From Candidatus Tectimicrobiota bacterium (GTDB taxonomy: Bacteria; Tectomicrobia; Entotheonellia; Entotheonellales; Entotheonellaceae), in the NCBI GenBank assembly GCA_026005175.1, contig BPKO01000003.1, forward strand, positions 347,489-411,488: DNA of 64,000 nucleotides, given 5' to 3'. Shown here piece by piece: positions 1 to 64,000 of this stretch (position 1 is its first letter; every line of letters starts with the position of its first letter). The position numbers and the translations under genes were made by a program. The notes below the pieces were generated by a model that worked only from the letters and a program-made list of their open reading frames with translations, was not told the DNA's origin and did no database searches.

Positions 1-1686
1 GGATGCGGTGCCCGGCTTTGAAGAGGTTGCTGGTGGGCTGGGGCTCGATGGTCAGGGCATAGATCTCGCCGGGGGTGAGCAGCTCGGCGGCGGTAAAGCC
101 GTTGCGGTAGCGGGCCCGCAGGATGCCGTCGGTGAGGTTAAGGGCAAACCCCTCCGGGTCGTCGGCGCTGGGCGGGTAGACGTCGAGGAGCTTGGCGGTA
201 AAGTCGGTATCCACGGCCGAGGAGGAAATCCACAGGCGCACGGTAATGGGGCCGGTGACTTCCACGTCGGCTTCCAGGGGGGGCGTCTGGAAGACCAGCA
301 CGTCGGGGCGCGCCGCCAGCGGCAGGGTGTCGCGGCACACCCACAGCTCGGGGCGGCCGCGCTGGTCGAAGCCTCCGCCCTGGATGAGCTGCGGCAGCAC
401 CGTCTGCACGCCGCCGCCGATGGTGGGTACCGGATCGGCAGGGTTGAAGGTGTAGCGGCTGGGCGGGGCCCCGCGCGGCGGCGCCTCCTGCCGCAGGCTG
501 CCGTCGGGGTGCAAGTAGAGCGGGGTCCACTGCGTGCGCGCCAGGGGCCACTCGTGCTCGGAGCGCCAGGTGCCGCCGTGCTCCAGGCGTCCCTCAAGGT
601 TGCGGCGGCCGCTGCCGCCGCCCATCACGAAGATCTTCACCGGGGGCTCGTCCAGGATGCCGGTGGGCAGGCCCTTGAGCCAGTAGTCAAACCACCGCAA
701 GCGCAAGTCGTTGAGGTTGTCCAGCATCGCCTCTGGCCCGAAGTCCACCTCCCCGCACCAGGTGCGGGCAAAGTCGTCGTAACCGTGGGTCCACGGGCCG
801 ATGAGCAGCCGCGTCGGACTGCGGTGGCGCTTGACGAACTCCTGGTACTTCATCGTCGAGGCCCACACGTGGTGTCCGTACCAGGAGGTCTGAACGTAGA
901 CGGGGATATCGGGGTAAGCGTCGAGGTGCTCGGCCAGGTTGCAGCCCGGATGCTGCCAGAAGGCGGTGTAGTCGCTGGTGGTGAGCATGTCGAAAAACCA
1001 GCGCTCGTAGCTCGGCGCCAGCGCCAGCGGGGAGTGACCCGGACGCAGGGGCTGGCGCCAGAGCCAGTGGGGCAGCGCCTGCAGGGCGCGGTCGAACGCC
1101 TCGCGGCGCCGGGCATCGGCGGCCAGCTCTTTGCCCTGCCGCGCCATGCGCAGCACATAGGGGAGCAGCACGCCCAGTTCGCAGGCGCCGCCGTAGCGGA
1201 TGGTGCGGTGAAAGTAGCTGTAGCCGCCATCAAGCAAAAACTGCGTCTTGAGGGCCGGTGGCCGCAGTACGGCCAGGGGCCCTGCTGGGTGGCCGTGGTG
1301 TACGACAGCCCCATGGTGCCCACCTGGCCGTCACTCCAGGGCTGTGCCGCGATCCACTGCACGGTGTCATAGCCGTCGGGCGCCTCGACCGCCGCCAGAA
1401 AATACCACTCGCCTTCGGAGGCAAAGCGGCCGCGCACGTCCTGAAGCACCACCACGTAGCCGCGGCGGGCGAAGTACTTGGCCGTCTGCACCAGGAAAGG
1501 ACGCCGCTTGTCGTAAGGGGTGCGCTCGAGCAGGGCAGGGAAGCGCCCGGGGGCGCGGCCGCCATTGGCCACCGGGTAGTAGACGTCGGTGGCCAGGCGC
1601 ACGCCGTCGCGCATGGGGACCATGAGGTCGTGGTCGCTGCCGACCTCGTACTGAATGGCCGATCCGCGATAGGGAGCAGTGGCCAT
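1..1686 (-). CDS. CocE/NonD-family (peptidase S15) hydrolase, 3' end outside window, frameshifted
   Basis: Alpha/beta hydrolase of the X-Pro dipeptidyl-peptidase/cocaine-esterase family, predicted to hydrolyse ester or amide bonds. The N-terminus has the family opening (MVPMRDGVRLATDVYYP) and the nucleophile region GTMGLSY. Reading then shifts frame in a C run near 1275; the next frame continues with family-like sequence (ALAVLRPPALKTQFLLDGG) and, toward position 1, the beta-sandwich C-terminal domain. The ATG at 1686 has AGGAG just upstream. The shift in a homopolymer suggests a sequencing error rather than a dead gene. The substrate is unknown. Confidence 0.85.
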
Positions 1687-1759
1687 GAGGGCTCTCCTTT
1701 TACACCGCACCGGTTAACAAACCGCACCCCCGCGGGGGGGCACGTGGTACAATACAGGC

Positions 1760-2782
1760 ATGCGCACGCAAGAGCTCATCGTCATCCTGCTGGGGATCCT
1801 CGTCGTCATTGCCCTGGGCGGCGTGCTGTACTTGGCGCGCAGCATCATCCTGCCCTTTGTCGTTGCCCTTTTTCTCGCTTACCTTCTTGATCCCATCGTG
1901 CGGCTGCTCACCCGCCTGCGGGTGCCGCGGCCGATTGCCGTGTGCGCGGCCTTGCTGACGACGTTTGTCTTTCTGGCCCTGATGGGCACCCTGATTTACG
2001 CCAGCGCCCAGTCCTTTGCCAAGGAATACCCCAAGTACGAGCCCAAGCTGCGGCTGCTCATCGCCACGGTGGTCACGCGCCTCGAGCTGGCGCCGCCCGA
2101 CTGGCAAATGGCCGATCTGGGGAAAAAGCTGGCCAGTGCCACGGTGGCCAAAGCCCTGCTGGCCAGCCTGGGCTCTTTCGTCGCTTTTCTGGGCAACCTG
2201 CTGCTCATTTTTCTCTTCATGGTCTTCATTTTGCTGGGGCAGCACCGCCTGCCGGCGCGCATCCAGCGCGCCTTTGGCCCCGAGCAGGCGCAGCGCATCC
2301 TGCGCGTGCTCGAGGACATCACGCGGCAGGTGCAGGCTTATCTGGGCACCAAAGCGCTCATCAGCCTGGTCACCGGCGTGCTGGTCAACCTGGTGCTGAC
2401 GCTGCTGGGCGTCGATTTTGCCATTTTGTGGGGGGCGCTGGCCTTTACCCTCAACTTTATTCCCCACATCGGCTCTCCCATTGCCGCGCTGCCGCCGGTG
2501 CTGCTCGCCATTTTGCAGTTTGACACCCTGGTGCCGGCCGCCTGGGCCGCGGTGTCTATTGCGGCGATCAACGTCGTCCTTGGCGGCCTCATCGAGCCGC
2601 GCCTCATGGGCTGGCACCTCAACCTGAGCCCGTTGCTGGTGATTCTCTCCTTGCTCTTCTGGGGCTGGCTGTGGGGCATTCCGGGCATGGTGCTGGCGGT
2701 GCCGATCATGGCCACCCTCAAGATCATCTGCGAGAACCTCAAGCCGCTGCGCGCCGTGAGCCTGCTGATGAGCGGCGACTGA
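1760..2782 (+). CDS. AI-2E family transporter (PerM/UPF0118)
   Basis: A 340-residue polytopic membrane protein. Two hydrophobic segments lie in the first 50 residues, with another pair close behind. A less hydrophobic middle part (residues about 80-130) precedes a C-terminal block of long helices with the family's conserved GLIEPRLMG stretch near residue 278. Members export the quorum signal AI-2 or act as Na+/H+ antiporters, so the substrate cannot be assigned. A -10-like TACAAT lies about 10 bases upstream of the ATG. It diverges from the CocE-type gene. Confidence 0.88.
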   Translation: MRTQELIVILLGILVVIALGGVLYLARSIILPFVVALFLAYLLDPIVRLLTRLRVPRPIAVCAALLTTFVFLALMGTLIYASAQSFAKEYPKYEPKLRLLIATVVTRLELAPPDWQMADLGKKLASATVAKALLASLGSFVAFLGNLLLIFLFMVFILLGQHRLPARIQRAFGPEQAQRILRVLEDITRQVQAYLGTKALISLVTGVLVNLVLTLLGVDFAILWGALAFTLNFIPHIGSPIAALPPVLLAILQFDTLVPAAWAAVSIAAINVVLGGLIEPRLMGWHLNLSPLLVILSLLFWGWLWGIPGMVLAVPIMATLKIICENLKPLRAVSLLMSGD

Positions 2783-2788
2783 GGCGGG

Positions 2789-4030
2789 CTAGCCGCCGAG
2801 GGTATTTTTGTACAGGCGGCCCTCTTGCATGATGAGCAGGAGGCTCTCCCGGTAAGCCTGGAGTACCCGGATGTCCTCAAGGGGGTTGCCACGCACCACC
2901 AGGAGGTCGGCCAGCTTGCCCGCTTCGACGGTGCCCAGCTCGTGGTCGAGCCCCAGCAGCTCGGCGTTGGTCCGGGTGGTGGCCACCAGGGCGCCCATGG
3001 GGGTGAGCACCTCGGCCTTGAGCTCCAGCTCCACCGCCCGCTGTGACTGCATGGGGCCGAGGAGGTCCGAGCCCGAGGCGATGCGCACCCCGGCGGCTGC
3101 CGCCAGGCGCACCGCCTCTTGGCCGGTGGCCAGCGCCTCGCGGATTTTGCGCAGGTTGGCCTCGGGCACCCCGTAGTCCTTGCCGTGGCGGGCCAGCAGC
3201 TCGTAGGTGGCCAGGGTGGGCACCAGGAAGGCGCCCGCCTGCCGCATGGCCTGGGCGGTTGCGGCGTCGAGGAAGTTGCCGTGCTCGATGGAGCGCACCC
3301 CGGCGGCCAGGCAGTTGGCGATGCTGGCCGGGGTGTAAGCGTGTGCCATGACGTAGGTGCCGGCGGCGCGGGCCTCGGCCACCGCCGCTTGCAGCTCCTC
3401 AACGCCAAACTGGGTGTGGTGCAGCTCGTCGGTGGGGGACATGGCGCCGCCGCTGGCCATCACCTTGAGCTGGTTGGCCCCCTGGCGCAGCTGTTCGCGC
3501 GCCGCCCGGCGCACTTCGTCCACGCCATCGCACACCACCCCGAAGCTGCAGCTGTCGACTTGGAGCGGGCCGCGTTCGGTGCGGCAGCGCATGTCGCCGT
3601 GGCCGCCGGTCTGCGACAGCGCCCGGCCGCTGATGAGCAGGCGCGGGGCAGCAATCAGCCCCTGCACCTGGGCCTGCTGCAGGCCCCAGTCGGCGCCGCC
3701 GGCATCGCGTACGGTGGTAAAGCCCTGGGCCAGGGTCTCGGCCAGCACCTGCACCGCTTTGACCGTCACCAGGCTGGCCGGGTAACGCCGGTGCTGTTCC
3801 ATGAGGTTGGCGTCGACGGCGCAGACGTGGACGTGGGCGTCGATGAGGCCCGGCAGCAGCGCATGGCCCCGCACGTCGAGCACCTGCGCCGTGGCCGGCA
3901 AGACCCCTGGAGCGCCGGCGCCCACTTCTTTGATGCGCCGGCCTTCGACAACCACCGTGGCATCGGGCAGCGGCTCGCGCCCCGTGCCGTCGATGAGCAA
4001 CGCGTGACGCAACACGATAAGCGAGGGCAT
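2789..4030 (-). CDS. Metal-dependent amidohydrolase family protein
   Basis: A 413-residue TIM-barrel amidohydrolase of the imidazolonepropionase/Xaa-Pro dipeptidase-like group. The metal ligands appear in order: HVH in LIDAHVHV near residue 65, the lysine of LKVMASGG that is usually carboxylated, the histidines of MAHAYT and IEHGNF, and the aspartate of ASGSDLLG. The N- and C-terminal beta-composite domain is present (residues 1-55 and the end). AGGAGG sits 6 bases before the ATG at 4030. It is convergent with the AI-2E permease. Substrate unknown; peptide-like or cyclic amide substrates are usual for the family. Confidence 0.88.
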   Translation of the reverse strand: MPSLIVLRHALLIDGTGREPLPDATVVVEGRRIKEVGAGAPGVLPATAQVLDVRGHALLPGLIDAHVHVCAVDANLMEQHRRYPASLVTVKAVQVLAETLAQGFTTVRDAGGADWGLQQAQVQGLIAAPRLLISGRALSQTGGHGDMRCRTERGPLQVDSCSFGVVCDGVDEVRRAAREQLRQGANQLKVMASGGAMSPTDELHHTQFGVEELQAAVAEARAAGTYVMAHAYTPASIANCLAAGVRSIEHGNFLDAATAQAMRQAGAFLVPTLATYELLARHGKDYGVPEANLRKIREALATGQEAVRLAAAAGVRIASGSDLLGPMQSQRAVELELKAEVLTPMGALVATTRTNAELLGLDHELGTVEAGKLADLLVVRGNPLEDIRVLQAYRESLLLIMQEGRLYKNTLGG

Positions 4031-4153
4031 CGGGACCTCCTGCGTGGCTGCAACTTAAGGAAAGTCACAGGGCTGCCGATAAGGAATGCACACAGACGGG
4101 AGACCCGCGTTCATGTTCGCACGTGCCGCCTGCCATGGTCAAGGACTTCGCCG

Positions 4154-5053
4154 ATGAGCTTACTGGCCCATGCCCAAGACCTGACCGCGCACGAGCTGCG
4201 AACCCAGATTCGCCTCGCCGTGCAGCGCTGTGAAACCCTGCCCACCCTGCCCGGCGTTGCCGAGCGGCTGCTCGCCCTGGTTCGCGACATCAACTCCGCC
4301 GTCAGCGAGCTGGAAGCCGTCCTAAAGCGGGATCTCACTTGCGCGGCGCGTGTCCTGCAGCTGGCCAACTCTGCTTACTACAGCCACAACAAAGCGGTCA
4401 CCTCGCTGCGCCGCGCGGCCCTGCTCATTGGCTTCAACGCCATCGAAGCCATTGCCAGCGAGCTCCCCGTGTTTGCCTGCTTTCGCACTCCCGATCCCGA
4501 AGCCATGGCGCGCGTGCTTGGCATCTGGCGCCACGGCATCGCCGTAGCCACAGTGGCAGAGTACCTGGCACACCACACGCGGCAGGCTGTCGAGACCGAC
4601 CTCGCCTTCTGCGCCGGCCTCCTGCACAACATCGGCCAGGTGGTCCTCCTGCACCTCTTTCCTGACGCCTATCACCCGCTGCTGGCCCGCCTGCAGCAGG
4701 AACCGGAGACCGACCTGCCGCGGCTGGAACTCGAGACGCTGCACGTGACGCACACCGAGGTGGGCTTCTGGCTTGGGGAAGCCTGGCATTTCCCTCCCCC
4801 CCTGCTCGATGTGATCTCCCAGCACCACTTTGCGCGCCTCACCGAGCCGCTGCTGGCCGTGGTGGCCCTTGCCGACAGCCTGGTCAAGCGCCACGGGGTG
4901 GGCTTGCCCGGCAAGACGCCGCTTCGCACCGACGTCGAGGCCCTGCGGCGCCTGCTCGGGCTTTCGCCCAAGCACTTAGAGACCTGTGATGCGATTCTGA
5001 CCCAAGTCAGCGAGCAGCTGCACGCCCTCCTCCCGGCCGCCGCGGGCGGCTGA
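4154..5053 (+). CDS. HDOD domain protein
   Basis: A 299-residue protein dominated by an HDOD domain, a catalytically dead relative of HD phosphohydrolases used in bacterial signalling. The domain opens with LPTLPGVAERLLALV near residue 35 and continues with LTCAARVLQLANSAYY. HDOD proteins commonly regulate motility, the cell cycle or c-di-GMP responses. The frame is open well upstream, but the ATG at 4154 fits the domain boundary and the upstream codons are antisense to the amidohydrolase. No second domain is evident, so its partner is unknown. Confidence 0.85.
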   Translation: MSLLAHAQDLTAHELRTQIRLAVQRCETLPTLPGVAERLLALVRDINSAVSELEAVLKRDLTCAARVLQLANSAYYSHNKAVTSLRRAALLIGFNAIEAIASELPVFACFRTPDPEAMARVLGIWRHGIAVATVAEYLAHHTRQAVETDLAFCAGLLHNIGQVVLLHLFPDAYHPLLARLQQEPETDLPRLELETLHVTHTEVGFWLGEAWHFPPPLLDVISQHHFARLTEPLLAVVALADSLVKRHGVGLPGKTPLRTDVEALRRLLGLSPKHLETCDAILTQVSEQLHALLPAAAGG

Positions 5054-5138
5054 GTCGCAAATCGCCTCGACATCGGGCCGCAAATGCCGTATGATGGCGG
5101 TACCGGACGCACTCGCCCTGTGACGGGAGGACGGCAGG

Positions 5139-6506
5139 ATGGCCCGAGAAACCCGCTCGATTGCCGAGGAGTATGCAGCGCGCTTTGCCCAGTCGCGCCA
5201 GCTCTTTGCCGAGGCGCAAGCCCTTTTGCCCGGCGGCATCACCCACATGGCCCGCGCCTTTGACCCCTTTCCCCTCTACATCGACCGCTGTGTGGGCGCC
5301 TACAAATGGGATGTAGACGGCAACCAATACATCGACTACTGGATGGGGCACGGTGCCATGCTGCTGGGCCACGCCCATCCGGAAATCGTGGCGGCGATTC
5401 AGGCCCAAGCCAGCCGCGGCACCCATGCCGGCGGCAACACGCGCCTGGAAATGGAGTGGGCCCGCCTGCTCACCGACTTGGTGCCCTGCGCCGAACAGGT
5501 GAAGTTTACCAGCTCCGGCACCGAAGCCACGCTGCTGGCGCTGCGCGCCGCCCGCGTCTACACCGGCAAGCGCAAAATCATCAAGTTCGCCGGCCACTTC
5601 CACGGCTGGCACGACTACGTGGCTTGCGGCGTGCTGCCGCCTTACGACGTGCCCATGTCGCCCGGCATTCCGGAGGCGGTGCAGCAAACAGTGCTCGTGC
5701 TTCCCTTTAACGACAAGGAAGCCCTCACGCAGGCGCTGGAGAGCTCGGACGACATCGCCGCGGTGATCGTCGAGCCCGGCGGCGCTTACAACGACACCGT
5801 GCCGGCCGATCCCACCTTTCTCACCCACCTGCGCCAGGAAACGGCTCGCCGCGGCGTGGTCTTGATTTTCGACGAGGTGGTCACCGGCTTTCGCTACGCC
5901 GTGGGCGGTGCCCAGGAGTACTTCAACGTCATTCCCGACCTCACCACCCTGGCCAAAATCATGGCCGGCGGCCTCAACGGTGGGGCCGTGGTGGGGCGGC
6001 GCGACATCATGGAGGTGTTTGCCCCTGGCGCTGACCCCGTGCAGGCGCGCTACCACCGCATCCCGCACCCGGGCACCTTCAACGCCAATCCCCTCTCGGC
6101 CGCTGCCGGCATCGCCGCACTGCGCCTCATTGCCACCGGCGAGCCGACGAAGCGGGCTCAGGAAATGGCCGACTTGCTGCGGCAGGGAATCAACGAAGTG
6201 CTTGCCCGCCGCGGCATTCCCGGCTGTGCCTATGGCCGCGCCTCGATCTTCAAGACGTTTATCGGCGCCGAGCCGCCGCGCCTGACGCGCTTTGACTTTC
6301 GCAACGCCCGCGAGGAAGCCGACGTCTTGCTGCAGGGAACGCCGCTTGCCCCGGTATTGCGCAAAGGGCTGCTGCTCAACGGTGTCGACCTCATGCGCGT
6401 GGCGGGCTTCGTGTCGGCAGCCCATACGCCGGAGATCATCGAGGCCACGGTGCAGGCCTTCGACCGCACCCTGGCCCGCATGCAGCAGGAAGGACTGGTG
6501 CCCTGA
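5139..6506 (+). CDS. Class III pyridoxal-phosphate aminotransferase (GSA-aminomutase-like)
   Basis: A 455-residue fold-type I PLP enzyme. Visible landmarks are LPGGITHMAR near the N-terminus, TSSGTEATLLALR for phosphate binding, GHFHGWHDY, the aspartate of IFDEVVTGFR, and the PLP lysine K273 in TLAKIMAGG. It resembles glutamate-1-semialdehyde 2,1-aminomutase and omega-aminotransferases. The divergent lysine motif and extra length argue against calling it hemL, so it is left as an aminotransferase/aminomutase of unknown substrate. The ATG at 5139 follows GGGAGGAC. Confidence 0.85.
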   Translation: MARETRSIAEEYAARFAQSRQLFAEAQALLPGGITHMARAFDPFPLYIDRCVGAYKWDVDGNQYIDYWMGHGAMLLGHAHPEIVAAIQAQASRGTHAGGNTRLEMEWARLLTDLVPCAEQVKFTSSGTEATLLALRAARVYTGKRKIIKFAGHFHGWHDYVACGVLPPYDVPMSPGIPEAVQQTVLVLPFNDKEALTQALESSDDIAAVIVEPGGAYNDTVPADPTFLTHLRQETARRGVVLIFDEVVTGFRYAVGGAQEYFNVIPDLTTLAKIMAGGLNGGAVVGRRDIMEVFAPGADPVQARYHRIPHPGTFNANPLSAAAGIAALRLIATGEPTKRAQEMADLLRQGINEVLARRGIPGCAYGRASIFKTFIGAEPPRLTRFDFRNAREEADVLLQGTPLAPVLRKGLLLNGVDLMRVAGFVSAAHTPEIIEATVQAFDRTLARMQQEGLVP

Positions 6507-6550
6507 TGCGTTCGCGCAAACGGCTTGCGTCCCCCACGGTTTCCCACTAC

Positions 6551-6556
6551 TATAAT
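6551..6556 (+). promoter_or_regulatory. Likely -10 box upstream of khpA
   Basis: A perfect TATAAT about 100 bases before khpA, in the gap after the aminotransferase. The nearest -35-like hexamer (TTGCGT at 6525) is 20 bases away, longer than optimal, so this is a weak assignment. Confidence 0.35.
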
Positions 6557-6654
6557 GTCGCCGTAGTGCCCCGAGCACTGCAGGTCACCGAGAGCGGGCG
6601 GACGCGAGCACCCTCACCGCTGTGTGCGGGGACACCGTTGCCGAGGGAACGCCC

Positions 6655-6885
6655 ATGCAGGAACTGATCGAACAAATCGCCAAGGCCATCGTCGAAAAAC
6701 CCGAAGAAGTGCGCGTGCGGCGGATTGAGGGGGAACACACGGTGATCATCGAGCTCCGCGTGGCCAAGGAGGACTTGGGCAAGATCATCGGCAAAAAAGG
6801 CAAAACCATCACCGCCATGCGCACCATCCTCAATGCCACCCGCGCCCAGAAGGACAAACGCCAGGTTCTCGAAGTCGTCGAGTAA
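6655..6885 (+). CDS. khpA: KH-domain RNA-binding protein KhpA (YlqC)
   Basis: A 76-residue single KH domain. The RNA-binding GxxG loop is GKKG in KIIGKKGKTITAMR. The length and the ELIEQIAKAIV opening match the KhpA/YlqC family, which binds RNA and in several bacteria links to cell elongation and division. It usually sits between rpsP and rimM; here it stands alone with its own -10 candidate. The ATG at 6655 is the start that gives the family N-terminus. Confidence 0.92.
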   Translation: MQELIEQIAKAIVEKPEEVRVRRIEGEHTVIIELRVAKEDLGKIIGKKGKTITAMRTILNATRAQKDKRQVLEVVE

Positions 6886-6956
6886 ACGCGCGCTTGCTTG
6901 CCCCCCGTGCCATGCCGCGACGGACCAGTGCCGGCGTGCCGGCCAGAGGTGAGGGT

Positions 6957-8898
6957 GTGGCAAAACTGCTCCTCTTCCTGGTCTTGCTGGCCTTAAGCAG
7001 CTGCCAGCCGCCTGCTCCCCGGCCACCGGCTGCCCCGACGCCCCCGCCCCCCCTCCGGCAGCCGAGCAGCGCGCTTTTGCCCAGGCCCAGGCGCTACGGG
7101 CTGCCGGGCAAGCCCGGCAGGCCCTTGCGGCTTTTCGGGCCTTCGTCGCCCAGTACCCGCAGTCGGCGCTTGCCGACGAGGCCCTGCTGGCCGAGGCCGA
7201 GCTGGCCGTGCAGCTCGGCGAAGGAGGAGACAGCACGGCAGGCATACCAGACCCTCATCGCCCGCTTCCCGGACTCCGAACACCTGCCCGCGGCGTACCT
7301 TGGCCTGGCGGTGGTGTTTTACCGCCTGGGTGACGACGGGCAGAGCCAGGCGCTGCTGCAGCGCTATCTCTCTCTGCCCGGCGTCCCCAGCGCCAGCGCC
7401 CACTACTACCTGGGCCTCATCGCCGCCCGGCAAAAGCGGCGGCTTGACGCGGTCGTTGCCTTGCAGCAGGCCCTGGCGCTGGGCCTAGAGCCCGAGCTGG
7501 CCAGCGCGGCGCAGCAGCGCGTGCAGCGCCTGGTGGAACAGGAAATGACGCCTGCCGAGCTCGAGCAGGTGGCCGCGCGCTATCCGGAGAGCGCTCCGGG
7601 GGACCTCGCCCTCCTTGCCCTGGCCCGCCGGCACCGCGACGCCGGAAACCTCACCGACGAGATGGCCGCCCTCAAGCGCTTTACCACGGCTTTCCCCGCG
7701 CATCCCGAAGTGCCGGCGGCCCAGGCACGCCTGCGCGAGCTGACCGCCTGGCTGACCACCGACGCCTCGCGCCTCGGCGTGCTGCTGCCGCTGTCGGGGC
7801 CGGCGCGCCTGGCCGGCGAGCGCGCGCTGCGCGGCATCGAGCTCGCCCTGGCCCAGCTGCAGGCGCACGACCCCGCCTTCTCCCTTTCTCTGGTGGTGCG
7901 CGACTCGCAAGGCGACAGCGCCACGGCCGGCCAGGCCCTGCGGGCGCTGGTCGAGGAAGCGCACGTCATTGCCGTCATCGGTCCCCTGCTCAGCCAAGTC
8001 GCCACCGCCCTGGCGCCGCTGGCCGAAGAGCTGGGCGTGCCGCTCATTTCCCCCTACGCCCGCAGCAGCCAGTTCCCTCTCCTGAGCGCCTACGCCTTTC
8101 GCAACAGCCTCACCGACGCCGCCCTCGCCCGCTTTGTGGCCGAGTATGCGTTTTACACCCTGCAGCTGCGGCGCTTTGCCGTGCTCTACCCGCAAAATGC
8201 CTACGGCAGTGCCCTTAAAGACGCCTTCATCGAGCACGCGGTGCGCCTGGGCGGCACGGTGGTGGCCGCGACGTCGTATCCGCCGGACGCCACCGACTTC
8301 AGCCCGCAGATCAAGTACCTGGGCGGCATTGACGACGACGCCTTGCGCGACCTCGTGGCTCCCCCGGCGGCGCCTGCCTCTCCCCCTCCCCCCCTCCCCC
8401 GCTCTGGCCAACCCGTATGACGCGCTGTTTATCCCCGACTACTACGACAAAGCGGGGCTGATTGCGGCGCAGCTGGCCTTTTACAACCTCGCTACCGTGC
8501 GCCTCCTGGGTGCCGACGGCTGGAACGACCCTGGCCTGGTGCAGGTGGGGGAAGCGTTTGTGGAAGGGGCCATCTTCGTGGATGGCTTCTTTGCCGCCTC
8601 TCCTTCCCCCCTGGTGCGGGACTTCGTGGCCGCCTTCCAGGCACGCTACCACGAGCCGCCCGACTTGCTGGCGGCGCAGGCCTACGACACCCTTCGCCTC
8701 TGCGTGCAGGCCCTCAAGAGCGGCGCCCGCAGCCGCGCGCAGCTGCGCGACGCCCTGCTGCAGATCCGCGACTTTCCCGGCGTCTCCGGGCACACCACCA
8801 TCGACCCGCAGGGCGACGCCATCAAGGAGCTCTACGTGCTGACCGTGCAGCAGGGCACCCTCGTGCAGCTCAGCCCACCGGTGCTGGCCACGGACTAG
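6957..8898 (+). CDS. LpoA-like lipoprotein: TPR plus periplasmic ligand-binding domain, frameshifted three times
   Basis: A GTG start at 6957 gives a signal peptide ending in a lipobox (LALSSC), followed by TPR-type helices and a type I periplasmic-binding domain beginning RLGVLLPLSGPARLAG. This architecture is that of penicillin-binding protein activators (LpoA/YraM). It is convergent with the PBP1A gene, the class of enzyme LpoA stimulates. The frame shifts in C runs at about 7041-7053 and 8382-8400 and again near 7220; each alternative frame continues with sensible repeats (AFRAFVAQYPQSALADEA) or the C-terminal half. Homopolymer error is the likely cause. Confidence 0.75.
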
Positions 8899-11312
8899 CG
8901 TTCAGCGCGCGGCTGGATGGCAGAAAACTGCTCGCGGTCGAGGCGGTGGATGTCGCGGCGCAGGTCTGGGGGTGGGGTGGCCGCGGGGGTCGGCTGGGTG
9001 CCGTCGACAAAGGCCTCAAACAGCGTCGGTTCCTGGGTGGCGGCGGTGGCCAGCCGGCCGCTTTGCGCTTCGATGCGCACGAAGCGCACCCCGGGCGGAG
9101 CGGGAAAATCGGTGATGGGCTGCTCTTTTACCGCCTCGCGCATGAAGTCGAGCCAGATGGGGCTTGCCACCCGCCCGCCGGTCTCGCGATAGCCCAGGGT
9201 GGTGCGGTCGTCCATGCCCACCCACACCCCGGCCAGCAGCTCCGGGGTGTAGCCGATGAACCAGGCGTCGCGGAACTCGTTGGTGGTTCCCGTCTTGCCT
9301 GCCGCCGGGCGGCCCAGGGCGCGCACGCGGCGCCCGGTGCCGTGCTCGATCACCCCTTGCAGCAGGCTGGTCATGACGTAGGCCAGCTCCGGGGACATGG
9401 CCCGGCGCGCCTGTGGCAAATGCTCCTCCAGCACCTTGCCGTGGCGGTCGACGATGCGGGTGATGAACAGCGGCGGCACGTACATGCCGGCGTTGGCAAA
9501 GACGCCGTAGGCGGCGGCCAGCTCGAGGAGGGTAACGTCCGAGGCGCCCAGCGCCAGGGAGAGATACGGGGCAAGCGGGCTGGTGATGCCCAGGCGGCGG
9601 GCGTAAGCCAGCACCGCCGGCACGCCGATTTTGTCTGCCACCCGCACCGTCACCAGGTTGCGCGAATGGGCCAAGGCGGTGCGCAGCGTCGTTGGCCCGT
9701 AAAACTTCTCCGAGTAGTTCTCCGGCTTCCAGTAGGTGTCGGGCTCTGCCCCTGGCTTGACCACCGGCGCGTCGATCACGATCGAGGCCGGCGTCATGCC
9801 AGCCTCGAGGGCCGCGGCGTAAACGATCGGCTTGAACGCCGAGCCCGGCTGCCGCTGCGCCTGCACAGCGCGGTTGAACTGGCTGCGGGCAAAGTCATAC
9901 CCGCCCACCATGGCCAGCACTTCCCCGGTGCCCACTTCCATGGCCACCAGCGCGCCTTCCACGGCCGGCTCCTGCTCCAGGAAGAGGCGGTGCGCCTTGC
10001 CGGCGGGATCGACCGCCAGCACCCGTACCGCGATGACGTCGCCGCGCTGGAAGATCTCCTCGGCTCGCAGCGGCCGGCGCCAGGCATAGTCCTGCTGCAG
10101 GTTCGCCTCCCGCACCCAGGCAAACCCTTCGGCGGGAAGCAGGCCGCGGCCGGCTTTCACCGCCACCACCACTTCGTCGGGGTGCACCTCGAGCACCACC
10201 CCGGGCAAGACCTCGCCCACGCGCACCGTGGGATCGCCGTCGGGCATGGTGACCGCCTGAATGCGCGCCGCATCTACTGCCGCCTCGCCGGTCAGCACCA
10301 GGCGCTTAAGTGGCCCGCGATAGCCGCGGCGCTTGTCAATAGCCCGCAAGCCCTCACGCAGCGCCCGCTCTGCCGCCTGCTGCAAGCGCAAGTCCAGGGT
10401 GGTATGCACGGCGAAGCCGCCGCGGTAAAGCGCCGTGGCGCCATAGTGCTCTTCGAGGTACTGGCGCACGTACTCGACAAAATAGGGGGCCTGCCGGGCA
10501 GGCTCCGGCTTGGGGCGCAGAACCAGGGGCGCTTGCTGTGCTGCCTGCGCCTGCGCCGCGGTGATGTAGCCCTCTTCCACCATGCGCCGCAGCACGTGAT
10601 CGCGCCGCTTGCGGCTCAGCTCCGGGTTGACCAGCGGCGAGTAGCGGTTGGGCGCCCGCGGCAGCCCGGCAATCAGCGCCGCTTCGCTGAGGGTGAGCTC
10701 GCTAACCGACTTGCCAAAGTAGGTCTGTGCTGCCGCTTCCACCCCATAGGCGTTGTGGCCGTAAAAGATCTGGTTCAGGTACATCTCCAGGATCTGGTCC
10801 TTGCTAAAGCGCCGCTCGATGCGCAGGGCCAGGATGACTTCTCGCAGCTTGCGCTTCAGGGTGCGCTCGCGGGTAAGAAACAGGGTGCGTGCCAGCTGCT
10901 GGGTGATGGTGCTCGCCCCTTCGCGCACTTCTCCGGCACGCAGGTTGGTCCACAGCGCCCGCAGGATGCCCAGCACGTCAATGCCGTGGTGGGTGTAGAA
11001 ACGGCTGTCCTCTACGGCGACGGTGGCCTGGCGCAGGGGCTGCGGGATGGCCTCCAGCGGGACGAGAAAGCGCTTTTCGACGAAGAAATCGGCTAGGGGC
11101 TGGCCGTGGCGGTCGTAGACGGTGGTCACCAGGCTGGGCTGGTAGCGGGTCAGCTCCTCGACGCTGGGCAAATCGGCGGCAAGCTCCCGGTACAGCGCCA
11201 GTGCCGCCACGAGGCCGCCCAGCAAGCCGAGGCCTGCCAGCAAGGCGCTGCCCCACAGCAGGAAACGTAGAAGCCGCCGCGGGCGGTCGTTGGGAGCGCC
11301 GGTCTCTCTCAT
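8895..11312 (-). CDS. mrcA: Penicillin-binding protein 1A (bifunctional transglycosylase/transpeptidase)
   Basis: An 805-residue class A PBP that polymerises glycan strands and cross-links peptides at the outer face of the inner membrane. It has a cytoplasmic stub and one TM helix (about 14-40). The GT51 domain carries catalytic E101 in EDSRFYTHHG. An OB-like insert (about 345-440) is followed by a transpeptidase domain with S491xxK494, S550RN and K673TG. The 3' end overlaps the end of the LpoA-like gene by 4 bases, and the start lies 16 bases after the UDG stop, so UDG and PBP1A may be co-transcribed. Confidence 0.95.
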   Translation of the reverse strand: MRETGAPNDRPRRLLRFLLWGSALLAGLGLLGGLVAALALYRELAADLPSVEELTRYQPSLVTTVYDRHGQPLADFFVEKRFLVPLEAIPQPLRQATVAVEDSRFYTHHGIDVLGILRALWTNLRAGEVREGASTITQQLARTLFLTRERTLKRKLREVILALRIERRFSKDQILEMYLNQIFYGHNAYGVEAAAQTYFGKSVSELTLSEAALIAGLPRAPNRYSPLVNPELSRKRRDHVLRRMVEEGYITAAQAQAAQQAPLVLRPKPEPARQAPYFVEYVRQYLEEHYGATALYRGGFAVHTTLDLRLQQAAERALREGLRAIDKRRGYRGPLKRLVLTGEAAVDAARIQAVTMPDGDPTVRVGEVLPGVVLEVHPDEVVVAVKAGRGLLPAEGFAWVREANLQQDYAWRRPLRAEEIFQRGDVIAVRVLAVDPAGKAHRLFLEQEPAVEGALVAMEVGTGEVLAMVGGYDFARSQFNRAVQAQRQPGSAFKPIVYAAALEAGMTPASIVIDAPVVKPGAEPDTYWKPENYSEKFYGPTTLRTALAHSRNLVTVRVADKIGVPAVLAYARRLGITSPLAPYLSLALGASDVTLLELAAAYGVFANAGMYVPPLFITRIVDRHGKVLEEHLPQARRAMSPELAYVMTSLLQGVIEHGTGRRVRALGRPAAGKTGTTNEFRDAWFIGYTPELLAGVWVGMDDRTTLGYRETGGRVASPIWLDFMREAVKEQPITDFPAPPGVRFVRIEAQSGRLATAATQEPTLFEAFVDGTQPTPAATPPPDLRRDIHRLDREQFSAIQPRAER

Positions 11313-11328
11313 GGCAGGCTCGCTCTGC

Positions 11329-12024
11329 TTATCGCAGGCCCAGCTCGCGCTGGATGCACTGCATGTCGTGCCACACCGCCCGCTTGGCCTGCGGATTGCG
11401 CAGCAGGTAAGCGGGGTGGTACGTGGGCATCACTTTTACCTCGCCCAGGCTGTGGAAGCGACCGCGCAAGCGGGTGATTTTCTCGTCGGTGCGCAGCAGC
11501 GTCTGGGCGGCAAAGGTGCCCAGGGCGCAGATCACGCGCGGCCGCAGGCAAGCCAGCTGCGCTTCGAGCAGGGGGCGGCAGGCGGCGATTTCGTCGGGCA
11601 GCGGGTTGCGGTTGTGCGGCGGCCGGCACTTCACCACGTTGAGAATGTAAACCTGCTCGCGCCGCAAGCCGATGGCCTCGATGATGCGCGTCAGCAGCTC
11701 CCCGGCCGGCCCCACAAAGGGCTCTCCCCGGCGGTCTTCTTCATAGCCGGGCGCTTCGCCCACGAACACCAGCGAGGCTGCCGGATCGCCCACCCCAAAG
11801 ACCACCTGGGTTCGCGTCTGGTGCAGGCGGCAGTTGCGGCACGCCCGCGCCACTTCGGCCAGCTGCTGCAAGCGCTGCGCCGCGTCGGCAGGGGGCGGCG
11901 CGGCCGCCACGGCGGCCTGTGGCCTTGGCGGCCGCAGCGGCAGGTCCTCGACACCCAGCAGCTGCAAGTACTCGAGATAGCGGCGCAAGGCAGCAGCCGC
12001 TTCCGCCACGGTCGCGTGCGGCAT
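11329..12024 (-). CDS. Uracil-DNA glycosylase, family 4 (Fe-S)
   Basis: A 231-residue glycosylase that removes uracil from DNA. Motif 1 is GEAPGYEED, and motif 2 is HPAYLLRN near residue 203. The four iron-sulphur cysteines are C62, C65, C133 and C149. Family 4 enzymes often carry an N-terminal extension, here about 50 residues rich in Ala and Pro. It follows coaBC by 3 bases, suggesting an operon yicC-gmk-coaBC-udg-mrcA. Confidence 0.93.
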   Translation of the reverse strand: MPHATVAEAAAALRRYLEYLQLLGVEDLPLRPPRPQAAVAAAPPPADAAQRLQQLAEVARACRNCRLHQTRTQVVFGVGDPAASLVFVGEAPGYEEDRRGEPFVGPAGELLTRIIEAIGLRREQVYILNVVKCRPPHNRNPLPDEIAACRPLLEAQLACLRPRVICALGTFAAQTLLRTDEKITRLRGRFHSLGEVKVMPTYHPAYLLRNPQAKRAVWHDMQCIQRELGLR

Positions 12025-12027
12025 CGC

Positions 12028-13245
12028 TTAGCTCCGTGCCTTCTGCGCCAGCAGCGCCTGCACCCGGTCCAGAATGCACGCCGCGAGCTGCTTCTTGCTC
12101 ATGGTGGGCAGCTCCTCCACCTGGCCGCTGGCGTGCAGGATGCGTACCCGATTGAAGTCGCTGGCAAAGCCCAGCGTGGGGTCGGTAACGTCGTTGGCCA
12201 CGATGAAGTCGAGGTGCTTTTTCTGGAGCTTCTCCTGGGCGTGGCGCAGCAAGTCCTGCGTTTCGGCAGCAAAGCCCACCAGGATGCGCTCGCCTTTCTG
12301 AGCGCCCAGCTCGGCCAGGATGTCGGGGTTGCGCTCCAGCTCGATCACCACCGCCGCTTCGTCTTTCTTGACCTTGTGCGTGGCCACCGCCTTGGGGCGA
12401 AAGTCGGCCACCGCCGCCGTCTTGATCACCACGTGCGCTGCCGGGGCATGGGCCAGCACCGCCTCCCGCATCTCCAGCGCGGTGCGCACCCGCACACACT
12501 CCACCCCAGGGGGCGCTTCCAGGTGGGTGGGCCCGGTTACCAGCACCACGCGGGCACCGCGCCGCTGCGCCAGCTCGGCAATGGCAAAACCGGTCTTGCC
12601 CGAAGAGCGGTTGGAGATATGGCGCACGGGATCGATGGGCTCTTGTGTGGGGCCGGCGGTCACCAGCACCACTTTGCCGGCCAGCGCCGAGGCCTCCTGC
12701 AAGCAGGCCGCCACTTCCTGCACCAGCGCCGCGGGGTCGAGGCTCCACGCCGCCTCTTCCCCCTCGGGCAGCGCCGGCTCGGCCTGCTCGTAAAGCACCA
12801 TGCCTGCCTCGCGCAGCCGCCGCAAGTTGTGCTGCACCAGCGGGTGCTGGTAGGCAGGGGCTTTTCCCGGAAAAGCCACCACGGTGAGGCCGCGGTGCAG
12901 CAGCGCCGCCCGCACCAGGGGCTCGTCGGCACACGCGGTGGCCAGCTTGGCCAGCAGGGCGGGCGTGGCTGGCACCACCACCAGGGCGTCGAGCCCGCGC
13001 ACCAGCGCTTCTAAAGGACGAAACGCCGTGCCCTGGAGCAGGCCATAGGGCTGGTCGGCGGGGATCACTTCCTCACTGGTCAGGCTCTGAAACGTCAGGG
13101 CGGGGACAAAGGCCTCGGTTTCCGCGCTCAGCACCACGCGCACGCGGGCGCCCGCCCGCTGCAAGGCCCGCAGCACCTCCACGGCGAGCCATGCCAGGGG
13201 CCCACCGCCGGCACCCAGAAGCACGTGCTTGTGCTGGAGCATCAC
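12028..13245 (-). CDS. coaBC: CoaBC with degenerate CoaC half: phosphopantothenate-cysteine ligase
   Basis: A 405-residue protein for coenzyme A synthesis. The C-terminal CoaB ligase half is intact: SNRSSG at 211-216, KVKK at 291-294, NPDI at 306-309 and VGFAAET. The N-terminal CoaC flavoprotein half keeps the fold (VVPATPALLAKLA) but lacks the active-site His region, the PAMN substrate motif (FPGKAP instead) and the cysteine-containing ACGD flap. The ligase is probably active and the decarboxylase probably not. The start overlaps the gmk stop by 4 bases. rpoZ, usual between these genes, is absent. Confidence 0.88.
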   Translation of the reverse strand: MMLQHKHVLLGAGGGPLAWLAVEVLRALQRAGARVRVVLSAETEAFVPALTFQSLTSEEVIPADQPYGLLQGTAFRPLEALVRGLDALVVVPATPALLAKLATACADEPLVRAALLHRGLTVVAFPGKAPAYQHPLVQHNLRRLREAGMVLYEQAEPALPEGEEAAWSLDPAALVQEVAACLQEASALAGKVVLVTAGPTQEPIDPVRHISNRSSGKTGFAIAELAQRRGARVVLVTGPTHLEAPPGVECVRVRTALEMREAVLAHAPAAHVVIKTAAVADFRPKAVATHKVKKDEAAVVIELERNPDILAELGAQKGERILVGFAAETQDLLRHAQEKLQKKHLDFIVANDVTDPTLGFASDFNRVRILHASGQVEELPTMSKKQLAACILDRVQALLAQKARS

Positions 13246-13889
13246 CCGTCCTCGGTGGCAGGGGTGGCGGCCTGGAGGAGGCCGCTTACCAGGGCACAGC
13301 CCACGCGCCGCACGCGATGGCGCTCGGCGACGACGATCGCCCGCAGCACCGCCACCGCTTTGGCCAGCTCGTCGTTGACCACCACGTAGTCGTACTCAGT
13401 ATAGTGCGCCAGCTCTTGGCGGGCAACCGCCAGGCGCCGGGCCACCGCGGCCGGCGACTCCGAACCGCGCTGCTGCAGCCGCGCCCGCAGCACCTCCCAC
13501 GAGGGGGGAAGGACGAAGACAAACACCGCGTCGAGGCCGGCCGCCCGCAGCTGTGCTGCCCCCTGCACGTCGATGGCCAGCAGCACGTCCTTGCCGGCGT
13601 GGGTGGCGGCTTCGACTTGCTGGCGCGAGGTGCCGTACCACTCCCCGTGCACTTCGGCCCACTCCAGGAAGTCTCCGGCAGCCACGTGCTGGCGAAATAC
13701 CTCGCGCGACACAAAGTAGTACTCCCGCCCGTGGCGCTCCCCGGGCCGTGGCGGCCGCGTGGTATACGAGACAGACTGCACCACGTCGTCCAGCTCGGCC
13801 ACCAGGCGCTGGCAGAGGGACGTCTTGCCCGCGCCCGAGGGGGCGGAAACCACAAACAGCACGCCGCGGCGCGTCGGTGTCTTGTCCAT
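13242..13889 (-). CDS. gmk: Guanylate kinase
   Basis: A 215-residue enzyme converting GMP to GDP with ATP. The P-loop APSGAGKTSL is at about residues 16-25. The GMP-binding stretch SYTTRPPRPGERHGREYYF and the lid follow. Length and motifs are normal for the family. Its stop overlaps the coaBC start (ATGA), and it lies 21 bases downstream of yicC, forming the yicC-gmk-coaBC cluster seen in many proteobacteria. Confidence 0.95.
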   Translation of the reverse strand: MDKTPTRRGVLFVVSAPSGAGKTSLCQRLVAELDDVVQSVSYTTRPPRPGERHGREYYFVSREVFRQHVAAGDFLEWAEVHGEWYGTSRQQVEAATHAGKDVLLAIDVQGAAQLRAAGLDAVFVFVLPPSWEVLRARLQQRGSESPAAVARRLAVARQELAHYTEYDYVVVNDELAKAVAVLRAIVVAERHRVRRVGCALVSGLLQAATPATEDG

Positions 13890-13910
13890 GCGGTGCTCCT
13901 GCCGGCGCCG

Positions 13911-14786
13911 CTACTCGATATTCTGGATCTGCTCGCGCATTTTTTCGAGCTCGCTTTTGAGGTCTACCACCTGCTGGGAAAGCAAGGCGTCGTTGCCTTT
14001 GGCCCCGATGGTATTCACCTCGCGGTGCATTTCCTGCACCAGGAAGTCCAGCTTGCGCCCCACCGGCCCGGCCTCGGCCAGCAGGCGCTCGCACGCCGCC
14101 ACGTGCGAGGCGAGGCGGGTGAGCTCTTCGGCAATGTCGGCGCGCTCGGCAAACAGCACCACCTCCTGGGCCAGCCGCTCGGCCGCCACGGGCACCTCGG
14201 GGAAGAGCTCCTGCAGGCGCTGCTGCAGCCGCTGGCGGTACTCGGCAACCACCACCGCGCTGCGCTGGCGAAGGGCTTCCAGGTGCGCGGCGACGGTGCG
14301 CAGGCGCTCCTGCAGGTCGCGGCGGAGGAACTCCCCTTCCTGGGCGCGCATGGCACACAGGGCCTGCAGGGCCTCACGTAACCCCTGGGCCAGCACCTCC
14401 CACAGCGCCTCGAGGTCGGCCGTTGCCTCTTCCACCCGCAAAATGTCGCGCAGGCCAAGCACCAAGGCGAGGTCGACGGTGCCCGGCAGCTGCAAGGCCT
14501 CCTGGAGCTGCTGCAAGGCCTGGCAGTACTGGCGGGCCAGAGCCACGTCGAGCGCCAGGGTGCGGCCGCTGCCGCCGCTGTCCTGGGGCACGACGCGCAC
14601 TTCCACCCGCCCCCGCGTCACGTAAGTAGCAATGAGCTGGCGCATGCGGGGCTCCAGCGGGGCATAGGTGGGGGGGCAGCGCAGGGCGATATCGAGAAAG
14701 CGGTGGTTGACCGAGCGCACTTCCACCAGCAAGGCCAAGTCGCCTTGCCGCACTTCGCTGCGGCCATAGCCAGTCATGCTGTGCAT
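13911..14786 (-). CDS. yicC: YicC/YloC family endoribonuclease
   Basis: A 291-residue protein with the family signature at both ends: MHSMTGYGR and SVNHRFLDI at the N-terminus, and the DUF1732 tail with RKLDFLVQEMHREVNTIGAKGND. YicC proteins are metal-dependent endoribonucleases that act on small RNAs. It heads the gmk-coaBC cluster and follows the secreted-protein gene by 15 bases. Confidence 0.93.
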   Translation of the reverse strand: MHSMTGYGRSEVRQGDLALLVEVRSVNHRFLDIALRCPPTYAPLEPRMRQLIATYVTRGRVEVRVVPQDSGGSGRTLALDVALARQYCQALQQLQEALQLPGTVDLALVLGLRDILRVEEATADLEALWEVLAQGLREALQALCAMRAQEGEFLRRDLQERLRTVAAHLEALRQRSAVVVAEYRQRLQQRLQELFPEVPVAAERLAQEVVLFAERADIAEELTRLASHVAACERLLAEAGPVGRKLDFLVQEMHREVNTIGAKGNDALLSQQVVDLKSELEKMREQIQNIE

Positions 14787-14801
14787 GGCGCTCGCTCCGT
14801 G

Positions 14802-15677
14802 CTAGCTGTCCTGGCCGCTTTCCGCGGCTTGGCGCGCTGCCTGCAGCACGGGAAGCACGCGCGCGGCAAGCTGCCGGGCCGCTTTCTCCAGCGCCTGCCG
14901 GCGCGCCAGCACCGCATCGCCGTGCAGCACCGTGGTTTCGACTTGCTCGCGGGCAAGCGCTTGCGTGGCGCCGGCGGCAAACACGGCAAGGGTGGCGGTG
15001 GCTTGCACCGCATGCAAGGCCAGGCCGGCCACCTGGCTCTGGAGCTCGTGCGCTTCGGCCTGACTAAGTAGCACGAAGTCCACCCCTTTCTCCTGCCCTT
15101 CCTGCAAAACCCGCGCTTCCGGCAGGGCCTCTGTCGCGGCAGTAACCTCAAAGCCCTGCTCGCCGAGGGCCGAGCGCAGCACGCTCGCCACCACCCCCGG
15201 CAGAGCAGCGGCAAGGCCACCTCCCTCGCCCGGCGCCTCGCGCACCGCCAGCAGCACCCGCCCGCGCTGCCGCTGCGTCAGCCCCAAGGCGGTAAGACGA
15301 GCAGTGACGTCAGCGACCGCCACTTCGACCTCCAGCCCCATGCGGTAGACTTTCTGCCCCACGTCGGGGTATTCCCACAAGATACGGTAGCTGCGGATGT
15401 AGCGCAGGGTGCTGGCAAACAGCTCGCGCTCAAGCGTCTGGCGCCGCGCCAGCTGCACTTCGGGCGGCACCAGCTCGGCCACCACCCGCTCCAGCGCCTC
15501 GCGCAGGGCGCCCTCGAGGGCACGGCGGCGTGCGGCCGCCTCGTCGCGCCGCACGATGGCCCCCACCCCTTCCACCGTTTGCACCGCGGGCACGGCCAGC
15601 CCCGGGCTGGCAAGGAGCAGGACGGCGGCAAGCACGCCCAGCCAGGGCCGGACTCGCAGGCGACCGCCGCTGGCCAT
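14802..15677 (-). CDS. Secreted protein with FlgT N-domain/LPP20-like start
   Basis: A 291-residue protein with a clear signal peptide (LGVLAAVLLLASPGLA, cleavage near residue 27). After it comes VEGVGAIVRRDEAAARRRAL, the pattern I associate with FlgT/LPP20-type periplasmic domains (a short strand, then an Ala/Arg-rich helix). The rest is alpha/beta with no catalytic motif I recognise. The ATG at 15677 was chosen because it starts directly at the signal peptide. It sits between the pseudouridine synthase and yicC on the same strand. Function unknown; possibly an outer-membrane-associated assembly factor. Confidence 0.65.
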   Translation of the reverse strand: MASGGRLRVRPWLGVLAAVLLLASPGLAVPAVQTVEGVGAIVRRDEAAARRRALEGALREALERVVAELVPPEVQLARRQTLERELFASTLRYIRSYRILWEYPDVGQKVYRMGLEVEVAVADVTARLTALGLTQRQRGRVLLAVREAPGEGGGLAAALPGVVASVLRSALGEQGFEVTAATEALPEARVLQEGQEKGVDFVLLSQAEAHELQSQVAGLALHAVQATATLAVFAAGATQALAREQVETTVLHGDAVLARRQALEKAARQLAARVLPVLQAARQAAESGQDS

Positions 15678-15681
15678 GGGG

Positions 15682-16425
15682 CTACGACGCCTTCTTTTCC
15701 AGCTGGCAGACGCGGCGCAGGCGAGCCACCTCGTGGGCCTCCAGGTACCGGTAGGCCCCCGGCGGCAAGCCGGCAAGGGTGAGCGGTCCCATGGCCACGC
15801 GGATGAGCCGCTTGACCGTATGCCCGCCGCAGCGCTGCAGCATGCGGTGTACCTGGCGGTGCTTGCCCTCGTAGAGGGTGATGCGCAGCCAGCAAGACTT
15901 TTCTGCGCGCCGCACCACTTCCACGCCGGCCGGCAAAGTCTTGCCGTCTTCGAGCACCACGCCGCGCCGCAGGCGCTCTAGGTCCTTTTCGGCCACGATG
16001 CCCTGCACTTTCACCAGGTAGACGCGGGGAATGCGGTAGCGCGGGTGCAGCAAGCGAGCGGCCAGCTCACCGTCGTTGGTGAGCAGCAAGACCCCTTCGG
16101 AGTTGTAGTCGAGACGGCCGACGGGAAACAGGCGGCCAGGCTGGCGCTTGAGCAAGTCAAAGACGGTAGGGCGGCCGCGCTCGTCACGGCAGGTGGTCAC
16201 GCAGCCCCGGGGCTTGTGCAGCAGGAGATAGACCAGCGGCACTCGGGCTGCCACGCGGCGGCCATCGACTTTGACCACGTCGGCGTCGGGGTCCACTTTG
16301 GTGCCGAGCACGGTCACCGGGCGCGCGTTGACCGTCACCCGTCCCTGCCGGATGAGCGCCTCGGCCTGCCGCCGCGACGCCACCCCGGCGTGTGCCAGGA
16401 ACTTTTGCAACCGCATGGCCGGCAT
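15682..16425 (-). CDS. Pseudouridine synthase, RsuA/RluB family
   Basis: An N-terminal S4 RNA-binding domain (MRLQKFLAHAGVASRRQAEALI) is followed by the catalytic domain with VGRLDYNSEGVLLLTND containing the catalytic Asp. The family makes pseudouridine in 23S rRNA (RluB) or 16S rRNA (RsuA); the length and linker favour RluB-like, but the target is not certain. AAGGAGGT lies 10 bases before the ATG at 16425, which decides the start over an upstream GTG. The stop lies 4 bases upstream of the secreted-protein start. Confidence 0.92.
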   Translation of the reverse strand: MPAMRLQKFLAHAGVASRRQAEALIRQGRVTVNARPVTVLGTKVDPDADVVKVDGRRVAARVPLVYLLLHKPRGCVTTCRDERGRPTVFDLLKRQPGRLFPVGRLDYNSEGVLLLTNDGELAARLLHPRYRIPRVYLVKVQGIVAEKDLERLRRGVVLEDGKTLPAGVEVVRRAEKSCWLRITLYEGKHRQVHRMLQRCGGHTVKRLIRVAMGPLTLAGLPPGAYRYLEAHEVARLRRVCQLEKKAS

Positions 16426-16477
16426 GCGCACTTGCACCTCCTTTCTGGGGAGATTGTAGGAAGCGCGGGGTGGGGCG

Positions 16478-17260
16478 TCAACCGCCCGCCTCAGAAGCCG
16501 CGGGGTCAGAAGCCAGCAGCGCCAGCAAGCGCGCCGGGTGGTTCGTGAAAATCCCGTCTACCCCCCAGCCAAGCAGCCGGCGCATCTCGCGCGCTTTGTC
16601 CACGGTAAAAACGCGCACCGGAATGCCCGCAGCGCGCAGGGAAGCAAGCAGCCCCGCGGAGACGCCGTACTTGCTCAGGTGGAGCGCCTGCGCCCCCAGG
16701 CGCTCCAGCAGGGCCGGGGCTTCACGGGGGCAGCGGCGGCTGAGCAGCGCCAGGGCCACCTCGGGACAGCAGTCGCGGAAGGCGGCCAGCACCTCGGCAT
16801 CAAACGACGACACCACCACGCCGTGGCCGTAGCCGCTGCGGCGGATGACCTCGGCCACACGCTGCGCCAGCAGCGGCCGCGGCGTCTGCGTGCCGTTGAC
16901 TTTGATCTCCACGTTGACCCGCGCCTTGCCGGCGGCCAGGGCCAGCACTTCCTCCAGGGTGGGAATGCGCTCGCCGCGAAAGGCGGGAGCAAACCAGCTT
17001 CCGGCATCGAGGCGCCGCAGCTCTTGCCACGACAGCTGCGCCACCGCCCCGCGGCCGTCGGTGGTGCGGTCGACGCGGGCGTCGTGGATCACCACCACGG
17101 TGCCGTCCCGCGTGCACTGCACGTCGCACTCCAGCATGTCGACCCCCAGTGCCAAGGCGCGCAGGAAGGCCGCCCGGGTGTTTTCAGGACACTCCCCCGC
17201 CGCGCCGCGGTGGGCGATGACCAGCACGGAACGGCGCGGGGGAAGGGCGATTGCGGGCAC
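16478..17260 (-). CDS. Glycerophosphodiester phosphodiesterase
   Basis: A 260-residue GDPD with the catalytic HRGAAGECPENT motif near residue 17, the metal ligands in ECDVQCTRDG and HD, and the terminal FTNHPARLL. It hydrolyses glycerophosphodiesters to glycerol-3-phosphate and an alcohol. No signal peptide is visible, so it is probably cytoplasmic. The GTG at 17260 follows CCGGAG by 9 bases and places the first strand correctly. It diverges from selA with under 100 bases between them. Confidence 0.9.
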   Translation of the reverse strand: MPAIALPPRRSVLVIAHRGAAGECPENTRAAFLRALALGVDMLECDVQCTRDGTVVVIHDARVDRTTDGRGAVAQLSWQELRRLDAGSWFAPAFRGERIPTLEEVLALAAGKARVNVEIKVNGTQTPRPLLAQRVAEVIRRSGYGHGVVVSSFDAEVLAAFRDCCPEVALALLSRRCPREAPALLERLGAQALHLSKYGVSAGLLASLRAAGIPVRVFTVDKAREMRRLLGWGVDGIFTNHPARLLALLASDPAASEAGG

Positions 17261-17355
17261 GAGGGTGGCTCCGGATGAGGCGCTGGCGTTTTGGCGCCTT
17301 GCACTATACAATACATAGCGCGGCAAGGCACGGTTTTGCAACGGGAGGAGGTGTG

Positions 17356-18804
17356 GTGTCCGAGGAGGGGGCCCTCGCTCCGCTGGCCCACCAGCGCGGG
17401 GCGTACCTGCGCCGGCTGCCGGCCGTGGACGAAGTCTTGCGCCACCTCAGCGCCCAGCCCTGGGGGCAGCAGGTGCCCCGCCAGGCGCTGACCCGCGCGG
17501 TGCGGCAGGTGCTGGCCCGCTACCGCCAGGCGATTTTGCAGGCGCGCGAGCCGGCAGCCCTTGAGGCGCTCTCCTTGAGCCTGGAAGCCATCGCACAGCA
17601 GGTGCAGGCGCTGCTCGGGCAGGCGCAGGCTTACCGCCTGCAACGCCTCATCAACGCCACCGGGGTGATCGTGCACACCAATCTGGGCCGCTCCCTGCTT
17701 GCGGCCGAAGCGGTGGCCAACTTGCAGCGCGTGGCGCGCGCTTACACCAACCTCGAGTATGACTTGGAAAAAGGCGAGCGCGGCTCGCGCTACGTGCACG
17801 TCGAGGAGTCCCTCAAGGCCCTCACCGGCGCCGAAGCGGCGCTGGTGGTCAACAACAACGCCGCCGCTGTCTTTCTTGCCTTGCAGGCGCTGGCCGCCGG
17901 CAAAGAAGTGATCGTGTCGCGCGGGCAGCTCATCGAAATCGGCGGCTCTTTTCGCCTGCCCGACATCATGCGCAGCAGCGGAGCCATCCTGCGCGAAGTG
18001 GGGACCACCAACAAGACGCACCTGCGCGACTATGCCCAGGCCATCAACGAGCGCACCGCCTTGCTGCTGCGGGCCCACACCAGCAACTACCGCATCGTGG
18101 GCTTCACGGCGGAAGTCTCCCTGCCCGAGCTGGTGGAGCTGGCGCACGCCCACAACCTGCCGGTGATGGAAGACCTGGGCAGCGGCACCCTCATCGACTT
18201 GCGCCGCTACGGGCTGCACCACGAGCCGACGGTGCAGGAAGTGGTGGCCAGCGGCGCCGACCTCGTCACCTTCAGCGGCGACAAGCTGCTGGGCGGGCCG
18301 CAGGCCGGCATTCTGGTGGGCAAGGCGGCGTACATCGAGACCATCCGCCGCCACCCGCTGCACCGGGCGGTGCGCGTGGACAAGTTCACCCTGGCCGCCC
18401 TGGAAGCCACGCTGAAGCTGTACGCCGACCCCGAGGCCGCCTGCCGCCAGATTCCCACCTTGGCCATGCTCACCCTGCCGCTGCCGGCCATTGCGCAGCG
18501 GGTGCGGCGGCTGCGGCGGCGCCTGCCGGCGGCGGTGCAGGCGGCCTACCGGCTGCGCGTCATCGACGGCGCCTCGGCGGTGGGCGGCGGCGCGCTGCCG
18601 CTGGAAGCCTTGCCCACCAAGCTGGTGGCCTTGCAGCCGAGCTTTTGCTCGGTGAGCGAGCTGGAGCGGCGGCTGCGGCAGCACCGGCCACCGATCATTG
18701 CCCGCATTGCCCACGACCAGGTGCTGCTAGACCTGCGCACCGTCCAAGAGCACGAGATTCCGGAAGTGGCAGCGGCGCTCTGCGCCCTGGTACCAAAGCC
18801 ATGA
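17356..18804 (+). CDS. selA: L-seryl-tRNA(Sec) selenium transferase
   Basis: A 482-residue PLP enzyme that converts seryl-tRNA(Sec) to selenocysteinyl-tRNA(Sec) using selenophosphate. An N-terminal helical domain binds the tRNA (residues 1-75). Then come INATGVIVHTNLGRS, VNNNAAAVFL and the PLP lysine K310 in TFSGDKLLGG. A GTG start at 17356 (or 17353) follows GGGAGGAGG. The last bases overlap the selB ATG, so the two are translationally coupled. The matching tRNA-Sec lies at 27.6 kb. Confidence 0.96.
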   Translation: MSEEGALAPLAHQRGAYLRRLPAVDEVLRHLSAQPWGQQVPRQALTRAVRQVLARYRQAILQAREPAALEALSLSLEAIAQQVQALLGQAQAYRLQRLINATGVIVHTNLGRSLLAAEAVANLQRVARAYTNLEYDLEKGERGSRYVHVEESLKALTGAEAALVVNNNAAAVFLALQALAAGKEVIVSRGQLIEIGGSFRLPDIMRSSGAILREVGTTNKTHLRDYAQAINERTALLLRAHTSNYRIVGFTAEVSLPELVELAHAHNLPVMEDLGSGTLIDLRRYGLHHEPTVQEVVASGADLVTFSGDKLLGGPQAGILVGKAAYIETIRRHPLHRAVRVDKFTLAALEATLKLYADPEAACRQIPTLAMLTLPLPAIAQRVRRLRRRLPAAVQAAYRLRVIDGASAVGGGALPLEALPTKLVALQPSFCSVSELERRLRQHRPPIIARIAHDQVLLDLRTVQEHEIPEVAAALCALVPKP

Positions 18805-20729
18805 AGCAAATCGTCCTGGGCACGGCAGGCCACATCGATCACGGCAAGACGAGCCTGATTAAGGCGCTCACCGGCATCGACACCGACCGGCTGAAAGAAG
18901 AAAAAGAGCGGGGCATCACCATCGACTTGGGGTTTGCCTTCTTGCAGCTCGACGACGAGGTGCAGCTGGGCATCATCGACGTGCCCGGTCACGAGCGCTT
19001 CGTCAAGAACATGCTGGCCGGGGTGGGGGGCATCGACTTGGTGATGCTGGTCATCGCCGCCGACGAAGGCGTCATGCCGCAGACGCGCGAGCACCTGGCC
19101 ATTTGCGAGCTGCTGCGGGTGCGCGAGGGGCTGGTGGCGCTGACCAAGACCGACCTTGTCGATGCCGACTGGCTCGAGCTGGTGCGCGAGGACACCGCGG
19201 AGTTCCTGCGCGGCACGTTTCTTGAGGGCAAGCCCATCGTGCCCGTTTCTGCCAAAACCGGCGAGGGGCTGCCGGCTTTGCTCGACGCCCTGCGCCACCT
19301 CTGCCAGGGGCTGACGCCGCGCTCGACCGCCGGCCCGGTGCGCCTGCCCATCGACCGCGTCTTTACCGCGCGCGGTTTTGGCGTGGTGGTCACCGGCACG
19401 CTGTTTTCCGGCTGCCTGCGCCTCGAGGACCGCGTCGAGGTGCTGCCGCACGGGCTGGCGGCGCGGGTGCGCGGCCTGCAGGTCCACAACCGGCCGGTGA
19501 GCGAGGCGGTGGCTGGACAGCGCACCGCCGTCAACCTGCAGGGGGTAGAAAAAGCGGCGCTGCAGCGAGGCGACGTGCTCGTCACCCCCGGGCGCTTTCC
19601 TGCCACTTACATGCTCGACGTCACCCTGACACTGCTGCGCGACGCGCCGCGCCCCCTGAAGCACCGCGACCGGGTGCGCTTCCACATCGGCACCAGCGAG
19701 ATCATGGGCCGCGTCATGCTGCTGGACCGTGACGAGGTGCAGCCAGGCGAAGAAGTCCTGGCGCAGCTGCGCCTCGAAGCACCGGCGGTGGCGGCGCCGC
19801 ACGACCGCTACGTGCTGCGCAGCTACTCGCCGATGCAGACCATCGGCGGCGGCATGGTGCTCGACGCCCTGCCGGCCAAGCACAAGCGCCACCGGCCCCA
19901 GGTGCTCGAGCAGCTGGCCGTGCTGCGCGACGGCACCGCCGCGCAGGCTTTTGCCGTGCACCTCTACAACGCCGAGTACGCCGGCCTGCAGTGGGCCGAC
20001 TTCCTGCGGCGCAGCGCCCTTGACGAAGCGGCGCTGCGCGAGGTGGTAGACACCCTGCGCCAGCAGGGGCTCGGGGTGGCCATCGAAGAAAACCCGCCCT
20101 GGCTGCTGCACCGCGAGCAGTACGCGCGGGCGCGGGCACGCCTTTTGGCGCTGGTGGCGGAGTTTCACCGCGCCAACCCGCTCAAGCCGGCCATGTTCAC
20201 CGAGGAGCTGCGCAGCAAGCTGCCGCAGATGCACGACAAGGTCTTTGCTGCCCTGCTGCACGACCTGGCGGCGGCGGGCGAGCTGGAAGTGAGCCGGGAC
20301 AAAGTCAAGCTGGCGCAGCACACCGTAACGCTGTCTCCCGAGCGCCAGGCGCTCGTCGATGCCCTGGAGCGGACCTTTGCCCAGGCGCGCTACCAGCCCC
20401 CCAGCGTCGAGGAGGCGCTGGCTGCCCACGGGCTGACGCGCCCCGAGGACCGCGAGCTGCTGCAGGTGCTGGTGGATCAGGGCCGGCTGGTGCGGGTCAA
20501 GAGTGACCTTTTTTATCATCCCGAGGCCCTGGCCGAAATCGAGCGGCAGCTGCGCGCTTATCTGAGCGAAAAAGGCGAGATCACTGCCGGCGAGTTCCGC
20601 GATCTCTTGCAGATCTCGCGCAAGTACGCCATTCCCCTGCTCGAGTACTTCGACGGCCAGCGGCTCACCGTGCGCCTGGGAGACAAGCGCGTGCTGCGCA
20701 AAGCCTCCTCGGGGACTGCCCCTGCCTGA
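18801..20729 (+). CDS. selB: Selenocysteine-specific elongation factor
   Basis: A 642-residue GTPase that delivers Sec-tRNA to UGA codons followed by a SECIS hairpin. G1 is GHIDHGKT at 10-17, G3 is DVPGHE at 60-65 and G4 is TKTD at 114-117. Beta-barrel domains 2 and 3 follow, then C-terminal winged helices that bind SECIS RNA. The ATG at 18801 overlaps the selA stop (ATGA). Length and motifs look fully functional. Confidence 0.96.
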
Positions 20730-20765
20730 GCCGCGGTGTCGCGCATTTTTGCTGGAGGAGGCGCC

Positions 20766-21914
20766 ATGGATCTGCACTTTACCCCTGAGGAGGCGGCCTG
20801 GATGGCGCGGGTGCAGGAATTTGCGCAGCGCGAAGTGGCCCCTTACGCCGCCAGGTGGGACGAGACCGAGCACGTGCCGCGCGGTCACGTGCAGAAGCTG
20901 GCCGACTTTGGCCTCTTCGGCCTGGCGGTGCCCAAGGCCTACGGCGGCCACGGCCGCACCCCGCTGGAGGCGCTCCTGGCCATCGAGGCCATTGCCGAGC
21001 ACTGTGGCGTCAGCGGGCGCCTGGTGGTGGACCACAATTTTGGCCCCACCGGGCTCATTCGCCACTACGGCAGCGAGGCGCAAAAGCACCAGTGGCTGCC
21101 GCGGATTGCGCGGGGCGAGGTGCTTGCCAGCATTTGCATCACCGAGCCGCACCACGGCTCCGACGCCAACCAGCTGGAGACTTGCCTGGTTGAAGACGGC
21201 AAGGGGGGCTACCGGCTCAGCGGCCACAAGCGCTGGATCACCGGCGCCGGCGAGCGGGAGCTGTACGTGGTCCTGGCGCGCTTTGGGGAGACCCCGGGCA
21301 GCGACGGCATTGGCTGCGTCCTGGTGCCGGCCAGCAGCCCGGGGGTGGAAGACGGGCCGCGCGAGCCCACGCTGGGCCTGCGGGGCCTGCGTGAAGCCGA
21401 GCTCTTCTTTCGCGAGGTGCCGGTGACGCCCGAACAGATTCTGGTTCCTGCCGGGCCGGGGAGCTTCCGCCGGCTGATGCAGGCTTACAACGGCCAGCGG
21501 GTAGGGGCGGCCATGGTGGCCACCGGGATTGCCAAGGCGGCGCTGAAAGCGGCCCTGGCCTATGCCCAGGAGCGCCACCAGTTCGGCCGTCCCATTGCCG
21601 ACTTTCAAGCCATTCAGTTTCGCCTGGCCGACATGGCCATTCAAATCGATGCTGCCCGTTATCTCTGCTACCGGGCCATCCAAAGCGGCGATCCCCCCGA
21701 GCGCTACGCCGCCGGGGTGGCCAAGACCTTTGCCGCCGAAATGGCCATTGCCGTCACCAACAGCGCCTTGCAGGTCTTTGGCGGCAACGGCTACAGCCGC
21801 CGCTATCCCATCGAGCGCCTCTTGCGCGACGCGCGCATGTTCACCCTGGGCGGAGGCACCGTGGAGATCCAGCGCCTGGGCATTGCCCGCGCCCTGCTCC
21901 ACCACGGGTACTGA
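20766..21914 (+). CDS. Acyl-CoA dehydrogenase with non-canonical active site
   Basis: A 382-residue FAD flavoprotein of the acyl-CoA dehydrogenase fold: ITEPHHGSD for FAD/substrate, then the C-terminal helical domain with QVFGGNGYSR. The usual catalytic Glu just before GT near the C-terminus (YEGT) is Gly363 here (LGGGTVEIQR). The alternative Glu position of isovaleryl-/long-chain enzymes is Gln244 (NGQR). It may use another base or have a modified reaction. The ATG at 20766 follows GGAGGAG. It lies between selB and the alpha/beta hydrolase, with no obvious pathway partner. Confidence 0.85.
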   Translation: MDLHFTPEEAAWMARVQEFAQREVAPYAARWDETEHVPRGHVQKLADFGLFGLAVPKAYGGHGRTPLEALLAIEAIAEHCGVSGRLVVDHNFGPTGLIRHYGSEAQKHQWLPRIARGEVLASICITEPHHGSDANQLETCLVEDGKGGYRLSGHKRWITGAGERELYVVLARFGETPGSDGIGCVLVPASSPGVEDGPREPTLGLRGLREAELFFREVPVTPEQILVPAGPGSFRRLMQAYNGQRVGAAMVATGIAKAALKAALAYAQERHQFGRPIADFQAIQFRLADMAIQIDAARYLCYRAIQSGDPPERYAAGVAKTFAAEMAIAVTNSALQVFGGNGYSRRYPIERLLRDARMFTLGGGTVEIQRLGIARALLHHGY

Positions 21915-21947
21915 CCCCGGCCGCCGTTTTCCTATGCCGGAGCACGC

Positions 21948-22715
21948 ATGCCTTTCGTCACCGTCAACGCGCAGCGTCTGGAATACGAGTGGTTCTGCCT
22001 CCCTCCGGCAGCCTGTCCGCCCATCGTGCTGCTCCACGAAGGGCTGGGCTCGCTGGCCATGTGGAAGGACTTTCCCCACCAGGTGGCGCAGGCCACGGGC
22101 CACCGGGTGCTGGGCTATTCGCGTCTGGGCTATGGCCGCTCCGACCCCCTGCGCGGCCCGCGTCCGGTCCGCTACATGCACGACGAGGCGCTGCACACCC
22201 TGCCTTGCCTTCTTGACGCCTTGCAAATCGAGCGTCCGGTGCTGCTGGGACACAGCGACGGCGGTTCGATTGCCCTGATTTACGCCGGAGGGACGGGGCG
22301 GCCGGTCGCCGGCCTCATTTTGATGGCGCCCCACGTGATGGTCGAAGACATCTCAGTAGCCAGTATTGCCGCCGCCCGCACCGCCTATCAGACCACCGAC
22401 CTGCGGGACCGCCTGGCCCGTTACCACGCCGACGTAGACGGCGCGTTTTGGGGCTGGAACGAGGTCTGGCTGCGCCCGGAGTTTCGCACCTGGAACATTG
22501 AGGCGTACTTGCCGGCGATTACCTGCCCGGTGCTGGCCATCCAGGGAGAAGACGACCCTTACGGCACCATGGCGCAAATCGAGCGCATTGCCCAGCAGGT
22601 GCGCGGTCCGGTCGAGCTGCTCCGGCTCCCGGGCTGCGGCCATTCGCCCCACCGCGACCAGCCCCAGGCCGTTCTTGCCGCCATTGCCCGCTTCATGGCG
22701 CGCCTGGCATGCTGA
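21948..22715 (+). CDS. Alpha/beta hydrolase
   Basis: A 255-residue hydrolase. The nucleophile is S103 in GHSDGG, the acid is D202 or D203 in GEDDPYG, and the His is H232 in GCGHSPHRD. The oxyanion strand is LLHEGLGS. Small esterases, lactonases and C-C hydrolases share this layout, so the substrate is open. The gene starts 33 bases after the acyl-CoA dehydrogenase on the same strand and may be co-transcribed with it. Confidence 0.85.
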   Translation: MPFVTVNAQRLEYEWFCLPPAACPPIVLLHEGLGSLAMWKDFPHQVAQATGHRVLGYSRLGYGRSDPLRGPRPVRYMHDEALHTLPCLLDALQIERPVLLGHSDGGSIALIYAGGTGRPVAGLILMAPHVMVEDISVASIAAARTAYQTTDLRDRLARYHADVDGAFWGWNEVWLRPEFRTWNIEAYLPAITCPVLAIQGEDDPYGTMAQIERIAQQVRGPVELLRLPGCGHSPHRDQPQAVLAAIARFMARLAC

Positions 22716-22778
22716 GCCTGTCGATGAAGCTCATTTGGCTCTTTAACGATCTTTGGGTAAAGCGGTTAACCTCTCTTT

Positions 22779-23102
22779 CCCTTCGAACGCCTCCCTTGGC
22801 CGCTGCCCAAAGGCCTGGGCAGCGACGAATTTGCCAAGCGCAGAGGCCGTCGCCACGCCACACTGCTGGTCAACCTGCGCACGCTGCCGGTCTTTGACGT
22901 CCTGGAGCAGCACACCAGAGTTGCCGCCCAGGCTTTTTGGCCGTGCGCCCGGAATCGGGTCAAACAGGCAACCCCTCAGGAGCGCGATGCCTTGGCCGCC
23001 GCCCTTCGTCGCTGGCAGCCGTGGATTTTGACCCTCTTTCTGGAGCAGGTGAGCACTGGGGTGACGGAAGGGATCACCGCCAAGATCAAGCAGCGACACT
23101 GC
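22779..23102 (+). pseudogene. ISL3-like transposase remnant
   Basis: One open frame without a proper start. It contains GSDEFAKRRGRRHATLLVNL, which matches the DDE-strand pattern of ISL3 transposases (DEFAxRxGxxYxTxLVD). After a large internal deletion comes VTEGITAKIKQ, matching the C-terminal TEGxxxxIK motif. The middle and N-terminal parts are missing. It marks an old insertion between the core block and the MFS/ArsR pair. Confidence 0.6.
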
Positions 23103-23156
23103 CCTCCCACGTCTGCACCGGTCCATGCGCCGGATTTTTGTGCCCCTTGTCCTTGC

Positions 23157-24425
23157 CTAGCGGACGACCGCCCGCAGCTGTGGTGGCACGGCCCACCGGC
23201 TACAGAAGGCAGCCAGCAGCAACCCTCCAGCTACCAGCAACCATACGGGTTGATAGCTGCCCACAGCCGCGGACAGCAGGCCACAGAGCAGGGGACCGAG
23301 GGCAGAGCCCAGACGAATGCCCAGATAAATGGGCCCGTAAATGCGGCCGAAGGCCTGTTGTCCAAAGCACTGCGCCGTGGTCAAGGGTTGCAGGATGACC
23401 ACGATTCCCATGGTAAAGCCAAAAAGGGCCGAACCGAGGACAAGGCCCCACGCGGCCGTGGTTGTAGCGAGCAACCCAAATGCCGCTGCCTGCAGCAGGA
23501 AAATACCCGTGGTCACTTGCCGGGGAGGCCAGAGATTGCCAAACAGCGTAAAGCTGAGACGTCCCAAGGTGCCGGTGAGGGTGGTCACAGTGACCACGGT
23601 GGCGGCTGCGAGCAAGTCAAACGTCGCTTGCAGGAACATCACCTGATGCACCAAAAAACCGCTTTGCGCTATCATGCCCAGGAGAAAACTAATGGCCAGG
23701 GTCCAGAAGGCGCTGGTGCGCATGGCCTCTGCCACGGTCCAGGGATGGGCATCGGAGGCCCGCGTGGCCATGGCAGGAGCATGCAGGGGTTGTGGGTCGC
23801 CGTCTCCTGGCAGGCCTAACTCCTCTGGGCCGTCCTTGATCACCCAGAGGGCAAGAGGCACGACGAGGCCGATGGTGATCATCGCCAAGACCCATCCCCC
23901 TGCTGGTCCTCCCCAACGTTGCAGCAGCGCCGCGTTGAGAGGCACCAACAGGCTTCCCCCGAGACTCGCACCAAACGTCGCCGCGGCCATGGCACGCGCA
24001 CGCTGGTGCACGAACCAGCGCGCCACGATCTTTCCCAGGGTGACCGTATGCAGGCAGGCAAACCCCGTACTCAACAGCCAAAATGCCAGATACGTGTGCC
24101 AGAAGTGACGAACCAACCCAAAGCCGAGCACCCCGGCCGCCATGGCCAGCGCTCCCACCACCAAGACCCCTCGTGGACCGCGACGATCCAGGAGGCGCCC
24201 CACCACGATACCGGCCACCCCGGCCCAGAGATGAAAGAACATGGGGCCCACCGACAACGCCGCCCGCGACCATCCATAGGTGTCGACAAGGTACCCGAGG
24301 AAGACGCCCTGGTTGAACACCCCTACGCCCCAAGTGATAAAGGCCACCAGATTGCATGCCCCCACGATGATCCAGCCGTAGTAGAACCGCGGCCGGAACG
24401 GGACAGCCCCGCGAGATCGGCCCAT
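23157..24425 (-). CDS. MFS transporter (oxalate/formate-antiporter-like)
   Basis: A 422-residue protein with about 12 hydrophobic segments and the MFS loop motif VVGRLLDRRGPRGVL between TM2 and TM3. A central cytoplasmic loop lies at about residues 200-230. The YYGWIIVGACNLVAF opening is typical of the OFA-like/monocarboxylate branch. It diverges from the ArsR-type regulator across a short region holding a palindromic operator, so the regulator probably controls it. Substrate unknown. Its coding sequence is less GC-rich than neighbouring core genes. Confidence 0.85.
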   Translation of the reverse strand: MGRSRGAVPFRPRFYYGWIIVGACNLVAFITWGVGVFNQGVFLGYLVDTYGWSRAALSVGPMFFHLWAGVAGIVVGRLLDRRGPRGVLVVGALAMAAGVLGFGLVRHFWHTYLAFWLLSTGFACLHTVTLGKIVARWFVHQRARAMAAATFGASLGGSLLVPLNAALLQRWGGPAGGWVLAMITIGLVVPLALWVIKDGPEELGLPGDGDPQPLHAPAMATRASDAHPWTVAEAMRTSAFWTLAISFLLGMIAQSGFLVHQVMFLQATFDLLAAATVVTVTTLTGTLGRLSFTLFGNLWPPRQVTTGIFLLQAAAFGLLATTTAAWGLVLGSALFGFTMGIVVILQPLTTAQCFGQQAFGRIYGPIYLGIRLGSALGPLLCGLLSAAVGSYQPVWLLVAGGLLLAAFCSRWAVPPQLRAVVR

Positions 24426-24559
24426 GGAAGAGCTCCCTTACGGAGAGGTGCACAGGCCAAGGAGCCTACGCAAGCGGGATGCTTCAGCGACCATGGTCCT
24501 GTACCACGCTTGCGCCATAGGCCCTGATGATATATGCTTCTTCATGGGCCTGTCAAGAC

Positions 24560-24579
24560 ATATCTCTTTTAAGAGATAT
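24560..24579. promoter_or_regulatory. Palindromic operator in front of the ArsR-type gene
   Basis: Perfect inverted repeat ATATCTCTT-TT-AAGAGATAT, ending 4 bases before the regulator ATG. A further related half-site lies upstream (GATATATG near 24530). The AT-rich palindrome is typical of ArsR/SmtB winged-helix dimers. Its position would block the regulator's own transcription or translation start and, by proximity, the divergent MFS gene. Confidence 0.7.
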
Positions 24580-24583
24580 ATCA

Positions 24584-25279
24584 ATGCGCTCCCTGGCCAA
24601 AATCACCCGGGCCTTGGCGGATGAAACCCGCTTGCGCATCCTCATGGCGCTTCTCGAAGGAGAGGCCACGGTCAGCGACCTGGTCACGCGCCTGGGCCTA
24701 GCCCAACCCCGCATCTCGACCCATCTGGCCGTTTTGCGCCAAGCCGGCCTAGTGACGACGCAACACGTGGGACGTCAGCGGCTCTACCGTCTGGCAGGAG
24801 CACCGGTGCGGGATATCTTAAGCGCCCTGCGAGCCCTCGCGTCTGTCCCCCCGCGCCGTCGTCCCCAAGCCGAGCGTGCAGTGCGGCGTCACACGGCCTT
24901 GCGCCAGGCACGCACGTGCTACGACCATCTAGCAGGGATGGCAGGCGTGGACTTACTCGACGCGCTGCTGCAGCATGGCTGGGTGGAGCCAGAAGCTTGC
25001 GAGAAAAACACACGACCGCAGTATCGGCTCACCGCGCAAGGAGCCCAGGCCCTGGCGGCCCGTGGAGTGGATCTGGCCTCCGCTTACCGGACACGACGGC
25101 AGTTTGCTTATGGCTGCCCGGACTGGACTGAACGGCGGCCTCATCTGGGCGGCGCCCTGGGCGCAGCGATTTTTCACGCGCTCCAGCGGACGGGGGTGTT
25201 ACGCCAACAGCGTCAGAGCAGGGTGGTGCAGCTCCAGCGTCCCGTCAGGGAATGGCTGAATCCCCTCCCTTCACGTTAG
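24584..25279 (+). CDS. ArsR-family winged-helix regulator
   Basis: A 231-residue regulator. The N-terminal wHTH runs KITRALADETRLRILMALLEGEATVSDL through the recognition helix QPRISTHLAVLRQAGLV. The C-terminal extension contains CYDHLAG and DWTERRPHLGGALGAA, found in a common subgroup of larger ArsR proteins. No metal-binding CxC motif is seen, so the signal may be organic rather than a metal. The ATG at 24584 directly follows the palindrome. Probable autoregulator and regulator of the divergent MFS gene. Confidence 0.88.
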   Translation: MRSLAKITRALADETRLRILMALLEGEATVSDLVTRLGLAQPRISTHLAVLRQAGLVTTQHVGRQRLYRLAGAPVRDILSALRALASVPPRRRPQAERAVRRHTALRQARTCYDHLAGMAGVDLLDALLQHGWVEPEACEKNTRPQYRLTAQGAQALAARGVDLASAYRTRRQFAYGCPDWTERRPHLGGALGAAIFHALQRTGVLRQQRQSRVVQLQRPVREWLNPLPSR

Positions 25280-25479
25280 GCAACGGTGCGATCTGGGGGC
25301 ACAGTGGCATCCTCGCCAGCGCGTGTGAGGCGGCTTTGCGGGGCAAAGGGGCACCTTCCTTACTTCCCGCAGAGGTCTCGGCATGCCAGGGAACAGCGGC
25401 ATAATCTTTTGCCCTACCGGAACGATTGCCCTGGAAAGTGGGCATTCGCCTACGTGGGACGTCCGGCGGGACGTGCCAG

Positions 25480-26373
25480 CTACGCCTTGCGGTACACCGG
25501 AAGCAGGTACGAATCGTGAAAATCCACGCCGGGGACCCGCGCCCTCACCTCCAGCTCCCAGCAGATGTTGGGGTACTCCGTAAGCCGCGTCGAGAGGTCC
25601 GGATCGTCCGGCAAGGGGAAGCGAACTTCCACCTCGGACGCCAACCGGTCCTCTGGCGTGACGACTTGGGTGTCTTTATAGCGCTGGTAGACCACCTTGG
25701 TGGCAGACTCGTGATCGGCAGCCCGCCGCACGTAGTACTGCTCGAGGCAGCGCAAGGTGAACTCGACGCGCTCGAGGCGGCCGCCGCGGGTTTTGCTGAA
25801 GGCCACGTGGACTTCATCACCAAGGAAGAACGGAAACTTGCGAAATGCAAGGCGGCTGCGGCCGTATTTTCGGTACTTGAGAATGTGTAAGACCATGACG
25901 TAGAGATAAGCGGGAATGAGGAGGTCGAAGAGGCCGGTAAAGAGGCTCCAGGCGATGAAGAGGTATTTGCTGGGAGGCGGGTCTTTGAAAATGACCCAGT
26001 TAAACGGCAGCAAAAAGAAAACGAAAAACGCCAGCCCCAGTAGCCACCCCAACAGGTGCAACTGCCCGCTTTCCACCCCGGCTTCGTTCCAGGGATAGTC
26101 GCCGCGCCAGGGTTCGCCGGGATACCGGCGCAGCTGCTTTTCTTTGAATTTGTGGCGCTTGTAGTCCTTGTGGCAGGCAGAGAGCAGCGCCAGTCCGGCC
26201 ATGGCGAAGCAGCCACCGCCGGAGAAGGCGACAATGTGAACCTTAAAGAGCATCAGCGCCACACCCGCAACGACGGCAACGATGCCGATTGCCAGGGCGA
26301 TCGCCCCGCCGCCAAAGGTGTTCTCGAAGCGGCCCGGGTGGCCTTTGAGCAGCTTGCGTTCGGTCTCTGCCAT
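25480..26373 (-). CDS. Predicted four-TM membrane protein with C-terminal beta domain
   Basis: A 297-residue protein. Hydrophobic segments lie at about 24-43, 47-66, 104-128 and 138-162. They are followed by a soluble C-terminal half with alternating strands (LRCLEQYYVRR, ICWELEVRARVPGVDFHDSYLLPV) that looks like an arrestin-type or Ig-like beta sandwich. I do not recognise a named family. It starts at an ATG at 26373 and stands alone. The 200 bases between it and the ArsR gene hold nothing recognisable. Confidence 0.65.
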   Translation of the reverse strand: MAETERKLLKGHPGRFENTFGGGAIALAIGIVAVVAGVALMLFKVHIVAFSGGGCFAMAGLALLSACHKDYKRHKFKEKQLRRYPGEPWRGDYPWNEAGVESGQLHLLGWLLGLAFFVFFLLPFNWVIFKDPPPSKYLFIAWSLFTGLFDLLIPAYLYVMVLHILKYRKYGRSRLAFRKFPFFLGDEVHVAFSKTRGGRLERVEFTLRCLEQYYVRRAADHESATKVVYQRYKDTQVVTPEDRLASEVEVRFPLPDDPDLSTRLTEYPNICWELEVRARVPGVDFHDSYLLPVYRKA

Positions 26374-26564
26374 ACTCGTATTTCTATCGGTATCCCCTTC
26401 CCCACACCTGAGCCCTTTCGTCGGAGGCAGGCGCCCTTTGCCTCGGCACCGCCCAGGACACCGCTGCCGTCACGGCTTTGGTACCGGTTCTGGTCACGGT
26501 TCCGTATCGAATTTGGCTGCATTCCATTACGCTTCCGGCCCTATCTTTCAATGTCTTGCGGCCT

Positions 26565-26715
26565 TCACCGCGGCGTGGGCATGCCCTGGCGCCAAGGTGT
26601 GCGTAACGCAAGGTCATCGCAAGGTGCTTGTGCTCCAGCAGGGCTCGCACCGTGGGCAAATCCACACCAGCGACTCGCTCTTCCTGAGGCCGGTATGCAG
26701 CGCGCGGCGAAAAAT
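26565..26715 (-). pseudogene. Tyrosine recombinase (integrase) remnant
   Basis: Two short pieces in different frames: ALHTGLRKSESL, the first catalytic-Arg box of XerC-like integrases, and DLPTVRALLEHKHLAMTLRYAHLG, the HxLR...Y-type C-terminal box. About 100 residues between them are missing. The rest of 26376-26936 shows no gene. Its position about 0.9 kb from the 3' end of tRNA-Sec suggests a decayed element once integrated at that tRNA. Confidence 0.55.
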
Positions 26716-26936
26716 CAGAGATCGGAATGGGAACGATCGGAATGGGAACGCGCGTGAACCTCTCGCAGACAGCAGGAGGGGTGATAACTCTTCCACGCGC
26801 TCAGAGCGGGGGTTCAGGCATGCCAGGAGGCGCTGGAAGCCGTCTGGTTCTCTCCGTGTCAACCGCACACCTGCCGGCTATCAGTCGCTGGCGCCTATGG
26901 ACGTGCCTACCCCCCATCACCCCATTCCCACCTGGC

Positions 26937-27059
26937 TCACTGGCGCTGCTTCACCTTCTTCCGTGCCCGGCTGGTATAGATCCAGCCCCACACGAAGATT
27001 CCCAGGCTGAGGACGAACCAGGCCAGGCTGAGCCATTCCCATCTATTCAGGGGTGCCAT
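26937..27059 (-). CDS. Small single-TM peptide, 40 aa
   Basis: ATG at 27059, opening MAPLNRWEW. A hydrophobic, Trp-rich helix (LSLAWFVLSLGIFVWGWIY) follows, then a basic tail (TSRARKKVKQRQ). One TM segment with positive-inside topology is predicted. The start lies inside the last codons of the upstream 59-residue ORF, a 17-base overlap suggesting translational coupling. No homolog is known to me. Confidence 0.45.
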   Translation of the reverse strand: MAPLNRWEWLSLAWFVLSLGIFVWGWIYTSRARKKVKQRQ

Positions 27060-27222
27060 CCGCCAGTCCCTCTATCCGAAAGGCCAACGCGGCGCCAGGA
27101 ACGTGTAGCAGAAAAATCCACAGGCGCAGCTTCCCAGCCCCTGCACCGATCAAAGCTGCAATAAGCACGCCTTTGCTGAGGTCCGCGAGATATTTGCTCA
27201 CCAAGTCTCGTTGGCGCGGGGT
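27043..27222 (-). CDS. Small membrane protein, about 59 aa
   Basis: GTG at 27222 preceded by GAGAAAG at a normal distance; a longer form from a GTG at 27255 is possible. The sequence KYLADLSKGVLIAALIGAGAGK followed by LWIFLLHVPGAALAF gives two short hydrophobic stretches, resembling tiny two-TM proteins of the DUF6722-like kind. Its end overlaps the next small ORF. Both lie between the integrase remnant and tRNA-Sec. Confidence 0.5.
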   Translation of the reverse strand, partial: TPRQRDLVSKYLADLSKGVLIAALIGAGAGKLRLWIFLLHVPGAALAFRIEGLADGTPE

Positions 27223-27537
27223 CACGTCCCGACTTTCTCTCGTTATGATCCGCACCGCCGCGCTCTGCCCGAAGCCCTGGCTAGGCCAGCACTTATGCTA
27301 CCATACCCTATCCGGCAGTGCGAGGGGTTGGGGTCTTGAATCGTGACGCAGGGGAGACGCCTTTCCCCTTGGCATCTCCCAGTCGCTGCGCTCGCCTCAA
27401 CGGCGCGCGGCATGGCCGACACGGCAGCCCGCCTTGAATTTAGAGCTGCCTTGCACAGCGAGATGCGCTCAGCGGCCCACAGAGGGGCCCCCGTGCCGGA
27501 TCGCCCTTCCAAAATTTCACAAGCGCTAGCAAAAAGA

Positions 27538-27634
27538 TGGCGGAAGCGTGTGGGAGTCGAACCCACCACCGACGTTTCTAGCGTCGGTCACTGGATTTGA
27601 AGTCCAGGCGGCACACCGGCACCGCTACGCTTCC
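27538..27634 (-). tRNA. selC: tRNA-Sec (UCA anticodon)
   Basis: Folds as a bacterial selenocysteine tRNA. It has an 8-bp acceptor (GGAAGCGT/ACGCTTCC), discriminator G with encoded CCA, and an anticodon stem CTGGA/TCCAG around loop CTTCAAA with anticodon TCA. The extra arm is long (CCGACG/CGTCGG) and the T stem is 5 bp (GTGGG/CCCAC). The 8+5 acceptor-T helix is the SelA/SelB recognition feature. It works with selA and selB at 17.4-20.7 kb. Confidence 0.95.
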
Positions 27635-27919
27635 GGCTGCACGTGGCCTCACCACGAAAAGCGGCAGGGACAAAAGGGCGGCGCGCTTTCGCTTCTCTGG
27701 GGATCAGGCCTCCCCTTTCTCGCGGCATGAATCGCACAGGAAGCCCTTTTCCCTCTGGATCCTATCGATGCCGCGGTGTGCTGTCAAGGCGCCGCGCCCC
27801 CAAGGCAACGGCTACCCCGAGGCGCTGGCCTTGCGGGGCGGGTTGTGGCAAAATCAAGCGAGTCTCGACCTTACTGCGCCACCACTGCGGCAGGCGCTTG
27901 CCACCCAGGACCGCCACCG

Positions 27920-28793
27920 ATGCCCACGGCCGGCCGCCACCCCACGCTGGATGCCCCGCGCCTGCGGCGCCAAGCCCTTGTGCTCCTCGTGGTCACGGCG
28001 CTGCTGTGGAGCACTGGCGGCTTGCTCATCAAGTGGATTGCCTGGCACCCGCTGGCCATTGCCGGCATGCGCAGCGCCATTGCCGCCGCCTTTCTTGCTT
28101 GTGTGCTGCGGCGGCCCCCGCTTTACCTGGTCGGGCGCCCAGCTGGGCGGGGCACTGGCCCATGCCGCCAGCGTGCTGCTTTTCGTGGTGGCCACCAAGC
28201 TGACCACCGCCGCCAACGCCATCCTGCTTACCTATACCGCCCCCGTCTACGTTGCCCTGCTGAGCGCCTGGCTGCTGGGCGAACGCGTCACCAGCGCTGA
28301 TTGGCTCACCATCCTGGTGGTGCTGGGCGGCATGGGCCTTTTCTTCGTGGAGCGCCTCTCCCTGGCGGGCTGGTGGGGCAACCTCTGTGCCATTGGGGCG
28401 GGCATGGCCTTTGCCTGGGTGGTGCTGTGCCTGCGGCAGCAAAAAGAGGCGTCGCTGCTCGAAACCGTGCTGCTGGGCAATGTGCTTGCCGCCCTTGCCG
28501 GCCTGCCGTTTATGTTCGGGGCGCTTCCCGATGCCGCAGGCTGGCTCGCCTTGCTGCTGGCCGGCACGCTGCAGATGGGGCTGTCTTTTGTGCTGTATGC
28601 CACCGCCATCCAGCGCGTCAGGGCCATCGAGGCCATCCTGATCCCGGTGCTCGAGCCGCTCTTCAATCCCCTCTGGGTCTTCTTGGCCCTTGGGGAAAGG
28701 CCAAGCCGCTGGGCGCTGCTGGGCGGGGCGGTGGTGGTGGCGGCGGTGACCCTGCGCGGCGTGCACCTGGTGCGGGCTCCCTCTCGCGCTTAG
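27920..28793 (+). CDS. EamA/DMT-family transporter, frameshifted
   Basis: A drug/metabolite transporter of about 290 residues with ten hydrophobic segments in two EamA repeats. The ATG at 27920 opens MPTAGRHPTLDAPRLRR and leads into the first helix. The frame shifts in a CCCCC run near 28118; the second frame continues GAQLGGALAHAASVLLFVVATKL with the EamA signature LLTYTAPVYVALLSAWLLGE. Substrate unknown; relatives export amino acids or metabolites. Homopolymer error is likely. Confidence 0.82.
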
Positions 28794-29911
28794 TCGGCCA
28801 GCCAGGCCGCTGCCTGACGCATCGCCTCGGCATACACCAAGCGCACCGGTACGCCCCGCTCCCGCGCCAGGCGCTTGCAGGCTTCGTACTCCGGTGCCGC
28901 TTGCACCAGCCGCCCCTCGAGCAGGCCACACTTGACCGGCACGGTGCCGTAGCGGGTCTCGACGTCGCGGTGAAAGCGCTCGAGCTTGTAGCGCCAGGTT
29001 TCGTAAACCCGCACGCCAAAGGAGGAAGTCTCACACAGCACCAGGCGGGCCAGCGGCGGCACGAGCGCCGGCGGCGCCAGCACCGTCAGAATATGCGCCG
29101 GCCGCTGTTTTTTCATCAGCACCGGCACCAGGGCCACGTCCAGAGCCCCCTGGGCCAGCAGGCGCTCGAAGACGCTCTCAAAGAGCTCGGGGTTCATGTC
29201 GTCGATGTTGGCCTCGAGCACCGCCAGGCGCTCGGTTGCCGGCGCGCCCTCGGCTTCCCCCAGCACCACCTGCAGGCTGCGCGCCGCGGCGCCGGCGGTG
29301 CCGTACCCCACGCGTACCACCCGCAGCGGCGGCAGCGGGCCAAAGCCCGTGGCCAGCGCCGCCACCACCGCGGCGCCGTCCGCCGTGGTCTCGACGTCGC
29401 TGCGCGCTTCCCCGTAAACCGGCAGGCCCCGCAGCAACTCGGCAGCCAGCGGGTGCAAAAAGCCGCCGCCCAGGTTGAGCGGTGCCGCTGTTACCTGCGC
29501 CACGTCGAGCTGCTCGCAGGCCAGCACCACGCCGCTGCCGCCGTAGAGCAGCACCGGCCACAGCGAAGACCACGGCGCGGCTTCGGCGGTGCCGTAAACG
29601 CGCGCTGTTGCCGCGGCCACGCGGCTCAAAAGCAGCTGCAAGCGCGCCGTGGCCCGCCCCGGCAGCCCGCTGGCGGAAAGCCCGGCCTCCAGCACCCCGT
29701 GGCATGCCTCGGCAGGCGGCAGGGTCCAGCGCAGGCACAGCGCCGGGACGTCCCCGAGCCGCACCCGCTCGGCCGCGGCCGCCACCGCCGGCAGGCCCAG
29801 CCGCTGCCAGCCTTCCTGCACCGCCGCCAGAGAAGCCCCAGCGTCGAGCAGCGCCGCCAGCAGCGCCGGCGCCGTCACCCCGGCGGCGCCTTCGAGGTGG
29901 AGCACGCGCAT
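28790..29911 (-). CDS. larC: LarC: nickel-pincer cofactor biosynthesis protein
   Basis: A 373-residue DUF111 protein, the CTP-dependent enzyme that inserts Ni into the pyridinium bis-thiocarboxylate cofactor of lactate racemase-type enzymes. The C-terminal half is canonical: EANIDDMNPELFESV, VLMKKQRPAHILTVL and ETSSFGVR. The N-terminus normally reads FSGISGDM; here it is EGAAGVTAP, so the N-terminal site is divergent. It overlaps the end of the EamA gene by 4 bases and follows larB by 9 bases. No LarA or LarE is in the window. Confidence 0.85.
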   Translation of the reverse strand: MRVLHLEGAAGVTAPALLAALLDAGASLAAVQEGWQRLGLPAVAAAAERVRLGDVPALCLRWTLPPAEACHGVLEAGLSASGLPGRATARLQLLLSRVAAATARVYGTAEAAPWSSLWPVLLYGGSGVVLACEQLDVAQVTAAPLNLGGGFLHPLAAELLRGLPVYGEARSDVETTADGAAVVAALATGFGPLPPLRVVRVGYGTAGAAARSLQVVLGEAEGAPATERLAVLEANIDDMNPELFESVFERLLAQGALDVALVPVLMKKQRPAHILTVLAPPALVPPLARLVLCETSSFGVRVYETWRYKLERFHRDVETRYGTVPVKCGLLEGRLVQAAPEYEACKRLARERGVPVRLVYAEAMRQAAAWLAD

Positions 29912-29920
29912 GGCCGAAGG

Positions 29921-30676
29921 CTACCGCTCGCCGATGAGGTTGATTTTGTGGGCAAGATAGCCGGCGCCAAAGCCGTTGTCGATGTTTACCACCGCCACCC
30001 CGGCGGCGCAGCTGTTGAGCATGGTCAGCAGCGGCGCCAGGCCGGAAAAGTGGGCCCCGTAGCCCACGCTGGTGGGCACGGCGATGACCGGCTGCGCCAC
30101 CATGCCGCCGACCACGCTGGCCAGGGCGCCCTCCATGCCCGCCACCACCACAATGACGCGAGCGGCCAGCAGCTGCTCGCGCACGTCAAGGAGGCGGTGC
30201 AAGCCGGCCACCCCCACGTCGTACACCGTCTGCACCGTGCTGCCAAAGGCGCGCGCCGTCACCGCGGCTTCTTCAGCCACCGGAAGGTCGGCGGTGCCGG
30301 CCGAGATCACCAGCACCACCCCTTGGGTGGACGGCCGGGGCTGCCGGCGGACCACCACGGTGCGCGCCACGGGGTTGTACTCGGCCTGCGGCGCCAGCTC
30401 CAGCAAGGCCTGCGCCGCTTCGGGCGCCACGCGGGTAGCCAGCAACTCCCCGTGCTCGCGCAGAATGCGCTCGCCAATGGCCCGCACTTGCGCCACCGTC
30501 TTGCCCTGGCAGTAAATGACTTCGGGCACGCCCTGGCGTAGGTGACGGTGGTGGTCGATGCGGGCAAAGCCCAGATCCTCGTAAGGCCAGAAGCGAAGCC
30601 GCTGCAAACCCTCTTCTGGCGTCACCGCGCCGGCCGCAATGTCGGCCAGCAGCCTGGCGAGTTGCGTGCGGTCCAC
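29921..30676 (-). CDS. larB: LarB: pyridinium-3,5-biscarboxylic acid mononucleotide synthase
   Basis: A 251-residue protein related to PurE that carboxylates nicotinic acid adenine dinucleotide in nickel-pincer cofactor synthesis. Conserved parts are RQGVPEVIYCQGKT, VISAGTADLPVAEEA, VAGMEGALASVVGG and PTSVGYG. The GTG start at 30676 lies 6 bases after the gpsA stop. larB-larC form a pair. Confidence 0.9.
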   Translation of the reverse strand: MDRTQLARLLADIAAGAVTPEEGLQRLRFWPYEDLGFARIDHHRHLRQGVPEVIYCQGKTVAQVRAIGERILREHGELLATRVAPEAAQALLELAPQAEYNPVARTVVVRRQPRPSTQGVVLVISAGTADLPVAEEAAVTARAFGSTVQTVYDVGVAGLHRLLDVREQLLAARVIVVVAGMEGALASVVGGMVAQPVIAVPTSVGYGAHFSGLAPLLTMLNSCAAGVAVVNIDNGFGAGYLAHKINLIGER

Positions 30677-30682
30677 AGTCCT

Positions 30683-31700
30683 TTATCCCTCTTCTGCCTT
30701 GAGCGGACGCGTCATCAGTGCCATCACCGCCTGCTGCGGCGTCACTTCCCCGCGCAGCAGCGCCGCCACCTGCTCGGTAATGGGCATCTCTACCCCGTAG
30801 CGGCGCGCCAGCGCCAGCGCCGAGGCGGTGGTGTGCACCCCTTCGGCCACCGCGTGCAGGTCCTGCAAGATGGTGGCCAGCGGCTTGCCCTGGGCAAGCT
30901 GCACGCCGACGGTGTGGTTGCGGCTCAGCGTCCCCGTGCAGGTGAGCACGAGGTCGCCCAGTCCCGAGAGGCCCGGCAAAGGTTTGGGGGCGCGCCCCCA
31001 TGGCCACCCCCAAGGCCGTCATTTCCGCCAGCCCGCGGGTGATGAGGGCGGCGCGGGCGTTGAGGCCAAAGTGGAGGCCGTCGCACACCCCGGCGGCAAT
31101 GGCAATCACGTTCTTCAGGGCGCCGCCCAGCTCCACCCCCAGCACGTCGCTGCTGGTATAGACGCGAAACGCCGGGGTGCTGAAGAGCCGCTGCACGCGC
31201 GCCGCCACGGCGGCCTCGGCGGCAGCGGCCACCACGGCCGTAGGCACCTTCTGGCTCACCTCGCGGGCAAAGGAAGGGCCCGAGAGCACGGCGAGGGCGA
31301 CTTCCTTGGCGGCCGGAATGAGCTGGTGCAGCACTTGCGACATGGTAAGCAGCGTCTCTGCCTCGATCCCCTTGGTGGCACTCACCACCAGCGCCCGCGC
31401 CGGCAGCAGGGGCCCGAGCTGCCGCCAGACGGCGCGCACCGCCAGCGAGGGCACCACCGACACAAAGATGGCGGTCTCGCGCACCACCTCGGCCAGCTGC
31501 GGCGTTGGCGTAACCCCGGCGTGCACCGGCACGTCGGGAAGGTAGAGGGGATTGCAGCGCTCGCGGGCGATGGTGGCAGCCAGCTCGGGCTCGTACACCC
31601 ACAGGGTGACCGGGTGGCCTTTTTCCGCCAGCAGGTTGGCCAGCGTCGTGCCCCAGGCACCGGCGCCAATAACCGCAATGCGCTCCTGCTCGGCTCCCAC
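30683..31700 (-). CDS. gpsA: Glycerol-3-phosphate dehydrogenase [NAD(P)+], frameshifted
   Basis: Makes sn-glycerol-3-phosphate from dihydroxyacetone phosphate for phospholipids. The Rossmann motif GAGAWGTTLANLLAEKG is at residues 12-28. SATKGIE, SGPSFAREV and the catalytic-lysine region ELGGALKNVIAIAAG follow. Near 30985, in a G/C run, the frame shifts; the other frame supplies LSGLGDLVLTCTG and the C-terminus. The gene is essential in most bacteria, so an assembly error is likely. GTG start at 31700. Confidence 0.9.
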
Positions 31701-31745
31701 TCTGGCCCTCCTCCCTTACCCCGGCCGCCGGCGGCCGCACCAGGG

Positions 31746-32795
31746 CTACGAGATGGTCGCAAAGACGCGAATGCTGAGTTCCTGCTCTGGCAAGTACTCC
31801 GGAAAAGGACGAAACGGGGCGGCTCGCTTTACCGCCTCGAGCAAGGCGTTGTCGAGAACCGCATAGCCCGAAGAGCGAAGCAGCACGGCTTCGGCCAGCT
31901 CGCCGCTGCGGCGGATGGTAAAGCCGACAATGGGCACGCCGATGGCCCCGTGGGTGGGAACGAAAAACGGCACCGAAAAGACGAGCTCGATCTGGCGCTG
32001 CACCTGCAAGAGGTACGAGACGTGCTTGAGGCCAAAGGCGTCGATCGAGCGGTACTTGCCTCCGCCGCGCTCGTCCTGCCCCTCGCCCGGCCGCTCCGGC
32101 CCCTGGGCGTAGACGCCCGGCGCCTCGAAGGTGGGCAGCGGGAGCCGCTTTTCGAGCGCCGCCAGGTGCTCTTCGAAAGCCCGCGACTTGGCCTCGGCAG
32201 GCGCCTCTGGCGGACGCCGCAGCATGGCCACTTCCTGCTGGGCGGTGATGCGGAAGCGCGGCGCTTCTGGCTGCGGCGCGGGTGCGTGCTGCGCCGGCGG
32301 GCGGGCTTCAGAGGGCGTGGCCTTTTCGCGCGCGCTCTGGCGGGCCGGGGCCGCGGCGGCGGGCGCCGTTTGCCTCCCGCCGTAGCGCTCCGGCAAGTTC
32401 AGCTCTGCCGGCAGCGGTGGCGGCTTGGCCCCCGAGGGTTTGCGGGCTCCCGCCTCGCCGGGGCCGGGATCCTGGGCGCGGCTGTCGTAGCGCGACACGA
32501 TGCGGGCCGCCTCGGGCGGCGCTTCCTCTACCGGCTTGGGCAAGTCCACCACCAGGCCGCCCCGCGGCGACGGCTTAGGCGGCGGCGGTTTGGGCGCCTT
32601 CTCGGGTGGCGGCGCCGGCGGGCGCGCTGCCGGGGGCGGCGCCAGCGGCGCGTCGAGCACCCGGATGGCCACCGGCGCCAGCGCCTGCGGCGGCGCCGCA
32701 GGGAGAAAGCGCAGCAGCCAGAGCCCCAAGAGGTGGATGAGGAGCGACAGCAAAAGAAAGCGGCGCAGACGCGACGCCGCTGGCCGCTGCACCAC
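31746..32795 (-). CDS. TonB-like energy-transducing protein
   Basis: A 349-residue protein. A short cytoplasmic N-terminus is followed by one TM helix (FLLLSLLIHLLGLWLL), a long Pro-rich periplasmic spacer and a C-terminal TonB-type domain (PIVGFTIRRSGELAEAVLLRSSGYAVLD). It would couple proton-motive force to outer-membrane transport, though no ExbB/ExbD or receptor is nearby. GTG start at 32795; it lies 9 bases after the glnB stop. Confidence 0.8.
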   Translation of the reverse strand: MVQRPAASRLRRFLLLSLLIHLLGLWLLRFLPAAPPQALAPVAIRVLDAPLAPPPAARPPAPPPEKAPKPPPPKPSPRGGLVVDLPKPVEEAPPEAARIVSRYDSRAQDPGPGEAGARKPSGAKPPPLPAELNLPERYGGRQTAPAAAAPARQSAREKATPSEARPPAQHAPAPQPEAPRFRITAQQEVAMLRRPPEAPAEAKSRAFEEHLAALEKRLPLPTFEAPGVYAQGPERPGEGQDERGGGKYRSIDAFGLKHVSYLLQVQRQIELVFSVPFFVPTHGAIGVPIVGFTIRRSGELAEAVLLRSSGYAVLDNALLEAVKRAAPFRPFPEYLPEQELSIRVFATIS

Positions 32796-32804
32796 GGGAC
32801 ACTC

Positions 32805-33191
<387 letters not shown>

Positions 33192-33214
33192 CTAGCAGTT
33201 TTCAGGAAGGCACG

Positions 33215-34506
33215 CTACGGATTCCCGCACACGGAACGCCGCAGCGCCCGCTGGCCGATGTCTCGCCGGTAGTGTACCCCTGGCCAGTGGATGCGCGCTA
33301 CGCCTGCGTAAGCCTGCTGTACCGCCCCTGCCAGCGTCGGCGCCCGCGAGGTCACCCCCAGAACCCTGCCGCCGTTTGTCACCAGCTTGCCTTCTCGCAC
33401 GGCGGTCCCGGCATGAAAGATCCAGGTGTTGGGCAAGCGGGCGGCTTCTTCGATCCCGGCAATGGGCTGTCCTGTCTCGTAAGGCCCCGGGTACCCCGCG
33501 GCGGCCATCACCACGCAAACGGCCGCTTCTGGCAGCTGCGCCACCGCGGGGCCGCGCAAGGTTCCTGCCGCGGCGGCCTCCAGCAGCGGCAGCAGGTCTT
33601 CGGCCAGCGTGACGAGCAGGCACTGCGCTTCGGGATCGCCAAAGCGCACATTGAATTCTAACACGTACGGCTGCTCGTCGACGATCATCAGGCCAACGTA
33701 GAGCACGCCGCGATACGGCGTGCCGCGGGCCGCCATGCCCGCAACCGCAGGCTGCACGATGTCGCGCATGATGCGCGCGTGCACCGCCGGCGTCACCACC
33801 GGCGCCGGCGCGTAAGCGCCCATGCCGCCGGTGTTGGGGCCCTGATCGCCGTCGTAGGCGCGCTTGTGATCCTGGGAAGGCAGCAGCGGCACCGCCCGCT
33901 CCCCGTCCACCAGCACGTGAAACGAGGCCTCCTCGCCGTCGAGGAACTCCTCGATCACCACGCGGCGCCCGGCGTCGCCAAAGACCCGCTCCTGCATGGC
34001 CCGCTGCACCGCCCGCAGGGCCTCTTCCGGCGTCTGGCACACCGCTACCCCCCCTTGCCCGCCGCCAGGCCGTCGGCTTTGACCACCAGCGGCCCGGGAT
34101 GCTGCCGCACGTACGCCTGCGCCGCTGCCGCGTCGTCGAAGATGACCGCCTCGGCGGTGGGAATGCCGTGCTGGCGCATGAAGGTCTTGGCAAACACCTT
34201 GCTCGCTTCGAGCTGGGCTGCCGCCTGCGTGGGGCCAAACACGCGCAGGCCCGCTGCCGCAAAGCGGTCGGTGAGGCCCAGCGCCAAGGGCAGCTCGGGG
34301 CCGACCACGGTCAAGTCGATGGCGTGCTCGGTGGCAAACCGGCACAGGCCTTCGAGGTCGCTGGCGGCAATGGGCACGTTGTCGGCGTGCTGCTGCGTCC
34401 CGGCATTGCCCGGCGCGCAGTAGAGCTTCTTGATGTGTGGGCTCTGCGCCAGCTTCCACACCAGGGCGTGCTCGCGCCCGCCGCTACCCACCACGAGGAC
34501 CTTCAT
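33215..34506 (-). CDS. purD: Phosphoribosylamine-glycine ligase, frameshifted
   Basis: ATP-grasp enzyme of purine synthesis joining phosphoribosylamine and glycine. It starts MKVLVVGSGGREHALVWKL. The frame breaks at a run of seven C (34048-34054) just after VVKADGLAAGKGG, then resumes as VAVCQTPEEALRAVQ with SQDHKRAYDGDQGPNTGGMGAY and EFNVRFGDPEAQ. All domains are present across the shift. It lies 14 bases downstream of purH on the same strand, forming a purine cluster. Confidence 0.93.
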
Positions 34507-34520
34507 GGCGCTCTCCCACG

Positions 34521-36064
34521 CTAGTGGCGGAATGCCCGCCGGCCGGTAAACACCATGGCCACCTCTTGCTCGTCGGCCGCCGCGATCACCTCGGCGTCGC
34601 GCACCGACCCCCCGGGCTGGATCACCGCCCGCACGCCGGCGCGGGCCAGCTCGTCGAGGCCGTCACGAAAAGGGAAAAAGGCATCCGAAGCGGCCACGCA
34701 GCCCGCCAGCGGCTGGCGCGCTTTGCGCACCGCCAGGCGGCTGGCGTCGACGCGGCTCATCTGCCCAGCCCCGATGCCCACCGTCTGCCCCTGGCGCGCC
34801 AGCACGATGGCGTTGGATTTGACGTGCTTGACCACTTTCCAGGCAAAGAGCAGGGCCGCCACCTCGGCGTCGCTGGGCTGGCGCTTGGTCACCACCCGCA
34901 AGTCGGCGGCGGTAAGGGCGACCGTGTCGGTCTCTTGTACCAGCACGCCGCCGGCGATGCTGCGCAGCTGGCGCCGCGGCAGCGGGTGCCACGGGCCGTC
35001 AAGGGCCAGCAGGATGCGGTTCTTGCGCTGCTTGAGCACCTCGAGCGCCGCCGGCGCAAAATCCGGGGCCAGAAGCAGGTCGAAGAAGCGGCTGCCGATG
35101 GCTTCGGCCAGGGCCAAGTCGACGGGGCGGTTGGTGCAGATGACGCCCCCCCGACGCGGCGTCGGGGTCGGTGGCATACGCCCGCTCGTAGGCCTCGGCC
35201 GGCGTGGTGCCAAGGGCCACGCCGCAAGGGGTCTGGTGCTTGACGATAACCACCGCCGGCTCGGCAAACTCGCACACCGCCGCCAGGGCGGCATCGGCAT
35301 CGGCAAGGTTGTTAAACGACAGCGCCTTGCCGTGCAGCTGCCGGGCGCGCAGCAGGCTGGGCCCCGCCTCCAGCGTCTGGTAGAGAATGGCGCGCTGGTG
35401 GGGGTTCTCGCCGTAGCGCAGGGGACGGCCGGCCAGCAGCGGCAGCACCTCCTGAGGCGGCAGGGGGGCCTCGCCGTTTTCCGCCAGAACGTGGCCGATG
35501 AGGGCGTCGTACAGCGCCGTGCAGCGGAAGGCTTCCCGCGCCAGCTGGCGGCGAAAGGCGTAGCGCGTTGCCCCGCCGTGGGCTTCCAGCTCGGCCAAAA
35601 GCGCGCCGTACTGCTGGGGCGAGCAGAGCACCGCCACGTCGGGGAAGTTTTTGGCAGCCGCCCGCAGCAGCGCCGGCCCCCCGATGTCGATGTGCTCGAG
35701 CAGCGCTTCGAGGGGGAGGTCGCCCCGCGCCGCGGCTTCGGCAAAGGGGTAAAGGTCGACCACCACCAAGTCGATCAGGGGGAAGCCATGGCGAGCGGCT
35801 TCTTCGAGGTGGGCCGCTTCCGAGCGCCGGGCCAGGATGCCGCCGTAAAGCAGCGGGTGCAGGCTCTTTACCCCGCCCGCCGAGCAGCGCCGGCATGCCG
35901 GTGAGCGCGTCCACCGGCGTCACCGGGAGGCCGTGTTCCTGCAAGAGCGCGGCCGTGCCGCCGGTGGCCAGCAGCGCCACGTCGTACTGGCGCAGGCGGG
36001 CGGCAAAAGGAACGAGGTCCGCTTTGTGCCAGACGCTAAGCAGCGCGCATCGGATCTTCTTCAT
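34521..36064 (-). CDS. purH: AICAR transformylase/IMP cyclohydrolase, frameshifted twice
   Basis: Bifunctional enzyme for the last two steps of IMP synthesis. The N-terminal IMP cyclohydrolase starts MKKIRCALLSVWHKADLV. The formyltransferase half shows RYGENPHQRAILY, the catalytic KH in VKHQTPCG, and QMSRVDASRLA. Shifts occur near 35868-35880 and in a run of seven C at 35146-35152; both sides align with the family. The ATG at 36064 follows GAGAGGAG and overlaps the rsmE stop by one base. Confidence 0.93.
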
Positions 36065-36814
36065 CACCGCTCCTCTCGGGGTTCGAGCTCTCTCAGGCCG
36101 TAGCGAATGATGCCTGTCACGACAATCGCCGCCGTTTCCGTGCGCAGCACGCGGGGTCCCAGGCTCACCGGGACAAACCCCTGCGCTTGCGCGGCCGCCA
36201 CTTCCTGGGCGGTGAAGCCCCCTTCTGGGCCGATGAGCACGGCCACCGAAGAGGCCTCCTGGACGGCCTCCAGGACGTGCCGCAAGCCCCGGCGGGGCTC
36301 GTTTTCCCCAGCACACCATTTTAACCGCTGCCGTGCGATACGCCGCACAAAATTGCGGCAAGGACATCGGCGGCAGCACCTCAAGGAGGGTCTGGCGGCC
36401 GCACTGGCGGGCGGCCGCTTCGGCCAGACGGCGCCAGCGGGCCAGGCGCTGGCTGGCGCCGGATACCGACACCACGGTGCGCGCCGTGGTGAGCGGCACC
36501 AGGGTGGTGAGGCCCAGCTCCGACCCCTTGACGACGATGAGGTCCATGTTAGCGCCTTTGATCACCGCCTGCCCCAGGACGAGCGGGGTGCAGGGCGCTT
36601 CGCGCGGCGGGTGCGCCGCAAGCACTTCCACCTCCACCCCGGCCGGCGACACCTGGAGCAGGCGCAGGCGCCAGCTCTTGCCGGCCCCATCAAAGGCGTC
36701 GATTTCCTCTCCGGCCCGCAGCCGCAGCACCCGCGCCACGTAGTGCGCTTCTGGCCGGGGCAGGGCAAAGCGGTCGCCGGGCTGCACCCCGGGAGCAATG
36801 CGCACGCGCGGCAT
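36064..36814 (-). CDS. rsmE: 16S rRNA (uracil-1498-N3)-methyltransferase RsmE, frameshifted
   Basis: A SPOUT methyltransferase that modifies U1498 of 16S rRNA. The N-terminal PUA-like part (HYVARVLRLRAGEEID) is followed by the knot domain with KGSELGLTTLVPLTT. After a shift at a CCCC run near 36311 comes LIGPEGGFTAQEV and LGPRVLRTETAAI, the SAM-binding knot. ATG at 36814 with AAGGG upstream. Its stop overlaps the purH start. Confidence 0.9.
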
Positions 36815-36825
36815 GCCGGTGCCCT

Positions 36826-37761
36826 TTAGCGGCGATCGGCCCGCAGGGCCACCCAGCCCTCGCGCGCCAGGCGCGCCGACACCGCCAGTCCAGCCGCCTG
36901 CAAGGCCTCGCGCAGGGGCGCTTCTTGCGTCTCCAGAATGCCCGAGACGATCCCGCAGCCCCCGGGCAGCAAGAGCTCGGGCAGCGCCCCGGCCAGGGCC
37001 AGCAGCGGCTCCAGGTAGAGATTGGCCACCAGGTGCGTGTAAGGCCCCTTTGCCACTTCCCAGGAGCCGTGCAGGAAGGCGACCTGGTCGCGCAGGCCGT
37101 TGCGTGCAGCATTGTGGCGGGCCACCGCAACCGCCTGCGGGTCGATATCCACCCCCACGGCGCGCGGCAAGCCGAGCTTGAGGGCCGCCAGAGCCAGGAT
37201 GCCCGAGCCGCAGCCGACGTCGAGGAGGCAGCCCTGCGGATGGCCGGCAAGGGCTTGCACGAGAAGGGTGAGGCACAGCTGCGTGGTGGGGTGCAGGCCG
37301 GTGCCAAACGCCATACTGGGTTCAAGCTCTACGCACGCCATGCCCGCCGGCACCGGCCCCTTCTCCCAGGGCGGGCGGATGAGGAGGCGCTCGGCGATTA
37401 CCAGGGGGGTAAAAAACCGCTGCCACTGCGTCAGGTAGTCGTGCTGGTGCTGCTGCCGGCAGGCCAGCTGCCAGCGCAGCCCCGGCAGCCAGGCCGTCCA
37501 GTCGTACAGCGCCTGCTGGAGGGCCTGCAGGCGCGCCAAAAAAGCTGCATCGGCCGGCCATGCCCCCTGCACCACCGTCCAGCCTGCCGCCTGGGGGCCG
37601 CCTTGCAAGCGAGCCACCGCCTCAGCGGCGAGCACGGTGTCGTCGTGGAGCACCACCGCCCCGGCTTCCAGGCGGTGCAGGCAAGCACTGACGGCGTCGC
37701 TCAGCGGCGACGGCACCTGCACGTAAACATCCCACCAGGGAGACAAGCCCTCATCGAACAT
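36826..37761 (-). CDS. prmA: Ribosomal protein L11 methyltransferase
   Basis: A 311-residue SAM methyltransferase that trimethylates uL11. The signature AFGTGLHPTTQLCL precedes motif I LDVGCGSGILALAA; motif II is VGVDIDPQAV and the catalytic-loop region reads NLYLEPL. The N-terminal substrate-recognition domain covers residues 1-90. It starts 12 bases upstream of rsmE in the same operon, the common prmA-rsmE pairing. Confidence 0.92.
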   Translation of the reverse strand: MFDEGLSPWWDVYVQVPSPLSDAVSACLHRLEAGAVVLHDDTVLAAEAVARLQGGPQAAGWTVVQGAWPADAAFLARLQALQQALYDWTAWLPGLRWQLACRQQHQHDYLTQWQRFFTPLVIAERLLIRPPWEKGPVPAGMACVELEPSMAFGTGLHPTTQLCLTLLVQALAGHPQGCLLDVGCGSGILALAALKLGLPRAVGVDIDPQAVAVARHNAARNGLRDQVAFLHGSWEVAKGPYTHLVANLYLEPLLALAGALPELLLPGGCGIVSGILETQEAPLREALQAAGLAVSARLAREGWVALRADRR

Positions 37762-37800
37762 GGCAGCAGACCACGTCAGGAAGTTGGCGCAGCGGCAGGC

Positions 37801-38856
37801 TCAGCCTTGCGTCAGGAGCTGCGTCACCAGGTTGGCCGTGTAGTCAACGAGCGCCATCACGCGCGGGTACGCCATGCGCTTGGGTCCCACCACCCCCAGC
37901 ACGCCGATGGTGCGGTCGCCGGAGTGAAACGTGCGGGTGACGAAGCTGCACTCGTGCACGTCTTTGAAGGGGGTCTCCGAGCCGATAATCACGTTCACCC
38001 CCGGCTCTTCGAGGCACTTATCGAGGATGCGAATGAGCCGGCTCTTGTCTTCAAACGCCCGCAGCAGCTCCTTCATGCGCTCGGTGTTGGACTGGAACTC
38101 CGGCTGGTCGATGATGTTGGCCGTCCCGCCCAGCACAATCTCCTCGTCTTTCTTGGCGGCTTCCTCGAACGTCTTGCCGCCCACCTGCATGGCTTGCCGC
38201 AGAAGCTGGTCGTACTGGACCTTCTCTTCGGCCATGCGCTCGGCGATGCGCTGCCGGATCAGCCGCAGCGGCTGGCCGGCAAACTCCTGGTTGAGGTAGT
38301 TGGCAATCCGCTGCAGCTCGTCCTGGGTCATTTCTTCCTCGAGGGTGATGAGCTTGTGGTGCACCATCCCCGACTCCAGGACAAAGATGGCCAGCACCTG
38401 GGGACCCCGCACCTTGACGAGCTCCACGCGGGAAAAGACGGCGCTGGCCAGGGTGCGCAGCACGATCCCCGCATAGCGCGAGAGCTCGGAAAGCAGGCGC
38501 GAGATCTCGGCGATGACCTCGTCCATCTCCCCGCGGTAAGGCGGAAAGCGCTGCGCAATGAGCGCCGCTTCCTCGGCGCTGAGCGCTTCGGGCCCCTGCA
38601 GGTGATCGACGTAGTAGCGGTAGCCTTTGTCCGTGGGCACGCGTCCCGCCGAGGTGTGGGGCTGCTCGAGAAAGCCCATCTCCTCCAGATCGGCCATGAC
38701 GTTGCGGATGGTCGCCGGGCTCAGCCCAAACTCAAAGCGCTTGGAAATCGTCCGCGACCCCACCGGCTCGGCCGTCTGGATGAAGCTCTGGACCACTGCC
38801 ATGAGGATGTTCCGCGCCCGCTCATCGAGGGGCTCGTATCCTGCCGTGTCGCGCAT
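37801..38856 (-). CDS. hrcA: Heat-inducible transcription repressor HrcA
   Basis: A repressor of about 350 residues that binds CIRCE and is kept active by GroEL. The N-terminal wHTH contains GSRTISKRFEFGLSPATIRNVMADLEEMGFL, with PHTSAGRVPTDKGYRYYVD following. The C-terminal GAF-like domain contains FHSGDRTIGVLGVVGPKRMAYPRV. The ATG at 38856 is preferred; a GTG at 38865 lies too close to the GGAGG. A perfect CIRCE and a sigma70 promoter lie upstream. grpE and dnaK are not adjacent. Confidence 0.95.
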   Translation of the reverse strand: MRDTAGYEPLDERARNILMAVVQSFIQTAEPVGSRTISKRFEFGLSPATIRNVMADLEEMGFLEQPHTSAGRVPTDKGYRYYVDHLQGPEALSAEEAALIAQRFPPYRGEMDEVIAEISRLLSELSRYAGIVLRTLASAVFSRVELVKVRGPQVLAIFVLESGMVHHKLITLEEEMTQDELQRIANYLNQEFAGQPLRLIRQRIAERMAEEKVQYDQLLRQAMQVGGKTFEEAAKKDEEIVLGGTANIIDQPEFQSNTERMKELLRAFEDKSRLIRILDKCLEEPGVNVIIGSETPFKDVHECSFVTRTFHSGDRTIGVLGVVGPKRMAYPRVMALVDYTANLVTQLLTQG

Positions 38857-38903
38857 TGCCTTCACCCCCCTCCGGCCGCGTCCGCCGCTGCTCGGCGAGG
38901 AAC

Positions 38904-38933
38904 ATTATATCGCCATCCCCTTTCCATAAACAA
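38904..38933 (-). promoter_or_regulatory. hrcA promoter (-35 TTGTTT, -10 TATAAT, 18-bp spacer)
   Basis: On the - strand, TTGTTT at 38933-38928 and TATAAT at 38909-38904 are separated by 18 bases. Transcription would start near 38897 and give a leader of about 40 bases to hrcA. The CIRCE lies upstream of the -35 rather than over the start site. Confidence 0.7.
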
Positions 38934-38950
38934 TCCTCCACGCGGTAATT

Positions 38951-38977
38951 TTAGCACTCAACGGCAAAGAGTGCTAA
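38951..38977. promoter_or_regulatory. CIRCE operator
   Basis: A perfect consensus: TTAGCACTC, nine bases, GAGTGCTAA. This is the HrcA binding site. It stands between hrcA (-) and holB (+), 17 bases upstream of the hrcA -35 box and about 80 bases from the holB start. Confidence 0.96.
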
Positions 38978-39058
38978 CAGTTTCCGAAAGCCTCGGGGAA
39001 GGCGGGCAAGGCGAAGCGGGGTGTGGTAGGCTTGGAGGGGGTAGGGAGGAGCAGCGAG

Positions 39059-40039
39059 GTGGGGTTTGCGCACATCGAAGGGCAAGCGCGGGCGGTGCAG
39101 CTGCTGCGCCGGGCGCTGGCCAGCGGGCGGGTGGCCCACGCCTATCTTTTTTATGGCCCGAGCGGGGTGGGCAAGCGGCTCACCGCCTTGCAGTTTCTCA
39201 AGGCCCTTTACTGCCAGGCGCTTCCCGACGACAGCTGCGACGCGTGCGCGGCTTGCCGCAAGGTGGCCTCGGGGAACCATCCCGACGTGCTGCGGCTGGC
39301 TCCCGAAGGGGGCACCCTGGGCATCGAGGCGATTCGGGCCCTGCAGCGGCGGCTGGGGTACCGGCCCTACGAGGGCGTGCGGACGGCGGTACTCCTTGAG
39401 GACTGCGACGCGCTTTCGTTGCCGGCGGCCAATGCGCTCCTCAAAACGCTGGAAGAGCCCCCGGCAGAAGCGCTGCTGCTCTTGCTGACTTGCCGCAAAG
39501 CGGCCTTGCCGCTCACCGTGGTCTCGCGCTGCCAGCCGGTGCCGTTTCAGCCCCTGACGCCCGCGCAGCGGCAAGCCCTTTTCGAGCGCCAGGGGCTGGA
39601 CCGCGAAACGGCGGCGGCGGCGGCGGCCTTCGTGCAGAGCGGGCTGCCTTTGCCCGCCGGCGAGGCCTTGCCGCTGCTGCGCGAGCTGCGGCAGCAGGCG
39701 CTGGCGCTGCTGCAGGCCCTCGCCCGCGGGGAGGTGCTGCCGGCGTTTTTAGAAGCGCGGGCGCTGGCCGGGCAGCGCGAGCGCTGCGAGCTGCTGCTGC
39801 ACTGGCTGGCGCTGTTGTGCCGGGATCTGGCGGTGGTGCGCCTCTCCCCGGCGACCGGGCTATACAACCCCACGCTGCGGCAAGCGCTCAGCGCGCTGGC
39901 CGCCCAGCTTTCCCCTGCCGCCCTGCTTGCCGCCTTTACCCGCATCGACCAGGCGCGGCAGCGGCTGGCGGCGCACGGCAATGCCCAGCTGCTCTTTGAA
40001 GCCCTCTTGCTCGAGCTGCAGCCCCTGCTGTCGCCCTGA
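39059..40039 (+). CDS. holB: DNA polymerase III subunit delta'
   Basis: A clamp-loader AAA+ subunit of 326 residues. The Walker A-like GPSGVGKRLTALQ is followed by a zinc-binding cysteine group (CDACAACRKV), the Walker B region (AVLLEDCDALSLPAANALLKTLEEPP) and a C-terminal collar of helices. The GTG at 39059 was chosen because GGGAGGAG lies 7 bases upstream; an upstream GTG at 39023 adds 12 codons without family support. It is divergent from hrcA and convergent with the folate enzyme. Confidence 0.88.
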   Translation: MGFAHIEGQARAVQLLRRALASGRVAHAYLFYGPSGVGKRLTALQFLKALYCQALPDDSCDACAACRKVASGNHPDVLRLAPEGGTLGIEAIRALQRRLGYRPYEGVRTAVLLEDCDALSLPAANALLKTLEEPPAEALLLLLTCRKAALPLTVVSRCQPVPFQPLTPAQRQALFERQGLDRETAAAAAAFVQSGLPLPAGEALPLLRELRQQALALLQALARGEVLPAFLEARALAGQRERCELLLHWLALLCRDLAVVRLSPATGLYNPTLRQALSALAAQLSPAALLAAFTRIDQARQRLAAHGNAQLLFEALLLELQPLLSP

Positions 40040-40046
40040 AGCCCCC

Positions 40047-40658
40047 TCAAGCCGGCTTGCCTGCCTGGTGGCAGTCGATCACCCCCGCTTCGGTCACCAC
40101 GTAGTGCACGCGCACGTCCGCTGGCCCCATCGGCACCTGCGGCACCAGCTGGCAGTGAAAGGCCAAGCCACACGTCCAGGCCGCCGGCGCCAGCTGCTTC
40201 AGGAAGCGGTCGTAGTATCCCTTGCCAAAGCCGAGCCGCCCGCCGCAGGGGTCAAATGCCACCCCGGGCACCAGGACGCCTTCGATCGCCGAAGGAGGCA
40301 CCACGTGGCGGGTGTCGCGGGGCTCGAGGATGCCGTAGGGGCCGCGCTGCAGCGCCGCAGGGTCTCCCGGCAGGGGCACGGCCAGCAGCGCCTGCTCGCG
40401 CACCACCGGCACCACGAGGCGCTTGCCTTGCTGGCGGGCGAGGGCAATGAGGGGCTGGGTTTGCACCTCCTGCGGCAGGGACAAGTAGACCATCAGGGTG
40501 TGGCTGGCGCGGAACGCCGGCAAGGCACCGAGGTGGGCGGCGATCGCCGCGCTTTTGGCCTCGATCTCTGCGGGGGTCAGGCGGGCCCGCCGGGCCAGGA
40601 GGCAGCGCCGCAAGCGCGCTTTGGCCGCTGCCAGCGCCGTGGGGTTTGCTCCTGCCAC
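40047..40658 (-). CDS. 5-formyltetrahydrofolate cyclo-ligase
   Basis: A 203-residue enzyme that converts 5-formyl-THF to 5,10-methenyl-THF with ATP. The conserved end is VPGVAFDPCGGRLGFGKGYYDRFL, with R and G positions intact. It follows zapA by 5 bases, the zapA/ygfA arrangement common in proteobacteria, though no room for 6S RNA exists between them here. GTG start. Confidence 0.92.
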   Translation of the reverse strand: MAGANPTALAAAKARLRRCLLARRARLTPAEIEAKSAAIAAHLGALPAFRASHTLMVYLSLPQEVQTQPLIALARQQGKRLVVPVVREQALLAVPLPGDPAALQRGPYGILEPRDTRHVVPPSAIEGVLVPGVAFDPCGGRLGFGKGYYDRFLKQLAPAAWTCGLAFHCQLVPQVPMGPADVRVHYVVTEAGVIDCHQAGKPA

Positions 40659-40663
40659 CGGGG

Positions 40664-40954
40664 TCAGGCTTCGGCAAGCTGGGCTTGCACGAGGGCGATA
40701 AGCTGCTCGGCTTTGGCGTCCAGCAGGCGTGCGGTGTGTTCGTAGTGCTGGCGGAGCTTGAAGAGGTCGTCGGCGATGTTGAGGGCAGCCAGGATGGCCA
40801 TGCGGTTAAGCGGCATGGCTTTGCTCGTCGAGGCCACGGCCCGCAGGCGCTCATCCACATAGCCCGCCAGCTGCTGGAGGTAAGCCGGAGACGCCTCCCC
40901 CGCCGCAATGCGAAACCGCTGGCCCAGGATCGTCACCTCGATATCCTCTGCCAT
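40664..40954 (-). CDS. zapA: Cell division protein ZapA
   Basis: A 96-residue protein with the ZapA N-terminal fold (VTILGQRFRIAAGEASPAYLQQLAGYVDERL) and a C-terminal coiled coil. ZapA cross-links FtsZ filaments. It sits 9 bases after a small coiled-coil gene that is likely ZapB-like, and upstream of the folate cyclo-ligase. Confidence 0.92.
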   Translation of the reverse strand: MAEDIEVTILGQRFRIAAGEASPAYLQQLAGYVDERLRAVASTSKAMPLNRMAILAALNIADDLFKLRQHYEHTARLLDAKAEQLIALVQAQLAEA

Positions 40955-40963
40955 TGCGCCCCC

Positions 40964-41269
40964 CTACTCAGTAGCCTCGGGACTGCAGCCCATCTGGGCT
41001 TCCAGGCGCTCGATCACGGCGAGCATTTGCTCGAGCTTCTGGCGCATGAGCGTGCGCTCTTGCTGCCAGGTCTGCACCAGCGCCCGCAAGCGCGCGGCTT
41101 CTTCGCGCTCCGGCTGCAGCTGTTGCAACGTCTTTTGCTGCGCCTGCAAGGTCTCTTGCAACTCAGCCAGGCGCTGCGCGAGCTGGCTTTTTTCCTCTTT
41201 GAGGCGGCGGTAAGCATCCACCAGGCGCAGCAGCGACGCCTCCAGCGCCTCGAGTTTTTCAAGGTCCAT
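40964..41269 (-). CDS. Small coiled-coil protein, ZapB-like
   Basis: A 101-residue protein that is almost entirely one coiled coil (LEKLEALEASLLRLVDAYRRLKEEKSQL through LEQMLAVIERLE). The ATG at 41269 gives the compact form. Length, composition and placement before zapA fit a ZapB-type division partner. The sequence is too low in complexity to prove homology. Confidence 0.65.
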   Translation of the reverse strand: MDLEKLEALEASLLRLVDAYRRLKEEKSQLAQRLAELQETLQAQQKTLQQLQPEREEAARLRALVQTWQQERTLMRQKLEQMLAVIERLEAQMGCSPEATE

Positions 41270-41300
41270 GGCACGCCCTCGCAGGGGGCGGGCGAGCCCG

Positions 41301-41666
41301 TTACGAGGCCGGCGGCAGGTGGGCTTTGGCCACCGCCACCACCTGCGCGAAGGCAGCCGGGTCGTGCACGGCCACCTCGGCGAGGACTTTGCGGTCGAGG
41401 CCAACGTTGGCGCGCTTCAAGGCTGCCATGAACTGGCTGTAAGACAGCCCGTGCAGGCGCGCCGCCGCATTGATGCGCAGAATCCACAGGCGCCGGAACA
41501 TGCGCTTGCGCGTGCGCCGGTCCCGGTACGCAAACTTCCACCCGCGCTGGACCGTTTCGCGCGCCTTGCGGTAAAGGTTGCCACGCGCCCCCCAATTCCC
41601 CTTGGCGTGGCGCAAGAGGCGCTTATGGCGTCGCCGGGTGACCGGACCACTGGTTGCCCGAGGCAT
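41301..41666 (-). CDS. rplT: 50S ribosomal protein bL20
   Basis: A 121-residue protein. The basic N-terminal tail leads to [31 protein letters not shown], then [22 protein letters not shown] complete bL20, third gene of the infC-rpmI-rplT operon; it is the autogenous repressor of this operon in E. coli. Confidence 0.96.
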
Positions 41667-41682
41667 CGTCTTGCTCCTGTCG

Positions 41683-41877
41683 CTAGGCTCCGATCAGTCG
41701 TCTGACGCGCGGCACGTCCACCGGCGCCACCAGGGCAGCGCGCCGCAGCTGGCGTTTGCGCTTGCGCGTCTTTTTCGTCAAGATATGCCGCCGGTTGGTC
41801 CGATTGCGCCGGATCTTACCGGTGGCGGTGAGCCGGAAGCGCTTCTGGGCGCTCCGGTTGCTGCGCATTTTGGGCAT
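41683..41877 (-). CDS. rpmI: 50S ribosomal protein bL35
   Basis: A 64-residue basic protein opening [22 protein letters not shown] with [18 protein letters not shown]. Complete. It lies between infC and rplT with gaps of 16 bases on each side, the standard order. Confidence 0.96.
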
Positions 41878-41893
41878 GGCCTCAACTCCTGCG

Positions 41894-42403
41894 TTAGGGG
41901 TGGCGCGGCCCGAGCACCATGGTCATGGTGCGCCCTTCTTGCCGGGGCGGCTGCTCCACCACCCCCACGTCGGCCACATCGGCGGCCAGGCGCGCCAGCA
42001 TCCGTTCGCCGAGCTCCACGTGCGCCAGCTCGCGGCCGCGGAACATGACGGTGACTTTGGCCTTGTGCCCTTCCTGCAAGAAGCGGCGCACGTGCTGGCT
42101 TTTGAACTGATAGTCGTGCTCTTCGGTCTTGGGTCGCAGCTTGATTTCCTTGATGGTGATGACTTTTTGCTTCTTCTTGGCCTGCTGCAGGCGCTTGCTC
42201 TGCTGGTACTTGAACTTGCCGTAGTCCATGATCCGGCACACCGGGGGGTGCTCGTGCGGCGCCACCTCCACCAGGTCCAGACCCTGTTCTTCGGCCAGCT
42301 GCAGCGCATCCCGAAGCGGCATGATGCCAAGCTGGACACCGTCCTGACTCACGACACGCACTTCGCGTGCCCGAATCATCTCATTGACACGCTGCTGCCT
42401 TAT
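41894..42403 (-). CDS. infC: Translation initiation factor IF-3, probable AUA start
   Basis: IF-3 with both domains: RAREVRVVSQDGVQLGIMPLRDAL and the C-terminal KEIKLRPKTEEHDYQFK and FRGRELAH. The first ATG in frame (42379) has no Shine-Dalgarno and would drop the conserved RVNExIRA lead. An ATA at 42401-42403, 8 codons upstream, gives IRQQRVNEMIRARE and sits 6 bases after a perfect GGAGGTGA. Rare non-AUG starts (AUU) are known for infC and let IF-3 regulate itself; AUA is inferred here. Confidence 0.9.
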   Translation of the reverse strand: MRQQRVNEMIRAREVRVVSQDGVQLGIMPLRDALQLAEEQGLDLVEVAPHEHPPVCRIMDYGKFKYQQSKRLQQAKKKQKVITIKEIKLRPKTEEHDYQFKSQHVRRFLQEGHKAKVTVMFRGRELAHVELGERMLARLAADVADVGVVEQPPRQEGRTMTMVLGPRHP

Positions 42404-42435
42404 GGCTGGTCACCTCCCCCCTCGCGTCCTCCCTG

Positions 42436-42471
42436 CCCTGCGGCGGGGAGAGCGGCCTCCCCGCCGCAGGG
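42436..42471 (-). promoter_or_regulatory. Perfect 15-bp hairpin between tRNA-Val and infC
   Basis: CCCTGCGGCGGGGAG and its exact complement around a 6-base loop. It lies 4 bases from the 3' end of tRNA-Val and about 18 bases before the infC Shine-Dalgarno. No U-run follows on the - strand, so it is not a standard terminator. It may protect or process the tRNA 3' end, or structure the infC leader. Confidence 0.65.
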
Positions 42472-42474
42472 AAG

Positions 42475-42546
42475 TAGGCACGGGCGGTTTCGAACCGCCG
42501 ACCTCTTGCGCGTCAAGCAAGCGCTCTCCCCCTGAGCTACGTGCCT
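42475..42546 (-). tRNA. tRNA-Val (GAC)
   Basis: A 72-nt cloverleaf: acceptor AGGCACG/CGTGCCT, D arm GCTC/GAGC, anticodon stem CTTGC/GCAAG with loop TTGACGC (anticodon GAC), T arm GGCGG TTCGAAA CCGCC, discriminator A. CCA is not encoded. Confidence 0.92.
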
Positions 42547-42557
42547 ACTGCATGCTG

Positions 42558-42586
42558 AACTTACCGTTACCGCCACCGCTTGTCAA
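42558..42586 (-). promoter_or_regulatory. Promoter of tRNA-Val
   Basis: On the - strand, TTGACA (42586-42581), a 17-base spacer, then TAAGTT (42563-42558), ending 11 bases before the tRNA 5' end. Read-through could also serve infC-rpmI-rplT. Confidence 0.75.
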
Positions 42587-42606
42587 GCGAAACGCCTCCT
42601 GGCGCC

Positions 42607-43845
42607 CTAACTTGCCTGTTTGTAAAGCAAAACCGGCTTCTGGCGCTTGTAGACCACCTCCTCGGTGATCACGCACTCCTGGATGTCGCTGCGCGAGGGC
42701 AGCTCGTACATCGTATCGAGCATGATGTCTTCCAGGATCGAGCGCAGCCCCCGCGCGCCGGTATTGCGGCGCATGGCTTCCTGGGCGATGGCGCGCAGCG
42801 CCCCTTCGGTAAACTTGAGCTTGACTTGCTCGAACTCGAAGTACTTCTGGTACTGCCGCACCAGGGCGTTTTTGGGCTCGGTGAGGATGCGTACGAGGTC
42901 GTTTTCCGTCAGCTCGTCGAGGGTGACCACGATGGGCAGGCGCCCCACGAACTCCGGAATCAGCCCGTACTTGAGGAGGTCTTCGGGCTGCACCTGCGCC
43001 AGCAGCTCGCCCACCGGCCGCTCGCGCCGCGAGTAGATCGGCGCCTCAAAGCCCACGGTGCGCTGGCCCACGCGCTGCTCGATGATTTTTTCCAGCCCGT
43101 GGAAGGCGCCGCCGCAGATAAAGAGGATGTCGGTGGTATCGACTTGCAGAAACTCCTGGTGGGGGTGCTTTCTTCCCCCTTGCGGCGGCACGTTGGCGAT
43201 GGTTCCTTCGATGATTTTGAGCAGGGCCTGCTGCACGCCTTCCCCCGAGACGTCGCGGGTGATCGAGGGATTCTCCGACTTGCGGCTGATTTTGTCGATC
43301 TCGTCGATGTAGACGATCCCCTTTTCGGCCCGCTCGATGTCGTAATCGGCGGCTTGCAGCAGGCGCAAGATGACGTTTTCCACGTCTTCGCCCACGTAGC
43401 CCGCCTCGGTCAGGGTGGTGGCGTCGGCAATGGTAAAGGGTACGTCGAGGATACGCGCCAGGGTCTGGGCGAGCAGCGTCTTGCCCGAGCCGGTGGGGCC
43501 AATCAGCAGCACGTTGCTCTTTTGCAGCTCCACGTCGCCGGTTTCGGCTTTGGACTCGATGCGCTTGTAGTGGTTGTAGACCGCCACCGCGAGCACTTTT
43601 TTGGCGCGCGTCTGCCCGATGACGTACTCGTCAAGCTGGCGTTTGATGTCGCGCGGGGTGGGCAGGTGCGACGACCGCTGGCCTTTTTCTGCCGCCGTCT
43701 CTTCCTGCAGAATGTCGTTGCACAGCTCCACACACTCGTCGCAAATGTACACGGTCGGTCCGGCGATGAGGCGTTTCACCTCGTCCTGCGTCTTGCCGCA
43801 AAACGAGCAGCGCAAGACCTCCCCTTGCCCCTCCTTGCGCGCCAT
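42607..43845 (-). CDS. clpX: ATP-dependent Clp protease ATP-binding subunit ClpX
   Basis: A 412-residue AAA+ unfoldase. The zinc-binding domain has C13, C16, C35 and C38. Walker A is GPTGSGKT at 116-123 and Walker B is YIDEIDK. The ClpP-docking loop and sensor-2 region are intact. It starts 14 bases after the clpP stop; tig-clpP-clpX is the classical operon order. Confidence 0.97.
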
Positions 43846-43859
43846 TGTTGCTCCTTCCT

Positions 43860-44492
43860 TTAGGGCTTGGCGATGCCACCCGAGGCGGCAGGCGCCGCGG
43901 AGCGCTTGCCGTCACGCGAGACGATAACCTCGTCGATGATCCCGTAGGCTTTGGCCTCCTGCGCGGTCATGAAGCGGTCGCGCTCGGTATCCTCCTCGAT
44001 TTTCGTCCGCGGCTGGCCGGTGTGCTTGGTCAGGATGTCGTTGATGACCCCTTTGATGCGCAGGATCTCGCGGGCATGGATTTCGATGTCCGTGGCCTGC
44101 CCCTGCACGCCGCCCATGGGCTGGTGGATCATGATGGTGGCGTGCGGCAAGGCATAGCGCTTGCCCGGCGCGCCGGCCGCCAGCAAGAGGGCACCGGCAC
44201 TGGCCGCCAGCCCGATGCAAATCGTCGACACATCGGGGCGGATGTACTGCATCGTGTCGTAAATCGCCAGCCCCGCCGTCACCGAGCCCCCCGGGCTGTT
44301 GATGTAAAAGGCGATGTCGCGGTCGGGGTCCTCGGCCTCCAGAAAGAGGAGCTGCGCGATGATCAGGTTGGCCACCACGTCATTGATGGGGGTTCCGAGA
44401 AACACAATGCGGTCTTTGAGCAGCCGCGAGTAAATATCGTACGCGCGCTCGCCGCGGCTGGTCTGCTCGACGACGATAGGCACCAGGGCCAT
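43860..44492 (-). CDS. clpP: ATP-dependent Clp protease proteolytic subunit
   Basis: A 210-residue serine peptidase with the triad S98 (GLAASAG), H123 (MIHQP) and D172 (TERDRF). The N-terminal gating segment ([22 protein letters not shown]) is intact. It follows tig by about 30 bases and precedes clpX. Confidence 0.97.
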
Positions 44493-44521
44493 CCCTGCGT
44501 CCTCCTCATGGCCGGCAAGGG

Positions 44522-45828
44522 TTAGGCGCCGGCCTCTTCGCTCACCAAGGTATCGGTCACGTCGATGGCTGCTAAAATCGTGGCAAAAATTTTGCGCTCC
44601 CGCAAACGCGTCTCCAGCGCCTGCAGGGTACCGTTGCGCGCCATGGCGGCTTTAAGGGCTTCGGGATTCTGGGCCATGCGGGCGGCCAGCGAAGCCACCT
44701 CGGCGTCGACTTCGGCCGGCTCGACGGTGATGCCGGCGGCTTCGCCGATGCGGCGCAGCAGCAGCTGGCCGCGCACCATCTCGCGCGCCTGCGCCTCGTA
44801 GGTCTCCCGCAGCGTTTCGGGATCAACGGCGTAGTCGGCTTCGCTGGGCTCGCGGCCGGTCTCGCGGCGCCGCTGCTGCAAGTAAAGGCGGCGCATCTGC
44901 TCGCGCACCAGCGCGTCGGGGACCTCAATGGGGTTTTCGGCCACCAGCCGCGCCACGATCTCGCGCTGCAGGGCCTCCTCGGCCCCGCTGGCGCGCCGCT
45001 TCTTCTAACTCGCGGCGCAGGCGCTGCCGCAGCGCAGCCAGCGACTCGGCGTCTTCGTAAGCCTGCGCAAACTCGTCGTCCAGCTCGGGCAGGACTTTTT
45101 CTTTGATTTCGCTCACCGTCACCTGCAGCTGCGCCGTCTTTCCCGCCACCCGCCGGCTCGGGGTGCGACTCGGGAAAAGTCACAGTCAGGGTGCGCGTCT
45201 CGCCGGCCTGCATGCCCAGCAAGCCGCTTTCCAGCTCGGGCAGCAACCGCCCTGCCCCCACCTCGACGAGCACGTGGGTGCCCGTCAATGCGGGCACCGG
45301 CCGGCCGTCCACCGTGCCCTGATAGCTCACCAAGACGTAATCGCCTGCCTGCACGGCGCGCCCGCTGACGGCCCGCAGCTCGGCGTGGCGCTCGCGCAGC
45401 TGCGCCAGGGCGCGGTCGACGTCGGCCTCGCTCACCACCGGAATGCGGCGCTCCAGCCGCCAGCCCCGGTACTCGGGCACCGGGATGTCGGGGAGCACGT
45501 CCACCGTGGCCACCACCTGCAGCGGCTGCCCCGGGGTCAGGGTGAGGTGCTCGATGTGGGGCTGTTCGACGGCTTGCAGCTGCTGCTGCGCCAAGGCGTT
45601 GCTTAAGACCTCGGGCACCAGCTTCTGGAAGACTTCCTGCTCCACGCTGTGGCGGTAGTGATGGGCAAGGAGCTGGCGCGGCACTTTGCCTTGCCGGAAG
45701 CCGGGCAGCTTGACGCGCTTTTGCAGCTGCCGGTAGACGGCGTCAAAGGCGCGGTCGACCTCTTCGGCCGCCAGCGTCACCCGCAGGCGTCGCCGGCAAG
45801 GCGACACCGCTTCTGCTTCGATGTGCAT
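44522..45828 (-). CDS. tig: Trigger factor, frameshifted twice
   Basis: Ribosome-bound chaperone and peptidyl-prolyl isomerase. The N-terminal ribosome-binding signature is [12 protein letters not shown]; the FKBP domain includes [19 protein letters not shown]; the C-terminal helical arms occupy 44522-44980. Frame changes near 45155 and 44990 join these parts. ATG at 45828 with a GGAAGCGGAG leader. An intact operon context and complete domains argue for assembly errors. Confidence 0.92.
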
Positions 45829-45852
45829 GCTCCGCTTCCTACCTAGGCGCCC

Positions 45853-45939
45853 TGGTGGCTGCCCCGAGACTCGAACTCGGACACCCGCACGGGTACTGGC
45901 TCCTAAGGCCAGCGTGTCTACCCATTCCACCAGGCAGCC
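45853..45939 (-). tRNA. tRNA-Leu (TAG)
   Basis: An 87-nt class II tRNA with a long variable arm. Acceptor GGCTGCC/GGCAGCC, discriminator A and encoded CCA. Anticodon stem CTGGC/GCCAG around loop CTTAGGA gives anticodon TAG (reads CUA). It lies between tRNA-Lys and tig, probably in one transcript. Confidence 0.93.
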
Positions 45940-45943
45940 ACAG

Positions 45944-46016
45944 TGAGCCGCGAAGGAGTCGAACCTTCAACCCACGGATTAAGAGTCCGTTGCTCTACCA
46001 GTTGAGCTAGCGGCCC
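45944..46016 (-). tRNA. tRNA-Lys (CTT)
   Basis: A 73-nt cloverleaf: acceptor GGGCCGC/GCGGCTC, D arm GCTC/GAGC, anticodon stem ACGGA/TCCGT with loop CTCTTAA (anticodon CTT), T arm GAAGG TTCGACT CCTTC, discriminator A. No encoded CCA. It lies 5 bases upstream of tRNA-Leu and marks the edge of the core block. Confidence 0.93.
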
Positions 46017-46052
46017 ACCACACGGCGAGAAAGAAAGGCAGTGTCGCTTCTT

Positions 46053-46081
46053 CTTATAGCATGCCGGCCGGCGTGTGTCAA
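46053..46081 (-). promoter_or_regulatory. Promoter of the tRNA-Lys/tRNA-Leu transcript
   Basis: On the - strand, consensus TTGACA (46081-46076), a 17-base spacer, then TATAAG (46058-46053), 37 bases before the tRNA-Lys 5' end. Confidence 0.8.
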
Positions 46082-46132
46082 CAGCCCGCCCGCCGCCTGG
46101 GCACGCGCGGCCGCTGGGTGCCCCGGCAAAAA

Positions 46133-46891
46133 TGGGGTCAGAGTCCTTTTTTCGGCTACGCCGGTGAGGTATACTGGCGGGCAAAGCAGAAGGCCGAGGT
46201 GCGGTGTGGCGCACAAGAACGCGGGGACTGCTTGGCGCAAGTGGGGTGGTGCTGGCCTTGCTGGTGGGCCTGGCCAGCGCGCAGGAAGGTTTTAGCCAGA
46301 AAGACCGCGAGCTGCTGCGTGAGCTCGCGGTGCGGGTGGGGGAACTCGACAAGCGCCTTGGCGAGCTGCGCCAGGACGTCAGCCAGCGCTTTGAGCAAGT
46401 CGACCAGCGCTTTAATGAGCTGCGCCAGGATGTCAACCAGCGCTTCGCGCAGATCGACCAGCGCTTTAATGAGCTGCGCCAGGACGTCAACCAGCGCTTC
46501 GAACAGGTCGACCAGCGCTTTGCGCAAGTCGACCAGCGCTTTGCGCAAATCGACAAGCGCTTTGATGAGCTGCGCCAGGACGTCAACCAGCGCTTTAATG
46601 AGCTGCGCCAGGACATGAACCAGCGCTTCGCGCAGCTCACCCAGTTTCTCTACATTCTCTCTGGCATTTTCACCGCCCTGGTGGCGGTGGTGATTGGCTT
46701 TGCTTACTGGGATCGGCGCACCATCATCCGCGAGGCGCGGCGCGAGGCCATCGAGTGGATGGAGAAAGAAGGCACGCTGCGGCGGGTGGTCGAGGCCCTG
46801 CGGGAGGTGGCCCGCGAGGATGCCCGCATGGCCGAGGCCCTGCGCCGCACCCACATCCTGTAATGGAAAATTGGGGTCAGAGTCCTTTTTT
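46133..46891 (+). repeat. Coiled-coil gene cassette A with flanking direct repeats
   Basis: The left repeat TGGGGTCAGAGTCCTTTTTT starts at 46133 and the identical right repeat at 46872. Between them are a leader with GGTGAGGTATACTGGCGGG and one gene (46204-46863). The same layout recurs at 49.0 and 53.1 kb. The repeat resembles GGGGTCAGAG-type repeats I have seen beside REP-associated Y1 transposases, but no such transposase is present here. Confidence 0.8.
46204..46863 (+). CDS. Signal-peptide/coiled-coil/TM protein, copy A (219 aa)
   Basis: N-terminal signal or anchor helix (LLGASGVVLALLVGLASAQ), then a coiled coil built of five 11-residue units (RFNELRQDVNQ type) and six 7-residue units (RFEQVDQ type). 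A TM helix (FLYILSGIFTALVAVVIGFAYW) and a charged tail ending RRTHIL follow. Topology predicts a periplasmic coil and a cytoplasmic tail. The GTG at 46204 follows GAGGTG. Two paralogs (copies B and C) differ only in repeat number and point changes. Function unknown; it is paired in the region with Uma2-type genes. Confidence 0.8.
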   Translation: MWRTRTRGLLGASGVVLALLVGLASAQEGFSQKDRELLRELAVRVGELDKRLGELRQDVSQRFEQVDQRFNELRQDVNQRFAQIDQRFNELRQDVNQRFEQVDQRFAQVDQRFAQIDKRFDELRQDVNQRFNELRQDMNQRFAQLTQFLYILSGIFTALVAVVIGFAYWDRRTIIREARREAIEWMEKEGTLRRVVEALREVAREDARMAEALRRTHIL

Positions 46892-47129
46892 CGCTTGCGC
46901 GCAGAGCCTCTGCGGCAAGCCCTTGCGTGCTCCCGCGCCGGCGCGGAGGAAGGGGACAGGCTTCTTTTTTAGGCGCAGCCAGGGCACGGGCCCGTACCGT
47001 TTTCAGCAAAGCCCCGCAGACGCAGCGAGCCCACCGCAAAAGGGCTGCCGGGCCCTCAGGGCTATGACACAGAGGCGTTCATGGGTTCCCGCTTCATGGT
47101 GGCCGTCCGTCGGGATTGTACGCCCCTGC
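46892..47129. other. Non-coding stretch with a second repeat-like motif
   Basis: No credible gene. It holds GGGGACAGGCTTCTTTTTT at 46952-46970, similar in design (G-rich core then T-run) to the cassette repeat. It separates cassette A from the HepT/MntA pair. Confidence 0.5.
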
Positions 47130-47585
47130 TCAGGGCTCGGGAAGACGCTCCACGAACGCCTCCACGTATCGGATATAGCGCTCGTAGTCCCTCAGGCAGG
47201 AGCGGATGGACGAATGCACCTGGGCAGGGTCCACCGTGTTGTACTCGTGAACCAACACGTTTCTCAGCCCTACACTGCGAGCCACCGACTCGCCAAACGC
47301 TCGGGGATACACGCCCAGGTCCGCCAGCATCAGGAAGGTGTCCCGATAGGTGAGTCGCGTAATCCTGTCCTCTTCGCCCGTGGCAAGTTCCGCAATCAGG
47401 TGCTCGTTGATGTCTATGGCACGGTTGATGATGCGCTCTAGGATCCGCTCCACCGCCGCCTGGCGGATAAAGTCCCCAAGGAGCTCCTCTAGGGAAACAT
47501 CCCGGAAACTCAGAAGACGGCCCAGTTCCTCCGCGATAAGACCGAGTTTCCTTCTGACCAGCGGTTTATTGACAGTGGAACTCAT
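47130..47585 (-). CDS. hepT: HepT-type toxin (HEPN, DUF86)
   Basis: A 151-residue HEPN RNase. The catalytic Rx4HxY motif is RNVLVHEY near residue 118. The N-terminal helices and the NRAIDINEHLIAE segment are typical of DUF86. HepT cleaves RNA unless its Tyr is AMPylated by the partner MntA. The start overlaps the mntA stop by 4 bases (ATGA), the standard antitoxin-toxin coupling. Confidence 0.88.
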   Translation of the reverse strand: MSSTVNKPLVRRKLGLIAEELGRLLSFRDVSLEELLGDFIRQAAVERILERIINRAIDINEHLIAELATGEEDRITRLTYRDTFLMLADLGVYPRAFGESVARSVGLRNVLVHEYNTVDPAQVHSSIRSCLRDYERYIRYVEAFVERLPEP

Positions 47586-48011
47586 TGATCATGCAGGCAG
47601 CGATGGAGGAAGGCCATCTTCTTGCGAAACAGGATGCCCTCCAGGCGGCGCAGGTCCTCCGACGCCACGAAGTCTCGGTACGCGAAGATGCGGTACGAGT
47701 CAAACAGCGTCCTGTCCCCGTAGAGCAGAAGGCCGTGGCGCATGATCTCAAAACGGAACAGAGGGTCTGCGGTGTTCAGGAAGACCAGGTCCAGCGCGTA
47801 ACCCCGAAAGACTTCTGCCAGGGCAAAGTACACCTCCCGCCAGCGGTCTGCCGAGGGGGCTTCTTTGTCCAGGACCGCCACGTCCAGGTCGCTGCCCGGG
47901 CGGGCAAGGCCCCGGGCCCCGGGACCCGAAAAGCACCACCATTCGGAGCCCCAGCGCCTCGGCCCTATCCTCCAGGTCCTGGAGGAGGGGCAACGTCAGC
48001 GGTGGACCCAC
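47582..48011 (-). CDS. mntA: MntA-type nucleotidyltransferase antitoxin, frameshifted
   Basis: A minimal nucleotidyltransferase. MVVLFGSRG in one frame is followed, after a shift in a G/C run near 47920, by LARPGSDLDVAVLDKE, which completes the GSx(n)DxD catalytic motif. The remainder (EVFRGYALDLVFLNTADPLFRFEIM) is typical. MntA AMPylates HepT. A GTG at 48011 is the likely start; it lies just beyond the breakpoint with a Uma2 5' remnant. Confidence 0.78.
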
Positions 48012-48139
48012 GCCTGGACCCATCCCCAGCCGCCCGCTTCGATGAGCGCCACCCGCTCGTCCTCGGAGAGGATGCCGGCCGCGGCCAGCTTGTGGTCCTC
48101 GGCCACCGTGAAGCGGCGCCTCGGAAGCTGAACGGCCAT
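48004..48139 (-). pseudogene. Uma2 5' remnant (copy U0)
   Basis: Begins MAVQLPRRRFTVAEDHKLAAAGILSEDERVALIE, the N-terminal 35 residues of the local Uma2 genes. It then runs into unrelated sequence and a stop. The breakpoint is near 48040, directly before mntA. It keeps the Uma2 ribosome-binding site (GGAGG), so mntA-hepT may now be expressed from a former Uma2 control region. Confidence 0.7.
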
Positions 48140-48250
48140 CGCCCCTCCTTGGCGGCTGTGGCGTCTGACGCACTGACGCAATCGACGCACTCGGCGCCTT
48201 TGTCTACCCGCTCCTCAGCCTACCACAGGGGGGCCGGTGGGGCAAGAGGC

Positions 48251-48346
48251 ATCAGAGTCCTTTTTTCGGCCACCCTGGTGAGGTATACTGGCGGGCAAAG
48301 CAGGAGGACGGGATGCCGTGGAAAATTGGGGTCAGAGTCCTTTTTT
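48251..48346 (+). repeat. Emptied coiled-coil cassette
   Basis: The left arm (ATCAGAGTCCTTTTTTCGG, then GGTGAGGTATACTGGCGGG as in copies A-C) runs within 50 bases into the right arm (GTGGAAAATTGGGGTCAG at 48320-48337, repeat to 48346). The whole gene between is missing. This is what recombination or slippage between arms would leave, or a cassette acceptor form. Confidence 0.75.
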
Positions 48347-48363
48347 CGCAACAGCCGCGAGAG

Positions 48364-48924
48364 CTAGCCCAGGAGGGCGTCCACGGCAAGCGAAAGCTCG
48401 GGCAGCAGCAAGGGGGCCACGGTGTCGCCCCGCCGCAAGGTCTGGACCACCTGGTAGCCCTGGGGCGAGGGGTGGCGATAGACCTCCACGCATTCCCCCG
48501 CTAGGTCTACCAGCCATACCTCCGGAACCCCAAAGCGGGCATAGAGGGGCACTTTCACCTCCCGGTCGTACTCGGCCGACGTTTCGGCCACCTCCACCAC
48601 CAGGAGGAGATCCTCGGGACCCGGGTGCTCGGCGGCATAGAAGTCAGCGCGCGGCTTCAGCAGCGCCAGGTCCGGCTGGGGCTCGGAGTGCTCCCCCAAA
48701 CGAACAGGGTTCTGGACGTCGACGATGGCCCGTTCGCCGGCCCCTCGGGACAAAAGGGCGTTCAAGCGTCTGACGCATGTTGCATGCCGGCTTCCAATCG
48801 GACTCATCGCCACGAGTTCTCCTTCGATGAGCTCCACTCGGTCATCTTCGCCAAGGATGCCCGCCTCAGCCATCTTGTGGTACTCGGCCACCGTGAAGCG
48901 GCGCTTTGGCAGCGTAACGGCCAT
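48364..48924 (-). CDS. Uma2-family (DUF820) restriction-endonuclease-like protein, copy U1
   Basis: A 186-residue PD-(D/E)xK-fold protein: FTVAEYHKMAEAGILGEDDRVELIEGEL at the N-terminus, D in PQPDLALLKPR, E in LLLVVEVAETS and K in EVKVPLYARFGVPEVWLVDL. All catalytic positions are present. The ATG at 48924 follows GGAG. It faces the emptied cassette and is followed upstream by cassette B. The family is expanded in cyanobacteria and Thermus-like genomes; its role is unresolved. Confidence 0.85.
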   Translation of the reverse strand: MAVTLPKRRFTVAEYHKMAEAGILGEDDRVELIEGELVAMSPIGSRHATCVRRLNALLSRGAGERAIVDVQNPVRLGEHSEPQPDLALLKPRADFYAAEHPGPEDLLLVVEVAETSAEYDREVKVPLYARFGVPEVWLVDLAGECVEVYRHPSPQGYQVVQTLRRGDTVAPLLLPELSLAVDALLG

Positions 48925-49000
48925 GGTGCTTCTCCTTCTGCCCTTGCACGCCCCCGCTCTCTTCAGGCTACCCCAGGGAAGCCGCCGGGGCAAGCAGTAT

Positions 49001-49792
49001 TGGGGTCAGAGTCCTTTTTTTGGCTACGCCGGTGAGGTATACTGGCGGGCAGAAGGCAGGAGGCCGAGGTGCGGTGTGGCGCGCAAGAACGCGGGGACTG
49101 CTTGGCGCAAGTGGGGTGGTGCTGGCTTTGCTGGTGAGCCTGGCCAGTGCGCAGGAGGGCTTTAGCCAGAAAGACCGCGAGCTGCTGCGCGAGCTCGCGG
49201 TGCGGGTGGGGGAGCTCGACAAGCGCCTTGGCGAGCTGCGCCAGGACGTCAACCAGCGCTTCGAACAGGTCGATCAGCGCTTTGGTGAGCTGCGCCAGGA
49301 CGTCAACCAGCGCTTGGAACAAGTTGACCAGCGCTTTAATGAGCTGCGCCAGGACGTCAACCAGCGCTTCGAACAGGTCGACAAGCGCTTTGCGCAAGTC
49401 GACCAGCGCTTTGCGCAAATCGACAAGCGCTTTGATGAGCTGCGCCAGGACATGAACCACCGCTTCGCGCAAATCGACAAGCGCTTTAATGAGCTGCGCC
49501 AGGACATGAACCAGCGCTTCGCGCAGCTCACCCAGTTTCTCTACATTCTCTCTGGCATTTTCACCGCCCTGGTGGCGGTGGTGATCGGCTTTGCTTACTG
49601 GGACCGGCGCACCATCATTCGCGAGGCGCGGCGCGAGGCCATCGAGTGGATGGAGAAAGAAGGCACGCTGCGGCGGGTGGTCGAGGCCCTGCGGGAGGTG
49701 GCCCGCGAGGATGCCCGCATGGCCGAGGCCCTGCGCCGCACCCACATCCTGTAATGGAAAATTGGTGAAAATTGGGGTCAGAGTCCTTTTTT
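49001..49792 (+). repeat. Coiled-coil gene cassette B with flanking direct repeats
   Basis: Left repeat at 49001 (preceded by GCAGTAT, shared with cassette C) and right repeat at 49773, with the gene at 49074-49754. The right arm continues into about 170 bases nearly identical to 48350-48520, meaning the cassette and the Uma2 3' end were duplicated together. Confidence 0.8.
49074..49754 (+). CDS. Signal-peptide/coiled-coil/TM protein, copy B (226 aa)
   Basis: Same architecture as copy A, with five 11-residue and seven 7-residue coil units; the non-repeat part is again 122 residues. N- and C-terminal domains are nearly identical to copy A. A GTG at 49074 matches the copy A start. It is convergent with Uma2 copy U2. 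Confidence 0.8.
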   Translation: MWRARTRGLLGASGVVLALLVSLASAQEGFSQKDRELLRELAVRVGELDKRLGELRQDVNQRFEQVDQRFGELRQDVNQRLEQVDQRFNELRQDVNQRFEQVDKRFAQVDQRFAQIDKRFDELRQDMNHRFAQIDKRFNELRQDMNQRFAQLTQFLYILSGIFTALVAVVIGFAYWDRRTIIREARREAIEWMEKEGTLRRVVEALREVAREDARMAEALRRTHIL

Positions 49793-49809
49793 CGCAACGG
49801 CCGCGAGAG

Positions 49810-50374
49810 CTAGCCCAGGAGGGCGTCCACGGCAAGCGAAAGCTCGGGCAGCAGCAAGGGGGCCACGGTGTCGCCCCGCCGCAAGGTCTGGACCACCTGG
49901 TAGCCCTGGGGCGAGGGGTGGCGATAGACCTCCACGCATTCCCCCCGCTAGGTCTACCAGCCATACCTCCGGAACCCCAAAGCGGGCATAGAGGGGCACT
50001 TTCACCTCCCGGTCGTACTCGGCGGAGGTCTCAGCCACCTCCACCACCAGCAGGACCTCCTCGGGACCGGGATGCTCGGCGGCATAGAAGTCAGGGCGGG
50101 GCCGAAGCAAGGCCACGTCGGGCTGGGGCTCAGAGTGCTCGCCAAGCCGGATGGGATCCTGGACGCTCAGGAGAACCCTCCTTGCCGCTTGTAAGGGAAT
50201 GAATTGATCCAGGAGGCGTTTCACGGCACCGGCGTGCCGGCTCCCAATAGGGGCCATCGCCACAATCTCCCCCTCGATCAGCTCCACCCGCTCGTCCTCG
50301 GAGAGGATGCCCGCCTCGGCCAGCTTGTGGTATTCGGCCACCGTGAAGCGGCGCTTTGGCAGCGTAACGGCCAT
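49810..50374 (-). CDS. Uma2-family protein, copy U2, frameshifted
   Basis: As U1 up to VWLVDLAG (about residue 144), where a run of six C (49941-49946) replaces the five C found in U1 and shifts the frame. Beyond it the DNA is almost identical to U1, so the intact product would end at 49810. The middle differs from U1 (LLDQFIPLQAARRVLLSV), so this is a diverged paralog with a recently homogenised 3' end. The 258 bases upstream hold no gene. Confidence 0.8.
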
Positions 50375-50632
50375 GGCGCTTCTCCTTGTCCTTGCGCGCC
50401 CCCGCTCTCTTCAGGCTACCCCAAGGGAAGCCGCCGGGGCAAGGGGCACTTCCCGCCCTGCCGCCCCCCGCGGGCGCCTTGGCCCGCCGGCCCGGCCGCA
50501 CAAGGCGCCTACCCCTTTTTCCGCCGATGGCAGGGGACCTTCAGCCTCAGGATCGGGAGGGTGCGTGAGCACGGGAGCGTGCTGGAGGATTACCGAAGGG
50601 GATGTACAGGGCGGTTAAGCACTCGGAGACGA

Positions 50633-50800
50633 TCATTCCTCAAGGACTTCCCGCAGGGCCTCCACGTCCCGCCGCAGCGCCTCCGGGGTCTGGGCCAGGA
50701 CGGGCAGGCCGTGCTTCGCCATCAGATCCAGAAGCGCCCAGCGACCACGCCCAAGAGGTCCGCGGCCTTTCCTTGCGAGATCTCCTCCCGTCTGCATCCT
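50633..50800 (-). pseudogene. UPF0175 antitoxin remnant
   Basis: The C-terminal part only: EISQGKAADLLG in one frame and GRWALLDLMAKHGLPVLAQ in the next, matching the pattern of UPF0175 proteins (compare the intact one at 62845-63099). Its 5' part is replaced by IS607-type sequence. Confidence 0.55.
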
Positions 50801-50821
50801 CTGTCCCCAGCTTACCCACCC

Positions 50822-50968
50822 AATCCGGTTCACCTTAGGAGCGCGCAGCACGCGCTGCAGCTTCTTCCGCTTCCCGTTCAGCCCGGAACCGATCTCGGCC
50901 ACCCCGTCGCAGTCCGGCCAGCCCTGCTCCCGGGCAAACGCCTGAAGGCGCTGCACCTGGCGCTGCCT
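50822..50968 (-). pseudogene. IS607-type serine recombinase remnant
   Basis: About 49 residues, RQRQVQRLQAFAREQGW followed by AEIGSGLNGKRKKLQRVL, matching the central part of IS607 OrfA resolvases (RQxxRLxxxA...EIGSGLNxxRxxL). The N-terminal HTH and catalytic Ser region are not intact. It abuts the truncated UPF0175 gene. Confidence 0.6.
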
Positions 50969-51160
50969 TTCTGGAACCACCGCCCCCCCGCCGTCCGTCG
51001 GCCGGGGGGATATCGACCCGGTAGGGGGGCTGGACCCCGGAGCGAGCGCGTGCAGACGAGAAAGGGAGCAGGAGAAAAGCGCGCCCCAGGATGTCCAGCA
51101 GCCTTCCAAGGAACAGCCCTGTTGCACGGGACCCCCAGAAAGGAAGAAACGCCGTGTGCA

Positions 51161-51519
51161 TTAGACCAGCAACATCCGCCTGGGTTGCAGGGTGCGGCTA
51201 AACGGGTTAAACACCAACCCCAACACCTCAAGCGTCACCACACCAAGGAGGGGGCCTCATCATCTCCCGGCTCACCCAGGATCACAGGGGTATGCCCTTC
51301 CCCTTGTGGCAGCATGATGTAACACTCCGACACCTGCCGCCTGACGATGGTGCCATCGGCGAGCTGAAAATCACACTCCCGCTTCGGAGTCAGCTCGATG
51401 GCCCTCCAGACCGGTTCAGGAAGGAGGGAATACGTCGCTCCACTATCGACGAGAAAGCGGACGGTTTCCTCTTTCCCCTTTGGCCCCCGGACTCTTCCTT
51501 CAATGTAGGTAATCCCCAT
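51161..51519 (-). CDS. Retropepsin-like aspartic protease, frameshifted
   Basis: A small single-domain aspartyl protease with FLVDSGATYSLLP (the DSGA active site) near residue 25, and VILGEPGDD, which precedes the second beta motif. A shift at a C run near 51245 cuts the frame; the next frame continues LLGVVTLEVLGLVFNP to a stop at 51161. The intact product would be about 119 residues. The ATG at 51519 follows GGAGGGAATC. Such proteins are frequent in thermophile accessory regions and act as homodimers. Confidence 0.7.
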
Positions 51520-51984
51520 GATTCCCTCCACAGCGGGGACCTAGAACCTCGCACTTCTCGCCCAGGTGCGGACGCCGCGGTGGTATGTGACCCCGGGGAA
51601 CAAATGCCGGCACCGCCATCGCACACGTCCTGGCGCTCTCAGCCTACCACAGGGGTGCCTGGGGGGACAAGGGGAGAGCTCCCGCGGCTAGGTGTACCGC
51701 AGGCCGGCGCATCAAGACGAATCTAGCTCTAGTGGGCTATGGGAGAGACGCGCGGCGCGGGAGAGGAGATTAGGGGAGGGGAACGGGGAAGGGCACGGCA
51801 GCACGCGGCGTGCAGGACCAGCTGCACCGCTTCCGGGCGGCCGCGCCCAGCACACCGACGTCGCGCCGCGCCAGGACAGCCCCCCGCACGGGCCTTGGCG
51901 CGCCGGGGCAAGCGTCGTACGCAGATGGCCTGCCAGCACCGAGCTCTGGGGCACGGCGGTCGACGAGGCCCTGAGCGGGGACGG

Positions 51985-52210
51985 AAGCCCTCGCGGCCCC
52001 AGGACAGCAGGGCACCACGGGTTGCTGCTTGCGCCGCTGCGCCTCCAAGTTGATCTTGGCTGGCAGCAGGGCGTGGGCCAGCGCGCGCACCTGGACACAG
52101 ATGGCCAGCGAGGCTGCGGCGATGCCCTGAAGGTCTGGGGCGTGCACAATCGTGTCGATCCCCTGCTTGCAGCGTTGCCGCAGCTGGTCGACGATCTGGG
52201 CGTGGTCCAT
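51985..52210 (-). pseudogene. Possible transposase N-terminal remnant (ISKra4-like)
   Basis: MDHAQIVDQLRQRCKQGID, then VRALAHALLPAKINLEAQ and PVVPCCP, reminiscent of the N-terminal part of ISKra4-type transposases (AKxxLExQ then a CCP zinc knuckle). It dissolves into frameshifted sequence. The rest of 51532-52541 has no recognisable gene. Confidence 0.3.
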
Positions 52211-52541
52211 GGCGTGCCTCCGGTTGCAGACGATAACGCGCAGGGGTTCCACCAGGAGACGTCATGGACCGCCTTCCTTCAATATGGAGGCACACCCTGG
52301 GGGACATGCCACTGGCCACACACTACCGGGGCGATCCGCAGGCACGCGGGGCCGAGCGGGACCGAAGACGGGCTCAAGCTGCGGAGGAAAGGAGCGTCTA
52401 CTGGAGGACACATGCCCAAGGGCGGGAGGACCCCTCACAAAGGGTCAATTCGTCTCAATGCGTTCCCCCCGGTCAGGATTGGCACCGGGAACTCCTGTTG
52501 CCAACTCTTGGTCTCACCCGCACGGCCGCAGGACGCCTGCG

Positions 52542-53057
52542 CTAGCCCAGCACGCCCGCGACGGGCAGAGGCACTGCTGGCAGCGCCTGCGGAGCCAGGC
52601 GCTCACCCTGCCCCAGGATGCGCACCGCCTGGGAGCCCTGGGGCGAGGGGTGCCGATATACCTCCATGTGCCCCGCGGCCAGATCCACCAGCCAGACCTC
52701 CGGGATGCCGAAGCGGGCATAGAGGGGCACCTTCACCGCCCGGTCGTCCTCCAGAGAGGTCTCGGCCACCTCCACCACCAGCAGGACGTCCTCGGGACCC
52801 GGGTGCTCGGCGGCATAGAAGTCAGGGCGGGGCCGAAGCAAGGCCACGTCGGGCTGGGGCTCGGAGTGCTCCCCCAGGCGGACGGGGTTCTGGGCGCTGA
52901 CGATCGCCCGCTCGCCCACCAGCCGAGAGAGGAGCCGGTTGAGCCGGTTCACGTGCCCCGCATGGCGACTCCCAATAGGGGCCATCGCCACAATCTCCCC
53001 CTCGATCAGCTCCACCCGGTCATCTTCGCCAAGGATGCCCGCCTCGGCCAGCTTGCA
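52542..53057 (-). pseudogene. Uma2-family gene with 5' end removed, copy U3
   Basis: The frame is intact from KLAEAGILGEDDRVELIEG to its stop, with the catalytic D, E and K present. The first 16 or so codons (the MAVxLxKRRFTVAEYH part) are replaced at 53055-53061 by the left end of cassette C. The C-terminus also differs (VRILGQGERLAPQALP). Without a start it is probably silent. Confidence 0.75.
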
Positions 53058-53885
53058 GTATTGGGGTCAGAGTCCTTTTTTTGGCCACGCCGGTGAGGTA
53101 TACTGGCAGGGAGAAGGCAGGAGGCCGAGGTGCGGTGTGGCACGCAAGAACGCGGAGACTGCTTGGCGCAAGTGGGGTGGTGCTGGCCTTGCTGGTGAGC
53201 CTGGCCAGTGCGCAGGAGGGCTTTAGCCAGAAAGACCGCGAGCTGCTGCACGAGCTCGCGGTGCGGGTGGGGGAGCTCGACAAGCGCCTTGGCGAACTGC
53301 GCCAGGACGTCAACCAGCGCTTTAATGAGCTACGCCAGGACGTGAACCAGCGCCTGGAGCAAGTCGACAAGCGCTTCGCACAGGTTGATCAGCGCTTTAA
53401 TGAGCTGCGCCAGGACGTCAACCTGCGCTTGGAACAAGTTGACCAGCGCTTCGCACAGGTCGACAAGCGCTTTAATGAGCTGCGCCAGGACATGAACCAG
53501 CGCTTCGCGCAAGTTGACCAGCGCTTCGCACAGGTCGACAAGCGCTTTGCGCAAATCGACAAGCGCTTTGATGAGCTGCGCCAGGACATGAACCAGCGCT
53601 TCGCGCAAATCGATAAGCGCTTTGAGCAGCTCACCCAGTTTCTTTACATTCTTTCAGGCATTTTCACCGCCCTGGTGGCGGTGGTGATTGGCTTTGCTTA
53701 CTGGGATCGGCGCACCATCATCCGCGAGGCGCGGCGCGAAGCCATCGAGTGGATGGAGAAAGAAGGCACGCTGCGGCGGGTGGTCGAGGCCCTGCGGGAG
53801 GTGGCCCGCGAGGATGCCCGCATGGCCGAGGCCTTGCGCCGCACCCACATCCTGTAATGGAAAATTGGGGTCAGAGTCCTTTTTT
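53055..53885 (+). repeat. Coiled-coil gene cassette C inserted in a Uma2 gene
   Basis: Left end GCAGTATTGGGGTCAGAG, with the repeat at 53062 and the right repeat at 53866. The gene lies at 53135-53857. The left end cuts the U3 Uma2 gene; the right end runs into the 3' end of Uma2 copy U4. It is the longest of the three copies. Confidence 0.8.
53135..53857 (+). CDS. Signal-peptide/coiled-coil/TM protein, copy C (240 aa)
   Basis: As copies A and B, with five 11-residue and nine 7-residue coil units. The constant part is again 122 residues. Leu replaces Phe in some units (RLEQVDK). The start is the GTG at 53135 by analogy with copy A. Convergent with U4. Confidence 0.8.
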   Translation: MWHARTRRLLGASGVVLALLVSLASAQEGFSQKDRELLHELAVRVGELDKRLGELRQDVNQRFNELRQDVNQRLEQVDKRFAQVDQRFNELRQDVNLRLEQVDQRFAQVDKRFNELRQDMNQRFAQVDQRFAQVDKRFAQIDKRFDELRQDMNQRFAQIDKRFEQLTQFLYILSGIFTALVAVVIGFAYWDRRTIIREARREAIEWMEKEGTLRRVVEALREVAREDARMAEALRRTHIL

Positions 53886-53902
53886 CGCACCGGCCGCAAG
53901 AG

Positions 53903-54463
53903 CTAGCCCAGGAGGGCTTCGACGGCAAGCGAAAGCTCGGGCAGCAGCAAGGGGGCCACGGTATCGCCCCGCCGCAAGGTCTCGACCGCCTGGTAGCCCT
54001 GCGGCGCGGGCTGGCGGTAGACTTCCACCTGTGCGGCCGCCAGGTCCACCAGCCACACCTCGGGAATCCCAAAGCGGGCATAGAGGGGCACCTTCACCGC
54101 CCGGTCGGGGGCCGCCGAGGTCTCGGCCACCTCCACCACCAGCAGGACGTCCTCGGGACCCGGGTGCTCGGCGGCATAGAAGTCCGGGCGGGGTCTGAGC
54201 AGCGCCACATCCGGCTGGGGCTCCGAGTGCTCCCCCAAACGAACAGGGTTCTGGACACGGACGATGGCCCGTTCCCCCGTTCTTTGGGAGAAGAGCCGGT
54301 TCAGGCGATCGACGCACGCCGCATGGCGACTCCCAATCGGCGCCATCGCCACAATCTCCCCCTCGATCAGCTCCACCCGGTCATCTTCGCCAAGGATGCC
54401 CGCCTCGGCCATCTTGTGATATTCGGCCACCGTGAACCGGCGCTTCATCAACTGAACAGCCAT
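53903..54463 (-). CDS. Uma2-family protein, copy U4
   Basis: A complete 186-residue gene: MAVQLMKRRFTVAEYHKMAEAG, D in PQPDVALLRPR, E in VLLVVEVAETS, K in AVKVPLYARFGIPEVWLVDL. The ATG at 54463 has a GGAG leader. It faces cassette C. It differs from U1 in the middle but shares the 3' block. Confidence 0.85.
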   Translation of the reverse strand: MAVQLMKRRFTVAEYHKMAEAGILGEDDRVELIEGEIVAMAPIGSRHAACVDRLNRLFSQRTGERAIVRVQNPVRLGEHSEPQPDVALLRPRPDFYAAEHPGPEDVLLVVEVAETSAAPDRAVKVPLYARFGIPEVWLVDLAAAQVEVYRQPAPQGYQAVETLRRGDTVAPLLLPELSLAVEALLG

Positions 54464-54643
54464 CGCTGTGTCTCCTTCCGCCATCCGAAACCCCGCTTCC
54501 GTCCCATCCTTCCCCCGATCCTCTGTAGGCTACCGCGAGCGGGGCCGGCGGGGCAAGCGTCGGGACGTACAAGGACGTCTTGGGAAAGTAGCGAGCGCGA
54601 AGGCCGTTCAGCGGGCGGCGCAACCGAGTGTGTCCCCTCTTAC

Positions 54644-54684
54644 GACATATCGATGACCATTGATATGTCCCGCGGTGATATGTC
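54644..54684. repeat. GATATGTC iterons
   Basis: GACATATC (54644), then GATATGTC at 54662 and 54677. The first two form an inverted repeat with a 10-base gap; the last two are direct repeats within GATATGTCCCGCGGT. They lie in a 500-base gap (54464-54965) that otherwise shows only decayed sequence. A regulator operator is possible, but no regulator gene is adjacent. Confidence 0.5.
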
Positions 54685-54965
54685 CCGCGGTAACGAGAAA
54701 AAGTGCCGGAGTTCCGCCCGCTTGACAGAAATATCAGCAATGCAGTAGTCTCGGGATGGAAGGAGTGACGACCCTATGCGAGGCCTAACAGAGCGACTCC
54801 AGATCGGGAAGCGAGGCATCGCTCGATGCGCTCTTAGCCGGCTTGGATGAGCAGCGCCGGCGGTTGTACCGAGAGCGATACGGTTCGCCGGCCTGTTGAG
54901 CGAGAGCCTGTGCCTCCTTGTGATCTCCCCTTCCCCTTGTGGGAGCGTCTCCTTTCGCACGTCCG

Positions 54966-56122
54966 CTACGATCCCGAACCGCCCAGCCTGAGCATGCGCC
55001 GCAGCTCGGACCAGGCGGCCCCTGCCAGGTTTCGGAACTCCTGGTAGTCCTGGTCCTCCTCGCGGCTGCTCCGGTCGAAGTACTCGGCGCCGAAGGCGAG
55101 GAAGAGCGAAAGCATCCCGCCCACGACAAAGGCCAGGATCACGTTCAGCCGGCGCCTGGGCTTGGAGCGCTCGAGAGGGGGCACGGCGGCTTCGATGACC
55201 GTGATCACCGGGGTGTCGTTCACCTCTTCGATCCGGGCGGTTTCGTACTCCCGTTTCAACGTGAGGTAAAGCTCCTGGCGGAGCTGCGCCTGGCGGCGGA
55301 GGCGGTCTTCTTCCACCACCAGTTGGGGGGAGCTCTGCCACGAGCGGTTCCGCTCGTAGAAGTTTTTCAAGTCCTCCCCCGCCTGGCGGAGTTCTTGCTC
55401 CACCGCCGCCACCCGATCTTCCACGAATCGGCGGCGCTCGCGGGGCCCTGGGATTGGCGGGTTTTGGTGTTGAACTCGTTCAGGCGATCGAGCATCCGGT
55501 TGGCCACGGCTGCGGCGAGCTCCGGGTAAGGTGCATCCACGCTGAGCTTCACGATCCCGGTCTGGCGGTCGACCTGGGTCGAGACCAGTCCTCGCAGAGC
55601 TTTGACTCCTGCATAAAGGCGCTCGGTAGGGTTCTCTGCCTCTACCTCGAGAATGTCTATCAGAGTGGCCGAGTCCGACGGATTGTGTTCGCCTCGCGGG
55701 TCAACGAAGCGCTCTAGTACCACTCTCTCCAAAAGTTCTCGGCTTTTGAGCACCTCCGCGTAGAATTGTGGAGCCTGGGATCCCTCCGGCCCTGCGGAGA
55801 CGCCGAACTGCGCTGCGAGACCGGCAAGTCCGGCTGGCAGCCGGCTGGCCGATCGAACCTCGGGTAGAAACGACGCCGTAGCCGTAAAAGTGGGGCGCAC
55901 CATAAACGAAAACACGCCCGCTGAAAATGCGGCGAGCAGGGGTACGCCGAGGACCAGCCGCCACCGTTTGAGCAGGACGTTCACGTAGCCGAGGAGGGTG
56001 ATCTCCTCTTCGTAATAGGTCGGGTAAACCGGAGCCTGAGGGCCGCTCGAGGCTGAGCCAAGTCCGCTTCTGCGGGGCTCCGGCTGCTCCGGCGGACTAG
56101 CGTTGGTTTGGGATTGGTTCAT
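54966..56122 (-). CDS. Wzz/chain-length-determinant-like polysaccharide protein, frameshifted
   Basis: Inner-membrane polysaccharide co-polymerase type: the N-terminal Wzz domain opens EEITLLGYVNVLLKRWRLVLGVPLLAAFSAGVFSF (TM1), then a large periplasmic part with a coiled coil (ERNRSWQSSPQLVVEEDRLRRQAQLRQ), and a C-terminal TM2 (VILAFVVGGMLSLFLAFGAEYFD). A shift at a CCCC run near 55444 joins the two halves. No C-terminal tyrosine-kinase domain. It is the only nearly complete member of the local polysaccharide locus. Confidence 0.82.
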
Positions 56123-56176
56123 AGCAGCTTAGAACTTATCGCGGGCGAACGCCGAACGGGAGATGAGATAGAGTGT

Positions 56177-56540
56177 CTAGGGAGGCCCATCTAACAGTGC
56201 TGGGCTCGTCGCGCTCCTCGGCGGGGCCGGGCGGAAGGCCTCCAGAAGGTAGCCGCCCTCGGGGGAGACCTCCTCCGGGCGGCCCGTGACGGGGTCTACC
56301 TTAAACCCCAGGGTCTCCAGGGCGAAGGTCCCCAGGAGGGGCCGGGGGGTCTCCAGCGAGACCACGAAGGCGGGCCCCCTTCGGCCCCCGACCTCCACCT
56401 CCACCAGGTACAGGGGGCCCTCACCCTCCTCCTGTCGGCTAGGGTCAATTCCACCCCGTAGGGCGTCTCCAAGAGGCCCAGGTCCCGCAAAAGGGCCACC
56501 TCCTCCGGCGTCAGCCCAAGACGGGGAGGGGGCCTGTAGG
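56177..56540 (-). pseudogene. Retropepsin-like protein remnant
   Basis: Pieces in two frames: RLGLTPEEVALLRDLGLLETPYGVELTLADRR, and VEVEVGGRRGPAFVVSLETPRPLLGTFALETLGFKVDP. The last stretch resembles the second half of small aspartyl proteases (LLGTxALExLGxxVDPxTGR). The DSGA half is missing. Confidence 0.45.
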
Positions 56541-56625
56541 GCGGCGTGGGGCGGGGGCGGGCGGAGGGCGGCTCCCTAGAGGCCAGACCCTCACCCGCCA
56601 GGGCCTCGCTCAGGGTCAGTCTTTA

Positions 56626-56654
56626 TTGACCATGGACGTCGACCATGGTACCAT
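56626..56654 (+). promoter_or_regulatory. Promoter/operator of the phd-vapC pair
   Basis: TTGACC, a 17-base spacer, then TACCAT. Two CCATGG palindromes lie within and beside the spacer (56630-56635 and 56643-56648), spaced 13 bases apart centre to centre. This fits autorepression by a Phd-type antitoxin dimer pair. Confidence 0.65.
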
Positions 56655-56679
56655 AGTTTCGTCAGGAAGGGGGTAAGCG

Positions 56680-56919
56680 ATGGAGCGTGTGCCGATCTCC
56701 AAGTTCAAGGCGACCTGCCTGGCCCTGCTGGACCGCGTGAAGCGGACCGGCCGGCCCATCTTGGTGACCCGCCGGGGGGAGCCCATCGCCCAGATCCTGC
56801 CGCCTCCCCCACCGGAGCGCTCCGAGTGGCTGGGCTCCTTCCGTGGGACGGGCCGGATCGTGGGCGATATCCTGAGCCCGGCGGCGGAGGGGAGGGAGTG
56901 GGAGATTCTCCGGCAATGA
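56680..56919 (+). CDS. Phd/YefM-family antitoxin
   Basis: A 79-residue antitoxin: the N-terminal DNA-binding fold VPISKFKATCLALLDRVKRTGRPILVTRRGEPIAQI is followed by a flexible toxin-binding tail (SFRGTGRIVGDIL). It overlaps the PIN toxin by 4 bases and has its own promoter with a palindromic operator. Confidence 0.9.
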   Translation: MERVPISKFKATCLALLDRVKRTGRPILVTRRGEPIAQILPPPPPERSEWLGSFRGTGRIVGDILSPAAEGREWEILRQ

Positions 56920-57311
56920 GGCTCCTCCTGGACACCCACATCTTCCTCTGGAGCCTTCTGGAGCCCGAGCGCCTGAGCCGGCGGGTTGCCACCGCCCTGG
57001 AAGACCCCGGCAACGAGCTGTGGCTCTCCCCCATTGTGATCTGGGAGGTTTTGATCCTCGCCGAGAAGGGCCGCGTGGTGCTCGAACCCGATGCCGTCGC
57101 CTGGGTGCGACGGGCACTGCAAACCATCCCCTTCCGGGAAGCTCCGCTCACCCATGAAGTGGCGATTCAAAGCCGATTTGTAGCACTTCCCCATCAGGAC
57201 CCGGCCGATCGCTTCCTGGCGGCGACTGCCCTCGTCTATGACCTGACGCTGGTGACGGCGGATGAGCGCTTGCTCCGTGCCCCATCAATCCCTATCCTGG
57301 CTGATCGCTAA
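56916..57311 (+). CDS. vapC: VapC-type PIN-domain toxin
   Basis: A 131-residue PIN RNase. Acidic residues are D6 (LLLDTHIFLW), E in IWEVLIL, D in DPADRFLAATA and D in VTADERLL, so the active site is complete. It starts inside the antitoxin stop (ATGA). One of the few fully intact modules in this part of the window. Confidence 0.92.
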   Translation: MRLLLDTHIFLWSLLEPERLSRRVATALEDPGNELWLSPIVIWEVLILAEKGRVVLEPDAVAWVRRALQTIPFREAPLTHEVAIQSRFVALPHQDPADRFLAATALVYDLTLVTADERLLRAPSIPILADR

Positions 57312-57676
57312 GCAAGGGGCACAAGGAGGGGTCAAATCCCACCGGCCCTTCAGGGTGTAGAGGGAGGACATGCAGCAGTCGTCGGGCAACCGCTTGCGGG
57401 TCGGCCGTCGTCAACCTCAAGATCAGCAGGCTAGGGCGCGCGTGGCCGCTTACCGCCACGAGCGTGGAGAAGTCCAGGTCATGGCTGACCACCACCCTGC
57501 CCTCGGCCCGCGCCTTCTCCAGAACCTGCTCGTCCCCGGCGTTCACGGGCAGGATATCCGAGACCCGCACGATATCCCAACCGTTCTCCCTTAAAATGGC
57601 CACGGTTTTTGGTGAGACGTTTCATGTCGGCCAGGAGGCGGGGTCTGGCCTTCTCCTCAGTCCTGGGCGGGCTCAT
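57292..57676 (-). CDS. DUF5615 PIN-like protein, frameshifted and shortened
   Basis: RLLADMKRLTK, then after an extra A in an A5 run (57604-57608) TVAILRENGWDIVRVSDILPVNAGDEQVLEKARAEGRVVVSHDLDFS, typical of DUF5615 (Mut7-C-like PIN) toxins. The usual last 20 residues are replaced by HPEGPVGFDPSL. The probable ATG at 57676 overlaps the preceding DUF433 end. The 3' end overlaps the vapC 3' end by 20 bases, convergent. Confidence 0.7.
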
Positions 57677-57758
57677 GTCCCCGAACGGGCACCGGCAGGA
57701 CCTGCTCGGAAGAGGCCCAGGCGGCGTACAGGAGGGCCTGGCGGACGTCCTCCTTGTT
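57657..57758 (-). pseudogene. DUF433 antitoxin, C-terminal remnant
   Basis: Only NKEDVRQALLYAAWASSEQVLPVP plus a short tail remains, the C-terminal helix pair of DUF433 (LTxEDVxxALxYAA). DUF433 normally sits directly upstream of DUF5615, as here. Its N-terminal part has been replaced by a fragment of the coiled-coil cassette. Confidence 0.6.
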
Positions 57759-57838
57759 CACTGCCCTGGTGGCGGTGGTGATTGGCTTTGCTTCCTGGGA
57801 TCGGCGCACCATCATTCGCAAGGCCATCGCGTGGCGAA
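57757..57838 (+). repeat. Coiled-coil cassette fragment D
   Basis: An 80-base piece encoding TALVAVVIGFASWDRRTIIR, the TM helix and start of the tail of the cassette protein, with a deletion after it. No flanking GGGGTCAG repeat is present. It is joined on one side to the truncated DUF433 gene and on the other to a palindrome and a TnpB-like remnant. Confidence 0.75.
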
Positions 57839-57858
57839 AAAGGGGACTGTCCCCTTTT
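57838..57858. repeat. Palindrome AAAAGGGGA-CTG-TCCCCTTTT
   Basis: A perfect 9-bp inverted repeat with a 3-base loop, sitting at the junction between cassette fragment D and the TnpB-like remnant. It shares the G-core/T-run style of the cassette repeat and of the motif at 46952. Confidence 0.7.
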
Positions 57859-57864
57859 CCCGTA

Positions 57865-58528
57865 TCAAAAGCCGTGCCGCCGGATCGGCGAGGGCGAGGT
57901 GGGGCTGGATATCGGCCCGTCCACGCTTGCGGTCGTCGGGGAGGGAGGCGCATGGCTTGAGCCGTTTTGCGAAGGGGTTGTCCGTAAGCACCGGCTGATC
58001 CGCAGGCTTGAGCGCAAGCTGGACCGCCAGCGCCGGGCGAACAACCCCGGCAGCTATCTGCCCGACGGGCGGATCAACCCCGGTCCGAAGCGGTGGGTGA
58101 AGTCGCACCGCCAGCGGCAAACGCAAGACGAGTTGGCCGATCTTCTCCGCCGTGAGGCGGCCCACCGCAAGACGCTGCACGGGCAGTTGGCCAACCGTGT
58201 CCTGGCGCTGGGCCAGGTTGTCAAGATGGAGAAGCTCTCCTACCGTGCGTTGCAGCGGCAGTACGGCAGGTCCGTAGGGGTGCGGGCGCCGGGAAAGTTC
58301 GTCTCGATTCTCCGCCGCAAGGCGGAGAGTGCCGGCGGCAAGGTGATCGAGTTCCCCACCTGTACCACGAAGCTCTCCTCATTCTGCCACGGCTGCGGCG
58401 CGGTGAAGAAGAAGCCTCTTGCCCAGCGCCTCCACCGGTGCGAATGCGGGGTCGAGATGCAGCGCGACCTCTACTCCGCGTTCCTGGCTCGGTGCGTGGG
58501 GGAGGACGGTTTGCTCCACGCGGGCTAG
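57865..58528 (+). pseudogene. TnpB-like (IS605/IS607 OrfB) nuclease remnant
   Basis: RuvC-I Asp in VGLDIGPSTLAVV, RuvC-II Glu in KMEKLSYRALQ, zinc ribbon CHGCG...CEC and RuvC-III Asp in VEMQRDLYSAFLA are all present. The N-terminal RNA-binding half is missing; the open frame starts in unrelated cassette sequence. A TAG at 58526 interrupts it, and the same frame continues ARAAWPDAEPLLRAAWS, family-like, to about 58690. It is therefore dead at both ends. The stretch 58690-58820 has nothing else. Confidence 0.75.
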
Positions 58529-58820
58529 GCGCGTGCTGCCTGGCCGGATGCGGAACCGCTCCTGCGGGCGGCGTGGAGCAGCTCCTCCTGCGCCTGGACC
58601 AGCTCCTCGGTGAGGCGCTCCCCCGGCCGGAGGCCGATCACCTCAAGTTGCGTCTGTTGCGTGCCGCGTCATGTGCGTCTGTTGCGTGGCGCGTGAAAAA
58701 GACGTATTGACGGGGAGGAGGAGCTCAAGTACCCCGGGAGAGGAAGGCCTGTGTTCGGGGGCTCGGAAGCCAGAACGCTGAGGGCTTCGTTGCGGGCAGG
58801 GTCGGGAATGGGAGGGACCG

Positions 58821-59391
58821 CTAGCCGAGCACGGCCTCGACGGCCAAGGAAAGCTCCGGCAGGAGGAGGGGGACCAGGGTGTCGCCCCGCCGCAAGGTCT
58901 GGACCGCCTGGTAGCCCTGCGGCGCGGGCTGGCGGTAGACCTCCACCTGCGCGGCCGCCAGGTCCACCAGCCAGACCTCAGGAATCCCGAAGCGGGCATA
59001 CAGCGGCACCTTGATCTCCCGGTCGTAGTCAGCGGAGGTCTCCGCCACCTCCACCACCAGGAGGACATCCTCGGGCCCCGGGTGGGCGGCGGCGTAGAAG
59101 TCCTCCCTGGGTTTGAGCAACGCCAGATCGGGCTGGGGCTCGGAGTGCTCCCCCAGGCGGACGGGGTTCTGGACGCTGACGATCGCCCGCTCGCCCACCA
59201 GCCGAGAGAGGAGCCGGTTGAGCCGGTTCACCTGCCCCGCATGGCGACTCCCCACGGGCGCCATCTCCACGATCTCCCCCTCGATGAGCTCCACCCGGTC
59301 GTCCTCGGAGAAGATGCCGGCCCCGGCCCATCCGGTGGTATTCCTCCACCGTGAAGCGATGCCTGACCAACGGAGCGGCCATCCTGTCCAT
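58821..59391 (-). CDS. Uma2-family protein, copy U5, frameshifted near the start
   Basis: MDRMAAPLVRHRFTVEEYHRMG, then a shift near 59325 to a frame reading DDRVELIEGEIVEMAPVGSRHAGQVNRL and on to the end, with catalytic D, E (VLLVVEVAETS) and K (EIKVPLYARFGIPEV). The most divergent copy at the N-terminus, and it stands apart from the cassette array by 4.4 kb. A single-base shift at a C run suggests either sequencing error or recent inactivation. Confidence 0.78.
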
Positions 59392-59498
59392 ACCCTCCTC
59401 GTCTCTCTCTTCCCTTCTTGTTTGCTGCCTTCCTTCCTTTGGCCCGGCTCTCGGGAGCGATTCTACCCCCGAGCGCGCGGCGGCGGCAATCTTTTTTC

Positions 59499-60330
59499 TT
59501 AGGGACAGGGGAGGCGGCCAGCCTTGCGCAGCTGCTCCTCGATCCAGCGGTACGTAATCTCCAACCCCTTCTCCAGCGGGATCTGTGGCTCCCAGCCCAG
59601 AACCTGCCGCATCTTCGTGTTGTCGCTGTTCCTCCCCCTCACCCCCTGGGGCTTCGTGAGGTCGTAGCGCTTCCGGACCCGCTTGCCCGCGATCCCGGCG
59701 ATGAGGTCCACCAGCTCGTCGATCGTCACCATGAGATCGCTCCCCAGGTTGAGGGGCTCCCGGTAATCCGACTGCATCAGGCGGTAGATCCCCTCCAGGC
59801 AGTCGTCGATGTAGAGGAAGGAGCGGGTCTGCTTCCCGTCCCCCCAGATCTCGATCTCGTCGCCGTCTTTTGCCAGGGCGATCTTGCGGCACAGGGCCGC
59901 CGGGGCCTTCTCCCGCCCGCCCTCGTACGTCCCCAGGGGGCCGTAGACGTTGTGGAAGCGGGCCACCCGCGTCTCCAGCCCGTGGTCCTCGTAGTAGTAC
60001 TGGCAGAGCTTCTCCATGAACAGTTTTTCTAAACCGTAGCCCTCCTCCGGCTCGGCGGGCCAGGCGTCCTCCTCCTTCAGGGGCGTGACGTCGGGCTCCT
60101 TCTGCTTGTAGAGGGGATAGACGCAGGCCGAGGAGGAGAAGAAGAACCTGCCCACGCCGTTGATGTGGGAGGCCTCGAGCATGTTCGCGTTCATGAGGAC
60201 GTTGTTGCGCGCGACATCGGCGTGGACGGCGGTGATGTAGCCGATGCCACCCATGTCCGCGGCCAGGTGGTACTGACTTTTCCGCTGCGGCATGAGGGCC
60301 GCCGCCGAGGCGGACGAGCGGCAAGAGGGG
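59499..60330 (-). pseudogene. NAD-dependent nucleotide-sugar epimerase, N-terminus lost
   Basis: An extended SDR similar to GDP-mannose 3,5-epimerase: YHLAADMGGIGYI, SSSACVYP, and the catalytic YxxxK as YGLEKLFMEKL, then RFHNVYGPLGTYEGG and LGWEPQIPLEKGLEITY. The NAD-binding GxxGxxG and the first 60 or so residues are missing because the reading frame is cut by the IS at 60331. It would have acted in surface-polysaccharide sugar synthesis. Confidence 0.85.
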
Positions 60331-61714
60331 CATGAAAGTACTTGCAATCCAAATAATTATGGGTCATGGTCTCCTCCGACACGCATAAGCTATCACCCCA
60401 AAATGGAGGAGTGCGCCATGACCCTGCCTCGACGATACCACAAGCAGAGGGCCAAAGCCAGAGCGCGTCGCCTCCAGAAAGCCCGCCAGCGACTTGCGCG
60501 AGCAAGCCCGCGCCCAGCGCTATGTGCAGGCTCTCGAGCAGGCCTTGCGCGAGCTAGAGCTGCCCCAGGACCTGGCCCTCGAAATCCAGATGCGCCTGCG
60601 CGCGCTCAAGCGGCTGCTAGGCAAGCTCGTGGCCCTGATGTTTCCCCCCTCTGGTTGGCTGCCGCAGTGCCGTGACAGTCGGGTGCGCGGCTGGGACAAG
60701 AACCTGCCCGTGCGGCTGCTTGCGGCCTTGCCGCCGCGGTCGTGGCGCAAGCGCCTGCGGCAGCTGGCCCTGGAGATTCTCGTGCGGCTGGGCCGTTTCC
60801 TTGCCGACAAAAGCCCTGCCACGCGCAGCCGCTGGCCGTGGCGGTGGGTGGGCGATGAGAGCCTCTTCAAGAAATACGGGCGCCAGCTGGGGCTGGTGGG
60901 CTGGGGCTGGAGCGGCCAAGAGCAACGCGTACGGCTGGGCATCGATGGCGTGCTGCTGCTGGTGGTGATTGGCGAGGGCAAGCTGGTAGTGCCAGTGGAC
61001 TTTGTGGTGCGGCGACCCGACCCTCAGGGCCCTGGGCATCCCTGTTATGACAAGCTGACCTGGTTGCGCCAGATGCTCGATGATGCCCTGGGTGCCCTGC
61101 GGCGCCGTGGGCTGCGGCTGCCTGCGCCGTTGGTAGTGGCCGATAGCGGGTTTGGGGACGCCAAACTCATGCGCCACGTCCGCCATGGCGCACCAGGGGA
61201 CGCTGCTGGTGGAGGGCAAAAGCGCTTACGTCTTTCACCTGCCCGAGGGCCGCCGGGTCAAGGGCTCCGATCTGCTCTCCCGCGCTGACTGGCCCTGGCG
61301 CCAGAGCCCGCAGGTGCCCGGAGTCCGCTACGTGCGTCTCAGCGCAACGAGTCCCCACCTTTGGCGACGTCACCCTCGTCGTGGTAGAGGCCCCGGGGCG
61401 CGCGCGCTTCTACTTGCTGTGTCTGGCGACGGCCATCACGGCGCCGCGGCTGATTCGGGCCTGGCAGCAGCGCCACTGGATTGAGCAGTGCTGGCGGACG
61501 CTGAAGCATCTGCTGGCCACGGAGGCCTGCCAGGTGCAGAGCGAAGCGGCCTACTGGGGCCATCTGGTGCTGCGGCTCATGGGCTATTTCGTCTTGTTTT
61601 ATACCACCCGCGTGGTCTGCAAGCGGCACGTAACCATGGCGGAGCTGGGGTTCAGCGTGAAGCATCACTGGCGCTTTGTCCATCCGAACTACTTGAATTA
61701 GAAGCACTTTCATG
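60331..61714. mobile_element. IS element with imperfect terminal inverted repeats
   Basis: Left end AAAGTACTTGCAATCCAAAT and right end (complement) AAAGTGCTTCTAATTCAAGT match at about 15 of 20 bases. CATG flanks both ends, either a 4-bp target duplication or part of the repeat. It is about 1.38 kb and contains one transposase. It separates a 5'-truncated epimerase from a 3'-truncated flippase. Confidence 0.8.
60418..61701 (+). CDS. DDE transposase (IS4/IS5-like), frameshifted
   Basis: The frame changes near 60495, 61190 and 61350, but pieces join into one DDE protein: a basic N-terminus (MTLPRRYHKQRAKARARRLQKA), first Asp around WVGDESLFKKYG, second Asp in LVVADSGFGDAKLM, and Glu in RHWIEQCWRTLKHLLATEAC followed by YWGHLVLRLMGYFVLFY. 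I do not recognise the exact IS family. ATG at 60418. Three shifts suggest it is inactive unless they are read errors. Confidence 0.7.
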
Positions 61715-61752
61715 GCGTCTTGGGCGCAAGGCCGCGTGAATACAACCCGCGA

Positions 61753-61989
61753 TCACGATGCGGAAAAGTCAGCCAGCATCGGCTCGGTGAGCACCGCCGT
61801 GTGGAAGCCGGCCAGCAGGTAGAAGACGGAGAGGGCCACGGCAAAGGCGCCATACTCCTCGGGCGGAAGCCAGCGGGCCAGCAGGATGTTGACCAGGAAG
61901 TTGGCCCCCGAAAAGAGCCCCTGGTCGAGGACGGCCAGGCCGCCCTTCCTGGCCCAGCGGACGAGCCGTTCCCCCGAGAGATCCTCCAC
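61753..61989 (-). pseudogene. Polysaccharide flippase, N-terminal fragment
   Basis: The first 78 residues of a Wzx/MATE-type flippase: VRWARKGGLAVLDQGLFSGANFLVNILLARWLPPEEYGAFAVALSVFYLLAG, the usual TM1-TM2 region. It stops soon after MLADF, close to the IS right end. AGGAGGAGG precedes the GTG at 61989. Part of the decayed polysaccharide locus. Confidence 0.75.
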
Positions 61990-62116
61990 TTAGCGCCTCA
62001 CCTCCTCCTGAGCGTAGGGAAGCACTGCCGCCCCATCGCGCCTTTTTAGGGTTTGCCCCGCCCTCGGTGTTCCGGTAAAGTAGTCCGTAACCGAAATAAA
62101 GTCCCGGAGGTGCACC

Positions 62117-62360
62117 GTGGCAGTCCTGAGCGAGCGGTTGGAGATCCGGCTTCCGCCCCAGACGGCGGAGTTGCTCCGGCGGGAGGCCGAGCGGCGCGGG
62201 GTGCCCGTGGCCCGACTCGTGCGCGAGGCGATCGACCTCCTGCTCCGGGAGGAGCGACAGGCCCGTCTCCAGGCCGCCGAGGCCCCTTTTTGAGGTGGAG
62301 GCCCCCGTCGCCGACTGGGAGCACATGGAGTGCGAGATCATCCGTTCCCGCGACATCTAA
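62117..62360 (+). CDS. Ribbon-helix-helix antitoxin-like protein, frameshifted
   Basis: GTG at 62117 with CCCGGAGG upstream. It reads VAVLSERLEIRLPPQTAEL with REAERRGVPVARLVREAIDLLL, the CopG/RHH pattern. A shift in CCCCTTTTT (62283-62291) joins to LFEVEAPVADWEHMECEIIRSRDI and a stop at 62360. About 80 residues if corrected. No toxin follows on the same strand; the next gene is convergent. Confidence 0.65.
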
Positions 62361-62857
62361 AGCTCCCCCGCTTCCTCAAGCACCTGCCGATAGAGCTGTT
62401 CATGAATCCAAAAGCCGGCCTCTTCGCGCAACCGATCCAGCTCCTGCTTCAAAGAGGAGATTTTCCCCTCCTGTTTTGCTCGAATAAGCACGCCGATCAC
62501 ACCGGTCCTTGGTAAGCCGTAGATTTCCGCAACCCTGCGGGCATCGGCCTCGTCCAAGAAGATTAAATCTGCTTCTTGTTCCACAGCCAGCGCGATCGCC
62601 TCCGCCTCACCGGCATCCAGGTCTCGCCGAAGGATCTTGACCAAGTCTTGGTTCTGAGGCGTTAGCACTTCCAGCCAGCTTGCCTCTCGAGCCTTTTCGA
62701 CCTCTACGGCTCCCGGTCTGCCCTGTCCTTCCACCACTACTTCTTGCCACACCGCAGGTGGAACGGTGATCTTTCCGTGAAATTCCCGCAGCAATTCCAG
62801 ACGGCCGATGGAAGCCAAATTGATCAGAGTGGAAGCGTTAACGACTACCCCGGGCAT
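62357..62857 (-). CDS. DUF3368 PIN-like toxin
   Basis: A 166-residue PIN-like protein: VVVNASTLINLASIGRLELL at the N-terminus (Asn where many PINs have Asp, as is usual in DUF3368), DAGEAEAIALAVE, and LIFLDEADARRVAE. Paired with the UPF0175 gene just upstream (13-base overlap), a known toxin-antitoxin combination. Confidence 0.85.
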   Translation of the reverse strand: MPGVVVNASTLINLASIGRLELLREFHGKITVPPAVWQEVVVEGQGRPGAVEVEKAREASWLEVLTPQNQDLVKILRRDLDAGEAEAIALAVEQEADLIFLDEADARRVAEIYGLPRTGVIGVLIRAKQEGKISSLKQELDRLREEAGFWIHEQLYRQVLEEAGEL

Positions 62858-63099
62858 AGGCGAGATCCTCGGGCCAGCTCCTCTTCCGTGTAGTGACGGG
62901 CGATCCTACGCTGTCCCAAAAGCTCATGGAACTGCCAACGGGTTAGCCCCGCCAGCTCGCGCGCCTTGCCCAACGAGAGCACGCCCCGCCCATAGAGCGC
63001 CAAGGCCAGCTCTTTCCGCAGTTCCTGTTCAATCTCCTCGAGCGGCAACTTCAAGGCTCTTGCAACTTCCTCGGGAATTTCGAGCCGAATCTTCTTCAT
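62845..63099 (-). CDS. UPF0175 family antitoxin
   Basis: An 84-residue protein: IRLEIPEEVARALKLPLEEIEQELRKELALALYGRGVLSLGKARELAGLTRWQFHELL, the UPF0175 HTH pattern. It overlaps the DUF3368 gene, so they form one operon. ATG at 63099. Confidence 0.88.
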   Translation of the reverse strand: MKKIRLEIPEEVARALKLPLEEIEQELRKELALALYGRGVLSLGKARELAGLTRWQFHELLGQRRIARHYTEEELARGSRLCPG

Positions 63100-63137
63100 T
63101 GTGTGACCTCCTCGTTCTCTCGGACTTAGTATTCTCC

Positions 63138-63491
63138 CTACACTACAGTACTACGAGATCGATCGGCTTTGCCATAGTTTACCGCCTTGTAGTTCTCGTA
63201 CTGTTCGACCTCGTCCGACGTGGGCGGCCGCGGCCCCACCAGGCTCATGTCCCCCTTCCAGATGGAGAGGACCTGGGGGGAGTTCGTCCAGGGCCCGTCC
63301 TCTGCCGGTAGAAGACGGGCCCCCCCGGTCCTCTCCAGCCAGATGAGGAGGGGGATGAGGGTCCACAGGAGGAGCCAGAGGGGGAAAAGAAGCAGGTGGG
63401 CGAGGAGGAGGACCGTGAGGTCGAAGGGCCTTTTGTAGGCGGGCTCTGCCCTTCCCTTTTTCGGGTTGACCTGAACCCGTTCCTCTTGCAC
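63138..63491 (-). pseudogene. Sugar-1-phosphate transferase (WcaJ/WbaP-like) remnant
   Basis: KRPFDLTVLLLAHLLLFPLWLLL is the conserved membrane entry helix; PQVLSIWKGDMSLVGPRPPTSDEVEQYE is the catalytic-domain tail. The section between, holding most of the catalytic core, is deleted and frameshifted, and the last 40 or so residues are missing. It would have started polysaccharide assembly on undecaprenyl phosphate. Confidence 0.75.
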
Positions 63492-63509
63492 CCGTCGCTT
63501 CCGGCCTTG

Positions 63510-63836
63510 CTACCTTTCCAGCAGGACGACCCCGCCCTCCGTCATCCTCTCCAGGGTGGGCTTAAGCCTTTCGTACTCCTCCTCCGTGTAGATGTGGATC
63601 TCCAGGCGGGGGACGTCCAGGGGCCCCTCCAGGCGAGGGCGTAGGCGTCCTCCCGCCTCTCCCCCCCGGTACACCAGGAGGAGGTCCACGTCGCTCCCCA
63701 CATGGTAGTTCCCCCTGGCGTAGGAGCCGAAGAGGACGGCAAGGCGGAGGGGGAGGAGGGCCTGAAGCCTTGCGAGCCCTTCCCGGAGGCGCGTGAGGAC
63801 CTCCTCCCGGCTAAGCCCGGGATAGAAGACCCGCAC
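63510..63836 (-). CDS. MNT-domain nucleotidyltransferase antitoxin
   Basis: A small nucleotidyltransferase with LAVLFGSYARGNYHVGSDVDLLLVY, the GSx(n)DxD active site complete. A GTG at 63836 is the likely start (VRVFYPGLSREEVL); it overlaps the upstream HEPN gene by 26 bases. It probably AMPylates or otherwise neutralises the HEPN partner. Confidence 0.82.
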   Translation of the reverse strand: MRVFYPGLSREEVLTRLREGLARLQALLPLRLAVLFGSYARGNYHVGSDVDLLLVYRGGEAGGRLRPRLEGPLDVPRLEIHIYTEEEYERLKPTLERMTEGGVVLLER

Positions 63837-64000
63837 AGAACTCGAGGATCTCCTCCGCATAACCGATGAGCCTCCTCGCCTCGCCTTCAGTGTACCGGGT
63901 CCTTGGCGAGCCTGAGGGGTGGGCGTTGGGGTACCTGGTAGGGATGTAGGCCTTGTCCAGCTCCAGGGCCTTGGGAATCAGCCCTTCGGGGACGGGATGC
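63811..64000 (-). CDS. HEPN-domain protein, 5' part outside window
   Basis: The visible C-terminal 62 residues: LIPKALELDKAYIPTRYPNAHPSGSP, then a helix GEARRLIGYAEEILEFCAGLL. The DKxYIPTRYPxxxPxG stretch is typical of HEPN proteins paired with MNT. The catalytic region is off the end. Confidence 0.8.
   Translation of the reverse strand, partial: HPVPEGLIPKALELDKAYIPTRYPNAHPSGSPRTRYTEGEARRLIGYAEEILEFCAGLLSRA

Follow-up and report, generated by a model that had tools for sequence, protein, structure and literature searches.

To our knowledge, TIRYT and RAYT transposases are thought to be domesticated and to spread only short repeats.

The TIRtron or TIRYT repeats (Di Nocera 2013, PMC3733652; TnpAREP subclass 2.1, PMC6006769) share with the repeats described here the GGGGWSAS core, the enclosure of a Y1 transposase gene by inverted copies and a moderate abundance as single copies, dimers and clusters, whereas the array analyzed here consists of eight direct copies that frame genes other than a transposase. 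TIRYT transposases have terminal inverted repeats with the common motif GGGGWSAS (PMC3733652), and the TIRYTs themselves are placed mostly in TnpAREP subclass 2.1 (PMC6006769). REP and BIME sequences and the REPINs of RAYTs (Nunvar 2010, PMC2817692; Bertels and Rainey 2011, PMC3116915) are likewise short and hairpin-like and depend on a link with a Y1 transposase resident in the genome, with inter-repeat segments that are amplified, and close inverted pairs elsewhere in the present genome are REPIN-like. The array differs from them in having no GTAG head, in an inter-repeat segment that is a whole 0.7-kb gene and in its direct orientation. The closest described case is that of BIMEs in which rayt 3' ends have been captured between REPs (PMC2817692). 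In the open-licence literature searched, we found no case in which TIRYT or RAYT repeats were described as carrying an entire protein-coding gene apart from that of the transposase itself, which is no proof of novelty.

Two further systems are similar in part. MITEs also consist of non-autonomous DNA between transposase end repeats, but they have inverted ends and no coding capacity, whereas the array has direct ends around genes. Integron gene cassettes also form arrays of accessory genes separated by short, imperfect palindromes in one orientation; integrons, however, are defined by a tyrosine integrase (intI) and an attI site, and the array carries repeats on both sides of the gene and contains genes in both orientations. 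No recombinase or integrase was recognised among the array open reading frames (translations read, Pfam on ten of them), and an integron reading was therefore rejected.

Organization of the repeat-framed array

A total of eight copies of a 19-base repeat, GGGGTCAGAGTCCTTTTTT (TIR-B), were found between 46 and 54 kb of the window, the whole stretch of 64,000 nucleotides that was analyzed. Seven copies are exact and one has two mismatches, and all eight lie on the plus strand (0.01 expected from shuffles). They frame three coiled-coil genes (cc1, cc2 and cc3) and a fourth unit from which the gene has been deleted, while the segments between units carry Uma2 genes and a HepT/nucleotidyltransferase pair. 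The features are, in order:

46134..46152, plus: TIR-B copy 1, exact, left of cc1; its outer flank is unique DNA after tRNA-Lys
46204..46863, plus: cc1 gene, 219 aa; signal peptide, heptad coil, TM helix and WDRRTII predicted
46873..46891, plus: TIR-B copy 2, exact, right of cc1
47130..47881, minus: HepT-like RNase (PF01934) and partial MNT nucleotidyltransferase (PF18765, just under cut-off), a toxin-antitoxin pair between TIR-B copies
48037..48140, minus: Uma2-E, N-terminal fragment only
48248..48266, plus: TIR-B copy 3, two mismatches, left end of the deleted cc unit
48252..48346, plus: deleted cc unit, promoter part (88% to cc1) fused to DNA after the cc stop codon
48328..48346, plus: TIR-B copy 4, exact, adjoining the Uma2-A 3' end
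48364..48924, minus: Uma2-A (PF05685, 3e-38)
49002..49020, plus: TIR-B copy 5, exact, left of cc2; A-tract lost, no hairpin fold
49074..49754, plus: cc2 gene
49774..49792, plus: TIR-B copy 6, exact, right of cc2, adjoining the Uma2-B 3' end
49778..50374, minus: Uma2-B, frame shifted near the 3' end by an extra base; the open frame runs into TIR-B
52542..53055, minus: Uma2-C, 5' end truncated at the cc3 unit
53063..53081, plus: TIR-B copy 7, exact, left of cc3; A-tract lost
53135..53857, plus: cc3 gene
53867..53885, plus: TIR-B copy 8, exact, right of cc3, adjoining the Uma2-D 3' end
53903..54484, minus: Uma2-D (PF05685, 1e-39)

The initial annotation had described three plus-strand units with the repeat at both ends, each around one gene with the same N- and C-terminal domains and with no transposase or recombinase inside, and this description is confirmed; its repeat positions were one base low, and the copies at 48248 and 48328 had been missed. 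The framed units are 758, 791 and 823 bp long with one gene each (about 219-240 aa), and they are 93-99% identical outside the coil, which varies in length between products that are otherwise alike at both ends. A -10-like box (TATACT, 46170-46175) lies upstream of cc1.

The product had earlier been termed a secreted coiled-coil protein. A better description is a predicted signal peptide and a long heptad coil, then one predicted membrane helix and the invariant segment WDRRTII, with a short tail of helical structure; the signal peptide and the membrane helix are both read from the sequence. It is probably a membrane-anchored coiled-coil protein of the periplasm. The predicted structure is a single long helix followed by short tail helices, and it gives no indication of function. 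Pfam and NCBIfam contain no family that describes the cc proteins, the matches being coiled-coil models of low specificity, nearly all below cut-off. The gene family is common in thermophiles. Its relatives occupy 51 loci in MAGs and genomes from Thermodesulfatator, Aquificota, Kapaibacteria, Nitrospinae and Deltaproteobacteria, and one genome often has several copies. A search of plasmids and phages gave no match.

Rfam gave no match over the region except tRNA. Elsewhere in the window, a selenocysteine tRNA is predicted at 27538-27634 on the minus strand. Relatives of the same family keep the tig-tRNA-Leu-tRNA-Lys synteny, followed by tRNA-His or other DNA; the island has no counterpart in them, and they thus offered no empty site for comparison.

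The repeat family and its Y1 transposase

On sequence grounds, TIR-B is the terminal-inverted-repeat family of a predicted TIRYT/RAYT-type Y1 transposase. All exact copies contain the core GGGGTCAG, which fits the GGGGWSAS of TIRYT tyrosine transposases (RAYT group 1, or TnpAREP subclass 2.1), in agreement with the earlier suggestion that the repeat is akin to those bordering RAYT-like Y1 transposases. A classical GTAG REP identity was rejected, as neither GTAG nor GT[AG]G stands at the foot of the palindrome in the TIR-B copies read. The annotation had also advised a search of the genome for a Y1 transposase with matching repeats, and one was found at C3:108746-109447, an uninterrupted gene (PF01797) on the same contig as the array and 284 kb from it. 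It is enclosed by inverted copies of AAAATGGGGTCAGAG at 108739 (plus) and 109480/109532 (minus). Y1_Tnp was the only Pfam domain reported for this protein, in which a C-terminal HTH domain was sought as a feature of subclass 2.1.

The genome holds four Y1_Tnp matches, and three of these genes have a repeat family of their own:

Family A: GGGGACAGGCTACTTTTT, Y1 gene at C8:27.7 kb
Family B, that of the array: GGGGTCAGAG[TA]ACATTTTT, Y1 gene at C3:109 kb
Family C: GGGGTCAGGTCTTGAA, Y1 gene at C4:307 kb

Family A copies form mostly close inverted pairs, as REPINs do. In the ORF list, the family C transposase (L108 6468-7510, C4:306467-307509) appears in two pieces that lie in different reading frames. 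A looser form of the array repeat, GGGGTCAGAGTNNNTTTT, has 23 matches in this genome, seven of them in the array, and a single match in 59 other genomes. Outside the window, TIR-B mostly has a stem of A-tract and T-tract, AAAAATG-GGGTCAGAGTA-CATTTTT. Of 290 genomes searched, 58, this one included, have a match to the transposase of family B with an E-value no higher than 1e-30; at ten of the 30 homologue loci scanned, GGGGWSAS lies on both sides, and many others have inverted repeats with related heads, for example GGGGACGG. In other genomes, inverted repeats that begin with GGGGAC or GGGGTC accompany many homologues.

The stem differs within the array. Right-hand copies pair at six of eight positions and the left-hand copies of cc2 and cc3 at four of eight, and the cc2 left copy has no stable fold (MFE 0). 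In both left-hand copies, most of the hairpin is gone.

Junctions and the origin of the array

The cc1 unit forms the left end of the array, after tRNA-Lys. The Uma2-E fragment, the deleted unit, Uma2-A, cc2 and Uma2-B come next, and the right part consists of the truncated Uma2-C, cc3 and Uma2-D, so that minus-strand Uma2 genes alternate with the units. Three of the four units share one right junction, in which TIR-B is followed by the Uma2 3'-end sequence CGCA[AC]C[AG]GCCGC, and one site in the Uma2 5' flank is the left junction of both the deleted unit and cc2. Microhomologies were observed in the deleted unit, where 80 bp between the TIR-B copies at 48248 and 48328 retain the promoter part and the right end (TGG; GTGG/ATGG as read from the alignment), and at the left junction of cc3 (GTATT). 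Since three of four repeat/Uma2 junctions are identical and the other breakpoints have microhomology, the alternation of units and Uma2 genes resembles tandem duplication. Identity between Uma2-A and Uma2-B is 100% in the roughly 200 bp beside TIR-B and only 45-70% deeper in the genes, and this shows that they recombined recently. Together, junctions, microhomology and this block are the pattern that recombination in a tandem array would leave.

We therefore consider it reasonably probable that the transposase seeded the repeats and that the array beside tRNA-Lys then grew through ordinary recombination accompanied by gene conversion. We infer the order of events from the repeats, transposase, junctions and identities observed. 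The C3 transposase with its inverted TIR-B would be the likely source of the scattered copies, and in the island after tRNA-Lys copies of the repeat would have come to flank a coiled-coil gene that had a Uma2 gene as its neighbour. The Uma2 and TIR-cc-TIR unit would then have been duplicated in tandem, partly deleted and partly homogenised through homologous and microhomology-mediated recombination, as the junctions suggest, with the cc gene a passenger of the duplication rather than a gene of transposition.

Three observations stand against tandem duplication. The cc copies look younger than their Uma2 neighbours unless gene conversion is invoked: 0-7% of fourfold sites differ between the cc1-3 tails and 23-53% between full-length Uma2 pairs (23% for Uma2-A and Uma2-D), so that a simple duplication would have to be supplemented by gene conversion between the cc copies or by their later movement. 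The homology of cc1 to cc2 and cc3 stops at TIR-B on both sides, as it would for a transposing unit, and all eight TIR-B copies keep one orientation. The promoter part of the deleted unit is 12-17% different from cc1 and cc3, a divergence that favours conversion, as this part would be an old duplicate that lay outside it.

The same observations could be read as movement of TIR-cc-TIR, as a non-autonomous cassette, in trans by the resident Y1 transposase, in which single-strand cleavage at two direct TIRs would yield a circle with one TIR that re-inserts at another TIR or at a new site. The genome contains a transposase gene that has matching TIRs and is free of internal stops, the cc copies look young and are bounded at TIR-B, and the BIME model provides for cleavage at two directly repeated REPs to give a circular module (PMC2817692). 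Nevertheless, we regard this explanation as rather unlikely. The activity of the transposase is a prediction, the left-hand TIRs pair poorly, identical Uma2 junctions recur, and the TIRs are direct here and inverted both at the transposase genes and at the family C elements described below. Moreover, no cc gene framed by TIR-B was found outside this 8-kb array, either in the rest of the genome or at the 51 loci in other genomes, where no comparable direct repeats flank cc genes (one of these loci, L048, has long tandem repeats that are unrelated). The initial annotation had proposed that the gene moves as a cassette and that repeat and gene be sought together at unrelated loci; none was found, about 15 dispersed TIR-B sites carry no cc gene, and the array fits tandem duplication with its Uma2 neighbours.

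Cc genes without a TIR-B frame were found at C3:29.5 kb (79% identical over the tail), C4:129.6 kb and C4:308 kb. At C4:286 kb, a further copy is bracketed by direct repeats that belong to another transposase family and whose positions disagree with the edges of the gene that was copied. Two homologues on C4 (L107 6685-7347 and L109 6398-6954) agree at about 99% in their aligned ends, on either side of the coil, and have unrelated flanks, with homology edges just outside the gene. This pair was rejected as proof of mobility, as the direct TIR-C repeats of L107 lie off the homology edges and L109 has none; ectopic gene conversion accounts for the pair equally well. A 68-bp fragment of a cc gene (93-94% identical) was observed at window positions 57757-57824, beside AAAAAGGGGACTGTCCCCTTTT and an ORF (57782-58528) that reads like a TnpB C-terminus.

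Local amplification of the BIME kind, driven by the RAYT, would treat the gene as an inter-repeat segment that does not disperse. It is consistent with the local clustering of REPs and with the rayt 3' ends captured in BIMEs (PMC2817692), but we think it quite improbable, as head-to-tail TIR-cc-TIR-cc arrays are absent and Uma2 genes lie between the units. The cc copies have the appearance of an array that was duplicated locally within an unstable island, and a new mobile element is not proven.

Passenger DNA between family C repeats

At least six family C elements of 300-670 bp were found at dispersed loci, with related interiors and with homology that ends at their inverted TIRs. They show that TIR-bounded passenger DNA exists in this genome, which is a further point for movement in trans. 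These MITE-like elements of a TIRYT lie at C1:310910, C1:318359, C3:35707, C5:38342, C5:40325 and C5:178466 (L200, L204, L208 and L209). An HTH_66/DUF433 and PIN_10 toxin-antitoxin pair was observed between inverted TIR-C copies (L199 4860-6739, C1:290859-292738) whose ends match the MITE-like family. A separate observation on C3 is a recurring translation pattern, FTPTCVGTI / HPHVRGDN, which is CRISPR-array-like (L205 around 4500-5500, C3:183.5-184.5 kb).

Unrelated genes, including toxin-antitoxin pairs, also lie between neighbouring copies of TIR-C that are 0.3-5 kb apart and stand in either orientation, and framing by direct repeats alone is therefore weak evidence of mobility. Together with the solo TIRs found between genes at many loci, this would suit the independent insertion of TIRs on either side of genes already duplicated, the framing of cc being coincidental. 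We judge this highly improbable, as unbroken homology links TIR and cc in three units, junction bases included.

In its broadest form, mobilisation in trans would mean that a RAYT/TIRYT-type Y1 transposase moves protein-coding cassettes bounded by direct TIRs through single-strand circles and so builds integron-like accessory arrays of coiled-coil, Uma2 and toxin-antitoxin genes; we hold this to be unlikely. If TIRYT or RAYT repeats can carry whole genes or help to amplify them, they would provide a route to building accessory islands. Even if ordinary recombination produced the array, as we prefer, this genome is a good place to test what TIRYT and RAYT enzymes move, because it holds three TIR families, their transposases, TIR-bounded elements of 300-670 bp and the gene array.
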